In this document: one piece after another, positions 1 through 64,000 of the stretch
Layout: each line of letters opens with the position of its first letter
How positions within the stretch are numbered: position 1 is the stretch's first letter
NCBI GenBank assembly: GCA_937951625.1
Contig: CALFBP010000011.1
Span: forward strand, 91,247-155,246
Direction: 5' to 3'
Origin: an uncultured Thermoguttaceae bacterium
Lineage (GTDB): Bacteria; Planctomycetota; Planctomycetia; Pirellulales; Thermoguttaceae
DNA: 64,000 nucleotides
Notes under the pieces: generated by a model
Told to the model about the DNA's origin: nothing
Seen by the model: only the letters and a program-made list of their open reading frames with translations
Databases searched by the model: none
Program-made: the position numbers and the translations under genes

Positions 1-309
1 TTCGTTGATACCCGCGACTGTGAGGGATCAGACTGCGAGCTCGGCTCGCTCATCGCGGCGAAGAAGCGTTGGATTGCCACACCGCTGACGATTGAAAACG
101 CTCGCACGCGCCATTTGGAAATTCGCCGCATCAACGCCGCGCTTCAACCTTGGGTGGCCGATCGCCGCCAGGCCTTGCTCCGCGAGCGCGAAACGGTTGC
201 CGCGGCCTTGGCCGCCGACGCCGTCCTCTCCTGGCGGGAGTTCGCCTTCTGCCTCTATCCGGAGACGTTCCTCCGCAACGCGCTGGCCTCGCTTCTGCCA
301 GGCTCCTGA
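1..309 (+). CDS. C-terminal part of a truncated CDS, hypothetical protein (5' end outside window)
   Basis: Frame 1 is open from base 1 (FVDTRDCEGSDCELGSLIAAKKRWIATPLTIENARTRHLEIRRINAAL...) to the TGA at 307-309. Confidence 0.5.
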   Translation, partial: FVDTRDCEGSDCELGSLIAAKKRWIATPLTIENARTRHLEIRRINAALQPWVADRRQALLRERETVAAALAADAVLSWREFAFCLYPETFLRNALASLLPGS

Positions 310-406
310 GAGGGATGCCGAACTCGGGCCGATGGAGCGACCCTCGGGAACCCCACTTTTCCTCGGCGTGCATACCGAAACAGTACAACCGGCCCCGGAA
401 CTTCGT

Positions 407-1357
407 TTAGCTTGAATCGATCCAACGCCCGAGCATCACGGCGGGGATCAGCAAAACGAGCACGGACACAGCGCCTTGGAGGTCCCCTACGACGTAACAG
501 ATGGCCGCGTCGAGGATGACCAGCGAGAAAATACAGTGCCTCACGGCGGAGCGGATCACGTTGGGCTCGGGTTCAGCCACGGTCTGAAAGCACCGCAGGC
601 CCGTGTAAGTCCCCAGGATGCCCAGCAGCAGATACCAGCGGTGCGGCTCCAAGTCCAAAAGGGCGACGCGGTTTTCCGTCCAGCGCGGCAACATGAAGAG
701 CATTCCCACGCCCGAAAGAATGACGAACGTGGCCAAGGTCAACTGGATTCGGCTGGCGTTTCCCGTTTCTCCGCGGGCCAGCCACGTGACGCCGGTGATG
801 TAAACGCCCACGGCGCTAGCCGCCACCCAGTGACCCGTGGCCCACGGCAAGGCCGCAGCGCTCATTCCCAAGAGCACGTTGAGCAACCGGCAGGCGCCCA
901 TGTTGATCGGGCCGAGCGGCGTGGCTTTGAGATACCGATCGTATAGGACGATGCTTGTCGCCAAGAGCAGACTGACGGCGGCCGTCCTTAGGCTCGTTGC
1001 CAAAACCGCCGCAGCCCCGGCCAGGACCACGCCCGCGGCAAGCAAGCCCCAACCCAGGCGTCGCGCCGTGGAAAGCGGTACGCGGCCCGAGGGGATGGGC
1101 CGTTCGGGCCTTTCGCGGGCGTCGACCTCCGCATCGAACACGTCGTTCAGCACGACTCCGCCGCCATAAAAACAAGTCGAAGCCGCCACCAGCACAGCGA
1201 GAACCAACCCCTGATCCGATGTAACGAAGGGATGGGTAAACAAATAGCCCATCACCACGTCGGCCATGGACGTGAAGAGGTTCGGCGCGCGGACCAATTC
1301 CAGATACGCGCGAAGCGACTCGATCGGCCACGTCGGTTCGGGTTCGTGGGTGCTCAT
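407..1357 (-). CDS. UbiA-family prenyltransferase, EboC-like
   Basis: Multi-TM protein from MSTHEPEP; motif NDVFDAEVDARERPERPIPSGR is typical of UbiA prenyltransferases. Confidence 0.85.
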   Translation of the reverse strand: MSTHEPEPTWPIESLRAYLELVRAPNLFTSMADVVMGYLFTHPFVTSDQGLVLAVLVAASTCFYGGGVVLNDVFDAEVDARERPERPIPSGRVPLSTARRLGWGLLAAGVVLAGAAAVLATSLRTAAVSLLLATSIVLYDRYLKATPLGPINMGACRLLNVLLGMSAAALPWATGHWVAASAVGVYITGVTWLARGETGNASRIQLTLATFVILSGVGMLFMLPRWTENRVALLDLEPHRWYLLLGILGTYTGLRCFQTVAEPEPNVIRSAVRHCIFSLVILDAAICYVVGDLQGAVSVLVLLIPAVMLGRWIDSS

Positions 1358-1389
1358 CGGCGTGTCCTGTCGAACACGGCGCGACGCTT

Positions 1390-2295
1390 TCACGCCTCGG
1401 GCGTGTCGGGCCCTGCCGAGGGCCCGCCGTGCGTCTCGGCGGTCTTCACTGGTACGTTGCGCCACACGTGTTCCAAAAACTCCTTGGCTTTTCGGCCGGC
1501 TGCGTCGGGATGGTCCACGTAGGGGTACAGTTCCACGGTGATCCAGCCTTGGTAGCCGGTTCGGGCAATTTCGCGGAGGACCGCAGCAAAGTCAATCGCC
1601 CCCTCGCCGGGAATGAGGTGCCGATGTTCGCGCGTCGCGGCGATATCCTCGATGTGATAGTGCCGAGTGTGACGGGCCATGACCCCAATCCATTTTTCTG
1701 GATCCTCGCCCACGCAGTAGGCGTGGCCGATGTCGAAATTCAACCCCAGCCGCGGAGATCGGACCCGATCCGAAAACTCCAGATACTGCTGGAAACGCTC
1801 GATGAGCAGCCCGGGCTCCGGCTCGATGAGCAGGTCCACGCCGCACTGTTCGGCAACCTCCACGCAGGGCATGATCTCGTCGTAGAACACTGCCGCGGCT
1901 TGGGCCCAGGATTGGCCTACTTCCAAAGGTCCCCCGGGTTCCGTCTGAATGCTCGGGGCCCCAAACTCCGCCGCCAGCCTTAATGCCCGTTTGGTGTGCT
2001 CGCGGCGGATCGCCCGATAGTGCTTGTCCGGCTCGATCCATGAAGGGTGCCAATAGGGGTGTCGCGGGTCCGCCACGGCGTTCATCATGAAGGCGTTGAC
2101 GTTGGAGATCGCCATTGCGTGCCGCGCCAGGCAATCGCGAATCGCTTGCTTTTGCTTTTCCAGCAATCCGGCGGGCCAGGCATGTGGCACATCGGCCAAC
2201 AGTTCCAAGGCGCCATAGCCCATTGCCGCGATCCGAGCAATGGTCTCCTCGATCGTGCATTTCACGTAGGCGTTTGAGCTGAAGGCGAGTTTCAT
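1390..2295 (-). CDS. Sugar phosphate isomerase/epimerase (xylose isomerase-like TIM barrel)
   Basis: MKLAFSSNAYVKCTIEETIARIAAMGYGALELLADVPHAWP..., LNFDIGHAY, HIEDI, GEGAIDFAAVL motifs; directly upstream of the prenyltransferase on the same strand. Confidence 0.85.
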   Translation of the reverse strand: MKLAFSSNAYVKCTIEETIARIAAMGYGALELLADVPHAWPAGLLEKQKQAIRDCLARHAMAISNVNAFMMNAVADPRHPYWHPSWIEPDKHYRAIRREHTKRALRLAAEFGAPSIQTEPGGPLEVGQSWAQAAAVFYDEIMPCVEVAEQCGVDLLIEPEPGLLIERFQQYLEFSDRVRSPRLGLNFDIGHAYCVGEDPEKWIGVMARHTRHYHIEDIAATREHRHLIPGEGAIDFAAVLREIARTGYQGWITVELYPYVDHPDAAGRKAKEFLEHVWRNVPVKTAETHGGPSAGPDTPEA

Positions 2296-2786
2296 GAGGG
2301 CCGAATGAAAACCAGCAGGAATGTCGAAAAGGACGGCGTGCGGAACCGAAGCGTGCCCGCGGCGGGATCGAGATGTATGCTAGACCGTGGTCGCCTTTGC
2401 TCACGCGTCGGCCTGATTGGAGCTGCGTTTCCCGGGACGGTAATTTCACCCACTCCTACCAGCCCTTAACATGGCCCATAAATTCGCTCCATGCAACCCT
2501 TCTTGGTCGGGTGTGTGCCCGCCACAGAAATGGCCGATGGGGCCAGGGGGGGATAAAACCTTGGTCCAGCTCAATAAGTGGCCCGTCGCTGGAATCTTCC
2601 GTCGCGCTTCGTTACGGTTGATACTCGCCGGGTGACGTCCCAGGAGGTCCCAGACGGCAAGCACACATGGAGCCGTTTTTCCAGGAATGGGATTTTGCCT
2701 TTGCTCGGGGCGACAACCGCCTTGCAGTGGGCGCATTTCCGCGTTTTGCGACTGGCCTACTGCCCTAGCCCTAACGTTTTTCAAAG

Positions 2787-3188
2787 ATGGAGAATAACAT
2801 TTTGATGAGTTGCTCCGTGTTTTGGTGGCGCATCGCGTTCCTCGTGTATGCGGCCTTTGCCACCTTCTTCCTGCTCGCCCCCCATCCGCTTCAGATGTTG
2901 GGGCTGATGCAGTATTCCCACAGCCTGTCGGCGGGGCGAGGCCAGCACGTCGCGCTCTTTGCAGGTTTGACCTTGTGCGCCTTATTGGCCCGTTGGCCCC
3001 GAGGGCGCACGGCCCTTTGGGGCACGCTAGTCGCCTACGCCATGGCCACGGAAGCCATCCAAACTTTCATCCCGCCCCGTCACGGAGAGTGGGGAGACGT
3101 CGCCGAGAACCTCCTGGGCATCGCCGTGGGGATCGTTGTCTACGAGGGCATGAGGCGTCTTACGCGACGCGGCGCGGAAACGCCCTGA
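2787..3188 (+). CDS. VanZ-like family membrane protein
   Basis: Several TM segments plus EAIQTFIPPRHGEWGDVAENLLGIAVG, a VanZ-like signature. Confidence 0.75.
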   Translation: MENNILMSCSVFWWRIAFLVYAAFATFFLLAPHPLQMLGLMQYSHSLSAGRGQHVALFAGLTLCALLARWPRGRTALWGTLVAYAMATEAIQTFIPPRHGEWGDVAENLLGIAVGIVVYEGMRRLTRRGAETP

Positions 3189-3376
3189 TCGCTCCCTCGG
3201 CACGCGAGGCGTCGCCACGTGAGACCTCAATAAGCCGGGATTCTGTTTTCTCGAGCAAAGGCAGGGCCAGTCTTGGACGCGACCGCCCGAAAGGCGGCGA
3301 GAAAAAGCAGGCCCCCGAATTTCCAGCTTCAAGATTTCCGCGGCGGCGAGCTTGACCTGCGGAAACCAGCAGAGAT

Positions 3377-4348
3377 TCAGTCGCCGGGATAATTTTCCAG
3401 ATCCACGCGGTAACGGGAAACAAGGGCCTCGATCTCTGCCCGGGCCCAGACCAGCAAGCCGCCGCCCACCACAACCAGTAAACCACCGAGCCATTGCAGG
3501 CCGCTTAACCGTTCGCCCAGGATCAACGCGGCCGCAAGGTACGTGACGAATGGGGTCACCAACGCCATGCCACTGGCCACCACAGGGCCAAGTTCGTGGA
3601 TGCCGCGGTAATACAACACGTGGCCGAAGGCAATGCCGATCAAGGCGGAAAGCATCAAGTTGCCCCACATCGCGGCATCGAGTTCGGCAAGCGACTCCAC
3701 GCGACCAAACAGGAACATCAACAACACCAAGGCGGCTGACGTGTAGATGCTAATCACCCCAAAACTCTGCCTGGCCGAATATCGGGCCATGTAGTGGCGG
3801 ACCGTCACGGCATAGCCACCCCAGGCCACGGCAGTAATTAAGAGGATGACCATCCCTTGAACGGAAGCGATGCTGCTGCGGAGTTCATCGACGAACATCG
3901 CCGCCACTCCCAACAAGCTGAAGACGCTCCCCACCCAAAACGACGGTCGACGCATCAACAGCCGTTCCTCGGCGATAATCACGAACCCGAACACGATCGT
4001 AAATAGGAACGAAAGACGCAACACGAAGCCCATGGTCGAGGCGGGCACGAAATACGGACCGATCCCGAATGCCGCCTGACCCACCACGTTGACGCACGAC
4101 GGAACCACGGCGTCCTTCCAGATGTTCCCAGCCGGGGCATTGTCCTCCACGGCACTGGGACGTTGGTCCAGCGTCAGCAGAAAAGGCAGCCAGAACAACG
4201 CACCCACGGAATAGCGCACCCCGTTGACGGTCCACGGGTCGAGGAATTGGGCGAAATGCTTCAAAAAGATGGGAATGATGCCGAAACCGAAGGTCGCGGC
4301 GATCATGCAAAGGACTGCCTCCCACTTGCCACGTGCTAAAACTTGCAT
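3377..4348 (-). CDS. EamA/DMT-superfamily transporter
   Basis: Ten-TM pattern from MQVLARGKWEAVLCMIAATFGFGIIPIFLKHF; C-terminal EamA repeat (GPVVASGMALVTPFVTYLAAALILGERLSGLQWLGGLLVVVGG). Confidence 0.85.
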   Translation of the reverse strand: MQVLARGKWEAVLCMIAATFGFGIIPIFLKHFAQFLDPWTVNGVRYSVGALFWLPFLLTLDQRPSAVEDNAPAGNIWKDAVVPSCVNVVGQAAFGIGPYFVPASTMGFVLRLSFLFTIVFGFVIIAEERLLMRRPSFWVGSVFSLLGVAAMFVDELRSSIASVQGMVILLITAVAWGGYAVTVRHYMARYSARQSFGVISIYTSAALVLLMFLFGRVESLAELDAAMWGNLMLSALIGIAFGHVLYYRGIHELGPVVASGMALVTPFVTYLAAALILGERLSGLQWLGGLLVVVGGGLLVWARAEIEALVSRYRVDLENYPGD

Positions 4349-4540
4349 ACTGGGGTCCGAATCTGGACGGTTCCGTCTCTTCAAGGATCGCACCACTCGG
4401 TCCCATAAACCGCTTTTCCGCCCTGCGGGGCGATACCTTTCTCCGTGCTCCCGAACTCGGCCCGAAAAGCTGCTGACTTGCTGACTCAGGATCGTTTTCG
4501 ACGGAGAGGCACCGAACTTTGCACTATGGCCCCCTCTTGG

Positions 4541-4625
4541 GCCGCACGCAAGGGACAATCGAGACTCGGTGGTACAGAACCGACGATCTTGATCGCTAGC
4601 AGCCGCTTTTGCAAGCCCGGGGCGA
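4541..4625. repeat. 85-bp dispersed repeat, copy 1
   Basis: gccgcacgcaagggacaatcgagactcgg...gcaagcccggggcga; 81 of 85 positions identical to 16450-16534. Confidence 0.9.
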
Positions 4626-4736
4626 CTGAGTCATCCCCAGTTTTCGGCCGCAGCCCAGAAAAAGAGGCGGTGCCTCGTAATGCGTTTTCTGCCAAGACGT
4701 TGAAGACTTTGTTAAGCAACCCAACTGGAACCGCAC

Positions 4737-4771
4737 GGGTGCCACTGCTGGCTTGTCCAGCAGTGCCACCC
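4737..4771. repeat. REP-like palindrome, copy 1
   Basis: GGGTGCCACTGCTGG-CTTGT-CCAGCAGTGCCACCC: 15-bp arms with one mismatch. Confidence 0.85.
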
Positions 4772-4806
4772 GACCGAGTCATGAACTGGTGTCCTTCAGG
4801 TCTAAC

Positions 4807-4864
4807 GTCTTGGGGCTTCGGTCTTCGAGTTGACACCCAACGCCGAAGACCCGAGGTCCAAGAC
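4807..4864. repeat. Imperfect long inverted repeat (21-bp arms, 16-nt loop)
   Basis: GTCTTGGGGCTTCGGTCTTCG ... CGAAGACCCGAGGTCCAAGAC; 17 of 21 positions pair. Confidence 0.75.
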
Positions 4865-4907
4865 CTAAGGTCATTCTACGTTGGGGCTCTTGCGGCGCTT
4901 AGCTCCT

Positions 4908-6620
4908 TCATGGAATCACTGGAAGGATCAGCCGGGAAGGATGGTCCGGACCGTGGTAGACGGTTTGCTGGGCCTTGTGCATTTCGGCGCTTGTGCCCAG
5001 CGGCAGGCCGGTGTTCTGGTTGCGGGCGTAGCGGGGGAAGTTGCTGCTGGAGACCTCGAGCCGGATGCGGTGGCCGGCCTTGAACACCATACTCGTTTCC
5101 CAGAGGCTGATCGAGAGCTCGTAAATCTTGCCCGGCTCGATCGGCGTGGGATGCTCCAGCGAATCCCGGAAGGTGACGCCGCGGATGCCTTCGCAAATGT
5201 GGATCGCGCGGCCGTCCGGATGCACGTCGGTGAGCGTGGCGGTGAAATCCGTGTCTACGGCGGAGGAGGAAACGAAAAGCTTCAACTCAACCGGCCCGGT
5301 AACCTCAATGTCCTTTTCGAGCGGCTCCGTGGTGTAGACCAGCACGTCGTCGCGCTCCTGGCGCACGCGGCGGTCCCGCGGGCCCCAGATGTCGGCGTGT
5401 GTCGAAATCTGCCCGCCCAGCGTGTAGACAGGATTCTCCGGATCGTAGACAAAGCGGTCCGTTTTGGCCCACCCTACGTCCGGTGAATCCGGCACCAAAC
5501 GCCCGTCCCCGCGGAGCGAATTGGCGTGGCCGCCGCTGGTCAGGAAGAACGGCGTGAACCGCGTGCGGGCGAGCGGCCACTCGTGTTCGTCGCGCCATTT
5601 GTCGGCGCCCATCACGTAGATCCGGATCGGCGCATCGCGATCAACGCCGTTCTTCATTTCCTTGAGCCAGTAGTCGTACCACCGCAGCATAACATCGAGA
5701 AAGCCCGGCAGGGCGAATGAGCCGCCGTGCGTCCAAGGACCGACGATGATCTTTGTTCCCGTTCTCGCCGCTTCGGAGCCGCCATTGGTGCGGAAGCCCA
5801 GAAAATTGCGCCAGGTTTCGTGGCATAGATTATCGTACCAGCCGGTCAGGAACAGGGCCGGGGCCTGGATTTTTGCGTATTTCTCCTTGATGCCATACGA
5901 TTTCCAGTAGTCGTCATACCGGGCGTGGCGGAACCAGTCCTTGACGTGCTCGACCTGCGGGAAATCGTCCACCGCGGCCAACAGCGGCAGCCGGCGATAG
6001 TGCGGATGGTCGATGGGGAATATTTGCTGGATCTGCGAGCCCTGCTTGGTGTGCAACCCGAACTCGAAGACCACGTTGAGTTGCATCACTCCGTCGTTAT
6101 AGATATGACCGAAATTCGTCTGCTGGCATTCCTGCGGCACCATGCACTTCAAAAACGGACTGGCAAGCGGGGCGGCCATCAATTGCGTGAAGCCGTTGTA
6201 CGAAGTGCCGAACGTGCCAATCTTGCCATTGGACCACGGCTGGCGTCCAAGCCACTCCTGGGCATCGAAGCCATCCTGCGGGTCGTTGACATATGGCACC
6301 CAGGTCCCCTCGGAATCATATCGCCCGCGGCAGTCGATCAGCGCCACGACGTATCCGCGCGGGGCGAAGAACTGCCCGCGGTCCGCCCCTTCGCGGAAGT
6401 AACGATGGCACATGAGCACCGGGAACTTCCCCGGCGCATCGGGCCGGAAGATCTCCGCCGCCAACTTCACGCCGTCCCGCATCGGCACGGGGACCTTGGT
6501 TTCATGCTTCACGCGGTAGAGTGGTTCGGACCGCGGCGGCTCAGCCATTGCCGCGTAGTCCGCCGCGATCAGGATTGCGCCAAAGAACGCCGCGACAAGC
6601 GACCGGCTTCTTAATTCCAT
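4908..6620 (-). CDS. CocE/NonD family hydrolase (X-Pro dipeptidyl-peptidase S15-like)
   Basis: Signal peptide then VPMRDGVKLAAEIFRPDAPGKFPVLMCHRYF, GTFGTSYNGFTQLMAA (nucleophile elbow), C-terminal jelly-roll (LFVSSSAVDTDFTATLTDVHPDGRAIHICEGIRG). Confidence 0.9.
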   Translation of the reverse strand: MELRSRSLVAAFFGAILIAADYAAMAEPPRSEPLYRVKHETKVPVPMRDGVKLAAEIFRPDAPGKFPVLMCHRYFREGADRGQFFAPRGYVVALIDCRGRYDSEGTWVPYVNDPQDGFDAQEWLGRQPWSNGKIGTFGTSYNGFTQLMAAPLASPFLKCMVPQECQQTNFGHIYNDGVMQLNVVFEFGLHTKQGSQIQQIFPIDHPHYRRLPLLAAVDDFPQVEHVKDWFRHARYDDYWKSYGIKEKYAKIQAPALFLTGWYDNLCHETWRNFLGFRTNGGSEAARTGTKIIVGPWTHGGSFALPGFLDVMLRWYDYWLKEMKNGVDRDAPIRIYVMGADKWRDEHEWPLARTRFTPFFLTSGGHANSLRGDGRLVPDSPDVGWAKTDRFVYDPENPVYTLGGQISTHADIWGPRDRRVRQERDDVLVYTTEPLEKDIEVTGPVELKLFVSSSAVDTDFTATLTDVHPDGRAIHICEGIRGVTFRDSLEHPTPIEPGKIYELSISLWETSMVFKAGHRIRLEVSSSNFPRYARNQNTGLPLGTSAEMHKAQQTVYHGPDHPSRLILPVIP

Positions 6621-6733
6621 CACATCCTCCCCATGTCGCAGTGCCAAGACTTCCCGTGGACTCGGTGCAAGAAAACCTATCAACGAACGGACTTCATCTT
6701 CCGCGTTGAGCCATGATAATCCCTGCGGATTCC

Positions 6734-9154
6734 TTATCTTGTCGCCACTGGTCCGGTGATCAGCTCCTTGGGGAACGCGAACTTCCCCTGCGTGCCGACT
6801 TCCGTGCCGAAAGGGAAGTTCTTGGTGTTGATCTTTGCAATGGCGACCATCGTCTCCGGGTCGCCGGCGACCACATGGATGTCCAATCCGGCGTGGCCGC
6901 GGAGCCATTCGGGGCCGATCAGGCGTTTACCGTTCCATACGCCGCCAGTGGCGATGAGCAGGCCGAAGCGGGCGAGGTCTTCGGCGCTGATTCGCATCCA
7001 GCCCGGGCCGCCGCGGATGACGCAGCCGTCGATCTCATAGGGTGGGTCGACGTATTCGCCGTAGCCCGGGAAATCGGGGTAGAAATCACGGGTGTCGTGG
7101 ACTTCCTTGCCGGGCAGCCACTCCCAGCGGTCGGCCGGGATGCCGAGGTGGCGGAAGAGTCGCTCGTCGAGCACTTCTTTGAGGTCCCTTTTCCATAAGA
7201 CGGTGAGGGCCTGGCTCAGCCGCCAGTAGCCGGCGCTGGAATAGCGAGTTGTGCCGCCGGGCGGGGTGTGGGCGAAGTTGTCGAATGATGGGTCGCCGGT
7301 CCAGGTCACGCCCGGCGGAATCACGGCGTGGAACCCCGTGCGGTTTCGCCAGTGGAACCCGCTTTCGAGCACGAATCCGCCTTGATGGTCGAGGAGTTGC
7401 CGCCAAGTGAGCTGACGGTGGAGTCCTTCATCAAGATACTTGTGCGGATGGGAAAGCTGGCCGCGGCCGGTCCAGGTCTTCCAGACCGGCTCGTCGGGCT
7501 TGAGCACGCCCGCCTCCACGCTCAGGCCGAACAGGGCCCGCATGATGCACTTGCCCAGCGAGGCCGACTGGCAGCGGTAGCTCGGATTGCCCCAACGGCG
7601 CACGAGGTATCCGCCCCGGGTGAGCACCGCGCCCCATTGACCGTCGGCGACCTTCACGCCGCCAAAGCCGCCGCCGTGGATATTCGCTTTGGCGATGAGT
7701 TCGTCGAGCTTCTTGGCGTCGAAGCCGGCTTGCTCGGGCGTGGTTTCGAGCCAACGCTCGCCGGGGAATACGACCGTAGGGCAAGCAAGGCTGCTTGCCC
7801 TACGTACTTCTCCCACGAGTTTCCGCACTTCGCCCATGACCACCTCGTCAACTTGTGGGGCGAACAGGCCGACGTCGAGCGTCAGGCACATCGACTCGTG
7901 GCCGCCTTCCTTGAGGATCTGCGCCGTGGGCAGATAGCCGAACGACTCGTTGCAGTACGCGGCGACCCATAGGCCTTGCGGCCCAAGGGCCTTGGCGATC
8001 CGTGTCGCGTAGTCCGCGACGGCTTCGCCGGACAGGCCCACCAGCGTCAGGTCCGAGCCGAACTGCCACACGGCCAGCGGGGCACGGTAGGACTTGGGCA
8101 GCGGCTTGCCCTGGGCGAGTATTTCGAGCATCCCTTTGGCGTTCCGGGCGTGCCACACCGACGGCCCGGCGGCCATGGCCTGCAATTGTTCGGGCGAGTA
8201 ATCATGGGCCAGCGGCAGGTCGATCCACGCCAACTCTGCACGGAGCGGCCCGCGCACGGGCTGCATCGGGCCGGTCGCCACGCGGGCGACCTCGGTGGCC
8301 AGTCGTTCGCCCTGCTCCCGGGCCATCTCCGCGGTTCCCCGGGGATGCGAGTTGGCGTCCGCCCCGCAACCGATGACAAACATCGCCAAAGCGTCGGGAA
8401 AACATTTCTCCAGCGCAGCTTGGGCAAAGCTGGCGTAGTCGCCCGAGATCTTGGTGTTGTTTCCGTCGAGCGTCACCGGGTGGCACGCGCAGCCGAACAC
8501 CAGCCCGCGGAGCCGGCCATCCGGCCCCTCAATGCGGAGCACCGGCACGTTGCGATCCACCGGACCTTGCGGGTTGGGAGCCATGACGATGCCGTTGGGG
8601 GTCGCCAGGCGGCGGTTCATGACGAAATCGGCCTGACCTACCCCGAAACTCAGCCTCGCCGGCTGCAAGTCGCGGAGGGCTGCGGCCACCAGGTCCGCAA
8701 GCTGCTCCTCCAACTTCGCGGTGTACGTCGCCACGCGCGGGCGTATGTCGGGCGGCACGCCGAAGGCATCCAGGTCGCGGTTCATCCCCACCACGGGCCC
8801 CGAGTGCGTGTGCGAGGCGTTCAACAGGATCTGGCGTCGCTGGAGCCCCGTCTTCTCCATGATCCGCCTGGCCACGGCTTCGCCCACATCGCGGCGGAAA
8901 AACAGGATGTCCGCGGTGACGAGTACGGCCCGATCCCCACCGGGCCACTGGACTGCCATCGCCTTGGCGTGCAACTCGTCGAGCACGCCATCGGAGATTC
9001 GCGGTCCGTACCCGCTCATGGGCATCGGCTCGTCGGGAGTGATCCCGACCCGGGCCAGCCCGACCCGCCAAGGGAACTCCTCGCCCAGAGCCGGACCGAG
9101 CCAAAAGCAGACGACAGGCAATGCCATCAACAGAAGTAAAGATACGCGCCTCAT
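6734..9154 (-). CDS. Fusion protein: N-terminal neutral/alkaline ceramidase-like domain and C-terminal beta-lactamase-like serine hydrolase
   Basis: Signal peptide MRRVSLLLLMALPVVCFWLGPALG; VLVTADILFFRR and NASHTHSGPVVG (ceramidase-like); C-terminal SASLGKCIMRALFGLSVEAGVL, YSSAGYWRLSQALT (S-x-x-K and YxxA of serine beta-lactamase fold). Confidence 0.85.
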   Translation of the reverse strand: MRRVSLLLLMALPVVCFWLGPALGEEFPWRVGLARVGITPDEPMPMSGYGPRISDGVLDELHAKAMAVQWPGGDRAVLVTADILFFRRDVGEAVARRIMEKTGLQRRQILLNASHTHSGPVVGMNRDLDAFGVPPDIRPRVATYTAKLEEQLADLVAAALRDLQPARLSFGVGQADFVMNRRLATPNGIVMAPNPQGPVDRNVPVLRIEGPDGRLRGLVFGCACHPVTLDGNNTKISGDYASFAQAALEKCFPDALAMFVIGCGADANSHPRGTAEMAREQGERLATEVARVATGPMQPVRGPLRAELAWIDLPLAHDYSPEQLQAMAAGPSVWHARNAKGMLEILAQGKPLPKSYRAPLAVWQFGSDLTLVGLSGEAVADYATRIAKALGPQGLWVAAYCNESFGYLPTAQILKEGGHESMCLTLDVGLFAPQVDEVVMGEVRKLVGEVRRASSLACPTVVFPGERWLETTPEQAGFDAKKLDELIAKANIHGGGFGGVKVADGQWGAVLTRGGYLVRRWGNPSYRCQSASLGKCIMRALFGLSVEAGVLKPDEPVWKTWTGRGQLSHPHKYLDEGLHRQLTWRQLLDHQGGFVLESGFHWRNRTGFHAVIPPGVTWTGDPSFDNFAHTPPGGTTRYSSAGYWRLSQALTVLWKRDLKEVLDERLFRHLGIPADRWEWLPGKEVHDTRDFYPDFPGYGEYVDPPYEIDGCVIRGGPGWMRISAEDLARFGLLIATGGVWNGKRLIGPEWLRGHAGLDIHVVAGDPETMVAIAKINTKNFPFGTEVGTQGKFAFPKELITGPVATR
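7775..7804. repeat. Perfect 13-bp-arm palindrome inside a CDS
   Basis: CGTAGGGCAAGCA-AGGC-TGCTTGCCCTACG. Confidence 0.9.
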
Positions 9155-9840
9155 GCCTCGCCAAGTGATAACGTGAATAGGAAATTTGATTCCACCCACG
9201 GCCCCGAGTCTACAATGGTGGAGTGCTGTGTCAAGTGGGCTGGAGGGGGAGTGCGGCCATGGCCGCCCTCCCGCCCTCGCCCCCTTCCGGGTACTTCGGG
9301 AAGCTTCGTAGCCGAGATTCCCGGCCCAGCGGCGTGCCAACCAGGGGTGGAGCAGGCGGAGAAGCTGCACCGTCCCCGGGGGCGACCCTCGATCGGGGAA
9401 CAAAAACGGGGGAAAACGGGACAGGTCCAATCCTTTTCGGCACCATTATTGCTCCGGGCGCTTCGGTGCGAAAGGTGTGGGGGGAGCGGCGCGGCGGCGT
9501 GCATGCGAGAATATGCGAGACCGGGACGAAGCGGCGTGATGAATGTCCCAGAGTGCGCAGCACGAAGCGCCTCAGTTTGCTGAGCAAACGAGCTGGCGTC
9601 AGCCGTCGGCGGCCTTCAGTTTTGCGAGGTGTGCGAGCAACTCCTCTTCACCCGGCCCCCAACCGATCCCCGTCACGTTCCTGAAGTGGTCGAAAAATCG
9701 GGAAATTTGGATTCTTTTGGGGAGTGGGGTGCGTCAAACGCGGGAAATTTTGAGGTGGCTGCGGGGAAACCGTTTTTCCGCTCCCACGGAACCCACCCCC
9801 TCCCAACGACTTCCGCACAACGCAACCGGCTCCCACACAG

Positions 9841-9875
<35 letters not shown>

Positions 9876-9909
9876 GTGGTGCGATGGATCGACCTGGCGA
9901 CGAGCTGCC

Positions 9910-10216
9910 TGACGCATCTGCTGCCGCCGGCGTCGAGCATCATGAACGCCAGCCGCCGATAGCCTTTCAAGGGGTACTGACGCTCGTAATCCAGGATCGC
10001 CCGCTTCTCCTCCGCGGTCAGCCAGTGGTCGCGGGGGATCGACGCGTTGTGCTCGTTTTGCTTGCCGTAACGCTTCCGCCAGTTGTAGAACTTCGAGAGG
10101 CTCATGCCCAGCTAGAGCAGCAGGGCGCAGATGGCGATCTCCGTCTTTTCAAACCAGCGGGCCACGAACTCCACCACCTGGTCCCGGATGTCGTGGGGAA
10201 CCCATTGCTCTTTCAT
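9910..10216 (-). pseudogene. IS3-family transposase OrfB, N-terminal remnant
   Basis: MKEQWVPHDIRDQVVEFVARWFEKTEIAICALLL*LGMSLSKFYNWRKRYGKQNEHNASIPRDHWLTAEEKRAILDYERQYPLKGYRRLAFMMLDA; in-frame TAG at 10112-10114, then homology lost. Confidence 0.75.
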
Positions 10217-10508
10217 TTTTTAGTAGCTGGACGTGCTCCTGCATCAGCTCGGCGAGCACCTCGTTCTTCTGGGCGAGCTTCGCTTCGAGCCTCTCGATTT
10301 TCTGGTAGCGGCGATCCGCCTGGCAGCCGCGTGGCTTCTGGAACGCGGCCGCCCCGTTCTCGAAGAGCTCCTTCTGCCAGCCGTAGAAGACGTTGGGATT
10401 GAGGCCCAACTCGTCGCCCAGATCGGAGACTGGCACCTTGTCTACCAGATGCCTCTTGAGAACGACCACCTTCTCCTCGGGAGTGTAGTTCTTTCGCTCT
10501 CGACTCAT
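10149..10508 (-). mobile_element. IS3-family transposase OrfA (HTH) of a degenerate insertion sequence
   Basis: MSRERKNYTPEEKVVVLKRHLVDKVPVSDLGDELGLNPNVFYGWQKELFENGAAAF plus leucine-zipper-like KIERLEAKLAQKNEVLAELMQEHVQL. Confidence 0.8.
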
Positions 10509-11039
10509 GGAAAATCCTCCTCTGGGCCTCTATGCTAACCCACAGGCCGGAACTTTCCAGTTTCAACTGAGGCAACACGGGCTTCGGAAACACGCAGCTC
10601 GGGCATTGCTGCGAGGCGGCGGTCGGCAGAACGTTTCCACCGGGTTGTGTTGCTGTTGACGTACTGACTGTTGGTGTGCATGGGGCTTTGCGCGGGTTCG
10701 CATTACCATCCGGGGCACTGGTGCAGTGCCAAACGCACAAGCCAGTCAAGCGTATTGACCATCGGCCGAGCGATGCTGGGGATATCGAAACTCACGCCTG
10801 CGCAAGCCTTTACGCCAGTCCGCGCCACCCTCTCCAGCGGGCAGGAAACGTGGGGACACATCTCGAGGTGGGGATCGACGGAGGCCATTTGTGTGGGTAT
10901 TTTCTCGCTACAACACTAAAAAGCTTACGCATTGTCAAACGAGGGGCCATCATGCCGTAGTAATAGGAAACGGAAGTACTCTGGCTGCTTCCGCTGGTGA
11001 AACGGTTCGGCCAATCAAGTTTCATTTCAAAAAAGCAAA

Positions 11040-11462
11040 TTGAGGCTTGCCGAGATGTTCTTTGCTTATGTCAGATTTATTTCGAGAAGTGGCTTCGATT
11101 GGGCTATCTTAGCTTATGGCTTTGTGCTGTTATATTTTCACGCTGATGCATTGTGCCGCCGTCTGATTGGCAAGGACGTCAATTACTTTCAGAATTTGGA
11201 TCGGCACCGAACCGTTCTATTGTCTATGACCGAGCTCTTGCCCTTATTGGGCCTTCTTGGAACGGCTCTCAGTCTGTTGGCAACCTTCGACAATTTTCGC
11301 GTTGCAGCGGTAAACGAGGCTCCTGATCTCGCTCAGATGGTCCAAAGTTTTGCGCCAGCCTTAAGTACCACCATTTCCGGGCTGATAATGACTGTCCCGA
11401 ATCTTTTTTTGAACGCATGGCTTTGGTTGGTGTGTCCCGATAAGGAAGAAGGACTTGATTAG
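11040..11462 (+). CDS. Minimal MotA/TolQ/ExbB-like proton channel protein
   Basis: Three TM segments; ELLPLLGLLGTALSLLATF and APALSTTISGLIMTVPNLFLNAWLWLV match ExbB/TolQ TM2-TM3 patterns. Start is TTG 11040 or ATG 11055. Confidence 0.75.
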   Translation: MRLAEMFFAYVRFISRSGFDWAILAYGFVLLYFHADALCRRLIGKDVNYFQNLDRHRTVLLSMTELLPLLGLLGTALSLLATFDNFRVAAVNEAPDLAQMVQSFAPALSTTISGLIMTVPNLFLNAWLWLVCPDKEEGLD

Positions 11463-11464
11463 TC

Positions 11465-11911
11465 GTGAGAGCAAGCAGCGTTATTGTCCGATTTCTGTCC
11501 CTCTTGGACGTTGCTTTACTCCTTCTTGGTATCCTTATGGTCGTGCTTGCACATTCCCAGTTAAGGAGTGATGAAGCGAAGCAGGGTAGTGCTTCGCTGG
11601 ATCGAGCAGATTTAGCTGTGCCAGTCGATTTTATCTTTGTCTACGCTGGTTGGAGGGGAGAGCAAAACGGGAAGTGCTATCTACTGGGACGCAATGGAAA
11701 ACCGGGAAAGGAACTGCGGACCGATAGCGCAGCGGACATTCGGAATATATCAACAGGCCCGCACGGAAAGGAGCGCCGCAAAAAGGTCGTTATCCTCGTG
11801 TTCCCGGATGACGGCTGGTTCTCTGCATGGGATGAAAAAAAAATTAGTGCCATAAAAGAAGCGTGGGGCCTCGATTTGTTCCCTCTTTATAAGGTCCCAT
11901 TACCTCGGTAG
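11465..11911 (+). CDS. ExbD/TolR-like protein
   Basis: Single N-terminal TM with Asp (VRFLSLLDVALLLLGILMVVLAH), resembling the ExbD/TolR ion-pathway helix; GTG start two bases after the previous stop. Confidence 0.65.
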   Translation: MRASSVIVRFLSLLDVALLLLGILMVVLAHSQLRSDEAKQGSASLDRADLAVPVDFIFVYAGWRGEQNGKCYLLGRNGKPGKELRTDSAADIRNISTGPHGKERRKKVVILVFPDDGWFSAWDEKKISAIKEAWGLDLFPLYKVPLPR

Positions 11912-11930
11912 GTAGGAAAGATCCCCTCCG

Positions 11931-12644
11931 ATGCTAGGCAAACTGATATTGTCGACCAGCCTCGCCCTGTTGGCATGGAATTCGCTAAGTCCACCTTTCG
12001 ATTGGCGGTCTGCCATTGTCTGCGGTTTAGCCGCTGGGGTGGTTTCGGGCGTAATAATTTTTAGCTTCGTTGGTGTGAGTCTAGGGTCCATCGGTGCTGC
12101 CGCAATGATCGGCGTTTCTGCGGGCGTTGCTGCGGGCTTGTTTTTCGCAAAGCAAGGCGACGGGGCAAAAAAAGCAGCAACCTCTGACACCACAATGCGG
12201 GAACCCACACCAGATACGAAACCGGTTACGGCTGCACGAATCGCGCCTCAGCTCGATATTTATTTCGAGCCCTCGGCTTCGCCGAATCGTGCGGCTGAAT
12301 TCCGATGCACATTGGTAGTTTATGAAGCCAGGGCCGAGAGCTCGGAGCCTTGGAATTATAGTATCAAAAAGACAAGAATCGCCGAGAACAGTGGTGCGAG
12401 ATTCTACCAAAAATTGAGACAGGCCCTTCAGGAATGGTTAAAACGCGAGGCCGTGGGAGACGCCGAGAAACAGCCTCGGCGCGTGGTGGTGTACATGACT
12501 CCTTTTCCTGGCGACGGTGTTTACGAACGTATTCGAGAGTTGGCTGAGAACAATGAAATCCGCAAGTGCCTTGTGGTGAGGGACAGGGGCACGTGGACGC
12601 CGTTAGAATCCGTACGAGAAAGCGGCATACCCAGTGATGAGTAG
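11931..12644 (+). CDS. Membrane protein with C-terminal soluble domain, hypothetical (paralogue of next ORF)
   Basis: N-terminal TM segments then AAEFRCTLVVYEA...RRVVVYMTPFPGDGVYERIRELAENNEIRKCLVV. Confidence 0.7.
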   Translation: MLGKLILSTSLALLAWNSLSPPFDWRSAIVCGLAAGVVSGVIIFSFVGVSLGSIGAAAMIGVSAGVAAGLFFAKQGDGAKKAATSDTTMREPTPDTKPVTAARIAPQLDIYFEPSASPNRAAEFRCTLVVYEARAESSEPWNYSIKKTRIAENSGARFYQKLRQALQEWLKREAVGDAEKQPRRVVVYMTPFPGDGVYERIRELAENNEIRKCLVVRDRGTWTPLESVRESGIPSDE

Positions 12645-12656
12645 TGAAAGAAAGCT

Positions 12657-13292
12657 GTGATGACGTACCCGGTGTCGTTCTTAGAGTGGTGGCTCCTTGA
12701 ATGGTTGGTTGAATGGTCACGCTGGGCTCTGTTCGATCCGTGGATTGGCACGGTTGTTGGGGTCGTCGCTGCGATCGTCGCTGCTGTCGCGTCTAAAGCC
12801 AAACGGATTATGATGGTGCCGCTGGTTTTTTTGGTCGTTGCGTTTTTGCTTTCGTCGCTAACGCGGGCCGTCGCGCCTGGGCTGGGCGGAGATGGCGGAT
12901 CTCGAGACCACAGGGAAAAACCGGAACGTCAACAACAAGGCTCCACTAGCGCGGAAGAGATGAAAACAGTTCCTGTTCTTCCCGAGCATGCCGATCTTCT
13001 TGTCACCTTTCTGCCCTCGCCAGCAGATCCCTTGAAGGCCCTAGAATTCGCGTGTCTCCTGTCGTTCGATTTCGGTGGACGCCAGGAGCCCATTTCAATA
13101 AAGGCATCCGACATGGACGAGTTCGAGGCATTGTTAGTGAGGGGGCTCGGTAAGTTCAGAGCAGCCGCGGGCTCCAAGGAATGCACCGTAGTGGTGAAGC
13201 GGAGGCCCTATCCGGGGGAGAGTGTTTTACGTCGAATTGACGAAACGATTCGATCTGTACTCGTTAATGCGAATGTGAAAGTGCAAGAGTAG
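12657..13292 (+). CDS. Membrane protein with C-terminal soluble domain, hypothetical (paralogue of previous ORF)
   Basis: N-terminal TM segments then ALEFACLLSFDF...KECTVVVKRRPYPGESVLRRIDETIRSVLVNANVKV. Confidence 0.7.
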   Translation: MMTYPVSFLEWWLLEWLVEWSRWALFDPWIGTVVGVVAAIVAAVASKAKRIMMVPLVFLVVAFLLSSLTRAVAPGLGGDGGSRDHREKPERQQQGSTSAEEMKTVPVLPEHADLLVTFLPSPADPLKALEFACLLSFDFGGRQEPISIKASDMDEFEALLVRGLGKFRAAAGSKECTVVVKRRPYPGESVLRRIDETIRSVLVNANVKVQE

Positions 13293-13300
13293 GCATCGCC

Positions 13301-15274
13301 ATGTTCCATCGCGACGGATCCTCAACTGTCAATCCTCGCATCAACGTGGGCATTTACGGCTACACGAAGGCCGGCAAGACCCGTTTTCTTTATCAACTTC
13401 TCCGGCACTTAAAGGATCAGAACTGCATCGCTGACGCCTCGCCGGGCTTTTACAAATTTTTGGACGATGTCCAGCAGCAGATTCAAAAATTCCAAGGCTC
13501 CTCGCCAACCACAAAGAGGAGCGACGAAATAACGGCAAAAATCCAACTCGTCAACATGAAGCAGCCTTTGGAACTTTGTGTGCAAGATTTGTGTGGAGAG
13601 CGTCTTACGGAGGCTTTAGATAAGTGGGAATCTGACTCCCTGACGCCTGATGAAATCTTGCTCCCTCAGGTCAAAAACTGCAATGCTTTTCTATTCTTCT
13701 TTGACCCCAGCTATTCGGAGATGGCCCAAACCGCGGAAAAGCTGGAGGAACATCACCGCCTAGAATTGAACCGGGCGGAGAGATTCGTCAAAAAAGTGCT
13801 TGAAGTGCGGCAAAATCGTCACCTACCGATTTTGTTTGTGCTAACACACTTCGACATTTGGAGAGAGGACGCCAGCGTGGTCTCAAGGACGCAGCGGTGG
13901 ATCGATGAGCTTCACCGAAAATTAAAACGGCTCTATGACTCGGCGTTGTCTCGGCGTTATCCGAAAAGCCTTGCAGATCGGCGATTGATTTTTCATTCGA
14001 TTTCGTCTATCGGAAGAGAACCAGCAGATAACCGTCAACTAGAGAAGGTCATTTGCCAATTGAATGAGCTAGTCCTTGATTCGGAAAGGTATTTCAAAGA
14101 CATCATCCGTAAACCCTTCTCTAAGGCGGCACGAAACTTTGGTGCAATCGTGGCCGGATCTCTTGTTTGTCTCGCGATTGTGGCACTGATCTTCTTCTTT
14201 GTTAGGGAACGGATTCTGCCTTCCGAAGAGGCGGCCACCGAATCGAAACGGTTAAAAGAAATTCAGGCATTTTTGGAACGCCATCCCTCGGGGACGCGGC
14301 TCCCACGGATTGAGGAGGCCCGAAAACTGAATGCTCATCTTTCCTGGTTAATTGAGTTTCTAGACCGATCCAGAGGCGAGCCGCCCTCCCCGAAGGCGGA
14401 AAGCAACATCAGGACTGCGCAAAGCCTTCTGCAAAAGATGGTCAGCTTAATCGGAGACAAGGCTACCGGAACATCAGGCGCATCGACTGAGGAAAGGTTA
14501 TTGGTTCTAGAGGCGTATTTAAGCAATCTGCCTGATATAGATATAACAGGCACAGGGGTAGATCTTACGGCTGTCCAGAACACTTATTGGCGACTCCAGC
14601 GAGAGAGGATTCTTGGGCAGCTTACCGCCATTATCTTGCGACGTAATCAGGTTGGATCATCCAAAATTGAGCTTTTCGCCGAGCTGCTCCAAGGGCTGCG
14701 GACCATTGAGCATGAGGTAGACGACAGTAAAGTTAGCGGCTCACAAAGTCGTCAGCGACTTTTGGATGAAATAGCGGTCGCAGTGACTTTTTGCGAGGAC
14801 AGGCATCAAAGGGAGGGCTATCCGGCGAAGTTTCAGGTGGTATCTGCGACTCTGTCTTCCAACAGCACATTCTCTTGGGCCTGGATGTGTTTAACGCTCA
14901 AGTCCCCAGGACAAGAGGCTCTCGAGATAGCGTTGAAGCCAACTGGTGGCAGTGATGGCAAGGTTTCTCTTGAGCCATCCCGGGAAAGCTATAGCATCAT
15001 GCTAGGCCTCGGATCGCCTGTCACATTAAGTCTATCGGTGCATAATTCTCCCGCAAACCGTTGGGAAGAAGCTAGGAAATTCGATTTGACTAGCGACCCG
15101 GGGCCGCTGGCTGTTTTGGGTTTGCCGCTTCACGCTCCGAAAGAAACGGAATTCACGAAATTGTTGCAGTGGAGAGAAAACGGAATGGCGATAACGGTGC
15201 AATTTTCTGACCTTGCTCTAGTTCCTGATCTATTGTTGGATGCCATCATGAGAGACGGGGGGCCGACGTCGTGA
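13301..15274 (+). CDS. P-loop GTPase domain protein with central TM helix
   Basis: Walker A GYTKAGKT, DxxG-type VQDLCGE, G4-like VLTHFD, TM helix FGAIVAGSLVCLAIVALIFFFV, then a C-terminal region of unknown fold. Confidence 0.8.
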   Translation: MFHRDGSSTVNPRINVGIYGYTKAGKTRFLYQLLRHLKDQNCIADASPGFYKFLDDVQQQIQKFQGSSPTTKRSDEITAKIQLVNMKQPLELCVQDLCGERLTEALDKWESDSLTPDEILLPQVKNCNAFLFFFDPSYSEMAQTAEKLEEHHRLELNRAERFVKKVLEVRQNRHLPILFVLTHFDIWREDASVVSRTQRWIDELHRKLKRLYDSALSRRYPKSLADRRLIFHSISSIGREPADNRQLEKVICQLNELVLDSERYFKDIIRKPFSKAARNFGAIVAGSLVCLAIVALIFFFVRERILPSEEAATESKRLKEIQAFLERHPSGTRLPRIEEARKLNAHLSWLIEFLDRSRGEPPSPKAESNIRTAQSLLQKMVSLIGDKATGTSGASTEERLLVLEAYLSNLPDIDITGTGVDLTAVQNTYWRLQRERILGQLTAIILRRNQVGSSKIELFAELLQGLRTIEHEVDDSKVSGSQSRQRLLDEIAVAVTFCEDRHQREGYPAKFQVVSATLSSNSTFSWAWMCLTLKSPGQEALEIALKPTGGSDGKVSLEPSRESYSIMLGLGSPVTLSLSVHNSPANRWEEARKFDLTSDPGPLAVLGLPLHAPKETEFTKLLQWRENGMAITVQFSDLALVPDLLLDAIMRDGGPTS

Positions 15275-16050
15275 CCATCAAGCAGGCGCCAATTGTTTCG
15301 CCATGTGCTTGGTTTGAGGTGAGGCGGGTTCCTGGTAAGGGTTATCAGGTAACGTCTGCCAATGGTGCTGGTGCAGAGGAGCGGAAAGCCGACGCGCTCG
15401 CCGTGCTCGAGCTTCTAACCCAACCAAATCCTTTTGGCCCTCAGGAATATCAGCGGTGGATTGGGCCGATTCCGGGGTCAGAAGAGAATGTGGCCGTAAC
15501 CGTGAGATTGTTGCCAGAAGGAGACGCTCTGTATCACCAGGCTTGGTTTCCGCCTGCCAGGGCGGTAGCAGGGGTTAGTTGTTTCCTTCCGCGATTTAGG
15601 GTGCTTTTTCTATTGCTTTCCATTGCGTTTATTGTGGGGCTGCTTGCTAGTCCAACGCTCGTTGCTTTTATTCTTCAGCGACCGGCTACTGACTCGGCGG
15701 TAACTACGGCCCCCTTGAGCAGTCAACAGGTTACTCTGTCCGAAGAGGAACTCGCCTTCAGGCAGGCCTTGAAACAACTCGAGACAGAACTGTCGTCAAC
15801 ACGTGAAGAACGGGCCAAGCTTCACAAGTATCTGTCTCAGGAGGGGTTTGCTGCGGACGTTTCAAGTGACGTGCTCAATGAGAAGAGGTCCGTAAAAATC
15901 ATCGCCGATTTGGATAAAAACCCTCCACCTCAGGAAAGTATGCTCCTCAGCAATATCGCGGTTGGTAGATTACTCAAGCTATTGGAAGCACTAAAAGCTT
16001 TTGAGGGACAGTCAGGGAAGTCATTTTTGTCAAAAGAAACAGCCCATTGA
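15271..16050 (+). CDS. Hypothetical single-TM protein with coiled-coil segment
   Basis: GTG start overlaps the GTPase stop (GTGA); TM VLFLLLSIAFIVGLLASPTLVAFIL; coiled-coil-like FRQALKQLETELSSTREERAKLHKYL. Confidence 0.7.
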   Translation: MTIKQAPIVSPCAWFEVRRVPGKGYQVTSANGAGAEERKADALAVLELLTQPNPFGPQEYQRWIGPIPGSEENVAVTVRLLPEGDALYHQAWFPPARAVAGVSCFLPRFRVLFLLLSIAFIVGLLASPTLVAFILQRPATDSAVTTAPLSSQQVTLSEEELAFRQALKQLETELSSTREERAKLHKYLSQEGFAADVSSDVLNEKRSVKIIADLDKNPPPQESMLLSNIAVGRLLKLLEALKAFEGQSGKSFLSKETAH

Positions 16051-16090
16051 CACGCTTGTTCATCATTTGCTTGCTAGGAGGTAAAGTTCT

Positions 16091-16303
16091 ATGTCCACGC
16101 TGCGCTGCTGTTTCCTGTTACTGCTATTGCTTCCTATAACTGCCTGTGGGAAGCAGCAAAGTTCCTCACCTGGTTCACCCCCTTCCGCACCCTCACCTTC
16201 ACCAACGAGGCCCAATCAAGGCAATCCGCTGCCGCCTCCGCCTACGCCTTCCACAGAGCTTCCAACGAAGCCGCTCGGCCCGAGTGGTAAGCCGATGCAG
16301 TGA
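16091..16303 (+). CDS. Small proline-rich lipoprotein
   Basis: Signal peptide with lipobox LPITAC followed by a Pro/Ser-rich tail; preceded by gctaggaggtaaa. Confidence 0.7.
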   Translation: MSTLRCCFLLLLLLPITACGKQQSSSPGSPPSAPSPSPTRPNQGNPLPPPPTPSTELPTKPLGPSGKPMQ

Positions 16304-16364
16304 GCCTACTCGCGGTAGTAGAACTCAGCAACTGGTCCATTCAAAAAGAAGGCATCTGCAATTG

Positions 16365-16421
16365 GGGACAGTTACCGGTTTCTGAGTGGTCCAATACCAC
16401 GGGGAAACAGGTGACTGTCCC
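16365..16421. repeat. Inverted repeat GGGACAGTTACC / GGTGACTGTCCC
   Basis: 12-bp arms with one mismatch, 33-nt spacer. Confidence 0.75.
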
Positions 16422-16449
16422 ACATTTCCCTAAGTGGAGATGAATCGAG

Positions 16450-16534
16450 GCCGCACGCAAGGGACAATCGAGACTCGGCGGAACAGAACCGACGATCTTG
16501 ATCGCTAGCAACTGCTTTTGCAAGCCCGGGGCGA
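16450..16534. repeat. 85-bp dispersed repeat, copy 2
   Basis: 81/85 identical to 4541-4625, same orientation. Confidence 0.9.
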
Positions 16535-16643
16535 TGGCCTTGACTTGCGAACCACACCTTTGGCGGTTATGGTGGCGAGGGGGGTGAGCAGACGAGGGCA
16601 TGGCGAACTGCGGATCGGCTGAAAACGAGGGAGCACGCGGCCT

Positions 16644-17117
16644 ATGCCTCCTTCTCCACGGTACCTTGACTTGCGTTGTCCGGTTTGCTTGTGGCGCGAG
16701 ACCTGTGGGCCGGGAGAGATGCTCGCATGGCTCCGCAACGTGGGGAAGGCCCGCCCCAACAAGGGCATGGACTTGGAAATTCTCTACGAAGTCTTCCGCT
16801 CGGCAGCGGAGGCGTTCGTTTGCCCGAAGTGTGGCCGTCGGGGTTTAAACCTTTTCAACGCGGTGGAGGCGGCCCATTGGCCTGAGGTTCCCTCCTGCCG
16901 CAAGTGCGGCCAACCGATCGGTCGGGAACGGCTGGCGGCCGTACCCAACACGCGGGTCTGCGCTGCATGTCAACGCGATATGGAACGGGGTGCTGCCAAG
17001 CCGGATCGAGAGTTCTGCCCGCGCTGCGGTGCGCCGATGGAAGTCCGGGCCGTGCAAGAAGGTCGGCGTACCCGATATGTCTTGTCATGCAGCGCCCGAC
17101 CACCATGTCCCTTCTGA
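16644..17117 (+). CDS. Multi zinc-ribbon protein with DksA/TraR-like C4 segment
   Basis: CPVC, CPKCG, CRKCGQPIGRERLAAVPNTRVCAACQ and CPRCG motifs. Confidence 0.65.
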   Translation: MPPSPRYLDLRCPVCLWRETCGPGEMLAWLRNVGKARPNKGMDLEILYEVFRSAAEAFVCPKCGRRGLNLFNAVEAAHWPEVPSCRKCGQPIGRERLAAVPNTRVCAACQRDMERGAAKPDREFCPRCGAPMEVRAVQEGRRTRYVLSCSARPPCPF

Positions 17118-17123
17118 CCGCCA

Positions 17124-18782
17124 TTACCGTGGCCTGTCGGGGGGGGCGTGCCTTGCCATTGGCGGCGACAGACCGCGCTGTCCGCCCGACCTGCTAACGT
17201 GCCGTAACGCGTGGCCAGGCGTGGCCCCAGTATGCTGGCCGTTGTCCTTGACCAGCACGCCGTTGACGATCACATAGGGGATCCCATCGGGATACGATCG
17301 CGGGTTTTCAAAGGTGGCCGTATCCTGAACAGTGTCGGGATCGAAGATTACCACATCGGCCCAATATCCCGGGCGCAGGCAACCACGATCGGCAAGGCCC
17401 AGTCGGGCGGCGGGAACGGATGTGAGTTTGCGGACACACTCTTCGAGCTTCAACACCCCTAGTTCGCGGACATATCGGGCAAGGAATCTGGCAAAGGCGC
17501 CCCATGCCCGGGGATGCGGTCTGGCGCCAACTAGAATCCCGTCGCTGGAGCCCATGAACTGCGGATCGCGGAGGAAGGCCTGAAGGTTCTCCTCGTGGCC
17601 GATGAAGGCCAGGCAGGTGGCGGCCAAATCGGATTCGAGGATCAGGTCGGCATAGCAATCGAATGCCGCCCGCCCGGTGCGTTGGGCAATCGCGGCGAGC
17701 GAAAGCCCGACCCAATCTGCCCGCGGGGCGCTGCCCACGTCGCTGACGACGATCACGGCCCAGTCCACAGGCACTTTGTGCATCCCGTCGGCCCCGACGA
17801 CCTCCATTTCGTGGCGAATCTTGGTCCGAATCGCCGGATCGCTGAGCCGCTTGCGCAACTGCGCCTCCCCACCCGCATGGACCCAACTCGGCAACAGACC
17901 GGCCAGAAATGTCGAACCCGCCAGATAGGGATAGGCGTCGAGGGTCACGTCGAGTCCCTGGCGTCGGGCCTCGTGGATTTGCTGGAGATAAAACCCGGCC
18001 TTGCCCTTGCCTGTGGAGAACGAAGCCTGGAAGTGCGTGAGGTGCAAGGGGCACTGGGCGGCAGCCGAGATTTCGAAGGCCTCGCGCACGGCGGCGTCCA
18101 TATCGGCCCCGTAGCTCCGCAGATGGGGAGCGAAGAATCCGCCGCGGCGTGCCGTTGCTCGGCATAGCGCGACCAATTCCGCTGTGTCGGCGTAGCTGCA
18201 CGGGGCGTAGGTCAGGCCCGTCGAAAGCCCGAAGGCACCGTCGTCCATCGCTTGCTCCAACAGCCGCGTCATCTGGTCCAATTCCGTCGCCGAGGCCTTG
18301 CGATCGTCCATACCCAGGACCGCTGCCCGAAGGTTTCCATGCGGCGCGAGCATGGCCACGTTGACCGCAGTGCGGCGGTCGAAGTGAGCGAGGAACTCAG
18401 CCACGCTCCGCCAACCCCAGGCGAGCCCGGGCGGATCGCCGTTGATTCCTTTGAAGGCCGCGCGGAACTGGGGCAGTGTGGCGTCGGTGACTGGGGCGTA
18501 GGACAACCCGTCTTGGCCGATGACTTCGGTGGTCACGCCCTGCATGATTTTGGCGTGGGCCCCCGGTTCAGCCAGCAACATGAGATCGCTGTGGGTGTGC
18601 ATGTCGATAAAGCCTGGGCAGGCGACCATCCCGGCGGCCTCGATCACCCGGGCCGCCGTGCCAAGACAATTCGAGGCCACCACTCCGATACGACCGTCGC
18701 AAATGCCGATCTCACCAGGCATTGCGTCACGGCCTGTGCCGTCCACGATGCGGCAGTTGCGAATCAGAATGTCCCAGTCCAT
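17124..18782 (-). CDS. N-acyl-D-amino-acid deacylase / D-aminoacylase-like amidohydrolase
   Basis: MDWDILIRNCRIVDGTGRDAMPGEIGICDGRIGVV...GFIDMHTHSDLMLLAEPGAHAKIMQGVTTEVIGQDGLSYAPV, AFGLSTGLTYAPCSYADTAELV. Confidence 0.9.
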   Translation of the reverse strand: MDWDILIRNCRIVDGTGRDAMPGEIGICDGRIGVVASNCLGTAARVIEAAGMVACPGFIDMHTHSDLMLLAEPGAHAKIMQGVTTEVIGQDGLSYAPVTDATLPQFRAAFKGINGDPPGLAWGWRSVAEFLAHFDRRTAVNVAMLAPHGNLRAAVLGMDDRKASATELDQMTRLLEQAMDDGAFGLSTGLTYAPCSYADTAELVALCRATARRGGFFAPHLRSYGADMDAAVREAFEISAAAQCPLHLTHFQASFSTGKGKAGFYLQQIHEARRQGLDVTLDAYPYLAGSTFLAGLLPSWVHAGGEAQLRKRLSDPAIRTKIRHEMEVVGADGMHKVPVDWAVIVVSDVGSAPRADWVGLSLAAIAQRTGRAAFDCYADLILESDLAATCLAFIGHEENLQAFLRDPQFMGSSDGILVGARPHPRAWGAFARFLARYVRELGVLKLEECVRKLTSVPAARLGLADRGCLRPGYWADVVIFDPDTVQDTATFENPRSYPDGIPYVIVNGVLVKDNGQHTGATPGHALRHVSRSGGQRGLSPPMARHAPPDRPR

Positions 18783-18834
18783 TCCACGGTTCTTTTTCAA
18801 GCGTGCTTTCAGAACAAGCGGTCCGTCACCACGG

Positions 18835-21249
18835 CTAGGGGCGAAGCAGGGGCACGGCCCCATCGGCGACCACCGCCGTTTGTCTGGCCCTTAGACCGGC
18901 CTGGGGGGCTCGATCGTTATTCGCCTCCCAAGCCTTTCGTTGCCAATTCCGCCAGAAATAATACTCCAGCACGGGCCGCCAGTCGCGGTTGATCGGATAG
19001 CCCGCCGCCAGATTGAGGATCGTCTCTTGGTCGCCGACGTAGGATCCATAAGCCATGATGTGCCGGTGCATTGTCGCCGGGATCTTCGCCAGCAGGGCGT
19101 CGCGCCTCGCGGGAGTCTCCACGAGGGGACTGGGTGAGGCCAGGCAAAAACCCATGAAGTATGGCCGGGGGCTCAGCTCGTACATCCGCACGTGGGGAAA
19201 AGCCGAGGCCACGGTCTTGGGAAACACGCGATCTTCGTCCATCCAGGCCAAGAATAGGCCGTCGGGATTCAAATGCCGCCGAACCAGCGAAAAGAATTCT
19301 TGCGAATAAAGATTGTTGCTGTGCGACGTGGTGGTCCGCAGTGGATCGATGAGGATCATGTCATACTTCGCCTCGCTGCGAAGCAACCAGCGTCGTCCAT
19401 CGTCGACGACCACCTGGATCCGCGGGTCCGAGAGGATGCGTCGGTACAGCTCGATCTTGCGGAGGTTGGTGAGCAGCGTGGGGCTGATCTCCACCAGGGT
19501 CAGCCGCTGGACCTCGTCCAGAAGCAATGTCGTTTCGGTAAACGTTCCCGCGCCGAAACCAATGATCAGCACATCACGGCATTGCCGCGCGTAGACGAAG
19601 GCCTCGACGGCCTCGCGCAAGTACCAGTAGCCCGGTCGATGCCCGTGGTTCAGCCCGTTGATGTAGTTGTGGATCGCATGTTCGCTAGCGTCGGTGACGA
19701 CGACTGCGTCCATGCCTTCTTCCAGGTGCCGTTCCATGCCGTCCGGCGGGCCGGGATGCACCAGGCGATAGAACTCGCCCCGGTTTGGAAAAACGGCAAT
19801 CGCCACCACGGCCAAGCCGATGGCCACGGTCGCACGCTTGGCCAAAGGCCATCGCCACGGCCCCAGCCGCTCGACGAACAAAAGCAACGCGAAACTCGTC
19901 AGGCAGAAGGCGAGCGCCGTCCGCTCCGAACCCAGCCACGCCAGAAGCACATAGCCGGTCACGATCCCACCGGCCACGTTGCCCAGAATGTTGAAAAAGT
20001 AAACGGTGCCCACCACGCTGCCCTCGCGATGGGGCCGCGTCACTGCCAGCGTGGTGACTAAGGGGAAGGACGCGCCCATAAGCAACGTCGGCGCCAAGAC
20101 GAAAATTATTGGAAACACGAGCACATCGGTCATTTGGAACAGCCACGGCCCAAAGGCTTCGTAGTGGATGTCCCACGGCGGCGGGTGGAGCGTTTGCCAG
20201 AAGGCATTGGCCAGCGACTCGCGGAAGCCCACGCTGTGGCGGAGTAAGAGGCAAAAGCCGATTACCGTCGCAGCCAGATAGACGCCGATCAGGGCTTGCA
20301 GAAGGAAAAACACGCTCCGCCCGTGCTTTTCCACACTCCGCTCCTGATAACACACCATGCCGAAACTGCCCAAGGCCACGCCAAGGAGATAGACTGCCAG
20401 GATTGTGGAAAAGGCATAGGGCGAATCCTTCAAAAACACGCCCAGCACGCGGAACCAGAGGATTTCGCAGCCGATGGCTAGGAAGCCGGTCACAAAGACG
20501 CACAAATACGCCCAGCGGCCCAACGCGCTCGCTCCGTCTGGGAACTCATTCCTGGCGTCAACTTGTCGATCGCGGGTGGGGGGTGCGGCGGGCAAAGCAG
20601 GCTCGTCCTCGGACCCTGGGAAGATGGCGGCCCGACTTTTTTGAAGCGACGCGGAGGTAGCCGGTTCAATGCGCCGCGCAACAGCATAGATCACTCCCGC
20701 CAACGCCAGATTGATCCCCGCCGCGACATAGGCAGCCCCATCGAGCCCCCACAGCGAGATCACGCCATAACTGGCGAACATGGCCCCCGCGGCCGCGCCT
20801 AGGGTGTTGACGAAATACAAGAAGCTCAGGCTCTTGAGGAAATCGCGTTGCAAGGCGTTGACGATCTTGGTCAATAGCGGCAGCGTCGCTCCCATCAGGA
20901 GCGTCGGCAGGGCGAGGAAGGCCGCCATGCAGGCCAGCGCCACGGGGTAGCTTGCCCCGGCAGTGCGGCGGCCCAAAAAGTCCAAAAGCCAGGGGCTGGC
21001 GATGCCGAAGACGCCCAGCACCCACTCGATCACCACATACCAGCGGACCCTGCGGTCGACACGCTCGGCCAAAGCCCCGCCAGCCAAGGCCCCCAACCCT
21101 AGGCCGAGCATGTAAGTCGTCACGATCAACGTCGTGGCCACCGCGCCCACGCCATAATAGACCGTCAGCAAACGCTGCCAAACGACCTGATACATCAGGC
21201 TTGCGAAACCTGAGAAGAAAAACACCAGACGGAGGACGACTAGCGGCAT
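18835..21249 (-). CDS. Fused MFS-like membrane region / spermidine synthase-like protein
   Basis: FFFSGFASLMYQVVWQRLLTVYYG N-terminal motif; C-terminal DVLIIGFGAGTFTETTLLLDEVQRLTLVEISPTLL...DDGRRWLLRSEAKYDMILIDP. Confidence 0.9.
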   Translation of the reverse strand: MPLVVLRLVFFFSGFASLMYQVVWQRLLTVYYGVGAVATTLIVTTYMLGLGLGALAGGALAERVDRRVRWYVVIEWVLGVFGIASPWLLDFLGRRTAGASYPVALACMAAFLALPTLLMGATLPLLTKIVNALQRDFLKSLSFLYFVNTLGAAAGAMFASYGVISLWGLDGAAYVAAGINLALAGVIYAVARRIEPATSASLQKSRAAIFPGSEDEPALPAAPPTRDRQVDARNEFPDGASALGRWAYLCVFVTGFLAIGCEILWFRVLGVFLKDSPYAFSTILAVYLLGVALGSFGMVCYQERSVEKHGRSVFFLLQALIGVYLAATVIGFCLLLRHSVGFRESLANAFWQTLHPPPWDIHYEAFGPWLFQMTDVLVFPIIFVLAPTLLMGASFPLVTTLAVTRPHREGSVVGTVYFFNILGNVAGGIVTGYVLLAWLGSERTALAFCLTSFALLLFVERLGPWRWPLAKRATVAIGLAVVAIAVFPNRGEFYRLVHPGPPDGMERHLEEGMDAVVVTDASEHAIHNYINGLNHGHRPGYWYLREAVEAFVYARQCRDVLIIGFGAGTFTETTLLLDEVQRLTLVEISPTLLTNLRKIELYRRILSDPRIQVVVDDGRRWLLRSEAKYDMILIDPLRTTTSHSNNLYSQEFFSLVRRHLNPDGLFLAWMDEDRVFPKTVASAFPHVRMYELSPRPYFMGFCLASPSPLVETPARRDALLAKIPATMHRHIMAYGSYVGDQETILNLAAGYPINRDWRPVLEYYFWRNWQRKAWEANNDRAPQAGLRARQTAVVADGAVPLLRP

Positions 21250-21657
21250 GACGAAAATGAACCGGGAGCCCTTCAATAACGAGGTTCCAACAGGGAGGTG
21301 AAGGCTTGCACGGCCAGGACCGCCAAAGGAAAAAAACCGGACCGTCGTTATCGCATCTCGCCTGAAACGACGCAATGTCTCCGAAATGGCGCGGGCTATC
21401 GAGCGGCGTTTGCGCCCGCTGCGGAAGTCCCCAAGGGCTTCCCTTTGATCCATCCACAAAACGGAAAGCAAAGTTTAGCAGAGATATCGGACGACCCATG
21501 TTCCCTATCCAACCTAATCATCCAAATATGAATCGATGAAAGGGCTTTCGCTCTTGACCCAGGAGTGGCGACGGCCGTATATTACCCTCCCCGAGTGGTG
21601 CGTGACCCTGGAATAGCACGCAAGTGCTTATCTAAACGCGGTTTAGGAGGAACCGAG

Positions 21658-23577
21658 ATGACGCTCACGGATGTTCGTCCGGCAGACCAGCGGTGGAAAC
21701 GACGACTGGCTGTGACGCTCAGTGGGGTGTTGTTGGTAGGCTGCTGCATTGTGATTCGCTATTTCTGGGGGGCCGAGCTGGCCAGCGCGGGTCCTCGCGT
21801 GGCGTCTAAAACCATTCCATCGCAGCAGCCGGCGGCGCCGGTTGCCCCAGCGGCCCCGGCTCAGCCCGCAACGGCCCCGGCTCAGGCCAGGATCGTGGCC
21901 ACCGTGAACAACGAGCAGATCACCCGCGAGGAACTCGCCGCCGAGTGTCTCCGCCATTACGGCAAAGAGGTTCTGGAAAGCTTGGCCAACAAATATCTGA
22001 TCATTCTGGAATGCCAGCGGCGGAATATCACGGTGACCAACGAAGAAGTGAACGCCGAAATTGAGCGCATGGCCAAGCGATTCAAACTGTCGGTCGATCA
22101 GTGGTTGAAGATGCTGAAGCAAGAGCGGGGCGTCAGCGCGAAGCAGTACGCCAACGACATCATTTGGCCAACCTTGGCCCTGCGCAAGCTTGGCGGCGAA
22201 CGGCTCCAGATCACGCCTGAGGAGCTGCAAAGGGAATACGAGAGCATCTACGGGCCGTCAGTCAAGGGCCGGATCATCGTCTGCAACACGCCGCAGAAGG
22301 CCCAGCAAGTGCTGGCCGAGGCCCGAGCCAATCCGGCCGACTTCGGCAATCTGGCAAAAGATCGCTCCGACGATCCCTCGAGCGCAAGCTTGAAAGGCGT
22401 GATCCAACCGATCCGGCGTCATTCGGGCAACGACCAGATCGAGGCGATCGCTTTCAACATGAAGGACGGCGAGATTTCCGACGTGATCCCGATTGGCGGA
22501 CAGTATGTCATTTTCCAGCGAGAGGCCTTGCTTCCGCCGCGCAACGTGCCCTTCCATGAAGTCCAAGGGCAACTGGAGGAATTGATCCGGGAACGGAAGC
22601 TCCGCAACGTGGCCAACGACATTTTCCGTGAATTGCAAAAGGCCGCAAAAGTGGAAAACGTGATGAACGATCCGCAACTCAGCCGCCAGATGCCGGGGGT
22701 GGCCGCGCGGATCAATGGCAGCACCATCACGCTCCGCGAGTTGGCCGATCAGTGCATTGAACGCCACGGTGAAGAAGTGCTCGAAGGGACAATCAATCGT
22801 CGCCTGATCGAGCAGGCCGTGAAAAGGAACAACATCACGATCACCGAAGAGGACCTCGATCGGGAGATTGCCCGGGCCGCCGGCGCGATGCTGCGTCCCA
22901 AGCCCGATGGCTCGCCCGACGTCGAGCAATGGATCAAGATGGTCACGCAGCAGCAAGGCATTTCCGTCGAGGTGTATCGCCACGACTCGGTCTGGCCTTC
23001 GGTGGCCCTGCGCAAACTGGTGGCTGGGCAGGTTCGAGTGACCGATGAAGACTTGCAAAAGGGCTTCGAGGCGAACTACGGGCCCCGAGTCCGCTGCCGC
23101 GCGATCCTGATGGACAATCTGCGGCGGGCACAGCAAGTCTGGGAGATGGCTAAAAAGAACCCCACGGCCGAGTATTTCGGCGAGCTGGCTGCGCAGTATT
23201 CCATCGAGCCCGGCAGCCGGGCGCTGAAGGGCGAGGTGCCGCCCATTCAGAAACACAGCGGTCAGCCGCTACTGGAAAAAGAGGCATTCGCGCTGAAAAA
23301 GGGCGAGATTTCCGGCATCATCCAGTTGGAAGCCGACAAGTTCGTGATCCTCTTTTGCGAGGGACACACCGTGCCGGCCAAGGTGGAATTCGAGGCGGTT
23401 CGCGACCTGCTCTACCAAGACATCCTGGAGAAAAAGACACGGCTGGCCATGGCCGAGTATTTCGAAACCCTCCAGGAAAACGCCACCATCGACAACTACC
23501 TGGCGGGGACGACTCGCTCGCCGAAAAAGGCCTCGCCGCAGGCCACGCTGCCGGTCAAGCCAACGGCCTCCCGGTAA
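21658..23577 (+). CDS. SurA/PrsA-like peptidylprolyl isomerase, duplicated architecture
   Basis: N-terminal TM; two successive chaperone + PPIC-type modules; RBS-like taggagg before ATG 21658. Confidence 0.8.
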   Translation: MTLTDVRPADQRWKRRLAVTLSGVLLVGCCIVIRYFWGAELASAGPRVASKTIPSQQPAAPVAPAAPAQPATAPAQARIVATVNNEQITREELAAECLRHYGKEVLESLANKYLIILECQRRNITVTNEEVNAEIERMAKRFKLSVDQWLKMLKQERGVSAKQYANDIIWPTLALRKLGGERLQITPEELQREYESIYGPSVKGRIIVCNTPQKAQQVLAEARANPADFGNLAKDRSDDPSSASLKGVIQPIRRHSGNDQIEAIAFNMKDGEISDVIPIGGQYVIFQREALLPPRNVPFHEVQGQLEELIRERKLRNVANDIFRELQKAAKVENVMNDPQLSRQMPGVAARINGSTITLRELADQCIERHGEEVLEGTINRRLIEQAVKRNNITITEEDLDREIARAAGAMLRPKPDGSPDVEQWIKMVTQQQGISVEVYRHDSVWPSVALRKLVAGQVRVTDEDLQKGFEANYGPRVRCRAILMDNLRRAQQVWEMAKKNPTAEYFGELAAQYSIEPGSRALKGEVPPIQKHSGQPLLEKEAFALKKGEISGIIQLEADKFVILFCEGHTVPAKVEFEAVRDLLYQDILEKKTRLAMAEYFETLQENATIDNYLAGTTRSPKKASPQATLPVKPTASR

Positions 23578-23722
23578 CGCCCACGCCGCTAATCGAGAGC
23601 CTGGTGCCAACGAGGGGCCAACGGTGGTTCCCGGCGGAGAAATTCCGCGGCACGCGCCACTCGTCACGCATGTCGGGAAGATTAGGCGAGCGAGGGCGTT
23701 CTTATCGCTTTGCGGCGTGCGC

Positions 23723-24280
23723 TCAGGGCGCCTTGTTGCCCGCGTCGTTGCCCTGGCCTGCCGGGGTTTCCCGGCCGAGCGCGCCGGCAATGTAGTTCAA
23801 GATCCGGCGCACCGAGATGATGCCTATCACTCGGCCGTCCCGAAGGATGGGGATGTGACGGTATCCCCCGACGTCCATCTTGTGTAGGGCAAAAGCGATG
23901 CGGTCGTCGAGTTCCAACGTTTCCACCTTGGCGGTCATGAACTCGGAGACGGGATGGTCGCGCAGCTCCGCCGCCCGGACGTTGAGTTTCAAGAGAACAT
24001 CTCGCTCCGTAAAGATGCCCACCACCTTGTGGTCCGAAACCACCACGGCGCAGCCAATGTGTTGATCGACCAATTTTCGCAGCACTTCGCCAACCGGGGT
24101 GTTGGGAGCGACAAGCACCGGTTCGCGCGGGTTGAGGCGGCGGATGGGATGAAGCAACAAACGCCGCTCGACCTCGGTCGAACATTGCGGACCGGCCACC
24201 TCCACGAGCGGCTGCTCGCACACCGCGCAAAACTCTTCGCCCTCGATGTTCTCGTGGCCGCAGTCAGGGCAAACGGTCAT
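23723..24280 (-). CDS. Zinc-ribbon plus CBS-domain-pair protein
   Basis: MTVCPDCGHENIEGEEFCAVCEQ then two CBS motifs (VVVSDHKVVGIFTERDVLLK; IPILRDGRVIGIISVRRIL). Confidence 0.85.
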   Translation of the reverse strand: MTVCPDCGHENIEGEEFCAVCEQPLVEVAGPQCSTEVERRLLLHPIRRLNPREPVLVAPNTPVGEVLRKLVDQHIGCAVVVSDHKVVGIFTERDVLLKLNVRAAELRDHPVSEFMTAKVETLELDDRIAFALHKMDVGGYRHIPILRDGRVIGIISVRRILNYIAGALGRETPAGQGNDAGNKAP

Positions 24281-25329
24281 TCGATCCTCCAGGTGTCTCC
24301 CTCGCGAAACAGGGCGTCCAGGTCACCGGGACCTTGCTTCTCGATCGCCATTTGAACTTGGGCGTTGAGCTGTTCATCGTAGCGAGGGCGGTCCACGGCG
24401 CGGAACACGCCGATCGGTTCCGGGAACTCGGGATAGTGCATGCGGGTCAATAAGTAGGCCAGGCTAGGCTGCGGGGCCTTTTCGTCGTGGACCAACAAAT
24501 CCTTTTCAGTGATGCCGTTGCCCAAGGTCACCACTTCTGGCTCCAAACCATTCAGACGGATGCCCTTGTCGCGGTCCTTGCCGAACACCAAGGGCTTGCC
24601 GTGTTCGAGTTCCAAAGTCCATTCGGCGCGGGACTCGCGCTCCGTCGCATAGTCGAAGGCCCCGTCATTGAACACCACGCAGTTCTGATAGACTTCGACG
24701 AACGACGTGCCCCGGTGCTCGGCCGCCCGTTGGAGCACCATGCCAAGGTGCTGCGAATAGACGTCCACGGACCGAGCCACGAAGGTAGCTTCGCACCCGA
24801 TGGCGACCGAGAGGATGTGGAGAGGGTGGTCGATGGTCCCCATCGGGGAGCTCTTGGTCACCTTGCCGACCAGCGAGGTCGGGGAGTACTGGCCCTTCGT
24901 CAAACCATAGATGCGGTTGTTGAACAGGATGATGTTGATATCCAGGTTGCGGCGGATGCAATGCAGCAGGTGGTTGCCGCCAATGCTCAAGCCGTCGCCG
25001 TCGCCGGTGATGACCCAGACCGACAAGTCGGGGCGCACCGCCTTCAAACCCGTGGCGATCGCCGGCGCCCGGCCGTGAATCGAGTGCATGCCATACGTTT
25101 CCAGATAGTATGGAAAGCGGCTCGAACACCCGATCCCCGAGACAAACACCAGTTTCTCCCGGGGAATCTGGAGATTGGAGAGCACCTTCTTCATCTGAGC
25201 GAGGATGGCGTAGTCGCCGCAACCGGGGCACCAACGCACGTCCTGTGAACTGGCGTAGTCGTTGGGGGTGAGTCGTTGCGGGGCGGCGGGAATGACGCTC
25301 GGAGCGGCAGTCAAAACATCGGTAGACAT
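24277..25329 (-). CDS. 2-oxoacid:ferredoxin oxidoreductase, beta subunit
   Basis: DVRWCPGCGDYAILAQMKKVL, GIGCSSRFPYYLETYGMHSIHGRAPAIATGLKAVRPDLSVWVITGDGDGLSIGGNHLLHCIRRN; TPP-binding motif. Confidence 0.93.
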   Translation of the reverse strand: MSTDVLTAAPSVIPAAPQRLTPNDYASSQDVRWCPGCGDYAILAQMKKVLSNLQIPREKLVFVSGIGCSSRFPYYLETYGMHSIHGRAPAIATGLKAVRPDLSVWVITGDGDGLSIGGNHLLHCIRRNLDINIILFNNRIYGLTKGQYSPTSLVGKVTKSSPMGTIDHPLHILSVAIGCEATFVARSVDVYSQHLGMVLQRAAEHRGTSFVEVYQNCVVFNDGAFDYATERESRAEWTLELEHGKPLVFGKDRDKGIRLNGLEPEVVTLGNGITEKDLLVHDEKAPQPSLAYLLTRMHYPEFPEPIGVFRAVDRPRYDEQLNAQVQMAIEKQGPGDLDALFREGDTWRIE

Positions 25330-25471
25330 AGGAAGCCTTCTTTTCAAGAAAAACTCAAAGGCCGTTGGCTCGCCGACGCAGTCCGGCCCGGCGGTAGACG
25401 GGACAACCCGAGGCGTCGCATTTGCTTGACGCCGGGAAAAGCTCGCTAAGCCGAGCCATGCGCGGCTCGCA

Positions 25472-25511
25472 CCCGCTACCGTGGCGTCCCAACCTCAGGC
25501 GTGGTAGCGGG
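25472..25511. repeat. Inverted repeat CCCGCTACC / GGTAGCGGG between the two oxidoreductase subunit genes
   Basis: Perfect 9-bp arms, 22-nt loop. Confidence 0.7.
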
Positions 25512-25564
25512 AGGTCGCAACATGTTTTCCTCGTCAACTAGACAAACTCGTCGTTCTCCGGGTT

Positions 25565-27436
25565 TTACAGCAAATTTTCAATGGCCTCGACGACCTCGCG
25601 CACCGCGAAGGGGCGGCCGGTGGTCTTGTTCAAACCGACGGCGTCGATAAGAAATTCGGCCCGCAGCAGCTTGCGCAATTGGCCAGCGTTCAGCTCTGGC
25701 ACGAGTACGCGATCGTACCGCGCGAGGATGTGGGAAAGGTTTGCTGGCAAGGGATTCAGGTAACGGAGATGGGCGTGGGCCACCGGCTGGCCATTTTGCC
25801 AGAGGAGGCGGACGGCGGTTGCCAGGGCCCCGTAGGTGCCTCCCCAGCCCAGCACCAAAACCCCTCCCTCGCTCGGTCCTTCCACCTCCAAGGGCGCAAG
25901 CTCCTTGGCGATGCCAGCGATTTTCTTCGCCCTGAGGTCGACCATGTGTTGATGGTTTTGGGGGTCGTAACTCACGGCCCCGGTCACGTCTTGCTTTTCC
26001 AGACCGCCGAGGCGGTGCATCAAGCCGGGCGTGCCTGGCACGGCCCAAGGCCGGGCCAAACGGCTATTCCGCGCGTAAGGTTGGAAGGGCTTGCCGTCTG
26101 ACGCCGCGGACGGGTGTTCCACTTCGATGGGTGGCAACTCGCTCATCGAGGGGATTCTCCACGGTTCAGAGCCGTTGGCCAGATAGGCGTCGCTGAGCAA
26201 GATGACCGGCGTCATGTAGCGCACGGCGATCCGCCATGCCTCGAGGGCAATGTCGAAGCAGTCGGCGGGCGTGGAAGCCGCCAAGACGGGCAACGGACAC
26301 TCCCCGTGGCGGCCAAACATGGCCTGGAGCAAATCGGCCTGCTCGGTCTTGGTGGGCATTCCCGTGCTCGGCCCGGCGCGTTGCACGTCGATGATCAACA
26401 GTGGCAGCTCGGTCATCACCGCCAAGCCAATCCCTTCCGACTTCAGCGACAGGCCGGGCCCGCTCGTCCCGGTCACCCCCATCGCCCCGCCGAAGGCCGC
26501 GCCGATGGCCGCCGTGACCGCGGCGATCTCGTCTTCGGCCTGGAACGTGCGCACGCCGAAGTTCTTTCGTCGGGCCAATTCGTGGAGGATGTCGCTTGCG
26601 GGGGTGATGGGATAGGAAGCATAGAACAGATCGCATCGACTCAATTTTGCCGCCGCCATCAACCCCCAGGCCAACGCCTGATTGCCCGTGATGTTGCGGT
26701 ACAGGCCCGGCGGCAGTCGTGCGGGATCCACCGAGTAACGATGCGCAAAGGCCTCGGTGGTCTCGCCGTAGTTATAGCCCGCCAACAAGGCGCGGCGGTT
26801 GGCCTCAGCAATGTCGGGACGGCGGCCGAACTTATCGATGATGAATCGGAGCGTGGGTTCCAGGGGCCGATCGTACAGCCAGAAGATCAATCCCATCGCA
26901 AAAAAGTTGCGGCAGCGGTCGGCTTCCTTGGTGCTGAGCCCTAACTCCTTGACTGCCAAACGCGTCAGCCGAGTGATGTCAACGCGGAAGACCTGGTAGC
27001 CATCTACCGTCCCATCCTCCAATGGATTGCTATTGCACCCGGCGATCTGCAAATCCCGCTTGGTGAAGCTGTCGTTGTCGACCACCAGGATCCCGCCTGG
27101 AACCAAGTCCTGAATGTTCGTGACCAAGGCAGCGGGGTTCATCGCCACCAGAGCATCAACCTGGTCGCCGGGCGTGAAGATACGCTTGCTTGCGAAATGG
27201 ATTTGAAAGCCACTGACCCCCGCTCTAGTGCCCCGCGGGGCGCGGATCTCGGCGGGAAAATCAGGAAAGGTGGCCACGTCATTTCCCACCAAGGCCGACG
27301 TATTCGTCAGTTGGCTGCCCGCCAACTGCATCCCATCACCTGAGTCCCCACAAAATCGAACCGTGGCGGATTCTAGCTCCACTACCGCTTTGTGGGGGGC
27401 GGTGCTGATCACGGTGCTCGCTTGAGAGTCGCCCAT
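25565..27436 (-). CDS. 2-oxoacid:acceptor oxidoreductase, alpha subunit (gamma-alpha fusion)
   Basis: FCGDSGDGMQLAGSQLTNTSALVGNDVATFPDFPAEIRAPRGTRAGVSGFQIHF; GNQALAWGLMAAAKLSRCDLFYASYPITPASDILHELAR. Confidence 0.93.
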   Translation of the reverse strand: MGDSQASTVISTAPHKAVVELESATVRFCGDSGDGMQLAGSQLTNTSALVGNDVATFPDFPAEIRAPRGTRAGVSGFQIHFASKRIFTPGDQVDALVAMNPAALVTNIQDLVPGGILVVDNDSFTKRDLQIAGCNSNPLEDGTVDGYQVFRVDITRLTRLAVKELGLSTKEADRCRNFFAMGLIFWLYDRPLEPTLRFIIDKFGRRPDIAEANRRALLAGYNYGETTEAFAHRYSVDPARLPPGLYRNITGNQALAWGLMAAAKLSRCDLFYASYPITPASDILHELARRKNFGVRTFQAEDEIAAVTAAIGAAFGGAMGVTGTSGPGLSLKSEGIGLAVMTELPLLIIDVQRAGPSTGMPTKTEQADLLQAMFGRHGECPLPVLAASTPADCFDIALEAWRIAVRYMTPVILLSDAYLANGSEPWRIPSMSELPPIEVEHPSAASDGKPFQPYARNSRLARPWAVPGTPGLMHRLGGLEKQDVTGAVSYDPQNHQHMVDLRAKKIAGIAKELAPLEVEGPSEGGVLVLGWGGTYGALATAVRLLWQNGQPVAHAHLRYLNPLPANLSHILARYDRVLVPELNAGQLRKLLRAEFLIDAVGLNKTTGRPFAVREVVEAIENLL

Positions 27437-27444
27437 GGTTGCGT

Positions 27445-27978
27445 TTAGGGTCCTTCACGCTGGTGCATTGCCGGTTTAGCGACGGGGGGTAGGTTGTAGA
27501 CCGCCGAGGGGAAATGGTCCACCAGCCAGTGGATCAACCCCGATGCGTCCAAAAGCCCCGTAGGCCGACCCCGGTCGTCCACGATCGGCAAACGCCGATA
27601 GCCGTTACTGGACATTTTGCTGATCGCAGTTTCGACAGAGTCCGTTTGGCGGACCGTCACCGGATTGCTCGCCATGAATTCGCGGATCGGGGCGTTCAGA
27701 TCCCCGTCGGATGCCAGGAGTCGCAAGGCGTCGCGCTCCGTGAAGATTCCTACCAGACGATCCCCTTCGCAGACGAGGACCGCGCTGCGGCCGATCTCTT
27801 GCAACCGTTCTAATGCAGACCGCACCGGCGTATCGATTTGGACGCAGACTGGTTGGAGCGGCGAAGCTTGAAGGACGGTTTCCGTGTGCAGGTCGCTGCC
27901 GAGGTTCATGGGTCCGGGTCCGGTGCCTTGCCCCAACGAAAAGTGTATCCGTTTTATGATGTCGAGTGAATTACTCAA
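27445..27978 (-). CDS. CBS-domain-pair protein
   Basis: AVLVCEGDRLVGIFTERDALRLLASDG and YRRLPIVDDRGRPTGLLDASGLIHWL. Confidence 0.85.
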   Translation of the reverse strand: MSNSLDIIKRIHFSLGQGTGPGPMNLGSDLHTETVLQASPLQPVCVQIDTPVRSALERLQEIGRSAVLVCEGDRLVGIFTERDALRLLASDGDLNAPIREFMASNPVTVRQTDSVETAISKMSSNGYRRLPIVDDRGRPTGLLDASGLIHWLVDHFPSAVYNLPPVAKPAMHQREGP

Positions 27979-28027
27979 ATCGTGGGGGACGATTCAAGTC
28001 TACGACGTAATCACCAATGCCAAGGCG

Positions 28028-31000
28028 TTATTCCAGCGTGGGCCGGGCGATCAGGCCAAGCAGTTGGGCCTCACCACCCTCCTTTTCGTACACCCCATAA
28101 AACATTGAGCAGCAATCCAGCCATAAGGTGATGCGGTGAAATTCCTCTTCGGACAGTTTCACGTCGTAGTGGCCTTCTTCCAGAATCTTCGTAAGCTTCG
28201 CCGCCCGCGCTCCAAACTGGCCAGGATACGTGCGAAGATTGTTGCCGTAATCCGTGAAAGCGAAGGGCAAGAGGCTGTTGTACGAGGCATACCACTTGCG
28301 TTGAATTGGCTCGCGGGCAAGATTGATCGGCTTTTTGGGGTGCTCGGCGTGACATTTGACGCAATGGCGGTCGAGCACGGGCTGGACGAGGCGCGGGTAG
28401 CTGAAGGGGGCGGAGCCATCCACGTCGGGTTGTATCGGCGAGGGCGGGCGGAGCGTGGCCAGGGCGCGCGGGCCGCTAGCCGTCGGGGCACGGTGCGAAG
28501 GCTCGTGGCACCCCTGACAAACAAGATGCTCCCCCTTTTGTAAGTACGTCGCTGACCGCATCGACTGCACCGCCATACCTCGTTCGTCCAATGCTTGGAA
28601 AAACAACTCGCGGTTGGCCGGCACCGTGAAATGGGCCGATCCGTCTTCCTCGACCGGAACTGTGCCCAAAACATGGCGGACCGGGACGACCGAGTCGCCA
28701 GCTAAGGCGATTCGGGCCCCGGTCTCGTGGGGCGGTCCGCCCGAGGGAACCGACATCGGCAGCAGTTGCAGCACGCGCAGGCCTTTGATCTTCGTGCCCG
28801 GCGGCCAAGGCTGACGTGCGTTGTAAACATTGAGCACCGTGAGGGTCGCTTGGCCTGGCTGATCGGGGGGAACGCCCGTGCCCGGCGCATCGCGGAACGG
28901 CTGAACCACGCTCGGCGAGGCCGGCGGCTTGGGCCGCGGCTTGAGTGGAATTGGGTTTTGGCAGGCAATCTCCGGATCGCGGTATATCAGTTCCTTGTTG
29001 CCCCAAGAGTCGATGAGATAGATTCCGTAATTTCCCCGGTCTTCCCGGCCCCCTTGGAAGCCAGCTTCAGGCGTCATTCCGGGGTCGTAGACGGCCAGGT
29101 AATAATCCTCGCTCAACGGCCAGGGGGTACCGTAGGCTTGGGCCCCGCCTTGACTTTCGGGAAAGCCCACGTCCGGGGTGAGTCGCTTGACCGGACCCAT
29201 CGCATCGTCGTCCGGCGTCTGCGGATCGACGAGGATCAGCGAGCCGAACGCCTGTCCGTGGTGCGGCGCCGCCGTGGCCACAAACTTGCGCGAGTTGGGA
29301 ATCGCGCGGCAGTCAAGTTCCATGTCCGGCCGGGACTGCCGCGGAGCGAAATTCCCATGCACCGCACGCGCGTCGCGCCCGTCCAACGAGGTAATCCACG
29401 GATGATGGGCCGTGCATCCGAAACGATCCACGTAATCCCATCGAGTGTAAAGAATCCGTCCGTCGTGGGTCACGCTGGGGTGCCATTCGTTCGTCTCATG
29501 GACGCTCAGGGCGGTTATGTCGCTGCCGTCGGCCGCCATGTCGTACAACGTGTAGGTCGGACACACCCGGCCGCAACGCAAATAGCCTCCCCGTCGCTCG
29601 CTGATGAAGGCGATCCGACCGTTGGGCAGAAAGCAGGGGTCGAAATCGTTCCAAGTCCCGTCGGTCAATTGCTCCAGCCCGCTGCCGTCCACATTCACCT
29701 TGAAAATGTGGTAACAGCGGCCCTCGTGCCAGTGTCCTTGCTGGGGGTCGGTATGGTGTCGGTGGCTCTTGTCGCCCGTGCACTCGACGTAGGCGAAGAG
29801 GACCGTCTTGGCATCAAAGGACAGCTCGGGCGAGAGGAACGAACCACCATCGTGGTCCGGCCCGTGCAGATTACCCACCCCGTCGTAGGACAGCTCCGGT
29901 GGCACGTTCCCACCACCGGTCAACTTCTGCCCTTTGAGGCGTCCCCGCTCAACCACCGAATTCGCCAGAAGGTTGCGGACCTTCGGCTGGGGCCCGAACG
30001 GATCGCTCAGGACGAATAGCCCTCCGCCTGGTCGGGCCGTGATCCCGTAATATTGGTCGCACATGTGGCTGTAAATCGAGCGGTGCCGCTTCAGGAACAA
30101 AATCTCGTTGAAGTCCAATAAGGGATTTTTGAACGCGATCTTCCGCCGCACGGCACAAACCTTACGGAACAGAACCAAACGGGCGTCCGTGTCCGTGACG
30201 GGAATGTTAACGTTCTCAGCCTTCAAGCGATCCAGTTCGGCCTCTTCCTCGACGAGGTCCTGCGAGGGACCGATCCCTTGTCCCCCACGTGAAGCCAGCA
30301 ACCTCTTCACATCCTCCAGCAAGGCGGCGGTCCGCCGGACCACCACGTCGACGGGATCTCGATCCGAAGCCAGAATCAGGGCCTCGGGCCGGAAAGTCTC
30401 GGCAGCGACGCGTTCGAAGTGGGCCCGGTTGCGGAGGTCGTAACGGAGTAGGGTGAACTGCACATCCAGCTCATCCATGGGCGAGCCGTCCGGCTTGCGG
30501 AATCGCTCTTTTGGCGAGGGCGCGGCTCGGAACCGCACGCCGTCGACCAATAGCCGCAATTCCGCGATCGAGGTCCATGGTCGGCCCGCCACTTCGGTCA
30601 GCGCCCTCAGCCGCAAGTAACGCCCCTGCCGTGGCTCTGGAAACCGCACCACGTTTTCGGCGTTTGCGTGGGCAAACTTGCCCACGACTACCGGCTTGCC
30701 GAGGTTCTTTGGATCATTCCCGACATAGCACTCGTACTGACCGATCGTGCCGTTGCCCCCGCCTCGCCGGGGCAGATACGCAAATCCATCGACCGTGTAG
30801 GAGGAGCCCAAATCGACCAGAATTTCGTGCGGTGGCGGGGTTTCGTCGAAGTGGAAGTCGGTATGCCACATGGTTTCCGGGTTGCCATCCATGGCACGAA
30901 ACCCCTCGTAGCCCGGCGATTCGCTATCGACTTCAACCTTCACGGTCACCACCCGGTCGGCCCCGCTCGCAACGGCGGACAACCCGAGCAAGGTCAGCGC

Positions 31001-31030
31001 CAGTCCGGCAACAGCGATGTTCTTATGCAT
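28028..31030 (-). CDS. Secreted discoidin-like + beta-propeller + di-heme protein; hydrazine synthase alpha subunit-like architecture
   Basis: Signal peptide MHKNIAVAGLALTLLGLSAVASGA; F5/8-C-like N-terminus; TolB-like repeats (DGSGLEQLTDGTWNDFDPCFLPNGRIAFISERRGG); heme motifs CQGCH (28505-28519) and CVKCH (28349-28363). Confidence 0.75.
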   Translation of the reverse strand: MHKNIAVAGLALTLLGLSAVASGADRVVTVKVEVDSESPGYEGFRAMDGNPETMWHTDFHFDETPPPHEILVDLGSSYTVDGFAYLPRRGGGNGTIGQYECYVGNDPKNLGKPVVVGKFAHANAENVVRFPEPRQGRYLRLRALTEVAGRPWTSIAELRLLVDGVRFRAAPSPKERFRKPDGSPMDELDVQFTLLRYDLRNRAHFERVAAETFRPEALILASDRDPVDVVVRRTAALLEDVKRLLASRGGQGIGPSQDLVEEEAELDRLKAENVNIPVTDTDARLVLFRKVCAVRRKIAFKNPLLDFNEILFLKRHRSIYSHMCDQYYGITARPGGGLFVLSDPFGPQPKVRNLLANSVVERGRLKGQKLTGGGNVPPELSYDGVGNLHGPDHDGGSFLSPELSFDAKTVLFAYVECTGDKSHRHHTDPQQGHWHEGRCYHIFKVNVDGSGLEQLTDGTWNDFDPCFLPNGRIAFISERRGGYLRCGRVCPTYTLYDMAADGSDITALSVHETNEWHPSVTHDGRILYTRWDYVDRFGCTAHHPWITSLDGRDARAVHGNFAPRQSRPDMELDCRAIPNSRKFVATAAPHHGQAFGSLILVDPQTPDDDAMGPVKRLTPDVGFPESQGGAQAYGTPWPLSEDYYLAVYDPGMTPEAGFQGGREDRGNYGIYLIDSWGNKELIYRDPEIACQNPIPLKPRPKPPASPSVVQPFRDAPGTGVPPDQPGQATLTVLNVYNARQPWPPGTKIKGLRVLQLLPMSVPSGGPPHETGARIALAGDSVVPVRHVLGTVPVEEDGSAHFTVPANRELFFQALDERGMAVQSMRSATYLQKGEHLVCQGCHEPSHRAPTASGPRALATLRPPSPIQPDVDGSAPFSYPRLVQPVLDRHCVKCHAEHPKKPINLAREPIQRKWYASYNSLLPFAFTDYGNNLRTYPGQFGARAAKLTKILEEGHYDVKLSEEEFHRITLWLDCCSMFYGVYEKEGGEAQLLGLIARPTLE
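30667..30686. repeat. Perfect 20-bp near-palindrome inside a CDS
   Basis: CGTGGGCAA-AC-TTGCCCACG. Confidence 0.85.
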
Positions 31031-31407
31031 TGCGGTCTCCTTATCGGATAGGAAGCAGTATTGGCAGGACGGCCCTGGAGAGACGGAGAAAGCCCCCGAC
31101 CTTGTTGCGGGGTGGCATTCAGTATACACCTCGTGTAGGTGGAAACGACATACGGTTGCAAAAAAATGGATCGTTCGGTGCGGGACGCGGGCCGCACCTG
31201 CTTGCCCCGGCTCCGATTTCAACAGACCTCAATCTATCCAATTTGCGCGGCTTGCCTCAAAGGTCGATTCTCCGCAAACGTGCATTGACAGGGGCGGCCT
31301 TTCTTGAGTAAAAACCGCCGACTTTTCCTCGACACCTCGCGGCCTTTTGGCCAGGCGGCGAAAGTTTCCATTGCTCGAGCCTGGCCGAGGTCCTTTTCCT
31401 ATCCGCC

Positions 31408-33864
31408 ATGTCCTTGCAAGACGCCTTGAACGAATCAGCCGAGCAAACGTCCGCCGCGGCGGGGCCGGGGGGCCTTGCAGGGTGGTTAGAAGCCCCAGCG
31501 GCTTTTGTTCGGGCCCGACCCCGTTTTACGCTTGTGTTGGTCGCGGCGGCACTGCTCACGGCGGGAGGCATGGTTGCGGGTTGGGGCATCTACCGCGCGC
31601 ACAAGTTGGAACCCCTACACACCGCCGCCGCGGCCCTCGAACTGATCGACCAAGCAGATTACGAGGCGGCGAAGCAGCTCGCGGAAACCGTGGTGCAGCG
31701 AACCGAAAACTCAGCCGTGTTGGCTGCCGCTGAGTACGTGCTGGGCGTGGTGGCGTTTCAAGAGGCCGCCAAGGCCCCACGAGCCTCGCGTAAGACCTTG
31801 TTTCTCGTTGCGGCGCGGTATCTGGAAGCAGCCCTCAGCGGGGGGCTCGACGAAGACCGTCGCGGCGAGGCGTGGTGGCTGCTGGGGCGAGCCCGGTACG
31901 AGGCAGGCGAAATGGCCTCGAGCCAGGCGGCGTTCGTCCAGGCCCTCGCCGCGCAGCCGCACCGGGCCGCGGAGGTCCGGCCATTGCTTGTCGAGGCTTA
32001 CCTCCGCGACTCGCCGCCCAAACTCGCCAAGGCCCTGGAGCAAAACAAACTGATCTTGGCCGAACAGAAGCTCCCGGAATTCCAACGCGTGGCCGCCGTA
32101 CTGCAACAGGCAGAAATCCTTCTGGACATGAATAGGCCCGAGGAATGCCTGCAAGCCCTGAAGGCGGTTCCTTCCGACAGCCTCCATTTTCCGGACGCGT
32201 GCGTGTTGCAGGGCCGGGCCTTGCTTCAGCAGGCCGGAGTCCTCCAGCCCAAGGGGCCGGCGGACGGGGCGCCGTCGCCAGTCCGGGAAACGCTGCGAGC
32301 AGCCCAGGCCGCCCTGCGCGCCGCGATCCAAAATGATCCCGCCCTAGCTTCCACCGCCGCGCGTCAGGCGGCGTATCTGACGGCGGTTTGTCAAAGGGAG
32401 TTGGGCGATCCGGCGGGCGCATTGCAGCTATTTAGTCAACTGCGGGCCGCGGAATCGAACACGCCAGAACGCGTGGCTGCTGGTTTTCAGGAGGCCCAAC
32501 TGCTGCAAACTCTCCAACGCCCTGATGAAGCAGCCGCGGCCTATTGCCGCGTCTTAGAGTTGATCGGCAAACCAGAGGAGTTTCGCAATCCTTGGATGAC
32601 TCTCGCAGAACTGGGCGAGCGCGTGCGAGGAATGTTCCGTGATCTCCGCGAGGCCCGGCAATTCTCGCTCGCGTTCGAGTTGTCCCAGCGTGCCGGATCG
32701 GTCTTGCCGGAGGACCAAGTCCTCGAAATGAAGGCCGAAATCCATCGCGACTGGGGACGTGACATGTTGGTTCAATCGCAAAAGGCCGAGGCGTCGGCAT
32801 CCGCAGCGCTTGTCCGCGACGGTCGCCAACACCTCCGCCGCGCCGCACGCCATAGGCGCAGACTGTCCCAACTCCGTGTCGCCACACCCTTCTATCCAGA
32901 GGAGGTCTGGGAAAGCGCCCGCTGCGCCATGGACGGACGCGATTATCGCCTGGCCGTCGAGATGCTCGAAGAGTATATCAAGGTGGACCCTCGCGGACGC
33001 CAGCCGCAGGCACGGACCGACCTAGGGGAGGCGCTGCTTAGCCTGGACCGGATCGAGGAGGCCATCGCTGTGCTGGGCGATTGCCTTGAACGCTATCCGC
33101 GCGACGTGAACGCTCCACGTGCCCGACTCCTGACCTGTCAAGCCTATCTCGCGAAGGGCGACACGGCCGCGGCCCAACGGATGCTCGAGGCGAACTTGAG
33201 CGGCGACGTGCTCACCCCCGCCAGCCCGGAATACGAGCAGTCCCTGTTTTTGCTAGGAAGACTCTTGCACCGGCTCCGACGCTACGACGAGGCCCTGGCC
33301 TTGCTGGAGGAAGTAGTCGAGCGTTATCCCGATGCCATGCACACGATCGAAGCGCGTTATTGGGTTGCCGATTGCCATCGTCAGAAAGCACAGACGGAAA
33401 AGGAGCGGCTTCGCGCGGATCTCGTGGAGGCATCGCGGGCCGCTCGGCTCCGCCGGATCGAACAGGAGCTGAACCGCGCGATCGGCGAGTATCGGCAAAT
33501 GCAGCAGTCCTTGCTGAAACGTCAAGAGGCCGGTCCGCTCAGCGAGCAAGAATCTCTGATGCTCCGTAACAGCTATTTTTTCATCGGCAGTGCGTTTGCG
33601 GACCTGAACCAATTCGATGCGGCGGTCGAGGCCTATTCCCAAGCAATCCAGCGCTATCCTGGCTCGCCGGAAACGCTGGAGGCGTTGGTGCAATTGGCCC
33701 AGGTCCTCTATGCCTCGAACAAGCCCTCCGAAGCCCAACAGGCCGTCGACCAAGCCAGATTTCTGTTGGCCCGATTGAAACCCGACGCGCCGCTGGAAAA
33801 AACCACGATTTACGACCGATCCCAATGGGCTGCCCGGTTGGATCAGCTCACGAAGCTTCCATAA
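31408..33864 (+). CDS. Large TPR-repeat membrane-anchored protein
   Basis: N-terminal TM (FTLVLVAAALLTAGGMVAGWGIY) and many TPR-like helices (YDEALALLEEVVERYPDAMHTIEARYWVADC; FDAAVEAYSQAIQRYPGSPETLEALVQLAQVL). Confidence 0.8.
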   Translation: MSLQDALNESAEQTSAAAGPGGLAGWLEAPAAFVRARPRFTLVLVAAALLTAGGMVAGWGIYRAHKLEPLHTAAAALELIDQADYEAAKQLAETVVQRTENSAVLAAAEYVLGVVAFQEAAKAPRASRKTLFLVAARYLEAALSGGLDEDRRGEAWWLLGRARYEAGEMASSQAAFVQALAAQPHRAAEVRPLLVEAYLRDSPPKLAKALEQNKLILAEQKLPEFQRVAAVLQQAEILLDMNRPEECLQALKAVPSDSLHFPDACVLQGRALLQQAGVLQPKGPADGAPSPVRETLRAAQAALRAAIQNDPALASTAARQAAYLTAVCQRELGDPAGALQLFSQLRAAESNTPERVAAGFQEAQLLQTLQRPDEAAAAYCRVLELIGKPEEFRNPWMTLAELGERVRGMFRDLREARQFSLAFELSQRAGSVLPEDQVLEMKAEIHRDWGRDMLVQSQKAEASASAALVRDGRQHLRRAARHRRRLSQLRVATPFYPEEVWESARCAMDGRDYRLAVEMLEEYIKVDPRGRQPQARTDLGEALLSLDRIEEAIAVLGDCLERYPRDVNAPRARLLTCQAYLAKGDTAAAQRMLEANLSGDVLTPASPEYEQSLFLLGRLLHRLRRYDEALALLEEVVERYPDAMHTIEARYWVADCHRQKAQTEKERLRADLVEASRAARLRRIEQELNRAIGEYRQMQQSLLKRQEAGPLSEQESLMLRNSYFFIGSAFADLNQFDAAVEAYSQAIQRYPGSPETLEALVQLAQVLYASNKPSEAQQAVDQARFLLARLKPDAPLEKTTIYDRSQWAARLDQLTKLP

Positions 33865-33879
33865 CCGCGTCACCTTGCC

Positions 33880-34335
33880 ATGTCTACGTTCGAAACCGAC
33901 TTGCTGAGCGATCTGATCCAGCGGAAGCGAAGCTGTTTGGCGCAGCTTCGCGGCATGGCCGACAAGCAGTTGGAGTTGGCCCGCTGCGGCGCGATCACGC
34001 AACTTTTGGAATTGTTGGCGGCCAAACAGCACATCCTCCTCCACTTGCAAGAGGTGGAAAGACAGTTGGATCGCTTTCGCGGCGAGGAACCGGAGCGCCG
34101 CCGTTGGCGATCTCCGGAAAAGCGTGAACAGTGCGCCGCCGACCAGGCGGAGTGCGAGCGGCTCTTGGCCGAGATCGTGATCCAGGAAAAACGGAGCGAA
34201 CAGGAGTTGATTCGGCGGCGCGACGAGGCCGCGGCCCAATTGTCTGGCGCTGCCTGGGCGGGCCAGGCCCGGGGGGCTTATTTGGCCGAATCCTGGGGCG
34301 GCAATGGCCAGTTGGACCTTATTTCCGAGGGATAA
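33880..34335 (+). CDS. FlgN/FliT-like flagellar chaperone candidate
   Basis: Short helical coiled-coil protein (RKRSCLAQLRGMADKQLELARCGAITQLLELLAAKQHILLHLQEVERQLDRF) at the head of the flagellar cluster. Confidence 0.5.
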   Translation: MSTFETDLLSDLIQRKRSCLAQLRGMADKQLELARCGAITQLLELLAAKQHILLHLQEVERQLDRFRGEEPERRRWRSPEKREQCAADQAECERLLAEIVIQEKRSEQELIRRRDEAAAQLSGAAWAGQARGAYLAESWGGNGQLDLISEG

Positions 34336-34401
34336 GACAAACGGTTTTCCGGGATCGGCAGACCCAGTCGAGGAGCGGGAAGCAGGAGCGAAAGACGACT
34401 T

Positions 34402-35322
34402 ATGGATGAGTTGCTTTCGGAACCGATGGCCGCAGACGCGATCGTCCCGCGCCGGCAGATGAGCGGGCCAAAGAACGAGGCGATGCTAAACGACGCCTTG
34501 CGGCTCGACGCTAGCGCAGACCTCCAAACCGTGCTGGCGGCGTGGCATGGCGCCACGCTTCGCTTGGAACAGACCCACGAAGCGCTTCGCGCCGAGGTCC
34601 GCCGGCTGACCGATGAGCTTCAACAGAAAAATCGCGAATTGGCACGGAAAAATCGCCTGGCCGATTTGGGACAGATGGCCGCCCATGTCGCTCACGAGGT
34701 CCGCAACACCCTCCTGCCCGTCATGCTCTATCTTGGGCTGCTGCGTCGGCGGATCGCGGGGGATACGGCCTCCCTGGAAATTCTCGACAAAATCACAGCC
34801 GGGATGACGGCCCTCGACGCCACGGTCCACGATCTCCTGCACTTCACGTCGGATCGTGACCCGCAACGTCGTCCGTTCCCTTTGCGTCCGTTGATCGACG
34901 AAATCCTCGCTTCCTTGGCCCCACAGCTCACGGCTCAGACGGTCGCCGTGTGCGTCGAGATTCCGCCTGCCGAAACCGTCGTCGCGGATCGCGAAATGAT
35001 TCGGCGGGCCATGTTGAATCTGGTGCTCAACGCCCTGGACGCCATGCCCAAGGGAGGCCAGCTCACGATACGCTCCTCTCGTCAGGCTCACGGCATCGCG
35101 CTGGAGGTGCTAGACACCGGCCCCGGCCTCTCCAACGAAGCGCTGAGCCGGGCCTTCGAACCCTTCTATTCCACCAAGCCGGCAGGGACAGGCTTGGGAT
35201 TGGCCATTGTTTATCGCATCGCCGAGGTCCACGGGGGCCGGGTCATTGCCGACAACCACGCCCACGGAGGGGCGCGATTCACTTTGACGCTACCGGTTCT
35301 CTCTCAGGAGGCCGCCGCATGA
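34402..35322 (+). CDS. Sensor histidine kinase (FlrB/AtoS type)
   Basis: H-box MAAHVAHEVRNTLLPVMLYL; N-box LNLVLNALDAMPKGG; G-boxes DTGPGLS and GTGLGLAIVYRI. Confidence 0.9.
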   Translation: MDELLSEPMAADAIVPRRQMSGPKNEAMLNDALRLDASADLQTVLAAWHGATLRLEQTHEALRAEVRRLTDELQQKNRELARKNRLADLGQMAAHVAHEVRNTLLPVMLYLGLLRRRIAGDTASLEILDKITAGMTALDATVHDLLHFTSDRDPQRRPFPLRPLIDEILASLAPQLTAQTVAVCVEIPPAETVVADREMIRRAMLNLVLNALDAMPKGGQLTIRSSRQAHGIALEVLDTGPGLSNEALSRAFEPFYSTKPAGTGLGLAIVYRIAEVHGGRVIADNHAHGGARFTLTLPVLSQEAAA

Positions 35323-36725
35323 ACGATCGCATCGGGTCAAAAGGCATAACGGGCAGGGTGCTGGTGGTCGACGACCACCCTCAGGCCCGGGACTCCATGG
35401 CCGAGATCCTTCGCCAGGCCGGTCACGCGGTGGAGTGCTGCTCCAGCGCCGCGGAGGCCCTCGCCGCGGTCGATCGTGCCTCGTTCGACTGCATCGTGAC
35501 CGACCTCCGCATGCCCGGCATGAACGGCTTGGAGTTCATGATCCAGCTCCAGCGAAGGCAAGTTGATGCTCAAGTGGTCATGGTCACTGCGCACGCCAGC
35601 GTTGCGACGGCCGTGGAGGCCATGCGCCGCGGAGCGTTCGACTACATCGAAAAGCCGTTCCAAGTCGATCAGTTGGAGCGGTTGGTGAGTCAGGCGATCC
35701 GGCACAAGCGGCTTGTGAGCCACTCGGGCGATGGCGCCGGCGCCGCGCCCGCCATGGTCGGCGCCAGCCCCCCGATGCAGGCCCTTCGCGCGAAAATTGC
35801 CCAAGTGGCCCCGACACCCGTGACGGTGCTCATCATGGGGGAGAGCGGCACCGGAAAAGAACTCGTCGCCAGGGCTATCCACGCGGCCAGCAACCGCCGC
35901 GACAAGCCTTGGGTAAGTTTGAATTGCCCCGTCCTCTCGGTCCACCTCATGGAGAGCGAATTGTTCGGGCACCAGCGCGGGGCCTTCACCGGCGCGGATG
36001 CCCCGCGTATCGGACGGTTCGAACTGGCCGACGGCGGCACGATCCTCTTGGACGAAGTCAGCGAAATCGACCTGAATCTTCAGGCGAAACTGCTTCGGGT
36101 GCTTCAGGAGCGGGCTTTCGAGCGGGTCGGATCGAGCGAAACGATCCACGTGGACGTGCGCGTCTTGGCAACCACCAACCGTGACCTGGAAGCCGAGGTC
36201 GCCGCCGGCCGGTTCCGGCAAGACCTGTATTACCGGCTTGCCGTGGTGCCAATCCACGTGCCGCCGCTCCGCGAACGGTTGGACGACGTGCCGGCCTTGG
36301 TCGACTACTTCCTTGCCCGATCGGCCGAGCGTTTGGGACGCGAACCCGTGGTCTTGCAGCGTTCGGCGCTGGACCTGCTGCAAAACTACACTTGGCCCGG
36401 AAACGTCCGCGAGTTGGAAAACATCATCACGCGGATCAGCGTGCTCGGTTCTGCGTCGCCCGTCAGCGCGGACGAGTTGCGACGTTGGCTGGTGGCTAGC
36501 GCCCGGGCCGATCAAGCCGCTGCCCCCAACAAGGCAGCCACGGTGCCAGTCGGTTTGAGCCTCGAGGAAATGGAACGGCGGCTGATCGAGGCCACGCTCC
36601 AGCAATTCGGCGGCCATCGCGAAAAGACCGCCAAAGCCTTGGGGATCGGCGTGCGGACCTTGTCGGGCAAACTCAGACAATACGGATATGCGCCGCGGGA
36701 AAAGACCTTTTCCAAGGCGGGATGA
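35319..36725 (+). CDS. Sigma-54-dependent response regulator (FlrC/AtoC type)
   Basis: Receiver VLVVDDHPQARDSMAEIL; AAA+ GESGTGKELVARAIH; GAFTGA motif; Fis-type HTH at C-terminus; ATG overlaps the kinase stop. Confidence 0.93.
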   Translation: MNDRIGSKGITGRVLVVDDHPQARDSMAEILRQAGHAVECCSSAAEALAAVDRASFDCIVTDLRMPGMNGLEFMIQLQRRQVDAQVVMVTAHASVATAVEAMRRGAFDYIEKPFQVDQLERLVSQAIRHKRLVSHSGDGAGAAPAMVGASPPMQALRAKIAQVAPTPVTVLIMGESGTGKELVARAIHAASNRRDKPWVSLNCPVLSVHLMESELFGHQRGAFTGADAPRIGRFELADGGTILLDEVSEIDLNLQAKLLRVLQERAFERVGSSETIHVDVRVLATTNRDLEAEVAAGRFRQDLYYRLAVVPIHVPPLRERLDDVPALVDYFLARSAERLGREPVVLQRSALDLLQNYTWPGNVRELENIITRISVLGSASPVSADELRRWLVASARADQAAAPNKAATVPVGLSLEEMERRLIEATLQQFGGHREKTAKALGIGVRTLSGKLRQYGYAPREKTFSKAG

Positions 36726-36729
36726 TGAT

Positions 36730-36766
36730 CGGCAGTTTTTGCCGGAAAGAGCGGCAATGTTTGCCG
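36730..36766. promoter_or_regulatory. Two adjacent dyads, candidate enhancer-binding-protein sites
   Basis: CGGCA-GTTTT-TGCCG (36730-36744) and CGGCAA-TGT-TTGCCG (36752-36766), centres 22 bp apart. Confidence 0.55.
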
Positions 36767-36906
36767 ATGGGTGCGACGTAAAAAGTGGAGGGTGGAAATG
36801 CGAGGCGTGGGAATTGGCGTGTGATGGCGGCAAGACCGTGGAATGCCGCAAGTTGGGAAAAACGAAGAATCAACCGGGCCAAGGAAAGACCGCTTCAGTC
36901 CTCTCT

Positions 36907-36922
36907 TGGCACGAAACTTGCT
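36907..36922 (+). promoter_or_regulatory. Sigma-54 (-24/-12) promoter upstream of flgB
   Basis: TGGCAC-GAAAC-TTGCT: consensus -24 GG and -12 GC elements at canonical spacing, 55 nt before ATG 36977. Confidence 0.8.
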
Positions 36923-36976
36923 GTCCAGTCGGTTACCTCGATTTTGTCCTTGCCCAGTCGTTGGCGTTTGAACGTG

Positions 36977-37390
36977 ATGATACCCGCACTGTTTCAATCT
37001 ACGACCATTCCAATCCTGGAGCAGGTGGTCCAGTTCAGCCAGGCGCGGCACACGGTGCTAGCCGGGAACCTGGCCAATTTGCACACCCCAGGCTATCAGG
37101 CCAAGGATTTGTCCGTCGAGGAGTTTCAGACGCGGCTGCAACGCGCGATCGAGACCCGCCATCAAGCCTCGGCCGCGGCCTCGCCCGGCGACTTCGCCGC
37201 AAGTTGGACCGAGATGGCCGCCGAAGCCGCGGAAAATCCCAAAATGATCCTGTTTCACGATCAAAGCGAAAACGCCATGGAGCTTCAGGTCACGGAAATG
37301 GTCAAAAACCAGTTGCACCACAATCTGGCCTTGACGATCCTCGGCAGCCAGTTCCGCTTGCTCCAGACGGCGATTAGCGAAAGGGTGTGA
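36977..37390 (+). CDS. flgB: Flagellar basal-body rod protein FlgB
   Basis: ILEQVVQFSQARHTVLAGNLANLHTPGYQAKDLSVEEFQTRL. Confidence 0.9.
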   Translation: MIPALFQSTTIPILEQVVQFSQARHTVLAGNLANLHTPGYQAKDLSVEEFQTRLQRAIETRHQASAAASPGDFAASWTEMAAEAAENPKMILFHDQSENAMELQVTEMVKNQLHHNLALTILGSQFRLLQTAISERV

Positions 37391-37407
37391 CGTGGGAGAT
37401 CGAGGTC

Positions 37408-37827
37408 ATGTTTTCATCGCTGGACATTAGCACGAGCGCGCTGGTCGCCCATCGCGTGCGGATGCATGTGATTTCGCAGAACCTGGCCAATGCGTCCACC
37501 ACGCGCAACGAGGCCGGCGAGCTGGTTCCTTACCAGAAACGGCACGTGGCGCTTCAGACGGACGAGTCGGTGGGAAGCCGCGGGGCGGTTGGGGTGAAGG
37601 TGGCCGAAGTGGAAATCGACGATTCCCCGCCGCGATACAAGTGGGACCCTACCAATCCCGATGCCATTCAGCAGGGACCGTATCAAGGTTACGTCGCCTA
37701 CCCGAACATCGACATGATCACGGAATTCACCGATGCCTTGGCGGTCGCGCGGGCCTATGAGGCGAACCTGGGCGCGATCGAGATCGCCAAGGACCTGGCC
37801 CAACAGACCTTGAGGATTCTCGCCTGA
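37408..37827 (+). CDS. flgC: Flagellar basal-body rod protein FlgC
   Basis: SLDISTSALVAHRVRMHVISQNLANASTTRNEAGELVPYQKR; YVAYPNIDMITEFTDALAVARAYEANL. Confidence 0.92.
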   Translation: MFSSLDISTSALVAHRVRMHVISQNLANASTTRNEAGELVPYQKRHVALQTDESVGSRGAVGVKVAEVEIDDSPPRYKWDPTNPDAIQQGPYQGYVAYPNIDMITEFTDALAVARAYEANLGAIEIAKDLAQQTLRILA

Positions 37828-38126
37828 TGAACACCATATCCTCGTTGACTGGGCTCCAACCCGCGGCGTTGCCCATCTCATCCCCAGCGGGTGCCCCCCA
37901 GGGAGCCGCTTCGTTCAAGGATTTCCTCCTCAGTTCGATCGAGGAGGTCAACGCCATGCAGCAAGCGGCGGATCGGGCCGTCGAGCAGTTGGCGGTTGGC
38001 GGGGAGGTCAATCCGGCTGAGGTGCTCACCGCCGTCCAGAAGGCCGACCTGGCCTTCCGCATGATGATGCAAATCCGCAATAAGATCGTCCAGGCCTATC
38101 AGGAAGTGCAGAACATCAGGATTTGA
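37827..38126 (+). CDS. fliE: Flagellar hook-basal body complex protein FliE
   Basis: ASFKDFLLSSIEEVNAMQQAADRAVEQLAVG...VLTAVQKADLAFRMMMQIRNKIVQAYQEVQNIRI. Confidence 0.92.
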   Translation: MNTISSLTGLQPAALPISSPAGAPQGAASFKDFLLSSIEEVNAMQQAADRAVEQLAVGGEVNPAEVLTAVQKADLAFRMMMQIRNKIVQAYQEVQNIRI

Positions 38127-38132
38127 TGACGG

Positions 38133-39797
38133 ATGGATTTCCTCAACAAAGCCTTGGGACAGCTCAACGAACTGTTTCGCTCGATGAGCTTCGGCGCACG
38201 GATCACGGCCGCGCTGCTTTTGGCCGTGGTCGTCGTGAGTCTGGTCTGGTTGTTCCGCTATCAGGGGTCTAGCCCCGACGCGTACTTGATGAACGGCTTG
38301 CCGCTTTCGCCCAGCGACATCACGGCCTTGGAGGCCGCCTTTGCCGACAAGGGACTCAAATCCTGGGAAGTGGTGGGAAACCGGATTCGCGTGCCACGAA
38401 GCCAGCGCGACCTGTACATGGCCGCGGCTGCTGAAAAGAAGGCCCTGCCCCGTGGTTTCGGCGGCTATTTCGACGAGGCGATCAACCAGAGCAGCATGTG
38501 GGACGTCCCTGGCCAGAGCGGAGAACGCCTCAAGAACGCCAAGCAGAAGGAACTCGCGCGGATCATCAGCCAGATGCGGGGCATCGAAACGGCAAGCGTT
38601 CTCTTGGACGCTGAGACCAAGCGGGGGTTGACGCAGGAGTCGATCAAGACCGGTCTGGTGAGCGTCAAGCCGCTCGGGTCGGCCCCTCTCGATGAAGCCC
38701 AGGTCGACTCGATTCGCCATCTCGTCGCCGCTGCCGTGGCTGGCCTGAAGTACGGCAACGTGAAGGTGGTCGACGAGAACACCGGCCGCACTTACTACGG
38801 CGACGCGGAAAGCGGCACCAGCCCCCAAAATGATCCCTACTATGCCACCAAGCGGTTGGCTGAGAAGCAATGGACCGAAAAAATCCTTTCGGCGCTGCCC
38901 TACGTGCCGGGCGTGACGGTGGCGGTCAACGTGGAACTGGAAAAAGAACTTTCCCGCCGCGAAATCGAGCAAAAGCCCGACCAAAAGCCAGTGGCACTGC
39001 GGAGAAAGGAAAGCACCCGCTCGCGGACCCGTGACGGCGGTCTCCCCGGCGGCAGGGCCGGCTTCCAAGCCAACCAGCCGCAGGCCCTGGCGCAGACGGC
39101 AAGCAAGGGCACGCACGAGGAGGAAGAGGAAACCACGACTTCGGAGGAAAACTTCCTCGGCACCACCAGCGTTCAGAAAGAGATTCCCGGTCTAACACCG
39201 ACCCTTGTCAAGGCCTCCATCGGGGTACCTACGAGCTATTTCGAGCGTGTGTGGCGGGAGCGCAATCCGCCGCAAGCCGGCGAAGCCCCCAAAACTCCCA
39301 CCCCGGCCGATTTGGACGCGATCCGCACGCAGGAGATGGCCAAGATCAAGGCGGCCGTAGTGGGATTGCTGCCGCAGCCTCAGAACATCCAAGATCCCAC
39401 CCAACTGGTGACCGTCACCGAATTTCAGGACATTACCCCGGAACCGACACCGCCGCCCGGATGGACCATGCGAACCCTCGAGTGGTTGACCCATAACTGG
39501 AGCACGTTGGGCCTGATTTTCCTCGGGGGGTTCAGTCTGGTGGTGTTGCGGTCGGTGGCCCGCGCCGCGCCCGCCGCCGCGCCGCCGCGATCGGCCTCCC
39601 CCGTGTTGGCTGGCGAAATGGCGCCGCCGGTCGAGAAAGCGCCCCAGCCCGAAGAGGCCGCCCCAGCCTCGGAGCGGCGAGCCCGTCGCAGCGTGGCTGG
39701 CGGGGCTTCGCTCCGCGACGAACTTTCGGAGATGGTCGCCGAAGACCCGGATGCCGCCGCCGCCATCCTCCGCGCCTGGATTGGAAACGCGAGATGA
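38133..39797 (+). CDS. fliF: Flagellar MS-ring protein FliF
   Basis: Two TM segments flanking FliF/YscJ-type domains, e.g. ELARIISQMRGIETASVLLDAETKRGL. Confidence 0.88.
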   Translation: MDFLNKALGQLNELFRSMSFGARITAALLLAVVVVSLVWLFRYQGSSPDAYLMNGLPLSPSDITALEAAFADKGLKSWEVVGNRIRVPRSQRDLYMAAAAEKKALPRGFGGYFDEAINQSSMWDVPGQSGERLKNAKQKELARIISQMRGIETASVLLDAETKRGLTQESIKTGLVSVKPLGSAPLDEAQVDSIRHLVAAAVAGLKYGNVKVVDENTGRTYYGDAESGTSPQNDPYYATKRLAEKQWTEKILSALPYVPGVTVAVNVELEKELSRREIEQKPDQKPVALRRKESTRSRTRDGGLPGGRAGFQANQPQALAQTASKGTHEEEEETTTSEENFLGTTSVQKEIPGLTPTLVKASIGVPTSYFERVWRERNPPQAGEAPKTPTPADLDAIRTQEMAKIKAAVVGLLPQPQNIQDPTQLVTVTEFQDITPEPTPPPGWTMRTLEWLTHNWSTLGLIFLGGFSLVVLRSVARAAPAAAPPRSASPVLAGEMAPPVEKAPQPEEAAPASERRARRSVAGGASLRDELSEMVAEDPDAAAAILRAWIGNAR

Positions 39798-39919
39798 CCG
39801 TTTTTTGAGGAAATTTGCCGAGAGCTTGTCTTGTCGTCACGGAACCACGGCAATCCGCACGGCTGGCTGGCTGGCCATGGGCCGGCGACGGCCGTCCCTG
39901 GACGGTTCCGATGTAAGGA

Positions 39920-41035
39920 ATGGAAACCATGACGCAACCTCCCGACCCGCAGGGAATTCGCAAGGCGGCGATCTTCGTGGCGAGTCTGGATCGAAAGACC
40001 GCCGACTTGATTCTCGATCAGATGCCCGATGACGTGGCCGAGGCTGTACGCCGTGCCATCCTAGACTTGGGCGCGATCGACCCGGACGAGCAACGCCAAG
40101 TCGTTTCGGATTTTCGCCGTCGGCGCTTGCCAAGAAAGGGTGCGACAAGTTTTATGCCGTTGGGCAGTGGTCCCAGCTCGGCTTTTCGAATGCCGGGCGT
40201 CGAGCTGGATCTCGAACTGGCCAAGAAGTTTTCTCCGCCGCCGTTGGAGCGCGGGACGCCTTCCCCCACCCAAACGCCGTCGCCCACCAGCCCGCCTTTC
40301 CGCTTCCTTCGCGAAGCCGAGGCCGATCATCTTGCCCGCGTGCTCGCGGTCGAGCGGCCACAAACCATTGCCCTGGTTCTGGCCCATCTACCGCCCCAAC
40401 ATGCGGGAAGCGTTCTGGTGCGGTTGGAGGCCGACTTGCAGGTCGAAGTAATCCGCCGCCTGATTGACCTCGAAGAGACCGATCCGGAAATCCTCCGCGA
40501 AGTCGAGCGTGGACTGGAGCTGCGACTATCGAAGCAGGTTCCCATGCAGCGTCGACGGGTGGCGGGCATGGCCGCGGTGGCCGGAATCCTGGAAGCCAGC
40601 GACCCGCAGACGGGCGATCGCATCCTAAACAATCTCGACCTGTACGACCGCGAATTGGCCGAACGATTCAAGCCCGCAGATCTCACGTTCGAGGACCTCA
40701 TGAGGCTCGACGACGCCTCGCTGGAGTCCACGCTCCGCGAGGCCGACGAGGAGTGGATCCAACTGGCCCTGGTCGGCGCGCCCCCTGGATGGATCCAGCG
40801 ATTCTTGGACCTCCTCCCCGTCGAAACGGCGCGGCAAATCCGGCACGAACTCGCTCACCTCGGACCTACGCGGCTGAGCGATGTCGAGGAGGCTCGCACG
40901 CGTCTGGCCGCCGTGGCGCAACGTTTGGCGGCCCGAAGGCGTATTCGCTTGCCCCGGCGAAGCCTAAGGGGCGGAAGCGATCCTGGCCTGCCAGGGTCCG
41001 TGAACGTGGAGAAGTTGTCGCTGGCCGAAGCGTGA
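39920..41035 (+). CDS. fliG: Flagellar motor switch protein FliG
   Basis: ERPQTIALVLAHLPPQHAGSVLVRLEADLQVEVIRRLIDLEETDPEILREVERGLE and FEDLMRLDDASLESTLREADEEWIQLALVGAP. Confidence 0.92.
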   Translation: METMTQPPDPQGIRKAAIFVASLDRKTADLILDQMPDDVAEAVRRAILDLGAIDPDEQRQVVSDFRRRRLPRKGATSFMPLGSGPSSAFRMPGVELDLELAKKFSPPPLERGTPSPTQTPSPTSPPFRFLREAEADHLARVLAVERPQTIALVLAHLPPQHAGSVLVRLEADLQVEVIRRLIDLEETDPEILREVERGLELRLSKQVPMQRRRVAGMAAVAGILEASDPQTGDRILNNLDLYDRELAERFKPADLTFEDLMRLDDASLESTLREADEEWIQLALVGAPPGWIQRFLDLLPVETARQIRHELAHLGPTRLSDVEEARTRLAAVAQRLAARRRIRLPRRSLRGGSDPGLPGSVNVEKLSLAEA

Positions 41036-41048
41036 AGGTTGATTTGGC

Positions 41049-41702
41049 ATGTCCACGATCATCAAGGCCGCCGACCGCCTCCGCGCAAGCCAGCCGGTGG
41101 CGTTCAACTTCGACGACATGGCCGCCAAGGCCAATGCTTACCTCGCCCAAGTTCGCGCGGAGGCGGCGCGGATCGTGGCCGAGGCAAAGCAAGAGGCCGC
41201 GCGTCTCAAACAACAAGCCGAGGCCGAGGGCCGACGAGAAGGCATGGCCGCGGTGGAACGCATCGTCGCCGAGCAGCTTGGCCAACAATTGACAACCTTA
41301 CGACCCGCCTTGGAGCAAGCCGTGCAGGAAATCCGTCAGGCCAAGCAGGCTTGGCTCCAGCAATGGGAAAAGGGCGCGGTCCGCCTGGCCGCGGCCATGG
41401 CCGCGCGCGTGCTGCGCCGCGAATTATCCCATACCCCCGACGTGCCTGTGACCCTCGTGCGCGAGGCCCTCGAATTGGCCGCCGGCAACGCGGAACTGAA
41501 AATCCGCCTGAATCCCGCTGACCATGCCGCCCTGGTCAGCCAGATCCACGCGGTGGTCGCCGAGTTGGCGCCTTTGGCGCAAACCGAATTGTTGGCCGAC
41601 CCTCGAATTTCTCCAGGCGGTTGCCGCGTGGAAACCCGTTTTGGTGTGATTGACCAGCAGTTCGAAAGCCAGCTTGCACGGATCGAAGAGGAACTGGTTT
41701 GA
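41049..41702 (+). CDS. fliH: FliH-like flagellar assembly protein
   Basis: Position between fliG and fliI; basic/alanine-rich coiled coil then LLADPRISPGGCRVETRFGVIDQQFESQLARIEEEL. Confidence 0.8.
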   Translation: MSTIIKAADRLRASQPVAFNFDDMAAKANAYLAQVRAEAARIVAEAKQEAARLKQQAEAEGRREGMAAVERIVAEQLGQQLTTLRPALEQAVQEIRQAKQAWLQQWEKGAVRLAAAMAARVLRRELSHTPDVPVTLVREALELAAGNAELKIRLNPADHAALVSQIHAVVAELAPLAQTELLADPRISPGGCRVETRFGVIDQQFESQLARIEEELV

Positions 41703-41819
41703 ACGCAGAGCAATTGGTCGGGAAGCGCTATAGCGAGACGATCCGAAGGATTGGGGGCTGGGCGGTCGGGAGGAGCGTCCCGGTCGGTTAGCCGGCCAGC
41801 CGGTGTTGGTACGCGAAAG

Positions 41820-43181
41820 ATGGCGAGTCGCGAAATGCTGGAGCAACTCGATCAGGTGATGCCCACTGCCCTCTGGGGTACAGTGACGCACACGGTCGGC
41901 ACCACCGTGTCGGTAGCCGGATTCCCCGCACCGCTCGGGTCCGTGGCTGAGATTCAGCGACAGGCGGGCGATCCGCTGATCGGCGAAGTGATCGGCTTTC
42001 GGGACGAGTTGACGCTCATCAGCCCTTTCGGCGACGTAAGCGGGGTCCGCCGCGGGAATCGCGTGCGCCTTGCCCGCACGAGCCGTTGGCTTCGGGTGGG
42101 AGAGGAATTGTTGGGCCGAGTGATCGACGCCTTTGGTCGGGCGGTGGACCAGCGTCCGCAACCGGTCCTCCACGACCGAATCGGCTTTTACTCTCGCCCC
42201 CCGCACCCCTGCACCCGGCCCAGGATCAACGAAGCGCTGTCGACGGGCGTGAGGGCGATCGACGCCCTCCTGACCTGTGGCAAAGGCCAACGCATGGGCA
42301 TCTTCGCCGGCTCGGGGGTGGGCAAGAGCGTCCTTTTGGGAATGATGGCTCGCTACACCGCCGCCGACGTCAATGTGATCGCCTTGATCGGGGAGCGCGG
42401 CCGCGAGGTGAATGAATTCATCGAACGCGATTTGGGACCGGAGGGATTGGCGCGGAGCGTGGTCGTGGTGGGCACGAGCGACGAGCCTGCCCTCGTTCGC
42501 CGCCAAGCGGCGGCCACCGCCACCGCCGTGGCCGAATATTTCCGTGATCAGGGGCGCGACGTGCTCTTGATGATGGACTCGTTGACGCGGCTGGCCCAGG
42601 CCCAACGCGAAATCGGTCTGGCGGCGGGCGAGCCGCCCACCACACGAGGATTTCCCCCGTCCGTCTACGCCATCTTGCCGAAGCTCGTAGAGCGGGCGGG
42701 GCGCAGCCCGAAGGGCAGCATCACCGCCTTCTATTCCGTGCTCGTCGAGGCCGACGATCCCAACGAACCCATCAGCGACGCGGTCCGCGGCCTGCTGGAC
42801 GGCCATATCTGGCTGTCGCGCAAGATCGCCTCGCGCAACCATTACCCGGCCATCGACGTGCTCGAAAGCCTTAGCCGTCTCATGACCGAGGTAGCCGACG
42901 AGGAGCACCGCCAAGCCGCGCAAACCATCCGCGAATTGTTGGCGGCCTACCGCGACCACGAGGATTTGATTTCGATCGGGGCCTACCGCCGGCAGAGCAA
43001 CCCTTGGGTGGACGTGGCCATGGACATGCAGGAATCCCTGAAAGAGTTCCTTCGCCAAAGCGTGGCGCAGAGCTCTACCCTAGCGGAATCCCGAAATGCC
43101 TTGGTTGCACTGCACCGCAACGCCGTGCAGCGTCTGGCCACCGCGAAGACTCGCCCCGGCCCGCAGGGAAGCGGAGCTTAG
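41820..43181 (+). CDS. fliI: Flagellum-specific ATPase FliI
   Basis: GIFAGSGVGKSVLLGMMARYTAADVNVIALIGERGREVNEFIE; GFPPSVYAILPKLVERAGR. Confidence 0.96.
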   Translation: MASREMLEQLDQVMPTALWGTVTHTVGTTVSVAGFPAPLGSVAEIQRQAGDPLIGEVIGFRDELTLISPFGDVSGVRRGNRVRLARTSRWLRVGEELLGRVIDAFGRAVDQRPQPVLHDRIGFYSRPPHPCTRPRINEALSTGVRAIDALLTCGKGQRMGIFAGSGVGKSVLLGMMARYTAADVNVIALIGERGREVNEFIERDLGPEGLARSVVVVGTSDEPALVRRQAAATATAVAEYFRDQGRDVLLMMDSLTRLAQAQREIGLAAGEPPTTRGFPPSVYAILPKLVERAGRSPKGSITAFYSVLVEADDPNEPISDAVRGLLDGHIWLSRKIASRNHYPAIDVLESLSRLMTEVADEEHRQAAQTIRELLAAYRDHEDLISIGAYRRQSNPWVDVAMDMQESLKEFLRQSVAQSSTLAESRNALVALHRNAVQRLATAKTRPGPQGSGA

Positions 43182-43323
43182 AACCCCACGAGCCACCGAC
43201 GCAATGACCCGACACGCGAAGCAAGATCGAGCAAAACTGCACATGTCGAGAATCTCCGCCACGTTTGCCGGGATTTTGCCCAAGCACGGCGTCGATTGAC
43301 GCCCGAATCGAGGTCTCCACCCC

Positions 43324-43776
43324 ATGCCCCAGTTCAAATTCCGCCTGGCAACCCTGTTGCGACTCCGCGAATTGGCTCGCGATGAGCGGCGAGCGGAATT
43401 GACCCAGGCTTACCGGGCCAAGGACCTGTTGGCGGAACACCAGGAGGCAATCGAGCGGCATCTGGCAGACCTGCGCCAGATCGCCCGCCGCGTCTCTGCC
43501 CCGGGTGAGATCGACGTAGATCGATTGATGGAGGCCCGACGGTTCGAGTCGGTCCTCTTGGCCCAGCAAGACGACCTCCGCCAGAAACAGCAGATGATCG
43601 ACGCCGAGGTCGAGCGCCGCCGGTTGGCCCTGGTCGAAGCGAATCGGGAGGTGCAAGTGTTGGAAAACCTCCGCCGCCGCCAATACGACCGGCATCGCGC
43701 CGAGGAAAACCGGCGGGAAATCCACCAGTTGGATGAGATTGCCCAGCAACAAGCAGGCAGGGAGACGCGGCCGTGA
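43324..43776 (+). CDS. fliJ: FliJ-like flagellar protein
   Basis: MPQFKFRLATLLRLRELARDERRAELTQAYRAK coiled coil directly after fliI. Confidence 0.8.
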   Translation: MPQFKFRLATLLRLRELARDERRAELTQAYRAKDLLAEHQEAIERHLADLRQIARRVSAPGEIDVDRLMEARRFESVLLAQQDDLRQKQQMIDAEVERRRLALVEANREVQVLENLRRRQYDRHRAEENRREIHQLDEIAQQQAGRETRP

Positions 43777-44468
43777 TGTCTCGATTGCTTCAACTGATGA
43801 TGGCCGCCGTGTTGTATTTCAGCCTCGGCACGCTCATTGCCGAAGTCGTGATTGTGGCCCACGTGTGGTCCAAATGGAACCTGAATCGAGAAAAGATCGC
43901 CCGCTTGGTGGAAGTCGCCCGGGGCGTGGAGCAGCAGGCGACCGCGGCGCCGGCCAAGCCAGCGGACGAGGAATCCGCTCCAGAACAGCCGTCTTTCCAG
44001 CAGGTTCTCGAAGCCCGAGCGGTCAAAGATTTGAACCTGCAACTTCGAGAGCAAGCCTTGACCAACGCCTTGGCCCAACTCCAAAGCGAACAAGAGCGGT
44101 TCGCCCAGCGCGAAAAGCAATTCCAGGCGGATCGCGCCGCCTTCGAGACCCAACTCGCGGCCGCCGCGAAAAACGCCCAAAGCGCCGGTCAGCAAGAGGT
44201 GCGTCGCATCCTGGAATCCATCAAGCCGAAGCAAGCCAAGGAGTTGCTTCAGTCGATGCTGGAAAACAAAGAACAAGACGACGTCGTGACGCTGCTTGCC
44301 GGCATGACGGAGTCGAAGCGGGCCAAGATTTTGGCTGAGTTCAAGACCCCCGAGGAAACCAAGAACATCGAGGAAGTCCTCCGCCGCATCCGCAAGGGTG
44401 CGCCGGAGGCGCCGCTGGCCCAGCAGGCCCTCGATCAATTGCGGCCGGGCAACCGGACAACGCCGTAA
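43773..44468 (+). CDS. MotE/MgtE_N-like flagellar-associated membrane protein
   Basis: N-terminal TM, coiled coil, LQSMLENKEQDDVVTLLAGMTESKRAKILAEFKTPEETKNIEEVLRRIRKG; overlaps fliJ stop. Confidence 0.65.
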   Translation: MMSRLLQLMMAAVLYFSLGTLIAEVVIVAHVWSKWNLNREKIARLVEVARGVEQQATAAPAKPADEESAPEQPSFQQVLEARAVKDLNLQLREQALTNALAQLQSEQERFAQREKQFQADRAAFETQLAAAAKNAQSAGQQEVRRILESIKPKQAKELLQSMLENKEQDDVVTLLAGMTESKRAKILAEFKTPEETKNIEEVLRRIRKGAPEAPLAQQALDQLRPGNRTTP

Positions 44469-44535
44469 GGGCAGCTTTCCAAGTCCCGACAAGTTCGAAA
44501 CTCCAAAGCACTCAACGACGCGTAGGAGCCATAGC

Positions 44536-46188
44536 ATGACGCGAGTCGCGATCACTCAAAAGGCCGTCGGGCGGACGCTCGAACCGATCCCTCCGCGGTC
44601 GCCACTGGCAGGGAATAGTTTTTTGTCGGCGACTTCCTTCGAGAAACATCTCGAACAGGCCCGCCAAGCCGCTTCAGCGGCGTCCGGATCGCTGTCAGCG
44701 AAATCAGGCAACGCTCCCTCTCCGGCTCCGCCGCCAAAAAATTCCGCTACGCAATCCTCGTCCACCAGCGACGGCCCGCCGAAAAATTCCGAAAATCGCG
44801 ACGCGCCCTCGCCCCGCCCCCACTCGAATCCCGACGCTGAGGCCGCTCCCACCGTGCCTCAGCGGCCCGATGAATCCCACCGCGAGGACGAACAGGATGC
44901 GGACGCCCCCGCCGCGGCCACTGAGCCAACAGTCACTTCGGTGACGGTGGTCGCGGGCGAGCGAGAGGAAACGTCCGCGCCGCCCCTTGCCGTCGAAGCA
45001 GGGGTCGACGCCGTTGGGGTCGCCAGGGCGCCGAGCACGACGCCTCCGGCCGCCATCAAAAAGACACCAGCCGCCACAACGCAACAACCGCACGCACTAG
45101 GGAACCTGGAAGCGACTCCCGAAAGTTTCGTCGGTGATCAGCCCGCTGGGGCCACGACTGCGCTGTCCAAGGCGGCGCAAAACGTCGAAAGCACTGACTT
45201 GACATTGGAAGATCACGACGACCAGACCTGGCCTTCCGACGCAAGTTTGCGAGGAAAATCGCATCAGGTCGCCTCCCACGGCCCGACATCGACTGTGTTT
45301 TCGGGGACCGAAGTTCCCGGACAGGGTCAAACTCCGGCGGGAGCGGAGCTTCCGCCAATCGAACTGGTTGGCAAGACCTCCAGCGCCGCCAGTCCGAGCC
45401 AGGCGACAATCAATACGGGCGATCGGCCGGCGGAAAACGCCGCCTTGCGGCCAGGGGACCGGCGGACCGCGAAGGCATTCTCCACCGGAGCGTCGGGCCG
45501 ACTCCAGCAACCTCAAACCGAAGAGGGAAGCGACTTGCCAAACGTGGCAGCCGCCCAGGCAGAGTCGGAAACTGTCCAACTCGGCGTCCAAACGGCTCAA
45601 CGCGAACCGCAACTCCGCGGTGGCGAGGCAACGGACGATCGGCCCACGGAGGCCAAGACCGTGGAATCGGCCTTGAACCGCGGCACTTCCCCCAAGGAGG
45701 CCGAAGCCGTGAGCCGCCGAGAGGAGCGGGGGACTCCTGAAGACGGGAGCGATCGCGTGCGGTTCGTGCAGCGTGTGGCTCGGGCGTTCGAGTCCGCGGC
45801 AGAACGTGGCGGGCACGTCCGTTTGCGGCTCCATCCTCCCGAGCTGGGCACGCTCCGCCTCGAACTTACCGTGCGCAACGGCCAAATGGTCGCCCGCTTG
45901 GAGACCGAAACTGAGGCCGCGAGGAACCTCTTGGTGGACCATCTGCCGGAACTGAAAGAACGGCTGGCCAGCCATCAAATCCGCGTGGAGCGGTTTGACG
46001 TCGAATGGCACGGCCAGCCCCACGGGGAGCTGCCTCGGGGATTTGGCGAACCCGGACGCTGGCAAGGGTCGCCGCCCGGCCGCGGGGGGCGCGAGCCAGA
46101 ACCCGCTTCAACCCAACAGAATGTCAATCCCTTGGACAACGTGGCCCGAAGGCCCCCGGCCCAAACCAACTTTGACGTGGTGATTTGA
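44536..46188 (+). CDS. fliK: Flagellar hook-length control protein FliK
   Basis: Low-complexity N-terminus and C-terminal GHVRLRLHPPELGTLRLELTVRNGQMVARLETETEAARNLLVDHLPELKERLASHQI. Confidence 0.88.
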   Translation: MTRVAITQKAVGRTLEPIPPRSPLAGNSFLSATSFEKHLEQARQAASAASGSLSAKSGNAPSPAPPPKNSATQSSSTSDGPPKNSENRDAPSPRPHSNPDAEAAPTVPQRPDESHREDEQDADAPAAATEPTVTSVTVVAGEREETSAPPLAVEAGVDAVGVARAPSTTPPAAIKKTPAATTQQPHALGNLEATPESFVGDQPAGATTALSKAAQNVESTDLTLEDHDDQTWPSDASLRGKSHQVASHGPTSTVFSGTEVPGQGQTPAGAELPPIELVGKTSSAASPSQATINTGDRPAENAALRPGDRRTAKAFSTGASGRLQQPQTEEGSDLPNVAAAQAESETVQLGVQTAQREPQLRGGEATDDRPTEAKTVESALNRGTSPKEAEAVSRREERGTPEDGSDRVRFVQRVARAFESAAERGGHVRLRLHPPELGTLRLELTVRNGQMVARLETETEAARNLLVDHLPELKERLASHQIRVERFDVEWHGQPHGELPRGFGEPGRWQGSPPGRGGREPEPASTQQNVNPLDNVARRPPAQTNFDVVI

Positions 46189-46292
46189 TCGTTGAGGAAA
46201 CCGCCTTCATGCGGCGCCTCGTCATCGTCATGACGGAGTCGCCAAGCACTGGCATCAAACCAACCGAGCATAAACTGACGAGGAGCTTTCTG

Positions 46293-46706
46293 ATGGGATC
46301 GACAACTGTCAACCGCGTGCTAGGGCAGACCGGTCCTCAAGCGCCCGGTCAAAGCGCTTTTGAGAAATTGAATCTCGAGACCTTCACGAAACTGCTCGTG
46401 GCGGAACTGTCCAATCAAGATCCGTTGAGCCCGATGAGTAATTCCGAGATCATGCAACAGATCAGTCAAATCCGCGCGATCGAGGCCGACATGAAGCTCA
46501 TGTCGACCCTCGAGTCCGTTCTTCTTGGACAGAACGTCGCCACGGCGAGCAGTCTCTTGGGTAGAACCGTCAAGGGCCTGGTGGACGGCAGGGAAATCAC
46601 AGGCGTGGTGGAGCGGGTTTCGATTGCCGGAGGAGTGGCCCGGCTGCACGTCGGCGAAAGCACGATCGATTTGAAAAACGTATCAGAGATCCTACCTCGG
46701 GAATGA
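46293..46706 (+). CDS. flgD: Flagellar hook assembly protein FlgD
   Basis: FTKLLVAELSNQDPLSPMSNSEIMQQISQIRAIEADMKL. Confidence 0.88.
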   Translation: MGSTTVNRVLGQTGPQAPGQSAFEKLNLETFTKLLVAELSNQDPLSPMSNSEIMQQISQIRAIEADMKLMSTLESVLLGQNVATASSLLGRTVKGLVDGREITGVVERVSIAGGVARLHVGESTIDLKNVSEILPRE

Positions 46707-46759
46707 ACCTTTTTTCGTGACCCGAACATCAGCATGCCAACCGCGACAAGGAGGATTCC

Positions 46760-49231
46760 ATGGGCCTTGCATCATCCTTGAGCACCGCGCTGACCGGTTT
46801 GACGGCGGCGGAGACCACGATCGACGTAGTGGGCAACAACCTGGCCAACGCGAACACAGTCGGTTTCAAGCAATCGCAAGCCGATTTCGCGACCCAATTT
46901 CTCCAAACCTTGAGCCTTGGCTCGGCGCCCACGGATAGCTCGGGGGGCACCAATCCTCGCCAAACGGGCTTGGGGACTATGGTGGCTGAGATCACCCCCG
47001 ACTTTTCGCAAGGGACGATCCAGATCAGTTCCAATCCCACGGATCTGGCGATTCAAGGCGAAGGCTTTTTCATGCTTCAGGGAAACACCGGGGAAACGCT
47101 GTACACGCGAAACGGCGTGTTCAAACTGAATTCCCAAAATCAGATGGTTTCGATCACCGGTCAGCGATTGCTCGGCTATGGAGTAGACTCCAATTTCGAG
47201 ATCGACACGGTGACCCTGAAACCGATCACCATCCCGCTCGGCTCCGCTGCCGTGGCCCAGGCAACGCGGAATGTCTATCTCGAAGGGCAAATGTCGCCCA
47301 CTGGCGACATTGCCACCAAGGCCGAGCGGATTCATTCGGCCGTGCTAGGCAACGGCATTTACACCGCGCCGACAAGCAACGGTCTGGCTACGACAGCGAT
47401 TCCTCCCAACGTAGCGGGAGCCAACACGCGTGCGGATTCGGACGGCGCCGGCGGGATGACGCCTGGAGAAACTTACGAGTACCGGTTGGTCTACGCTAAC
47501 CGATCGTATGATCCCCCGCCCCCTTTCGATCCGCCTGCATTTTCCGAGGGTATGATGTCGGCCGTCGTGACGGGCACGGTGGCTGCTGGGGAAGGCGCCA
47601 TCCGGCTTTCGAACTTGCCTACCGATCCGTCGCCCGCTACCGCCTATAGCCACATCCGAATTTATCGCCGGAGACAAGGCGACAATGTTTACCGTTATAT
47701 CGCTGAGTTGCCAGTGGGTACGACCCAGTATCGAGACGACTTGTCCGATGCGCTGGCCGCCGCCCGCCCCGCGATGAATAACACCACCATTAGCGGTAAA
47801 TACCGCTACTACGTGACTTTCGCCACGGCGGCTGGCGGGCCAGGGGCGGGAATCGAGAGCCGCGTTTACCTCGAGGGCCCTACCGCTACCGTCAATACCC
47901 TCGACGGCCGCGTGTTGTTAAGCAATCTGCCGACGGCTACACCGGGCGACGGCTGGGCGGTCCGCCGTATCTACCGCTGTCTAGCTACCAATGAGAATGT
48001 GTTCCACTTTCTCACGGAAATCCCAAGCGCTACCGATAACGTCACGCTCACCGACAATCTGACGGACGCCGTGCTTTCCACCCGACCGCTGCTGGACATG
48101 GATGGACCCAAAATCCTTCCCAGTACGAAGCTCGTCGATGTCTTGCGGCGGGAAACCAATGGTTATCGACGGCTGTTTCGCGAGGGAACCCTTCGGTTCC
48201 AGGGGCAAAAAGGTGGACGCACGTTGGCTGTCAAAGAATTCACCATCACCAATAGTTCCACGGTCCAAAATCTGATCGACTTCATGATTCAATCCATGGG
48301 TATCCAATCCGTGGGCTCCAGCGAAACCGATAATGGGGGCGCGCCCGTCCCGGCAGGAGGCATGGTGGATGTGGACGGGCGAATCATTCTTACGGGCAAT
48401 AACGGCGTGGACAATCGCATTGGTATTTCGCTCTCTGGCATGACCCTGCTCTATACCGAAAACGGTCAGCAGAACCGCGAAACCGTGGACATGAAATGGT
48501 CTCAGAAGCAAGCGGCCGTCGGTTCGGGCGCCATCGCCGACACTATCGTCTACGATTCGCTCGGGGCAAACTTGGCCTTGCGCGTCACCATGGTCTTGGA
48601 AGAACGCAACGGTACGGAGACCGTTTATCGATGGCTCGCCGACAGCCCCGATAATCGATATGGTTCGACAGCTACCATTGCCGTCGGCACGGGCACGGTG
48701 GCGTTCGACACTTCCGGTAATTTCAAAAGCGCAACGAACGACGAGGTGAACATCTATCGCGATGGTTTCCCCACCGTCAACCCGCTCACGTTCCGCCTCG
48801 ATTTCTCCCGAATCACTAGCCTGGCCGCGGACAAAAATAGCTTGGCCGTAACCCGCCAAGATGGATCCAGTTCAGGTACCTTGACCAGCTTTATCGTAGG
48901 GGAAGACGGGGTTATTAAAGGGGTGTTCTCCAACGGCATCAATCGGGATCTGGCCCAGATACGACTTGTGCGTTTCGCGAACCCTGCTGGTTTGGAGCAA
49001 CGCGGCCTGAACTTGTATGCCGTTGGAGTCAACTCCGGTTTGCCTGTCCAAGGTAATCCAGGTAACCAAGGTCTGGGTACCATCATTGCCGGAGCGGTAG
49101 AACTCTCGAATACCGACGTGGGAGGTAGCCTGATTCAGTTGATTTTGGCATCGACGATGTACCGCGGCAACACACGCGTCATTACCACGGTGCAGCAGAT
49201 GTTCGATGAACTCATGTCGCTCCGCCGATAA
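46760..49231 (+). CDS. flgE: Flagellar hook protein FlgE, enlarged
   Basis: N-terminus SSLSTALTGLTAAETTIDVVGNNLANANTVGFKQSQADFATQF; C-terminus GGSLIQLILASTMYRGNTRVITTVQQMFDELMSLRR. Confidence 0.92.
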   Translation: MGLASSLSTALTGLTAAETTIDVVGNNLANANTVGFKQSQADFATQFLQTLSLGSAPTDSSGGTNPRQTGLGTMVAEITPDFSQGTIQISSNPTDLAIQGEGFFMLQGNTGETLYTRNGVFKLNSQNQMVSITGQRLLGYGVDSNFEIDTVTLKPITIPLGSAAVAQATRNVYLEGQMSPTGDIATKAERIHSAVLGNGIYTAPTSNGLATTAIPPNVAGANTRADSDGAGGMTPGETYEYRLVYANRSYDPPPPFDPPAFSEGMMSAVVTGTVAAGEGAIRLSNLPTDPSPATAYSHIRIYRRRQGDNVYRYIAELPVGTTQYRDDLSDALAAARPAMNNTTISGKYRYYVTFATAAGGPGAGIESRVYLEGPTATVNTLDGRVLLSNLPTATPGDGWAVRRIYRCLATNENVFHFLTEIPSATDNVTLTDNLTDAVLSTRPLLDMDGPKILPSTKLVDVLRRETNGYRRLFREGTLRFQGQKGGRTLAVKEFTITNSSTVQNLIDFMIQSMGIQSVGSSETDNGGAPVPAGGMVDVDGRIILTGNNGVDNRIGISLSGMTLLYTENGQQNRETVDMKWSQKQAAVGSGAIADTIVYDSLGANLALRVTMVLEERNGTETVYRWLADSPDNRYGSTATIAVGTGTVAFDTSGNFKSATNDEVNIYRDGFPTVNPLTFRLDFSRITSLAADKNSLAVTRQDGSSSGTLTSFIVGEDGVIKGVFSNGINRDLAQIRLVRFANPAGLEQRGLNLYAVGVNSGLPVQGNPGNQGLGTIIAGAVELSNTDVGGSLIQLILASTMYRGNTRVITTVQQMFDELMSLRR

Positions 49232-49719
49232 TGCAATGTCGCCAGCTCAAAAGGATGTCTTTCCTGGCTTCCAGATGAGTTAACAACTCGCAAGGCCACG
49301 GGCTAACAAAGCGGCACTACGATCCGTCCAAGAGGACGCAGGGTTTCCACGCGACGGTCACCTGGAATAGGCCGTCGTCTGGAAGTGTTTGATGCACGCC
49401 CCCCCGCGCGGACTATTCGATAATTACACTACCATCCTCGTCACGCCAATCCCCGCGTTATGCGACCAGGACGACCGCTTCGAGTCTAAAGGCGCAAGAG
49501 TCCTCATCTCGACCCGCAAGGCTGTGGCGGCCCCTTGCTTCGCCGTTGACCGATGTACCGCGCGAGTTTCGAATGGCCCTTCGTAGGATGGCATTCAGAG
49601 TTTCATAACCATGGAAATAGTAAAAGGTTGGGATTTAGTTACAAGGTCGGCGACACGCCGCTTGGTTGCGGCCTATACTGTTGAAAGAGGAACTGCTCGT
49701 TTCGGCCTGAACTGAGCCT

Positions 49720-50436
49720 ATGAGTAATCCCGTTGCCACTGCCCCCGCTGCTTTGGAAACCTCTGGCTCCGCGCCTCCACGATCCTCGTCTATGTTGGCA
49801 CGCCTTACGGCCTTGCTTTTTGTCATTGCTGTGATCGGTGCTGAAGTTTTAATCGCTTCTTTGTGGTTGTCTTCCAGCACTTCCTCTCAAACAACTCAGA
49901 CCGATCCCCATGGCGCCCAAGCCGCCGAGGACGTGGCCAATACGGAAACCAAACACGGCCACGAAGCAGGCACGAAGGAAAACCACGAGTCCGCTGAGAA
50001 AAAGCATGGGACCGTGGAGAAAAATAAGCACGGCGCGACCGGCAAAAATTCCCATGCTAAATCCGGCCATTCGCAACCGGGAGAGTCGGCAGCAAAAATT
50101 ATTGTTGATCCGCTGGACCAAATCGAAGTGGACCTTGAACAGTTTTATGTAACAACCCAATCGGTGGCATCAAATTCCACCATGAGGGTAGAGTTCCACC
50201 TCTATGGGGTGATCAAAGCGGGAGATAAGGAGGAGTTTGATCGATTGGTGAAAGCTTCCCAGCACCGGATACGCGATCAAATTCTGACGATAATCCGCAG
50301 CGCGCATCCCCGTGACCTGAGCGATGCAGGATTGGGGTTGATCAAAAGACAGATTTTAGAGAAAACTAACGCCATTCTTGGAAAGCCCTTGCTGCGAGAG
50401 GTCATTGTGAGCGACTTCGCATATTTGGAGCAATAA
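49720..50436 (+). CDS. fliL: FliL-like protein with His/Lys-rich linker
   Basis: TM then charged linker then [38 protein letters not shown]...[14 protein letters not shown]. Confidence 0.7.
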
Positions 50437-50482
50437 CCTCAGGCCCCTGCCTGGCCGACTGTCACCAGAGGAATGGATTCCG

Positions 50483-51106
50483 ATGGCGGACATGCCCGAT
50501 TTAATCAGTCAGGACGAAATTGAGCGACTCTTGAGCAGCTCCATGGCGGGGGCAGCGGGGTCAACCCTGTCGGCTTCCCCCGCTGGCGCCACCCAACCCG
50601 TTGGCCCGGATCGACCTGCGGCGACGACTTCGGGATCGTCGCCGCTTCAGCGCGAGCCACCCTCGCAGCCAGGGGAGGAATCGCGCACCGCAACAAACAC
50701 GACCACGGCGGGGATCGCGCAAAGCGACATGGAGGTCCTGCTTCAGCAAGCGGAAAAGGCGCTTGCTTCGATCGAAGAAGGACCGGCCCAGGAGACTCCG
50801 CCGGGCATGGCGCCGTTCCACTGGGAGGAACTCTCGGTCGTGCCGGCCAACGCCGAGAGTGCCACCTTGGATTTGATCCGCGACGTCGAGTTGGACGTCA
50901 GCATCGAGCTAGGCCGCACGCGCATGTACCTGGAAGACGTCCTGAAGCTCCGTCGCGGCGCGGTCGTCACCTTGGATAAGCTCGCCGGCGACCCCGTGGA
51001 CGTGTATGTCAACGGCCGGCTTGTCGCGCGGGGCGAAGTGCTTGTGCTCAACGACAACTTTTGCGTTCGAGTAGCGGAGTTGGTCGCGGGGGTGAGTTCA
51101 TCATAG
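50483..51106 (+). CDS. fliN: Flagellar motor switch protein FliN
   Basis: C-terminal SpoA-type: [71 protein letters not shown]. Confidence 0.92.
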
Positions 51107-51228
51107 GAGGGCCATTGGTTCTAGCGATCGCCCAAGCGGTTCTCCACGCGATCTCCGACCAATATGGAAATCGAAAGGGGCCACCGCCGAACGGCCGCCT
51201 GAATCCTTTTCGTGGTAGCGAGGCAAGG

Positions 51229-51909
51229 ATGCCTGTGAGGAAAACTGCTCGATGCCTGCCGATCTTGTTTTTCTTTTCCTGTTTGATCGGGCAGGCACAA
51301 GAGCGGAACTCGACACGAGACCTCGGCGCCCTCGAATCGTGGGAGACCGCCGGAAGGAGTGCCTCTGTCAACGCCAGGGATCATCAGTCGGCCAGGTGGG
51401 GGGCGGTAACCTCCAGCCCAGAGCCGCCAGGGCCAACGGAACGCGGTATCCAGCAGTCGTCGGCCCCGGCACGTCGCAGCGACCCGATCCCCCTGAGGCC
51501 TCCTAGCCATTCTCCCCAGACTGGGCCAACGGCGCCCGCTCCTTCGGTAAACGGACCTCGCACGCTGATTTCCGTAATAGGGAGCTTAGGCGCGGTCCTG
51601 GGAATGTTTTTCTTGTTGGCATGGGCGATGCGCCGTGGCGCGTCGGGCTCGCCGGGCCTCCTCCCGCATGAGGCCTTGGAAGTGCTCGGCCGCGCTCCCT
51701 TGGCTGGACGGCAACAAGTTCACCTTGTTCGGCTAGGCAACAAACTGGTGTTGGTGTCCGTTTCCGCCGCGGGCATCGAGCCCCTGAGCGAAGTCACGGA
51801 GCCGGATGAGGTTCAACGCCTGGTGGCGCTTTGCCGCCAAGGTCAAACCAATAGCGCCGCCTTGATGTTCCGTCAAGCCCTGGACCGCTTCGCGGCCCGC
51901 GAGGAGTAG
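51229..51909 (+). CDS. fliO: FliO-like protein
   Basis: Signal/TM, proline-rich linker, [25 protein letters not shown], then [31 protein letters not shown]. Confidence 0.8.
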
Positions 51910-51913
51910 CGCG

Positions 51914-52906
51914 ATGCCAAAGCCGCTCCAAGATTTTCCGCCCCGAAGGTATCCTGCCGAGCCGCAGAACCGGGCTGGAGCGGATGGGTTTTCGGCGGCC
52001 CTGTTCGAGCAGCCCCATCGCGCCCCGCAAAGCCACTCGGCCGCCACGGACCAGTTTAGGAATCGAGGAAAACGTAGGACCGCCTGCTGGATACCAGGCG
52101 GCCTCCCAGCCGGGGTCCTCATGGTTGTGGCGGCGATCGCGGCTTGGAGTCTGGCCGAGCCTCACGCTTTGGCTCAAAATCCCTCCAACCAACCGTTGTC
52201 GATTCGCGTGCCCGACGGCTTGGCAGGAGGGCCAGAGGCGTGGACGAGTCCCGCCGGCCTGAGCTCCGCGCTTCAGGTCATGCTCGTGCTGACCGTGCTC
52301 AGCCTGGCCCCAGCCATCCTGTTGATGACCACCTGCTTCGTGCGGATCGTGGTGGTGCTAGGGTTGCTGCGCCAGGCGGTCGGCACGCAGCAATTGCCGC
52401 CGAGTCAAGTCATCACCTCGCTCGCCCTTTTCCTCACCCTGCTTGTCATGACGCCAGTCTGGAAAAAAGTCTATGACGACGCGATCGTGCCCTATCGCGC
52501 CGAGCGGATCACTCTGGAGGAGGCTTGGACGGCTGGAGCCGCGCCGGTCCGCAGGTTCATGAGCTTGCAGATCGAACATGCGGGCAATCGCGACGACGTC
52601 TGGCTGTTCCTCCGCTATTTGCCCGACGCCAAGACCCCAACGGACTACGACGAAGTCCCTCTGGCCGCCCTCCTGCCGGCATTCATGCTGAGCGAGCTGA
52701 AAACGGCTTTTCTTATTGGGTTCCAAATCTTTCTCCCCTTTCTGGTGATCGACGTGATTGTGGCCGCAGTGATGGTTTCGATGGGCATGCTCATGGTCCC
52801 ACCGGCCATGATCTCGCTTCCTTTCAAATTGATTTTGTTCGTTTTACTCGACGGTTGGCACCTGGTCGTGGGCATGTTGATGGAGAGTTTCCAGGCGTTT
52901 GCATGA
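51914..52906 (+). CDS. fliP: Flagellar export protein FliP
   Basis: [60 protein letters not shown]. Confidence 0.95.
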
Positions 52907-53033
52907 GCGACGTTGCTTGGGCAAGCGTGGAAAGACGCGAAAAGCGGTTGCCGTTTAGGAGTCGTCGACCGCCGCTCGCTTTCCGACCAGACGTTGCATT
53001 CCGTTTTTGGCCTCCCGCATGGCGCCGTGCCTT

Positions 53034-53300
53034 ATGGACGCAAGTCTGATTGTCGATTTGGGACGCGAAGCGATTTGGATCGGGCTTTTGCTGGCCGCCC
53101 CGGTCTTGCTGACCGGCATGATCGTGGGCTTGGCGGTCGGCTTGCTCCAGGCGCTGACCCAGGTGCAAGAGCAGACGGTGGCCTTCGTGCCGAAGATCGT
53201 GGCCATGGTGTTGGTCATGGGCTTGCTGCTTCCCTGGCTTTTGGCCCGCATGGTCGAATACTCCGAAAACTTGATCTCCGGGATTCCGGGACGGTTCTAG
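53034..53300 (+). CDS. fliQ: Flagellar export protein FliQ
   Basis: GREAIWIGLLLAAPVLLTGMIVGLAVGLLQALTQVQEQTVAFVPKIVAM. Confidence 0.93.
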   Translation: MDASLIVDLGREAIWIGLLLAAPVLLTGMIVGLAVGLLQALTQVQEQTVAFVPKIVAMVLVMGLLLPWLLARMVEYSENLISGIPGRF

Positions 53301-54079
53301 TGGATTGGCTTCCGCACATCGACACCAGCAAGTTCATTTTGTTCACGCTGATCCTGACGCGGATAAGCGGGCTGTTGATGACCGCGCCGATCTACGGCAC
53401 GCCCGACATCCCCCTTCAAGTCCGGGCCTTGTTCGCCTTCGCGCTGTCGGTCTTGGTCGTTCCTACGCAATGGGGCACATCGCCTCCCCTGCCAACCAAC
53501 CTCGCGGAATACGTCGTCCTGGTCGGGAGCGAACTCGTCGTCGGCTTGGCCCTGGGCCTAGGGATCACGGTGCTGTTGTCGGGCATCGAACTGGCGGGGC
53601 GCTTGATCGATCAGGTGAGCGGGATGTTGATCGCTGAAATCTTTGATCCAGTCCAAGGCGATAACTCGTCGATCCTCTCGCGTCTGATTTTTTTGACGAC
53701 GGTGGCCATTTATGTCGTGGTCGGGGGGCACCGCATGGCCATGGCCGGCCTGCTGGATACGTTTCAGACCATGCCGCCGGGCAGCGTCGCGGCGCCGAGC
53801 CATTTGGCCGACACGCTTGTGACCCTGGTCAGCCAAAGCTTTGCTTTGGGGATTCGCGCCGCCGCGCCGGTTGTCGCCTCGCTGTTGTTGGCGAACCTGA
53901 TTCTCGGGCTGATCACGCGGGCCCTGCCGCAATTGAATCTTTTTGTCCTCGGTTTCGGTTTGAACGTGTTCCTCGCCTTGGGCATCCTTGGCGTCTCGCT
54001 CGGCGCGGCGGTTTGGGTGTTCGCGGATCGGATCGAACCGGCCATTGGCCTAGTTGTGGAGACATTGCGCGGCGGGTAA
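53300..54079 (+). CDS. fliR: Flagellar export protein FliR
   Basis: GTG start overlapping fliQ stop; FILFTLILTRISGLLMTAPIYGTPDIPLQVRALFAFALSVLVVP; AGRLIDQVSGMLIAEIFDPVQG. Confidence 0.93.
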   Translation: MDWLPHIDTSKFILFTLILTRISGLLMTAPIYGTPDIPLQVRALFAFALSVLVVPTQWGTSPPLPTNLAEYVVLVGSELVVGLALGLGITVLLSGIELAGRLIDQVSGMLIAEIFDPVQGDNSSILSRLIFLTTVAIYVVVGGHRMAMAGLLDTFQTMPPGSVAAPSHLADTLVTLVSQSFALGIRAAAPVVASLLLANLILGLITRALPQLNLFVLGFGLNVFLALGILGVSLGAAVWVFADRIEPAIGLVVETLRGG

Positions 54080-54193
54080 GGATGCGGTACCGCGTCGCCG
54101 TGTGGCCGGGCGGGCCGACGACATCGCGCCAACCGTCTCCACGGTCCGACAGCAATCGTCAGACACGTCCGCTAAGTTCGATTCACCGACTCC

Positions 54194-55276
54194 ATGCCTG
54201 ACTACAGCGGCGATAAATCGCAGGAACCCACCCCACATCGCCGCCAGAAGGCCCGCGAGGAGGGAAGCGTCGCGCGGAGCCATGATTTGGCTTCGGCTTT
54301 GCTCTTGCTGGTGGCCCTTGGGGCACTATGGTTTAGCGGGGCCTCGTTGTTGGATTTTCTGGCGGCTTACGCCCGCCGCCAGTTGGGCGGCGAGCCGTGG
54401 CTGAAGGCCGACGCCTCGCTGGCCGTGGGCCATTGTACCAACTTGCTTACCGAGCTTGCCCGGCATGTCCTCCCGATCCTCGGATGGATTCTCGTGGGCG
54501 CGGTGGCGGTCCATCTGGTCCAAATCGGCTTTTTCTTCTTGCCGTCGAAGGTCGGATTCGACCTCTCGCGCATCGACCCTCTGGCAGGCGCCCGGCGAAT
54601 GTTCTCGCTCGACAGCGTCGTGCGTTTGGGCTTCGCCCTCTTGAAATTGGTGCTGATTGCCGCGGTCGCGTTCGCCTGTTGGTATCAAGACCTGCCCCGC
54701 ATTCTGGCCTTGGGCTGCCTTCCGCTCAGCGAAATTGCCTCGGTGGTGTGGCAGCTTCTTTTCTGGACCGGCCTGAAGATCGGGATCGCTTTGCTCGTGC
54801 TGGCGGTGATCGACTATGGCTATCAGTACTGGCGTCATGAGCAGGACCTGCGCATGACGCCCCAAGAAGTCCGCGAGGAAATGCGCAATCTGGAAGGCGA
54901 CCCGCAGATTGCCGCACGCCGCCGGGCGGTCCAGAGGCAGTTGGTGGCCAATCGCATTTCCCAGGCCGTGCCCAAGGCCGATGTGGTGGTCACCAACCCC
55001 ACGGAACTGGCCGTCGCCATCCAATACGATCCCGAGAAGATGGCCGCCCCGATCGTGGTCGCCAAGGGGGCTGGCCTTCTGGCCCAGCAGATACGGCGTA
55101 TTGCGCTGGAGCACGGGATACCCGTCCTCGAACGCAAGCCATTGGCCCAAGCCTTGTACCGCGAGGTGGAACTCAACCACCCCATCCCTCAAGACAAATA
55201 CGCCGCGGTGGCCGAGGTCCTCGCCTACGTCTACCACCTCAAGGGCAAGAAGATCGCGCCGCCGCGTGCGGCGTGA
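54194..55276 (+). CDS. flhB: Flagellar export protein FlhB
   Basis: MPDYSGDKSQEPTPHRRQKAREEGSVARSHDL; autocleavage-type NPTE motif VVVTNPTELAVAIQYDPEKMAAPIVVAKGAG. Confidence 0.95.
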   Translation: MPDYSGDKSQEPTPHRRQKAREEGSVARSHDLASALLLLVALGALWFSGASLLDFLAAYARRQLGGEPWLKADASLAVGHCTNLLTELARHVLPILGWILVGAVAVHLVQIGFFFLPSKVGFDLSRIDPLAGARRMFSLDSVVRLGFALLKLVLIAAVAFACWYQDLPRILALGCLPLSEIASVVWQLLFWTGLKIGIALLVLAVIDYGYQYWRHEQDLRMTPQEVREEMRNLEGDPQIAARRRAVQRQLVANRISQAVPKADVVVTNPTELAVAIQYDPEKMAAPIVVAKGAGLLAQQIRRIALEHGIPVLERKPLAQALYREVELNHPIPQDKYAAVAEVLAYVYHLKGKKIAPPRAA

Positions 55277-55297
55277 GACCGCCTGCGCCCTGGGGAT

Positions 55298-56749
55298 TCA
55301 TGGTTTGGCCTCGAGCAGTTGCCTCATGGCGTCCATCAGCACCGGCTCGACTTCGGGCGCTACGTTGCTCGCGCGAGGGCTGGTCTCGTAGCCCCCTTCT
55401 TCATACGCCGAGGCCAAGGCGATGTAGCCGGGCCCGCAATCGCCATAGGCGGCCATCATCACCTGCAAGTCCTTACGCATGGCCTTGGCCGCGAGCTGAT
55501 ATTCCACGAGCAACTCGCCGGGCATGTGCAGCACCCGGACCGTCCCGACGCGAAGGCACGAAATCGGAAGCCGATGTCCCGCCTTGCAGCGGCGGACCCA
55601 AGCCAATTGATCGGCAAGATCGTAACTCCCGCGGAGCGGCTCTTTCTGAAGTGCCTGAGTCAATTCTTCCTCTTTCAAGTGCTTGGCCAGAGGCAGGGCG
55701 ACGGGCACGACCTGCCAACCCACGTCCGCAGGCGTGAGCGGGGCTTTTTTCATCGTGTCGAACGCCCGCTTCATCCCATCGGCAAGGCGCTCCGCGAGCA
55801 CGATGCGGTTGGGCGGACTGCCGTCGTTGTACTTGCCCGCCCCGATGTTGCCGCCGGCGCCTGTGAAATGCACGTGCAAAGCCTCGGGAACCGATTGGCC
55901 GCGGAAGAAACGGGCGATGCCGGGAAAGTCCGGGCTGGGTACGCCGGTGCGGTAATAGCTTTGCGGATGGCAGGCGTAGTAGGTCAGCACGGCCACGGGG
56001 ACGTTTTCGTTCCAGAAGGCCAACAAGGAGACCTCAGGATCGATGAGCCCCTCGGGTTCGGCGCGAAGTGCCGGGTCCTTGGTAGCCGTAAAGCGCGTGG
56101 CACGCACCTTGCCGTCCGGACCCTTGATCCGCCGGTTGGACGCTACCTGATGCACCTCGGCCGCGGACCAGCCGTAGTGGGTCACCTTCTGGGCATCGCG
56201 GATGCCTTGCCGCAGCGCGTCGGCCGCGCGGCGGATCACCTCCCGATGAAACGTCCCCTCGAAACGCCCGAGATCCTTGCGACCGAGTTCGCGGAGGAGA
56301 CGCTCGGCCATGAAATCGCAGGCGGGCGCGTCGTGCTGGTGGACGGTGTGAACCGCCACGCGGTCGGGCACAGTTCCGGCGGCCTCGGCCAGCGCGGCCC
56401 GAAAAGCGTCCTGCCCCTCGTTGGAAATTCCGATCCAATCCACAGCGCAAAGCACGATCGGCTGCCCCGCGCCCAATAGCGCGATGCCCCGGCAGCGAAG
56501 CGTCAGTTCGCCCAGCCGCTTCACGGGGTCGTAAGCCATTTGGGACCCGACGGGCGGCGTGGCGTCCACGTCGAAGGTCGCCAAGCGAATCCCCGCCTCC
56601 GATGGCCTGGCATCCCTTTGGGCTTCAGCGATTTTTTGGGCGTCGGCCGCGGGCGAAAGATCGGGCGTTGCGAACTGGAACAGCCCCCCTGCCATCAACA
56701 CTGCGATGGCCATCCGAGCCGCCGATCCTCTCCCCATTAGGCTTTTCAT
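55298..56749 (-). CDS. Secreted neutral/alkaline ceramidase-like hypothetical protein
   Basis: Signal peptide; [65 protein letters not shown]. Confidence 0.75.
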
Positions 56750-57035
56750 GGCACAATATCCTTTGTGAAGGTGAGTTAAGCAATCGATCGTGGAGAACCG
56801 ACTTTCCAGATTAGTGTTTTCCTTGCGGCGGTACAACTAGAGGCCGCTTCGGGCGGCGCGTTGCGGCGCAGGGATCGCCCCGCCTTGCTGGCCGAGACGA
56901 AAGCGAGCCGGTTGCGAGGGCTTCGACCCATGGTACAATCGCGGGCGGCCTGCTGTTGCGGGGATGAGCCTGGGAAACGGCAATGTCTCCCGGCAACGCC
57001 GAGTATGCCTCACACGACCCCCAAGGAGCCCAGCG

Positions 57036-58313
57036 ATGAGCAAATCGGTTGGCAACAACGGCGCGGCCCTGGCCGCGGGACTGAGTATCGCCCGGGGCGC
57101 GCATGCCGCGGGGAGCGATCTCGTGAAAATCGCCCTGATCGGATGCGGAGGCCGCGGCACGGGCGCCGCGATCAACGCCTTGAACACCAAGGCCAATGTC
57201 AAGCTCGTGGCCATGGCCGACGCCTTTCCCGACCGCTTGGAAAACAGTCTCCGCGGCATCCAGTCGCAATGTCCGGGCAAGGTGGACGTGCCCTCGGATC
57301 GCAAGTTCACGGGGCTTGATGGCTATGAAAAGGCGATCCAGTCCGACTGCGACGTCGTGCTTTTGTGTACCCCGCCCGGCTTTCGTCCGCGGCAGTTGGA
57401 AGCGGCCGTCCGAGCCGGCAAGCACATTTTCGCCGAGAAACCGCTGGCCACCGACGCACCCGGTGTCCGACGCATCATGGCCGCCAACGAAGAGGCCAAG
57501 AAGAAAGGGCTTCGGGTGGCCGTGGGCCATCACCTCCGCCATGAGGTGAAGCACAAGGAGATCATGAAGCGGGTTCATGACGGGGCTATCGGCAAGATTC
57601 ACTTCATGCGAATCTATTTCAATTCCAGCGGCGTCTGGGTCATGCCCCGCAAGCCCGGCCAAACCGAAATGCAACATCAGGTGCGCAACTGGTATTACTT
57701 CAACTGGCTTTGCGGCGACCACATCGTCGAGCAGCACGTCCACGACATCGACGTGGCCAATTGGTTCATGAAGGATCAGCACCCGGTGCGGGCCAACGGG
57801 ATGGGCGGGCGGCAGGTCCGCGTGGGTAAGGAGTACGGCGAAATTTTCGACCACCACTGCGTCGAGTTCGAATACGCCGACGGCACGAAATGCTTCAGCT
57901 TTTGCCGCCATATCCCCGGCTGCTGGGACGCCTTCCTGGAATGCGCCCACGGCGAGAAGGGCTGGGCCGAGATTTATGGGCACGGCCACAGCGTCCTCCA
58001 TGTCGACGGACAACCACCACAACGTTGGGAACGCGGTCCCGACGGCCACCAAGTCGAAATGGACGACTTTTTCGCCGCCTTACTGGCCGGCCAACGCTAC
58101 AACGAATTGGATTGGGCGATTCCCAGCACGATGACGGCCATTTTGGGTCGAATGGCCACTTACTCGGGGAGGATCGTCACGTGGGACGAGGCTATCCGGT
58201 CGGACCTGGACCTCGCGCCCGAACGACTCGCTTGGGATGCCACGCCGAAGTCGCTGCCTGGCCCTGATGGGATTTATCCCTGTGCCATCCCCGGGGTAAG
58301 CAAAGCGCTGTGA
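57036..58313 (+). CDS. Gfo/Idh/MocA-family oxidoreductase
   Basis: VKIALIGCGGRGTGAAINALNTKANVKLVAMADAFPDRLENSL; HIFAEKPLATDAPGVRRIMAA. Confidence 0.92.
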   Translation: MSKSVGNNGAALAAGLSIARGAHAAGSDLVKIALIGCGGRGTGAAINALNTKANVKLVAMADAFPDRLENSLRGIQSQCPGKVDVPSDRKFTGLDGYEKAIQSDCDVVLLCTPPGFRPRQLEAAVRAGKHIFAEKPLATDAPGVRRIMAANEEAKKKGLRVAVGHHLRHEVKHKEIMKRVHDGAIGKIHFMRIYFNSSGVWVMPRKPGQTEMQHQVRNWYYFNWLCGDHIVEQHVHDIDVANWFMKDQHPVRANGMGGRQVRVGKEYGEIFDHHCVEFEYADGTKCFSFCRHIPGCWDAFLECAHGEKGWAEIYGHGHSVLHVDGQPPQRWERGPDGHQVEMDDFFAALLAGQRYNELDWAIPSTMTAILGRMATYSGRIVTWDEAIRSDLDLAPERLAWDATPKSLPGPDGIYPCAIPGVSKAL

Positions 58314-58369
58314 AAGTCCCAATCTTGCCCCTCCTCACATTCCCGGGAATGTGATAGGATTAGCTTCGG

Positions 58370-58394
58370 CCCGACCCAAGGGGGTCGGGTTTTT
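58370..58394 (+). terminator. Rho-independent terminator after the Gfo/Idh/MocA gene
   Basis: CCCGACCC-AAGG-GGGTCGGG stem-loop followed by TTTTT. Confidence 0.8.
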
Positions 58395-58424
58395 CCTTTT
58401 CTCAACCCTAGGCTTGGAACGACG

Positions 58425-60566
58425 ATGCCGCTGGACGCTTACTCGTATTGTCCCGGGGGAACCGGCAAAAAGATTAAATTCTGCTGCCCCGACCTGCTCA
58501 AAGATCATCAAAAGCTTGAAGGGATGATCCAAGGCGGGCAATTGCAGGCAGCTTTGAACCACCTGGACCGGCTCGAAGAAAAGAATCCAGGCCGCGCCTG
58601 TCTGATGGCCCAGCGTTCCACCCTGCTGTATTTGATGGATCGCTTCGAAGAGGCCCAAGCGGCCGCAGCGCGGTTTGTCGAGAAACACCCCTCCAATCCC
58701 CTAGCGTTGGCCGAAACGGCGATTGTCACGGCGATCGAGCAAGGCGGCCGGGCCGCGATCCCTTGGCTTCAGCGGACCATGGAAGCGGTCGACGCGATCG
58801 TACCGGTGCGAGTTTGGGAGATGCTTCTCATCGTGGGGCAGGGCCTGCTCCGCGAGGGTGAGTTTTTGGCGGCTCGGGCCGTATTGCGGCACGCGCTGAT
58901 GCTTCAATCCGATGCCCACCACATCGCCGATCTACTGGGCCAAATGTTGCAATCGGAGAAACTGCCCGTATGGTTCAAGGTAGAGGCCTTCTCCCATCAA
59001 TGCCCGGAACACGCGCCTTGGAAGGCGAAATTCGACGAGGCCGTCCAGGCAGCCGTAAGAGGTCGCTGGTCGGTGGCGGAGCGTCTTTTCTTGTCACTGG
59101 CTGCCCAGGCTGACAAACAGCCCCTCGTGTGGCGGAATGTCGCCGCGATTCGGGGATGGCTTGCGGATCGGGAGGGGTGCATCAAAGCGCTTCAAAAATA
59201 CTCCCGCTTGGACGTCCCCTTGGAGGACGCCGTCGAGGCCGCAGCCAACGCCATGTTCCTCAGTGATGATGCTCTCGGCGATCAAGTGGAGAGGTCGAGC
59301 CTCACCTATCCCATCGTCGACGTGGAACAGTTTCAGACCGTCGTTGCCTCGTGTCGGCAGTTCCACCCCCTCGCGCTGGATCCCACAACCTTTGCCGACG
59401 GAGACGCCCCGCCGCCTCGAGCGGTGTACATGCTGTTGGACGCCAATCCGCCCTCGGACGATTCGCCTATCGAGTCCGCGGATTTGCCGCTCCCGCTCTG
59501 CCAAGTCGCGTACTTTGGAAAAGAAACCGATCGCGAGGCGAGATTACAGTTGTTCCCGGTCCTCGCGATCGAAGAGCCGTTCATCGAGCGTCTCTTACAC
59601 CAATTGCTGTTCGGACTGTTGGGGCCACTGGCCGAGCGTCGCGTCATCGACCGTAGTTCGCGGACCCGCGAACTGATCGCCAAAACTCCTTGGTTTGCGG
59701 CCGATTTGCCAAGCGACCGTTTGCGTGCCGCGAAGCGGAGGTACCACGAACAAGCCTTGCTTCAGAAATGGCCGCATCATCCCTTGGGAATATTGGATGG
59801 CAAAACGCCGCAGGAGGCGGCCAAGGAACCGAAGTACCGGGTGCCGCTTTTGGCGGCCATTTTGCTTATCGAGTTCTGGCTCCAATCCGATGGCGACGAC
59901 TTCGACGGCAATCGTCTCCGGGCTCAATTGGGACTGCCTACCGTGGACCCCATTGACCCCGAACAAGTTGATCCTACGACCTTGCCCGTCTCTCGGCTCT
60001 CGCGGGTTCAAGAGGAAAAATTGCCGCTGGAAAAGCTCCAGTGGGCTTTTGAACGAGCGGTAACGTTTTACCATCGGCCGGCGATTCGCAAATTTGGACA
60101 AGCCATGCTGAGGCATCCGGAGTTTACAGACAGCCGGACGCGGGCCGACACGTTCTCCATCCTAGCGCAGGTGGAAGAAGACGTTGACCGCCGCCTCGCT
60201 TACATCGATGAGGGACGCAAGCTGATGGAATCGTTAGGCGAGTCGTCGGCCCGCTGGGATTTGATGGAACTGTTCGCGCGACTCCATCACGGCGACACCG
60301 AGGAGATCGTACGTCTAGTCCAACATTTGATGACGGAACATATTCGCGAGCCGGGAGTTGCGGCCGCAGTGCGCAACGTGCTCGTCAGCCTGGGCGTCAT
60401 CACGCCGGAGGGAAAGCTCGCGAACCGAACGGAAGCGTCCGCGCGGGCCGAACCGGCGTTGGCCGTTCCTCATGAGGCAGACGCAGCGCCAGGCAAGATT
60501 TGGACACCCGGCGGCGAGTCTGCCTCAGAGAACAAACCGAAACTTTGGACCCCTGGCATGGATTGA
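58425..60566 (+). CDS. SEC-C-like zinc motif plus TPR-like protein, unknown function
   Basis: N-terminal YCPGGTGKKIKFCC (SEC-C-like) followed by helical repeats. Confidence 0.7.
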   Translation: MPLDAYSYCPGGTGKKIKFCCPDLLKDHQKLEGMIQGGQLQAALNHLDRLEEKNPGRACLMAQRSTLLYLMDRFEEAQAAAARFVEKHPSNPLALAETAIVTAIEQGGRAAIPWLQRTMEAVDAIVPVRVWEMLLIVGQGLLREGEFLAARAVLRHALMLQSDAHHIADLLGQMLQSEKLPVWFKVEAFSHQCPEHAPWKAKFDEAVQAAVRGRWSVAERLFLSLAAQADKQPLVWRNVAAIRGWLADREGCIKALQKYSRLDVPLEDAVEAAANAMFLSDDALGDQVERSSLTYPIVDVEQFQTVVASCRQFHPLALDPTTFADGDAPPPRAVYMLLDANPPSDDSPIESADLPLPLCQVAYFGKETDREARLQLFPVLAIEEPFIERLLHQLLFGLLGPLAERRVIDRSSRTRELIAKTPWFAADLPSDRLRAAKRRYHEQALLQKWPHHPLGILDGKTPQEAAKEPKYRVPLLAAILLIEFWLQSDGDDFDGNRLRAQLGLPTVDPIDPEQVDPTTLPVSRLSRVQEEKLPLEKLQWAFERAVTFYHRPAIRKFGQAMLRHPEFTDSRTRADTFSILAQVEEDVDRRLAYIDEGRKLMESLGESSARWDLMELFARLHHGDTEEIVRLVQHLMTEHIREPGVAAAVRNVLVSLGVITPEGKLANRTEASARAEPALAVPHEADAAPGKIWTPGGESASENKPKLWTPGMD

Positions 60567-60635
60567 GGGGCAACGCGTTTCGTCGCTCAGTTCGGTCTCT
60601 CGACCCGCTCAGATCTCCACAACTCTCGACACACG

Positions 60636-61382
60636 CTATTTGTCCGTCGAAAGCACCTGTCTCAATAGGGCCGAAAGATCGTCATAGGGGTGATCCGACG
60701 GCGAACCGGCCGCGTAGTGATAGACCGCGTTGTGGGTCTTTTTGGGCAAGGCGAGGAGCGTCGAGGAGACGGTGCCGTAGTCTGGTCCCGAAATCGTTGC
60801 GCCGCGTCTTCCATTCGCGTCCGGCTTGCGCGAAAACGTGCGACTGGCCACCGCTAAGAACGCCACGGCTGAATCAAGCCGCTGTAACGTCAGCAGGCGG
60901 CGGACGAATTCCTGCCGCTCGTCGTTCGGATTGTCCAGGCCGCTGTTGGAGAGGATGTGGAGGCCGGGCGTCAGGGGCACGACCTCGACAGTGTCTCCGC
61001 CGAGGATCACTGCCGCCGAGCGGGCGTCGGCCACGATGAAATTCGCCCCCGCATATCGTCCCGAGGAAAGTTCTTTGGCCGCGTGTTCCGCCGCCCTTGA
61101 AGCGGTCTCCAACTGGAGCAATTCCCGACAGAGCAAGCCACGGGATCGCGGTTCCGGCGGCACCGAGGACTTGATCCGGTTAGCCACCGCCACGAAAAGG
61201 CCGTGTTGGTTCACTCCCAACCACGTCCCGCCTGCCTTTTTATCAATGCCGCAAATAACGCGGGGGCGGCCGGGCTGGATTCGCGGGGCTTGGGTGGGGC
61301 GATCGTACGCCTCCTCACGATTCTGCGCCACGAGGATCGGCGCGTCCCTCGCCGCTTTATACTGAATTGCCAAAATACACAT
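60636..61382 (-). CDS. NRDE/TANGO2-family protein
   Basis: MCILAIQYKAARDAPILVAQNREEAYDRPTQAPRI; GGTWLGVNQHGLFVAVANR. Confidence 0.88.
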   Translation of the reverse strand: MCILAIQYKAARDAPILVAQNREEAYDRPTQAPRIQPGRPRVICGIDKKAGGTWLGVNQHGLFVAVANRIKSSVPPEPRSRGLLCRELLQLETASRAAEHAAKELSSGRYAGANFIVADARSAAVILGGDTVEVVPLTPGLHILSNSGLDNPNDERQEFVRRLLTLQRLDSAVAFLAVASRTFSRKPDANGRRGATISGPDYGTVSSTLLALPKKTHNAVYHYAAGSPSDHPYDDLSALLRQVLSTDK

Positions 61383-61833
61383 AGCTGTTACACAGTGGCC
61401 ACACGAATCAACCCTTCCCCCCTAGATTGGGGTGCCGGTTGACTCGGCGTTGGCTGAATCTCGGCGAAACTCGCGAATAGCTAACTTAACCACTGACCGC
61501 CCCTAATTGCACCCCCCTTTTGGTTAAACATCACAGATTTGCTCTTCTTGGTCAGGGGCTTGGAATCTCAGTCATTAACGAAAACCAACCCTGCGCGCGG
61601 CAACGAGGCGTCGCGCCCTGAGAAACTTCCCAAAACCTAACCACCCTGCAACCATGTAGATAACCATACTTATGAGCAATATAGTGACCAGCCTTTTGGT
61701 TTCTACCCGCCTCGATTGCCATTGCTCAATGGAGCGTTTCCCATGTATGATCCGGCCTTTCCTCAACGAGGATTAGAGGTACCTCTTTCGGGAATTTCCG
61801 ATCCCCTCTGGTCACGAGCGAAAGGAGGCGCTT

Positions 61834-62649
61834 TTGACTGATCAGACTGCCTTGGCATCTCCGGGTCCTGCCGGCGCGCGATGGCGAGCTGCGGCCATGC
61901 TGTGCTGCTTGATCGGTCTTCCGCTGGCCGCCCTTTACGGGACTGCTTGGCATGAATTGGCGAAGACGGTTCCGGAGATGTTCTGGAGCACGGTTCTGGT
62001 GCATTTTGGTGAGCGCTCGGTGCTTGCTCGCGAGTCGTCAGCCTCCCCCTCAAGGAGGATGTTGGTATCTCAACCCGAGGCATCGGCAAAATCAGCAACT
62101 GGGCGTGTGTCGCAAGAACCGAGACGCACGTTGGGGTCGCTGCGCGACGTAACGGTAGCTGAGCGAAGGGAAGAAAAAAGCCCGCTTGTTGACCACCACC
62201 CGGATCATACCGCTCAGAGCCCCAGGCACCGCATGAACCCGGAGGACTCAGAGTTGTTTCAAAGCCCGCCATTGGAACCTGCCGTGACAAAAAGCGAGTC
62301 TCGCTTGCGCGGTTATCCTTCGTTGGTCTCCATGGCTTGGCATGATAGAGAACGGCGGACCCCAGCAAATGCCCCGCCGTTGACCGCTACCGTGATTCGC
62401 CCCGATGCGCTCGGGGCAGACGCATCGGCCGATTTTCAGTACGTTTTGGATCGTTTGCGTGAATTGGGGGCCGTTCATTACATGTTGGAAACTTGGGGCA
62501 ACGACGCTCAGCGATTTCGCTTCCACTGCAAGATGGCCCTCAGCGGCAATCCCAACTACATCCGCCATTTCGAAGCGATCGATCGGGATGCGATGCGGGC
62601 AATGAACCAAGTGCTTGCCGAGGTCGAACAGTGGCGCAAAGAGCGGTAA
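61834..62649 (+). CDS. Hypothetical single-TM protein
   Basis: N-terminal TM AAAMLCCLIGLPLAALYGTAW; C-terminal DFQYVLDRLRELGAVHYMLETWGNDAQRFRFHCKMAL. Confidence 0.65.
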   Translation: MTDQTALASPGPAGARWRAAAMLCCLIGLPLAALYGTAWHELAKTVPEMFWSTVLVHFGERSVLARESSASPSRRMLVSQPEASAKSATGRVSQEPRRTLGSLRDVTVAERREEKSPLVDHHPDHTAQSPRHRMNPEDSELFQSPPLEPAVTKSESRLRGYPSLVSMAWHDRERRTPANAPPLTATVIRPDALGADASADFQYVLDRLRELGAVHYMLETWGNDAQRFRFHCKMALSGNPNYIRHFEAIDRDAMRAMNQVLAEVEQWRKER

Positions 62650-62813
62650 GTCCGCGGTTCAGTCGCTGATCGCATGGAGCTGCCTGAACGGAAACCCCCC
62701 GGGATTCGCTTGGGGTTGCCGCGCACGCGGAACTTGGCGTAAGCTGTACCCAGTTCAAGCAAAAGCCGCGTACTTCAAAGGCGTGGTGGACGCCCGGGAT
62801 TCATGACATCCCC

Positions 62814-63995
62814 ATGTTAGCATCACGACCAAAATCGCTTGCGCAGACCCTGCGTAGTGTGGCCGGACGCTACCGACTTCCGTGGCGCGAACGTGTCGCG
62901 AGTGACAGCATACTATTTCGTGTGGAATGGAATAGTACAATAAGGGGGTACATTTCATCGGATGACGGTCTTTCCGAGGGGGTATCGTATAGATCGTTAA
63001 AGTTATCTCACATCGAGGCGATTCTTTTCCTTGCCCGGGAACCCCTCGGAAGCCGAAAACTGGCACTATTGGGCGGCTTGGCGGACGGAACGGAAGCGCG
63101 TACACTGGTCCGAACGCTAAACCGACTTTACGATGAGGAGGGTTGTGCATTCCGCGTGGTGGAAGTGGCGGGTGGATTTCAGCTCATGACACGAGCGAAG
63201 TTCGCCCCCTGGGTGCGACGGTTGCAGGCGGCGCCCTATGAGGTACGCTTGTCAGCGCCCGCCTTGGAGACCTTGGCCGTGGTGGCTTACCGTCAACCCG
63301 TGCTCCGCGCTGACGTGGAAGCCATCCGCGGCGTCCAATGTGGAGAGATTTTGCGCCAGTTGATGGAACGCGGATTGATTCGCATCGTGGGCAGATCCGA
63401 GGAGTTGGGGCGTCCGCTGCTGTATGGAACCACACGACAGTTTCTTCAAGTGTTCGGTTTACGAGATCTGGATCACTTGCCTCGGCTCGAGGGGCTGACC
63501 GTGCCCGGGAGCCTGTCGAGCGCGGAAAGCGCCTCGGGGAAAAGTGATTCGAAGTTATCGGAACAGGAACCATTGAACCAACTTGGTGTATCAAATGATT
63601 CGGGAGGTGACTTGACCGTGAAGACTACCAATTTCGCCAATTCCCTTGGGGAAGTCGATCGTATTATGCCCGCCTTGGCGACTCTGGACGCCCGAGATTC
63701 CCGGCTGGTCGCTGGTCCCGACTATGACGACGAAGACCTCGACGACGAGGATTTCGAGGACGAGGACGAAGAGGAAGACGAAGACTACGACGACGAGGAT
63801 TTGGAGGACGAGGACGAGGATTTCGAGGATAGTGACTGGGAAGAAGTTGACGATGATGAAGACCTCGACGAGGAGGACGAAGATCTCGACGAGGACGAAG
63901 ATGAAGATTGGGACGACGAAGACGACGACTGGGACGACGAGGAGGACGAAGACGACGACTGGGATGATGAGGATGACGAGGAGGACGAAGACTAG
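62814..63995 (+). CDS. ScpB-like segregation/condensation protein with long acidic tail
   Basis: LKLSHIEAILFLAREPLGSRKLALLGGL...LSAPALETLAVVAYRQPVLRADVEAIRGVQCGEILRQLMERGLIRIVGRSEELGRPLLYGTTRQFLQVFGL; tail of mostly D/E from 63723. Confidence 0.85.
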   Translation: MLASRPKSLAQTLRSVAGRYRLPWRERVASDSILFRVEWNSTIRGYISSDDGLSEGVSYRSLKLSHIEAILFLAREPLGSRKLALLGGLADGTEARTLVRTLNRLYDEEGCAFRVVEVAGGFQLMTRAKFAPWVRRLQAAPYEVRLSAPALETLAVVAYRQPVLRADVEAIRGVQCGEILRQLMERGLIRIVGRSEELGRPLLYGTTRQFLQVFGLRDLDHLPRLEGLTVPGSLSSAESASGKSDSKLSEQEPLNQLGVSNDSGGDLTVKTTNFANSLGEVDRIMPALATLDARDSRLVAGPDYDDEDLDDEDFEDEDEEEDEDYDDEDLEDEDEDFEDSDWEEVDDDEDLDEEDEDLDEDEDEDWDDEDDDWDDEEDEDDDWDDEDDEEDED

Positions 63996-64000
63996 TCCCG

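Follow-up and report, generated by a model that had tools for sequence, protein, structure and literature searches.

An ExbB/ExbD-type motor operon with a membrane-spanning GTPase in a Thermoguttaceae bacterium: a candidate envelope machine

Motors of the ExbB/ExbD type power nutrient uptake, cell division, motility and phage defence, and it has been argued that more such machines await discovery (PMC12204202). Genes resembling tolQ and tolR are adjoined by those for vWA force transducers, which are characterized by a vWA tip, a TPR gene and an SHLS motif (PMC12204202, section 8). MglA, which binds the AglRQS motor, is an earlier example of a GTPase that acts on a motor of this kind (PMC9120999). 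Here we analyse an operon from an uncultured Thermoguttaceae bacterium, located in a 64,000-nucleotide stretch of contig CALFBP010000011.1 (the window), whose combination of motor and membrane-spanning GTPase genes is apparently undescribed; a literature search yielded no paper describing this pairing of an ExbB/ExbD-type motor with a GTPase. The host phylum has an unusual envelope and few characterized envelope machines.

Layout and conservation of the operon

The operon extends from position 11055 to 16303 of the window and comprises seven genes, all on the forward strand (Table 1). All seven same-strand reading frames listed in an earlier note on this DNA were recovered, but the start of the ExbB-like gene had to be moved from TTG at 11040 to ATG at 11055, according to the alignment with its homologue in L051 (MWEAYW...), a genome of another family. 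The tight gene junctions described there are confirmed as well: two nucleotides separate the ExbB stop codon (11460-11462) from the GTG start of the ExbD-like gene at 11465, and the GTPase stop overlaps the following start in GTGA (15271-15274). By hydropathy, the ExbD-like protein, the GTPase and the coiled-coil protein are each predicted to have a single transmembrane (TM) helix, and orf3 and orf4 two apiece; the three-TM reading of ExbB is taken from its homologues. The G+C content of the operon is 51.5% versus 61.5-62.5% in the flanks, which are metabolic, and a transposase fragment adjoins the operon. A scan for promoters and terminators gave nothing above chance level.

Table 1. Genes of the operon, with positions in the window.
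Feature	Position	Strand	Evidence
ExbB/TolQ-like motor subunit, minimal three-TM form, 135 aa	11055..11462	+	Pfam MotA_ExbB 5.8e-11; L051 homologue 54% identical
ExbD/TolR-like subunit, TM helix with invariant Asp15, 148 aa	11465..11911	+	Pfam ExbD match in relatives, not in the window protein
TM protein orf3, two TM helices and soluble C-terminal domain, 237 aa	11931..12644	+	42% identity with L051; paralogue of orf4
TM protein orf4, paralogue of orf3, 211 aa	12657..13292	+	35% identity with L051
GTPase-transducer: DO-family G domain, one TM helix, helical region, beta-sandwich, 657 aa	13301..15274	+	Pfam DO-GTPase1 1e-07; motifs; AlphaFold2; Foldseek
Coil protein: N-terminal cytosolic domain, TM helix, coiled-coil region, 259 aa	15271..16050	+	Homologues at five loci
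Short proline-rich lipoprotein, lipobox ITAC, 70 aa	16091..16303	+	Sequence; lipoprotein-like ORF at the same place in L051

The set is found in the same order in L051, where the six larger proteins have syntenic homologues (54, 39, 42, 35, 36 and 31-32% identity) and a lipoprotein-like ORF (12620-12763) again ends the set; for this reason, judged from sequence, the operon is conserved far beyond chance. The ExbB-ExbD-TM-GTPase core is present in further genera (L064, L067, L068, L069, L104 and L110), so that the gene-order conservation which the earlier note had proposed to check is borne out, and homologues of the coil protein occur in L051, L052, L064, L069 and L104. Across relatives the distribution is patchy. 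Seven or more genomes of a single genus encode the motor, part of them without the GTPase, and in genus g387 a surface-type protein lies directly upstream of the motor cluster, which we count in favour of an envelope or surface role. Loci with ExbB alone (L101-L103) or with the GTPase alone (L065 and L066) count against our main reading.

In single-protein searches no relatives came up for the GTPase (a phylum sample, IMG/VR, plasmids) or for ExbB (plasmids), and GTDB r220, scanned twice with patterns derived from alignments, gave no confirmed match. The neighbourhoods of DO-GTPase Pfam matches across the phylum contained, besides the GTPase, no relative of the window ExbB or of the other operon proteins; reading of the sequences showed GAP1-like genes next to three of these matches (L032, L033 and L070). 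The products of orf3 and orf4 cross-match at 1e-4 to 1.8e-9 and are paralogues. No homology was detected between these paralogues and either ExbD or the small TM protein encoded at the beta-helix loci described below, and both identities were rejected.

Motor subunits and GTPase-transducer

Besides its Pfam assignment, the ExbB-like protein matched ExbB structures in the PDB at 6e-6 in profile comparison. Thr70 and Thr106 correspond to Escherichia coli T148 and T181, and these channel threonines are kept in 18 of 18 aligned ExbB sequences. The position of Glu176, by contrast, is occupied by Pro101, and a new invariant glutamate, Glu60, is present in TM2. Against the NCBIfam ExbB/TolQ equivalogs the protein scored 23 bits, with cut-offs of 135-221. 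The second subunit lacks a Pfam match of its own, which counts against our main reading; its assignment to the ExbD family is supported through relatives, seven of the 13 aligned matching Pfam ExbD (PF02472). The TM aspartate Asp15 is invariant in the 13 aligned rows, and hhalign with canonical ExbD gave E 9e-4 over the TM helix. MotB subunits were the best PDB matches of the profile (E 0.06-0.08), and in a Foldseek search with the periplasmic fold ExbD (8vgc) ranked 27th, at a non-significant E of 0.67 (TMt 0.52); this fold thus went unrecognized, a further point against our main reading. The ExbB/ExbD-type motor that the earlier note had read from the letters is upheld by the MotA_ExbB match and by the ExbD relatives.

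The same note had recognized a P-loop GTPase with its own TM helix, in agreement with our analysis. The protein scored 32 bits against PF19975 (cut-off 27) and carries the motifs GYTKAGKT, DLCGE and LTHFD; a TRAFAC G domain in which a glutamate follows the Walker B DxxG, as in DLCGE here, marks the DO-GTPase family, to which the protein belongs on the evidence of its sequence. In the AlphaFold2 model (pLDDT 79.7, pTM 0.50) one helix links the G domain to the periplasmic part, and Foldseek relates the model to EF-Tu/Ras. PTEN and CC2D1B, both with C2 domains, appeared in the Foldseek list, yet the profile comparison with a C2-bearing DO-GTPase was negative, and we therefore rejected a C2 identity and name the tip just a beta-sandwich. 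In the L110 GTPase the tip is exchanged for an FGE-like domain, and in other lineages with the same ExbB type the transducer slot is filled by a homologue devoid of the G domain or by a TM-anchored beta-helix protein. Inspection of the TM helices of the GTPase and the coil protein revealed no TonB/TolA-like SHLS motif with its histidine, and contact of either protein with the motor is thus putative.

Proposed mechanism and alternatives

We propose, with a probability of about 0.6, that the operon encodes a proton-driven envelope motor of the 5:2 (ExbB/ExbD) class, which drives a periplasmic transducer gated by a cytosolic GTPase domain and serves the cell's own envelope or surface rather than phage defence. 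A pentamer of the minimal ExbB would rotate around a dimer of the ExbD-like subunit while protons cross at the ExbD aspartate, and the motion would be handed to the transducer, predicted to span the inner membrane and to expose a helical stalk and a globular tip to the periplasm. The DO-family GTPase domain, as the cytosolic end of the transducer, would switch or time the motor. The paralogues orf3 and orf4 and the coil protein may act as accessory subunits, and the lipoprotein may be a partner at the outer membrane or cell wall. The target is most likely the cell's own envelope or surface, with pulling, anchoring or loading of surface material as candidate tasks. Of the terms used in the earlier note, 'proton-motive-force-driven' agrees with the conservation of the channel threonines and of the aspartate in ExbD, and 'GTPase-gated' with a single polypeptide whose cytosolic G domain is accompanied by a TM helix and a part in the periplasm; proton flow itself, and gating from this layout, we infer.

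More tentatively, the operon may represent a family of 5:2 motors, driven by protons, whose force transducer is itself a GTPase that spans the membrane and bears interchangeable tips in the periplasm. The intracellular GTP state would then switch mechanical work on the envelope, uniting G-protein switching and proton-motive-force mechanics in one polypeptide. Motor and GTPase would be joined via a single membrane protein in a modular layout with swappable tips, a concrete case in which GTP would control an envelope motor driven by protons. The ExbB signature, with the new invariant TM2 glutamate and the lost Glu176 position, offers a natural experiment on the channel residues that are needed.

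Alternatively, the GTPase might sense infection and trigger the ExbB/ExbD-like channel, leading to depolarization or signal relay as in Zorya or DO-GTPase conflict systems. DO-GTPases are known from GAP1 conflict systems of planctomycetes and other bacteria (PMC7159879), where FGE-like domains such as that fused to the L110 GTPase act as effectors; the patchy distribution, low G+C and neighbouring transposase fragment would fit, and type III CRISPR genes lie about 4 kb from the L051 operon on the opposite strand. However, neither GAP1 nor an effector gene accompanies the operon, and PADLOC found nothing convincing (ExbB matched ZorA weakly, at 0.026, and the GTPase a generic P-loop entry, at 1.4e-4). 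The CRISPR neighbour is confined to L051 among the relatives examined, and the metabolic flanks as well as the presence of the motor, partly without the GTPase, in several genomes of one genus speak against defence. We consider the defence role suggested in the earlier note unlikely.

Less likely still is an envelope-stress sensor, in which the ExbB/ExbD-like pair and the periplasmic domains perceive proton-motive force or damage to the envelope and pass the signal to the cell interior via the GTPase, instead of the GTPase controlling force outward. A DO-GTPase has been reported beside phage-shock-protein operons (PMC11237479), the best, non-significant PDB matches of the GTPase profile include the stress GTPase YcjX (E 0.02), and a lipoprotein and periplasmic domains would suit a sensor. 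Variants that lack the G domain nonetheless retain motor and transducer, which inward signalling does not explain, and the operon contains no transcription factor. It is very improbable that the GTPase protein represents a reduced TssM/IcmF, with the operon being a remnant or derivative of a type VI secretion membrane complex, which likewise has a lipoprotein, TssJ: the proteins have in common the order of GTPase-like domain, TM helix, helical domain and C2-like beta-sandwich, but profile comparisons with a planctomycete TssM were negative, IcmF Pfam matches were found in none of eight GTPase members, and IcmF_C had no match in the own genome.

Comparison with described systems

By the tests run, the envelope motor proposed here is not Ton, Tol, Zorya, GAP1 or type VI secretion, consistent with the earlier note, which did not recognize the gene combination as a named system. 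None of the three outcomes that the note had set as refuting its reading, namely a gene set absent from other genomes, placement of all genes in a named system or missing similarity to ExbB/ExbD, was obtained. From TssM/IcmF, with its similar domain order, the GTPase protein is set apart by the lack of a detectable sequence relationship and by ExbB/ExbD partners in place of TssL. Zorya (ZorAB) similarly places a MotA/ExbB-class motor in a multigene locus, but the window ExbB has no long ZorA tail, ZorC, ZorD and ZorE are missing, and PADLOC detected no Zorya protein in the operon beyond the ZorA match. The DO-GTPase/GAP1 systems share the GTPase family, the membrane link and the occurrence in planctomycetes; their description makes no mention of ExbB (PMC7159879), and the window operon is devoid of GAP1, FNIII, GASH or a known effector gene, with no GAP1 Pfam match in its six larger proteins or the flanks scanned.

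ExbBD-TonB and TolQRA resemble the operon in the succession of a MotA_ExbB-family subunit and an ExbD-like one whose TM helix bears the aspartate, and in the TM-anchored periplasmic protein encoded with them. Unlike these systems, the operon encodes a minimal ExbB without the large cytoplasmic loop, in which Pro stands in place of Glu176 and TM2 carries a new Glu; it also encodes two additional paired TM proteins, and a GTPase-bearing transducer instead of TonB/TolA, for which Pfam and NCBIfam gave no match in the operon. Compared with the vWA force transducers, the window set and its relatives display a GTPase domain and beta-sandwich, FGE-like or beta-helix tips, with no vWA match. The gliding motor AglRQS-MglA of Myxococcus likewise combines a 5:2-type proton motor with a GTPase that acts on it. 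Whereas MglA is a separate soluble Ras-like protein, the G domain in the window is of the DO-GTPase family and is fused to a membrane-spanning protein.

The window operon and its motor subunits

At 10.5-16.7 kb the window carries seven ORFs on the plus strand, spaced as an earlier, sequence-only note stated. For ExbB, ATG 11055 is the best choice of start, because the N-terminus of the homologue at locus L051 (MWEAYW) aligns with MFFAYV in the window. The operon has a G+C content of 51.5%, compared with 61.5-62.5% for the contig, and a transposase fragment (HTH_Tnp_1) lies upstream on the opposite strand; these truncated ORFs beside the low-G+C operon are a possible trace of horizontal arrival. 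The remaining genes tested in the flanks have metabolic or housekeeping functions.

The window ExbB matches Pfam MotA_ExbB (5.8e-11) and falls far under the NCBIfam ExbB/TolQ cut-offs. In all 18 aligned rows of this ExbB type, which the group's own profile retrieved, T148 and T181 (E. coli numbering) are conserved and Pro occupies the position of Glu176. A Glu at E. coli position 138 (E60 in the window) is new and invariant: 18/18 of these rows have it, versus 0/5 canonical rows. Since the rows were found with their own group's profile, and a branch of the tree (96/96) places those linked to a beta-helix protein with the canonical rows, the type is a common signature and not a proven clade. 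The window and L051 ExbBs cluster with solo ExbBs of genus g384 (82/97). The window ExbD-like protein has no match in Pfam; in the ExbD-like alignment, 7 of 13 members match PF02472 (best 1.9e-06) and the transmembrane (TM) aspartate is invariant. The corresponding profile aligns with canonical ExbD over the TM helix, aspartates in register (E 9e-4), and its best PDB matches are MotB-type subunits (E 0.06-0.08). In a Foldseek comparison for the periplasmic fold, ExbD (8vgc) came at rank 27 (E 0.67, TMt 0.52), which is not significant.

Features of the window and of related loci
Locus	Position (strand)	Feature
Window	6734-9430 (-)	neutral ceramidase-like and beta-lactamase-like serine hydrolase domains in one ORF
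Window	9734-10508 (-)	transposase ORFs, truncated (HTH_Tnp_1; sequence reads as IS3-like), immediately upstream of operon
L051	12620-12763	short lipoprotein-like ORF after the coil protein gene
L067	11466-12560 (-)	MoxR-type AAA ATPase directly upstream of ExbB gene; MoxR families assigned by Pfam
L068	1496-2206	MoxR-type AAA ATPase directly upstream of ExbB gene, as in the other genome of this version
L052	5076-8820	motor-cluster remnant beside cysS and ruvC/ruvA/ruvB (named by sequence reading)
L105	3440-6981	motor cluster beside the same genes
L108	7560-10939	motor cluster beside the same genes
L109		motor cluster beside the same genes
L034	4620-7946 (-)	DO-GTPase, 1108 aa, with TM helix and C-terminal C2 domain; no relative of window ExbB nearby

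Relatives of the gene set

Planctomycetota were searched in depth, other phyla by strict pattern scans only, which gave no confirmed relative. The GTPase is single-copy in the window genome. Used as a single-sequence query, it retrieved nothing related from the other 296 genomes in the phylum sample; among 348 class genomes it gave one strong match, in G302 (37% along almost the entire GTPase), a fragmented one in G442 and a marginal one in G372. The G302 locus, L051, carries the complete set in the window's gene order (identities: ExbB 54%, ExbD 39%, the paired TM proteins orf3 42% and orf4 35%, GTPase 36%, TM/coiled-coil protein 31-32%). L052 in G442, which keeps the coil protein and GTPase pieces in two frames and no other members, is apparently a decayed copy.

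A profile built from two GTPases matched seven more genomes of the window's family. Four contain ExbB-ExbD-TM-GTPase operons (L064, L067, L068, L069); the GTPase lacks motor neighbours at L065 and L066, and at L070 its neighbour reads as GAP1-like. The ExbB profile matched 16/120 genomes of the family, in 6/40 genera. Window aside, the GTPase accompanies ExbB at L064, L104, L067, L068, L069 and L110; ExbB stands alone at L101-L103, and G773 carries ExbB (L102) and GTPase (L066) at separate loci. At L111 the protein in the GTPase slot has 455 aa and lacks the GTPase motifs. The g387 loci L105-L109 encode no GTPase domain; at L107 the contig stops short of the last gene. The cysS/ruvC/ruvA/ruvB neighbourhood, found in genomes of two different families, may mark an old shared location.

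Five more distant ExbBs in the phylum sample (L122-L126; families f29 and f57) all head a four-gene set of ExbB, ExbD, a small TM protein and a TM-anchored right-handed, NosD-like beta-helix protein, a separate and apparently undescribed set. Two of these five genomes, G073 and G091, carry DO-GTPases on other contigs (16/249 phylum genomes overall), possibly by chance.

The GTPase, a proposed transducer, and its slot

The window GTPase, P0001, matches Pfam DO-GTPase1 (1e-07), with DO-GTPase2 just under cut-off, and bears the motifs GYTKAGKT, DLCGE and LTHFD. An AlphaFold2 model (8 sequences, pLDDT 79.7, pTM 0.50) predicts a G domain and a 61-residue helix (241-301) that includes the TM segment, then a helical region and, at the C-terminus, a beta-sandwich; Foldseek placed EF-Tu on top and Ras lower down.

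The part past the membrane is exchangeable. The L110 GTPase ends in an FGE-sulfatase-like domain (2.3e-25). Genus g387 fills the GTPase slot with a protein of about 365-394 aa that has one TM segment and no G domain; the L109 representative is picked up by the GTPase profile (5e-07), and its g387 counterparts align with it in the C-terminal part. In L122-L126 the beta-helix protein occupies the slot. On the simplest reading, the slot would be the place of the force transducer and the G domain a control module.

Role and known systems

In g387, the motor cluster begins about 110-130 bp after the gene of a surface-type protein some 950 aa long; two of these proteins that were scanned matched YDG and, more weakly, PMP-repeat, dockerin and Planc_extracel. 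Because of this protein and the beta-helix transducers, the evidence points to a motor that works on surface or envelope material. Service in defence, suggested by DO-GTPase family history (PMC7159879), the patchy distribution of the set and one CRISPR neighbour, is poorly supported: PADLOC gave no convincing match, the window operon's flanks are metabolic, and the motor occurs in at least seven g387 genomes.

The slot protein may be likened in position to TonB and TolA, the force transducers of known systems. We found no paper linking ExbB-type motors to DO-GTPases, in a search with thin coverage of subscription journals. The nearest published idea is that of vWA force transducers beside tolQ/tolR-like genes in the PVC group (PMC12204202, section 8); the transducer there is a different one, and GTPases go unmentioned. 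The nearest functional precedent for a GTPase acting on such a motor is Myxococcus AglRQS, which is bound directly, and probably activated, by the Ras homologue MglA (PMC9120999).
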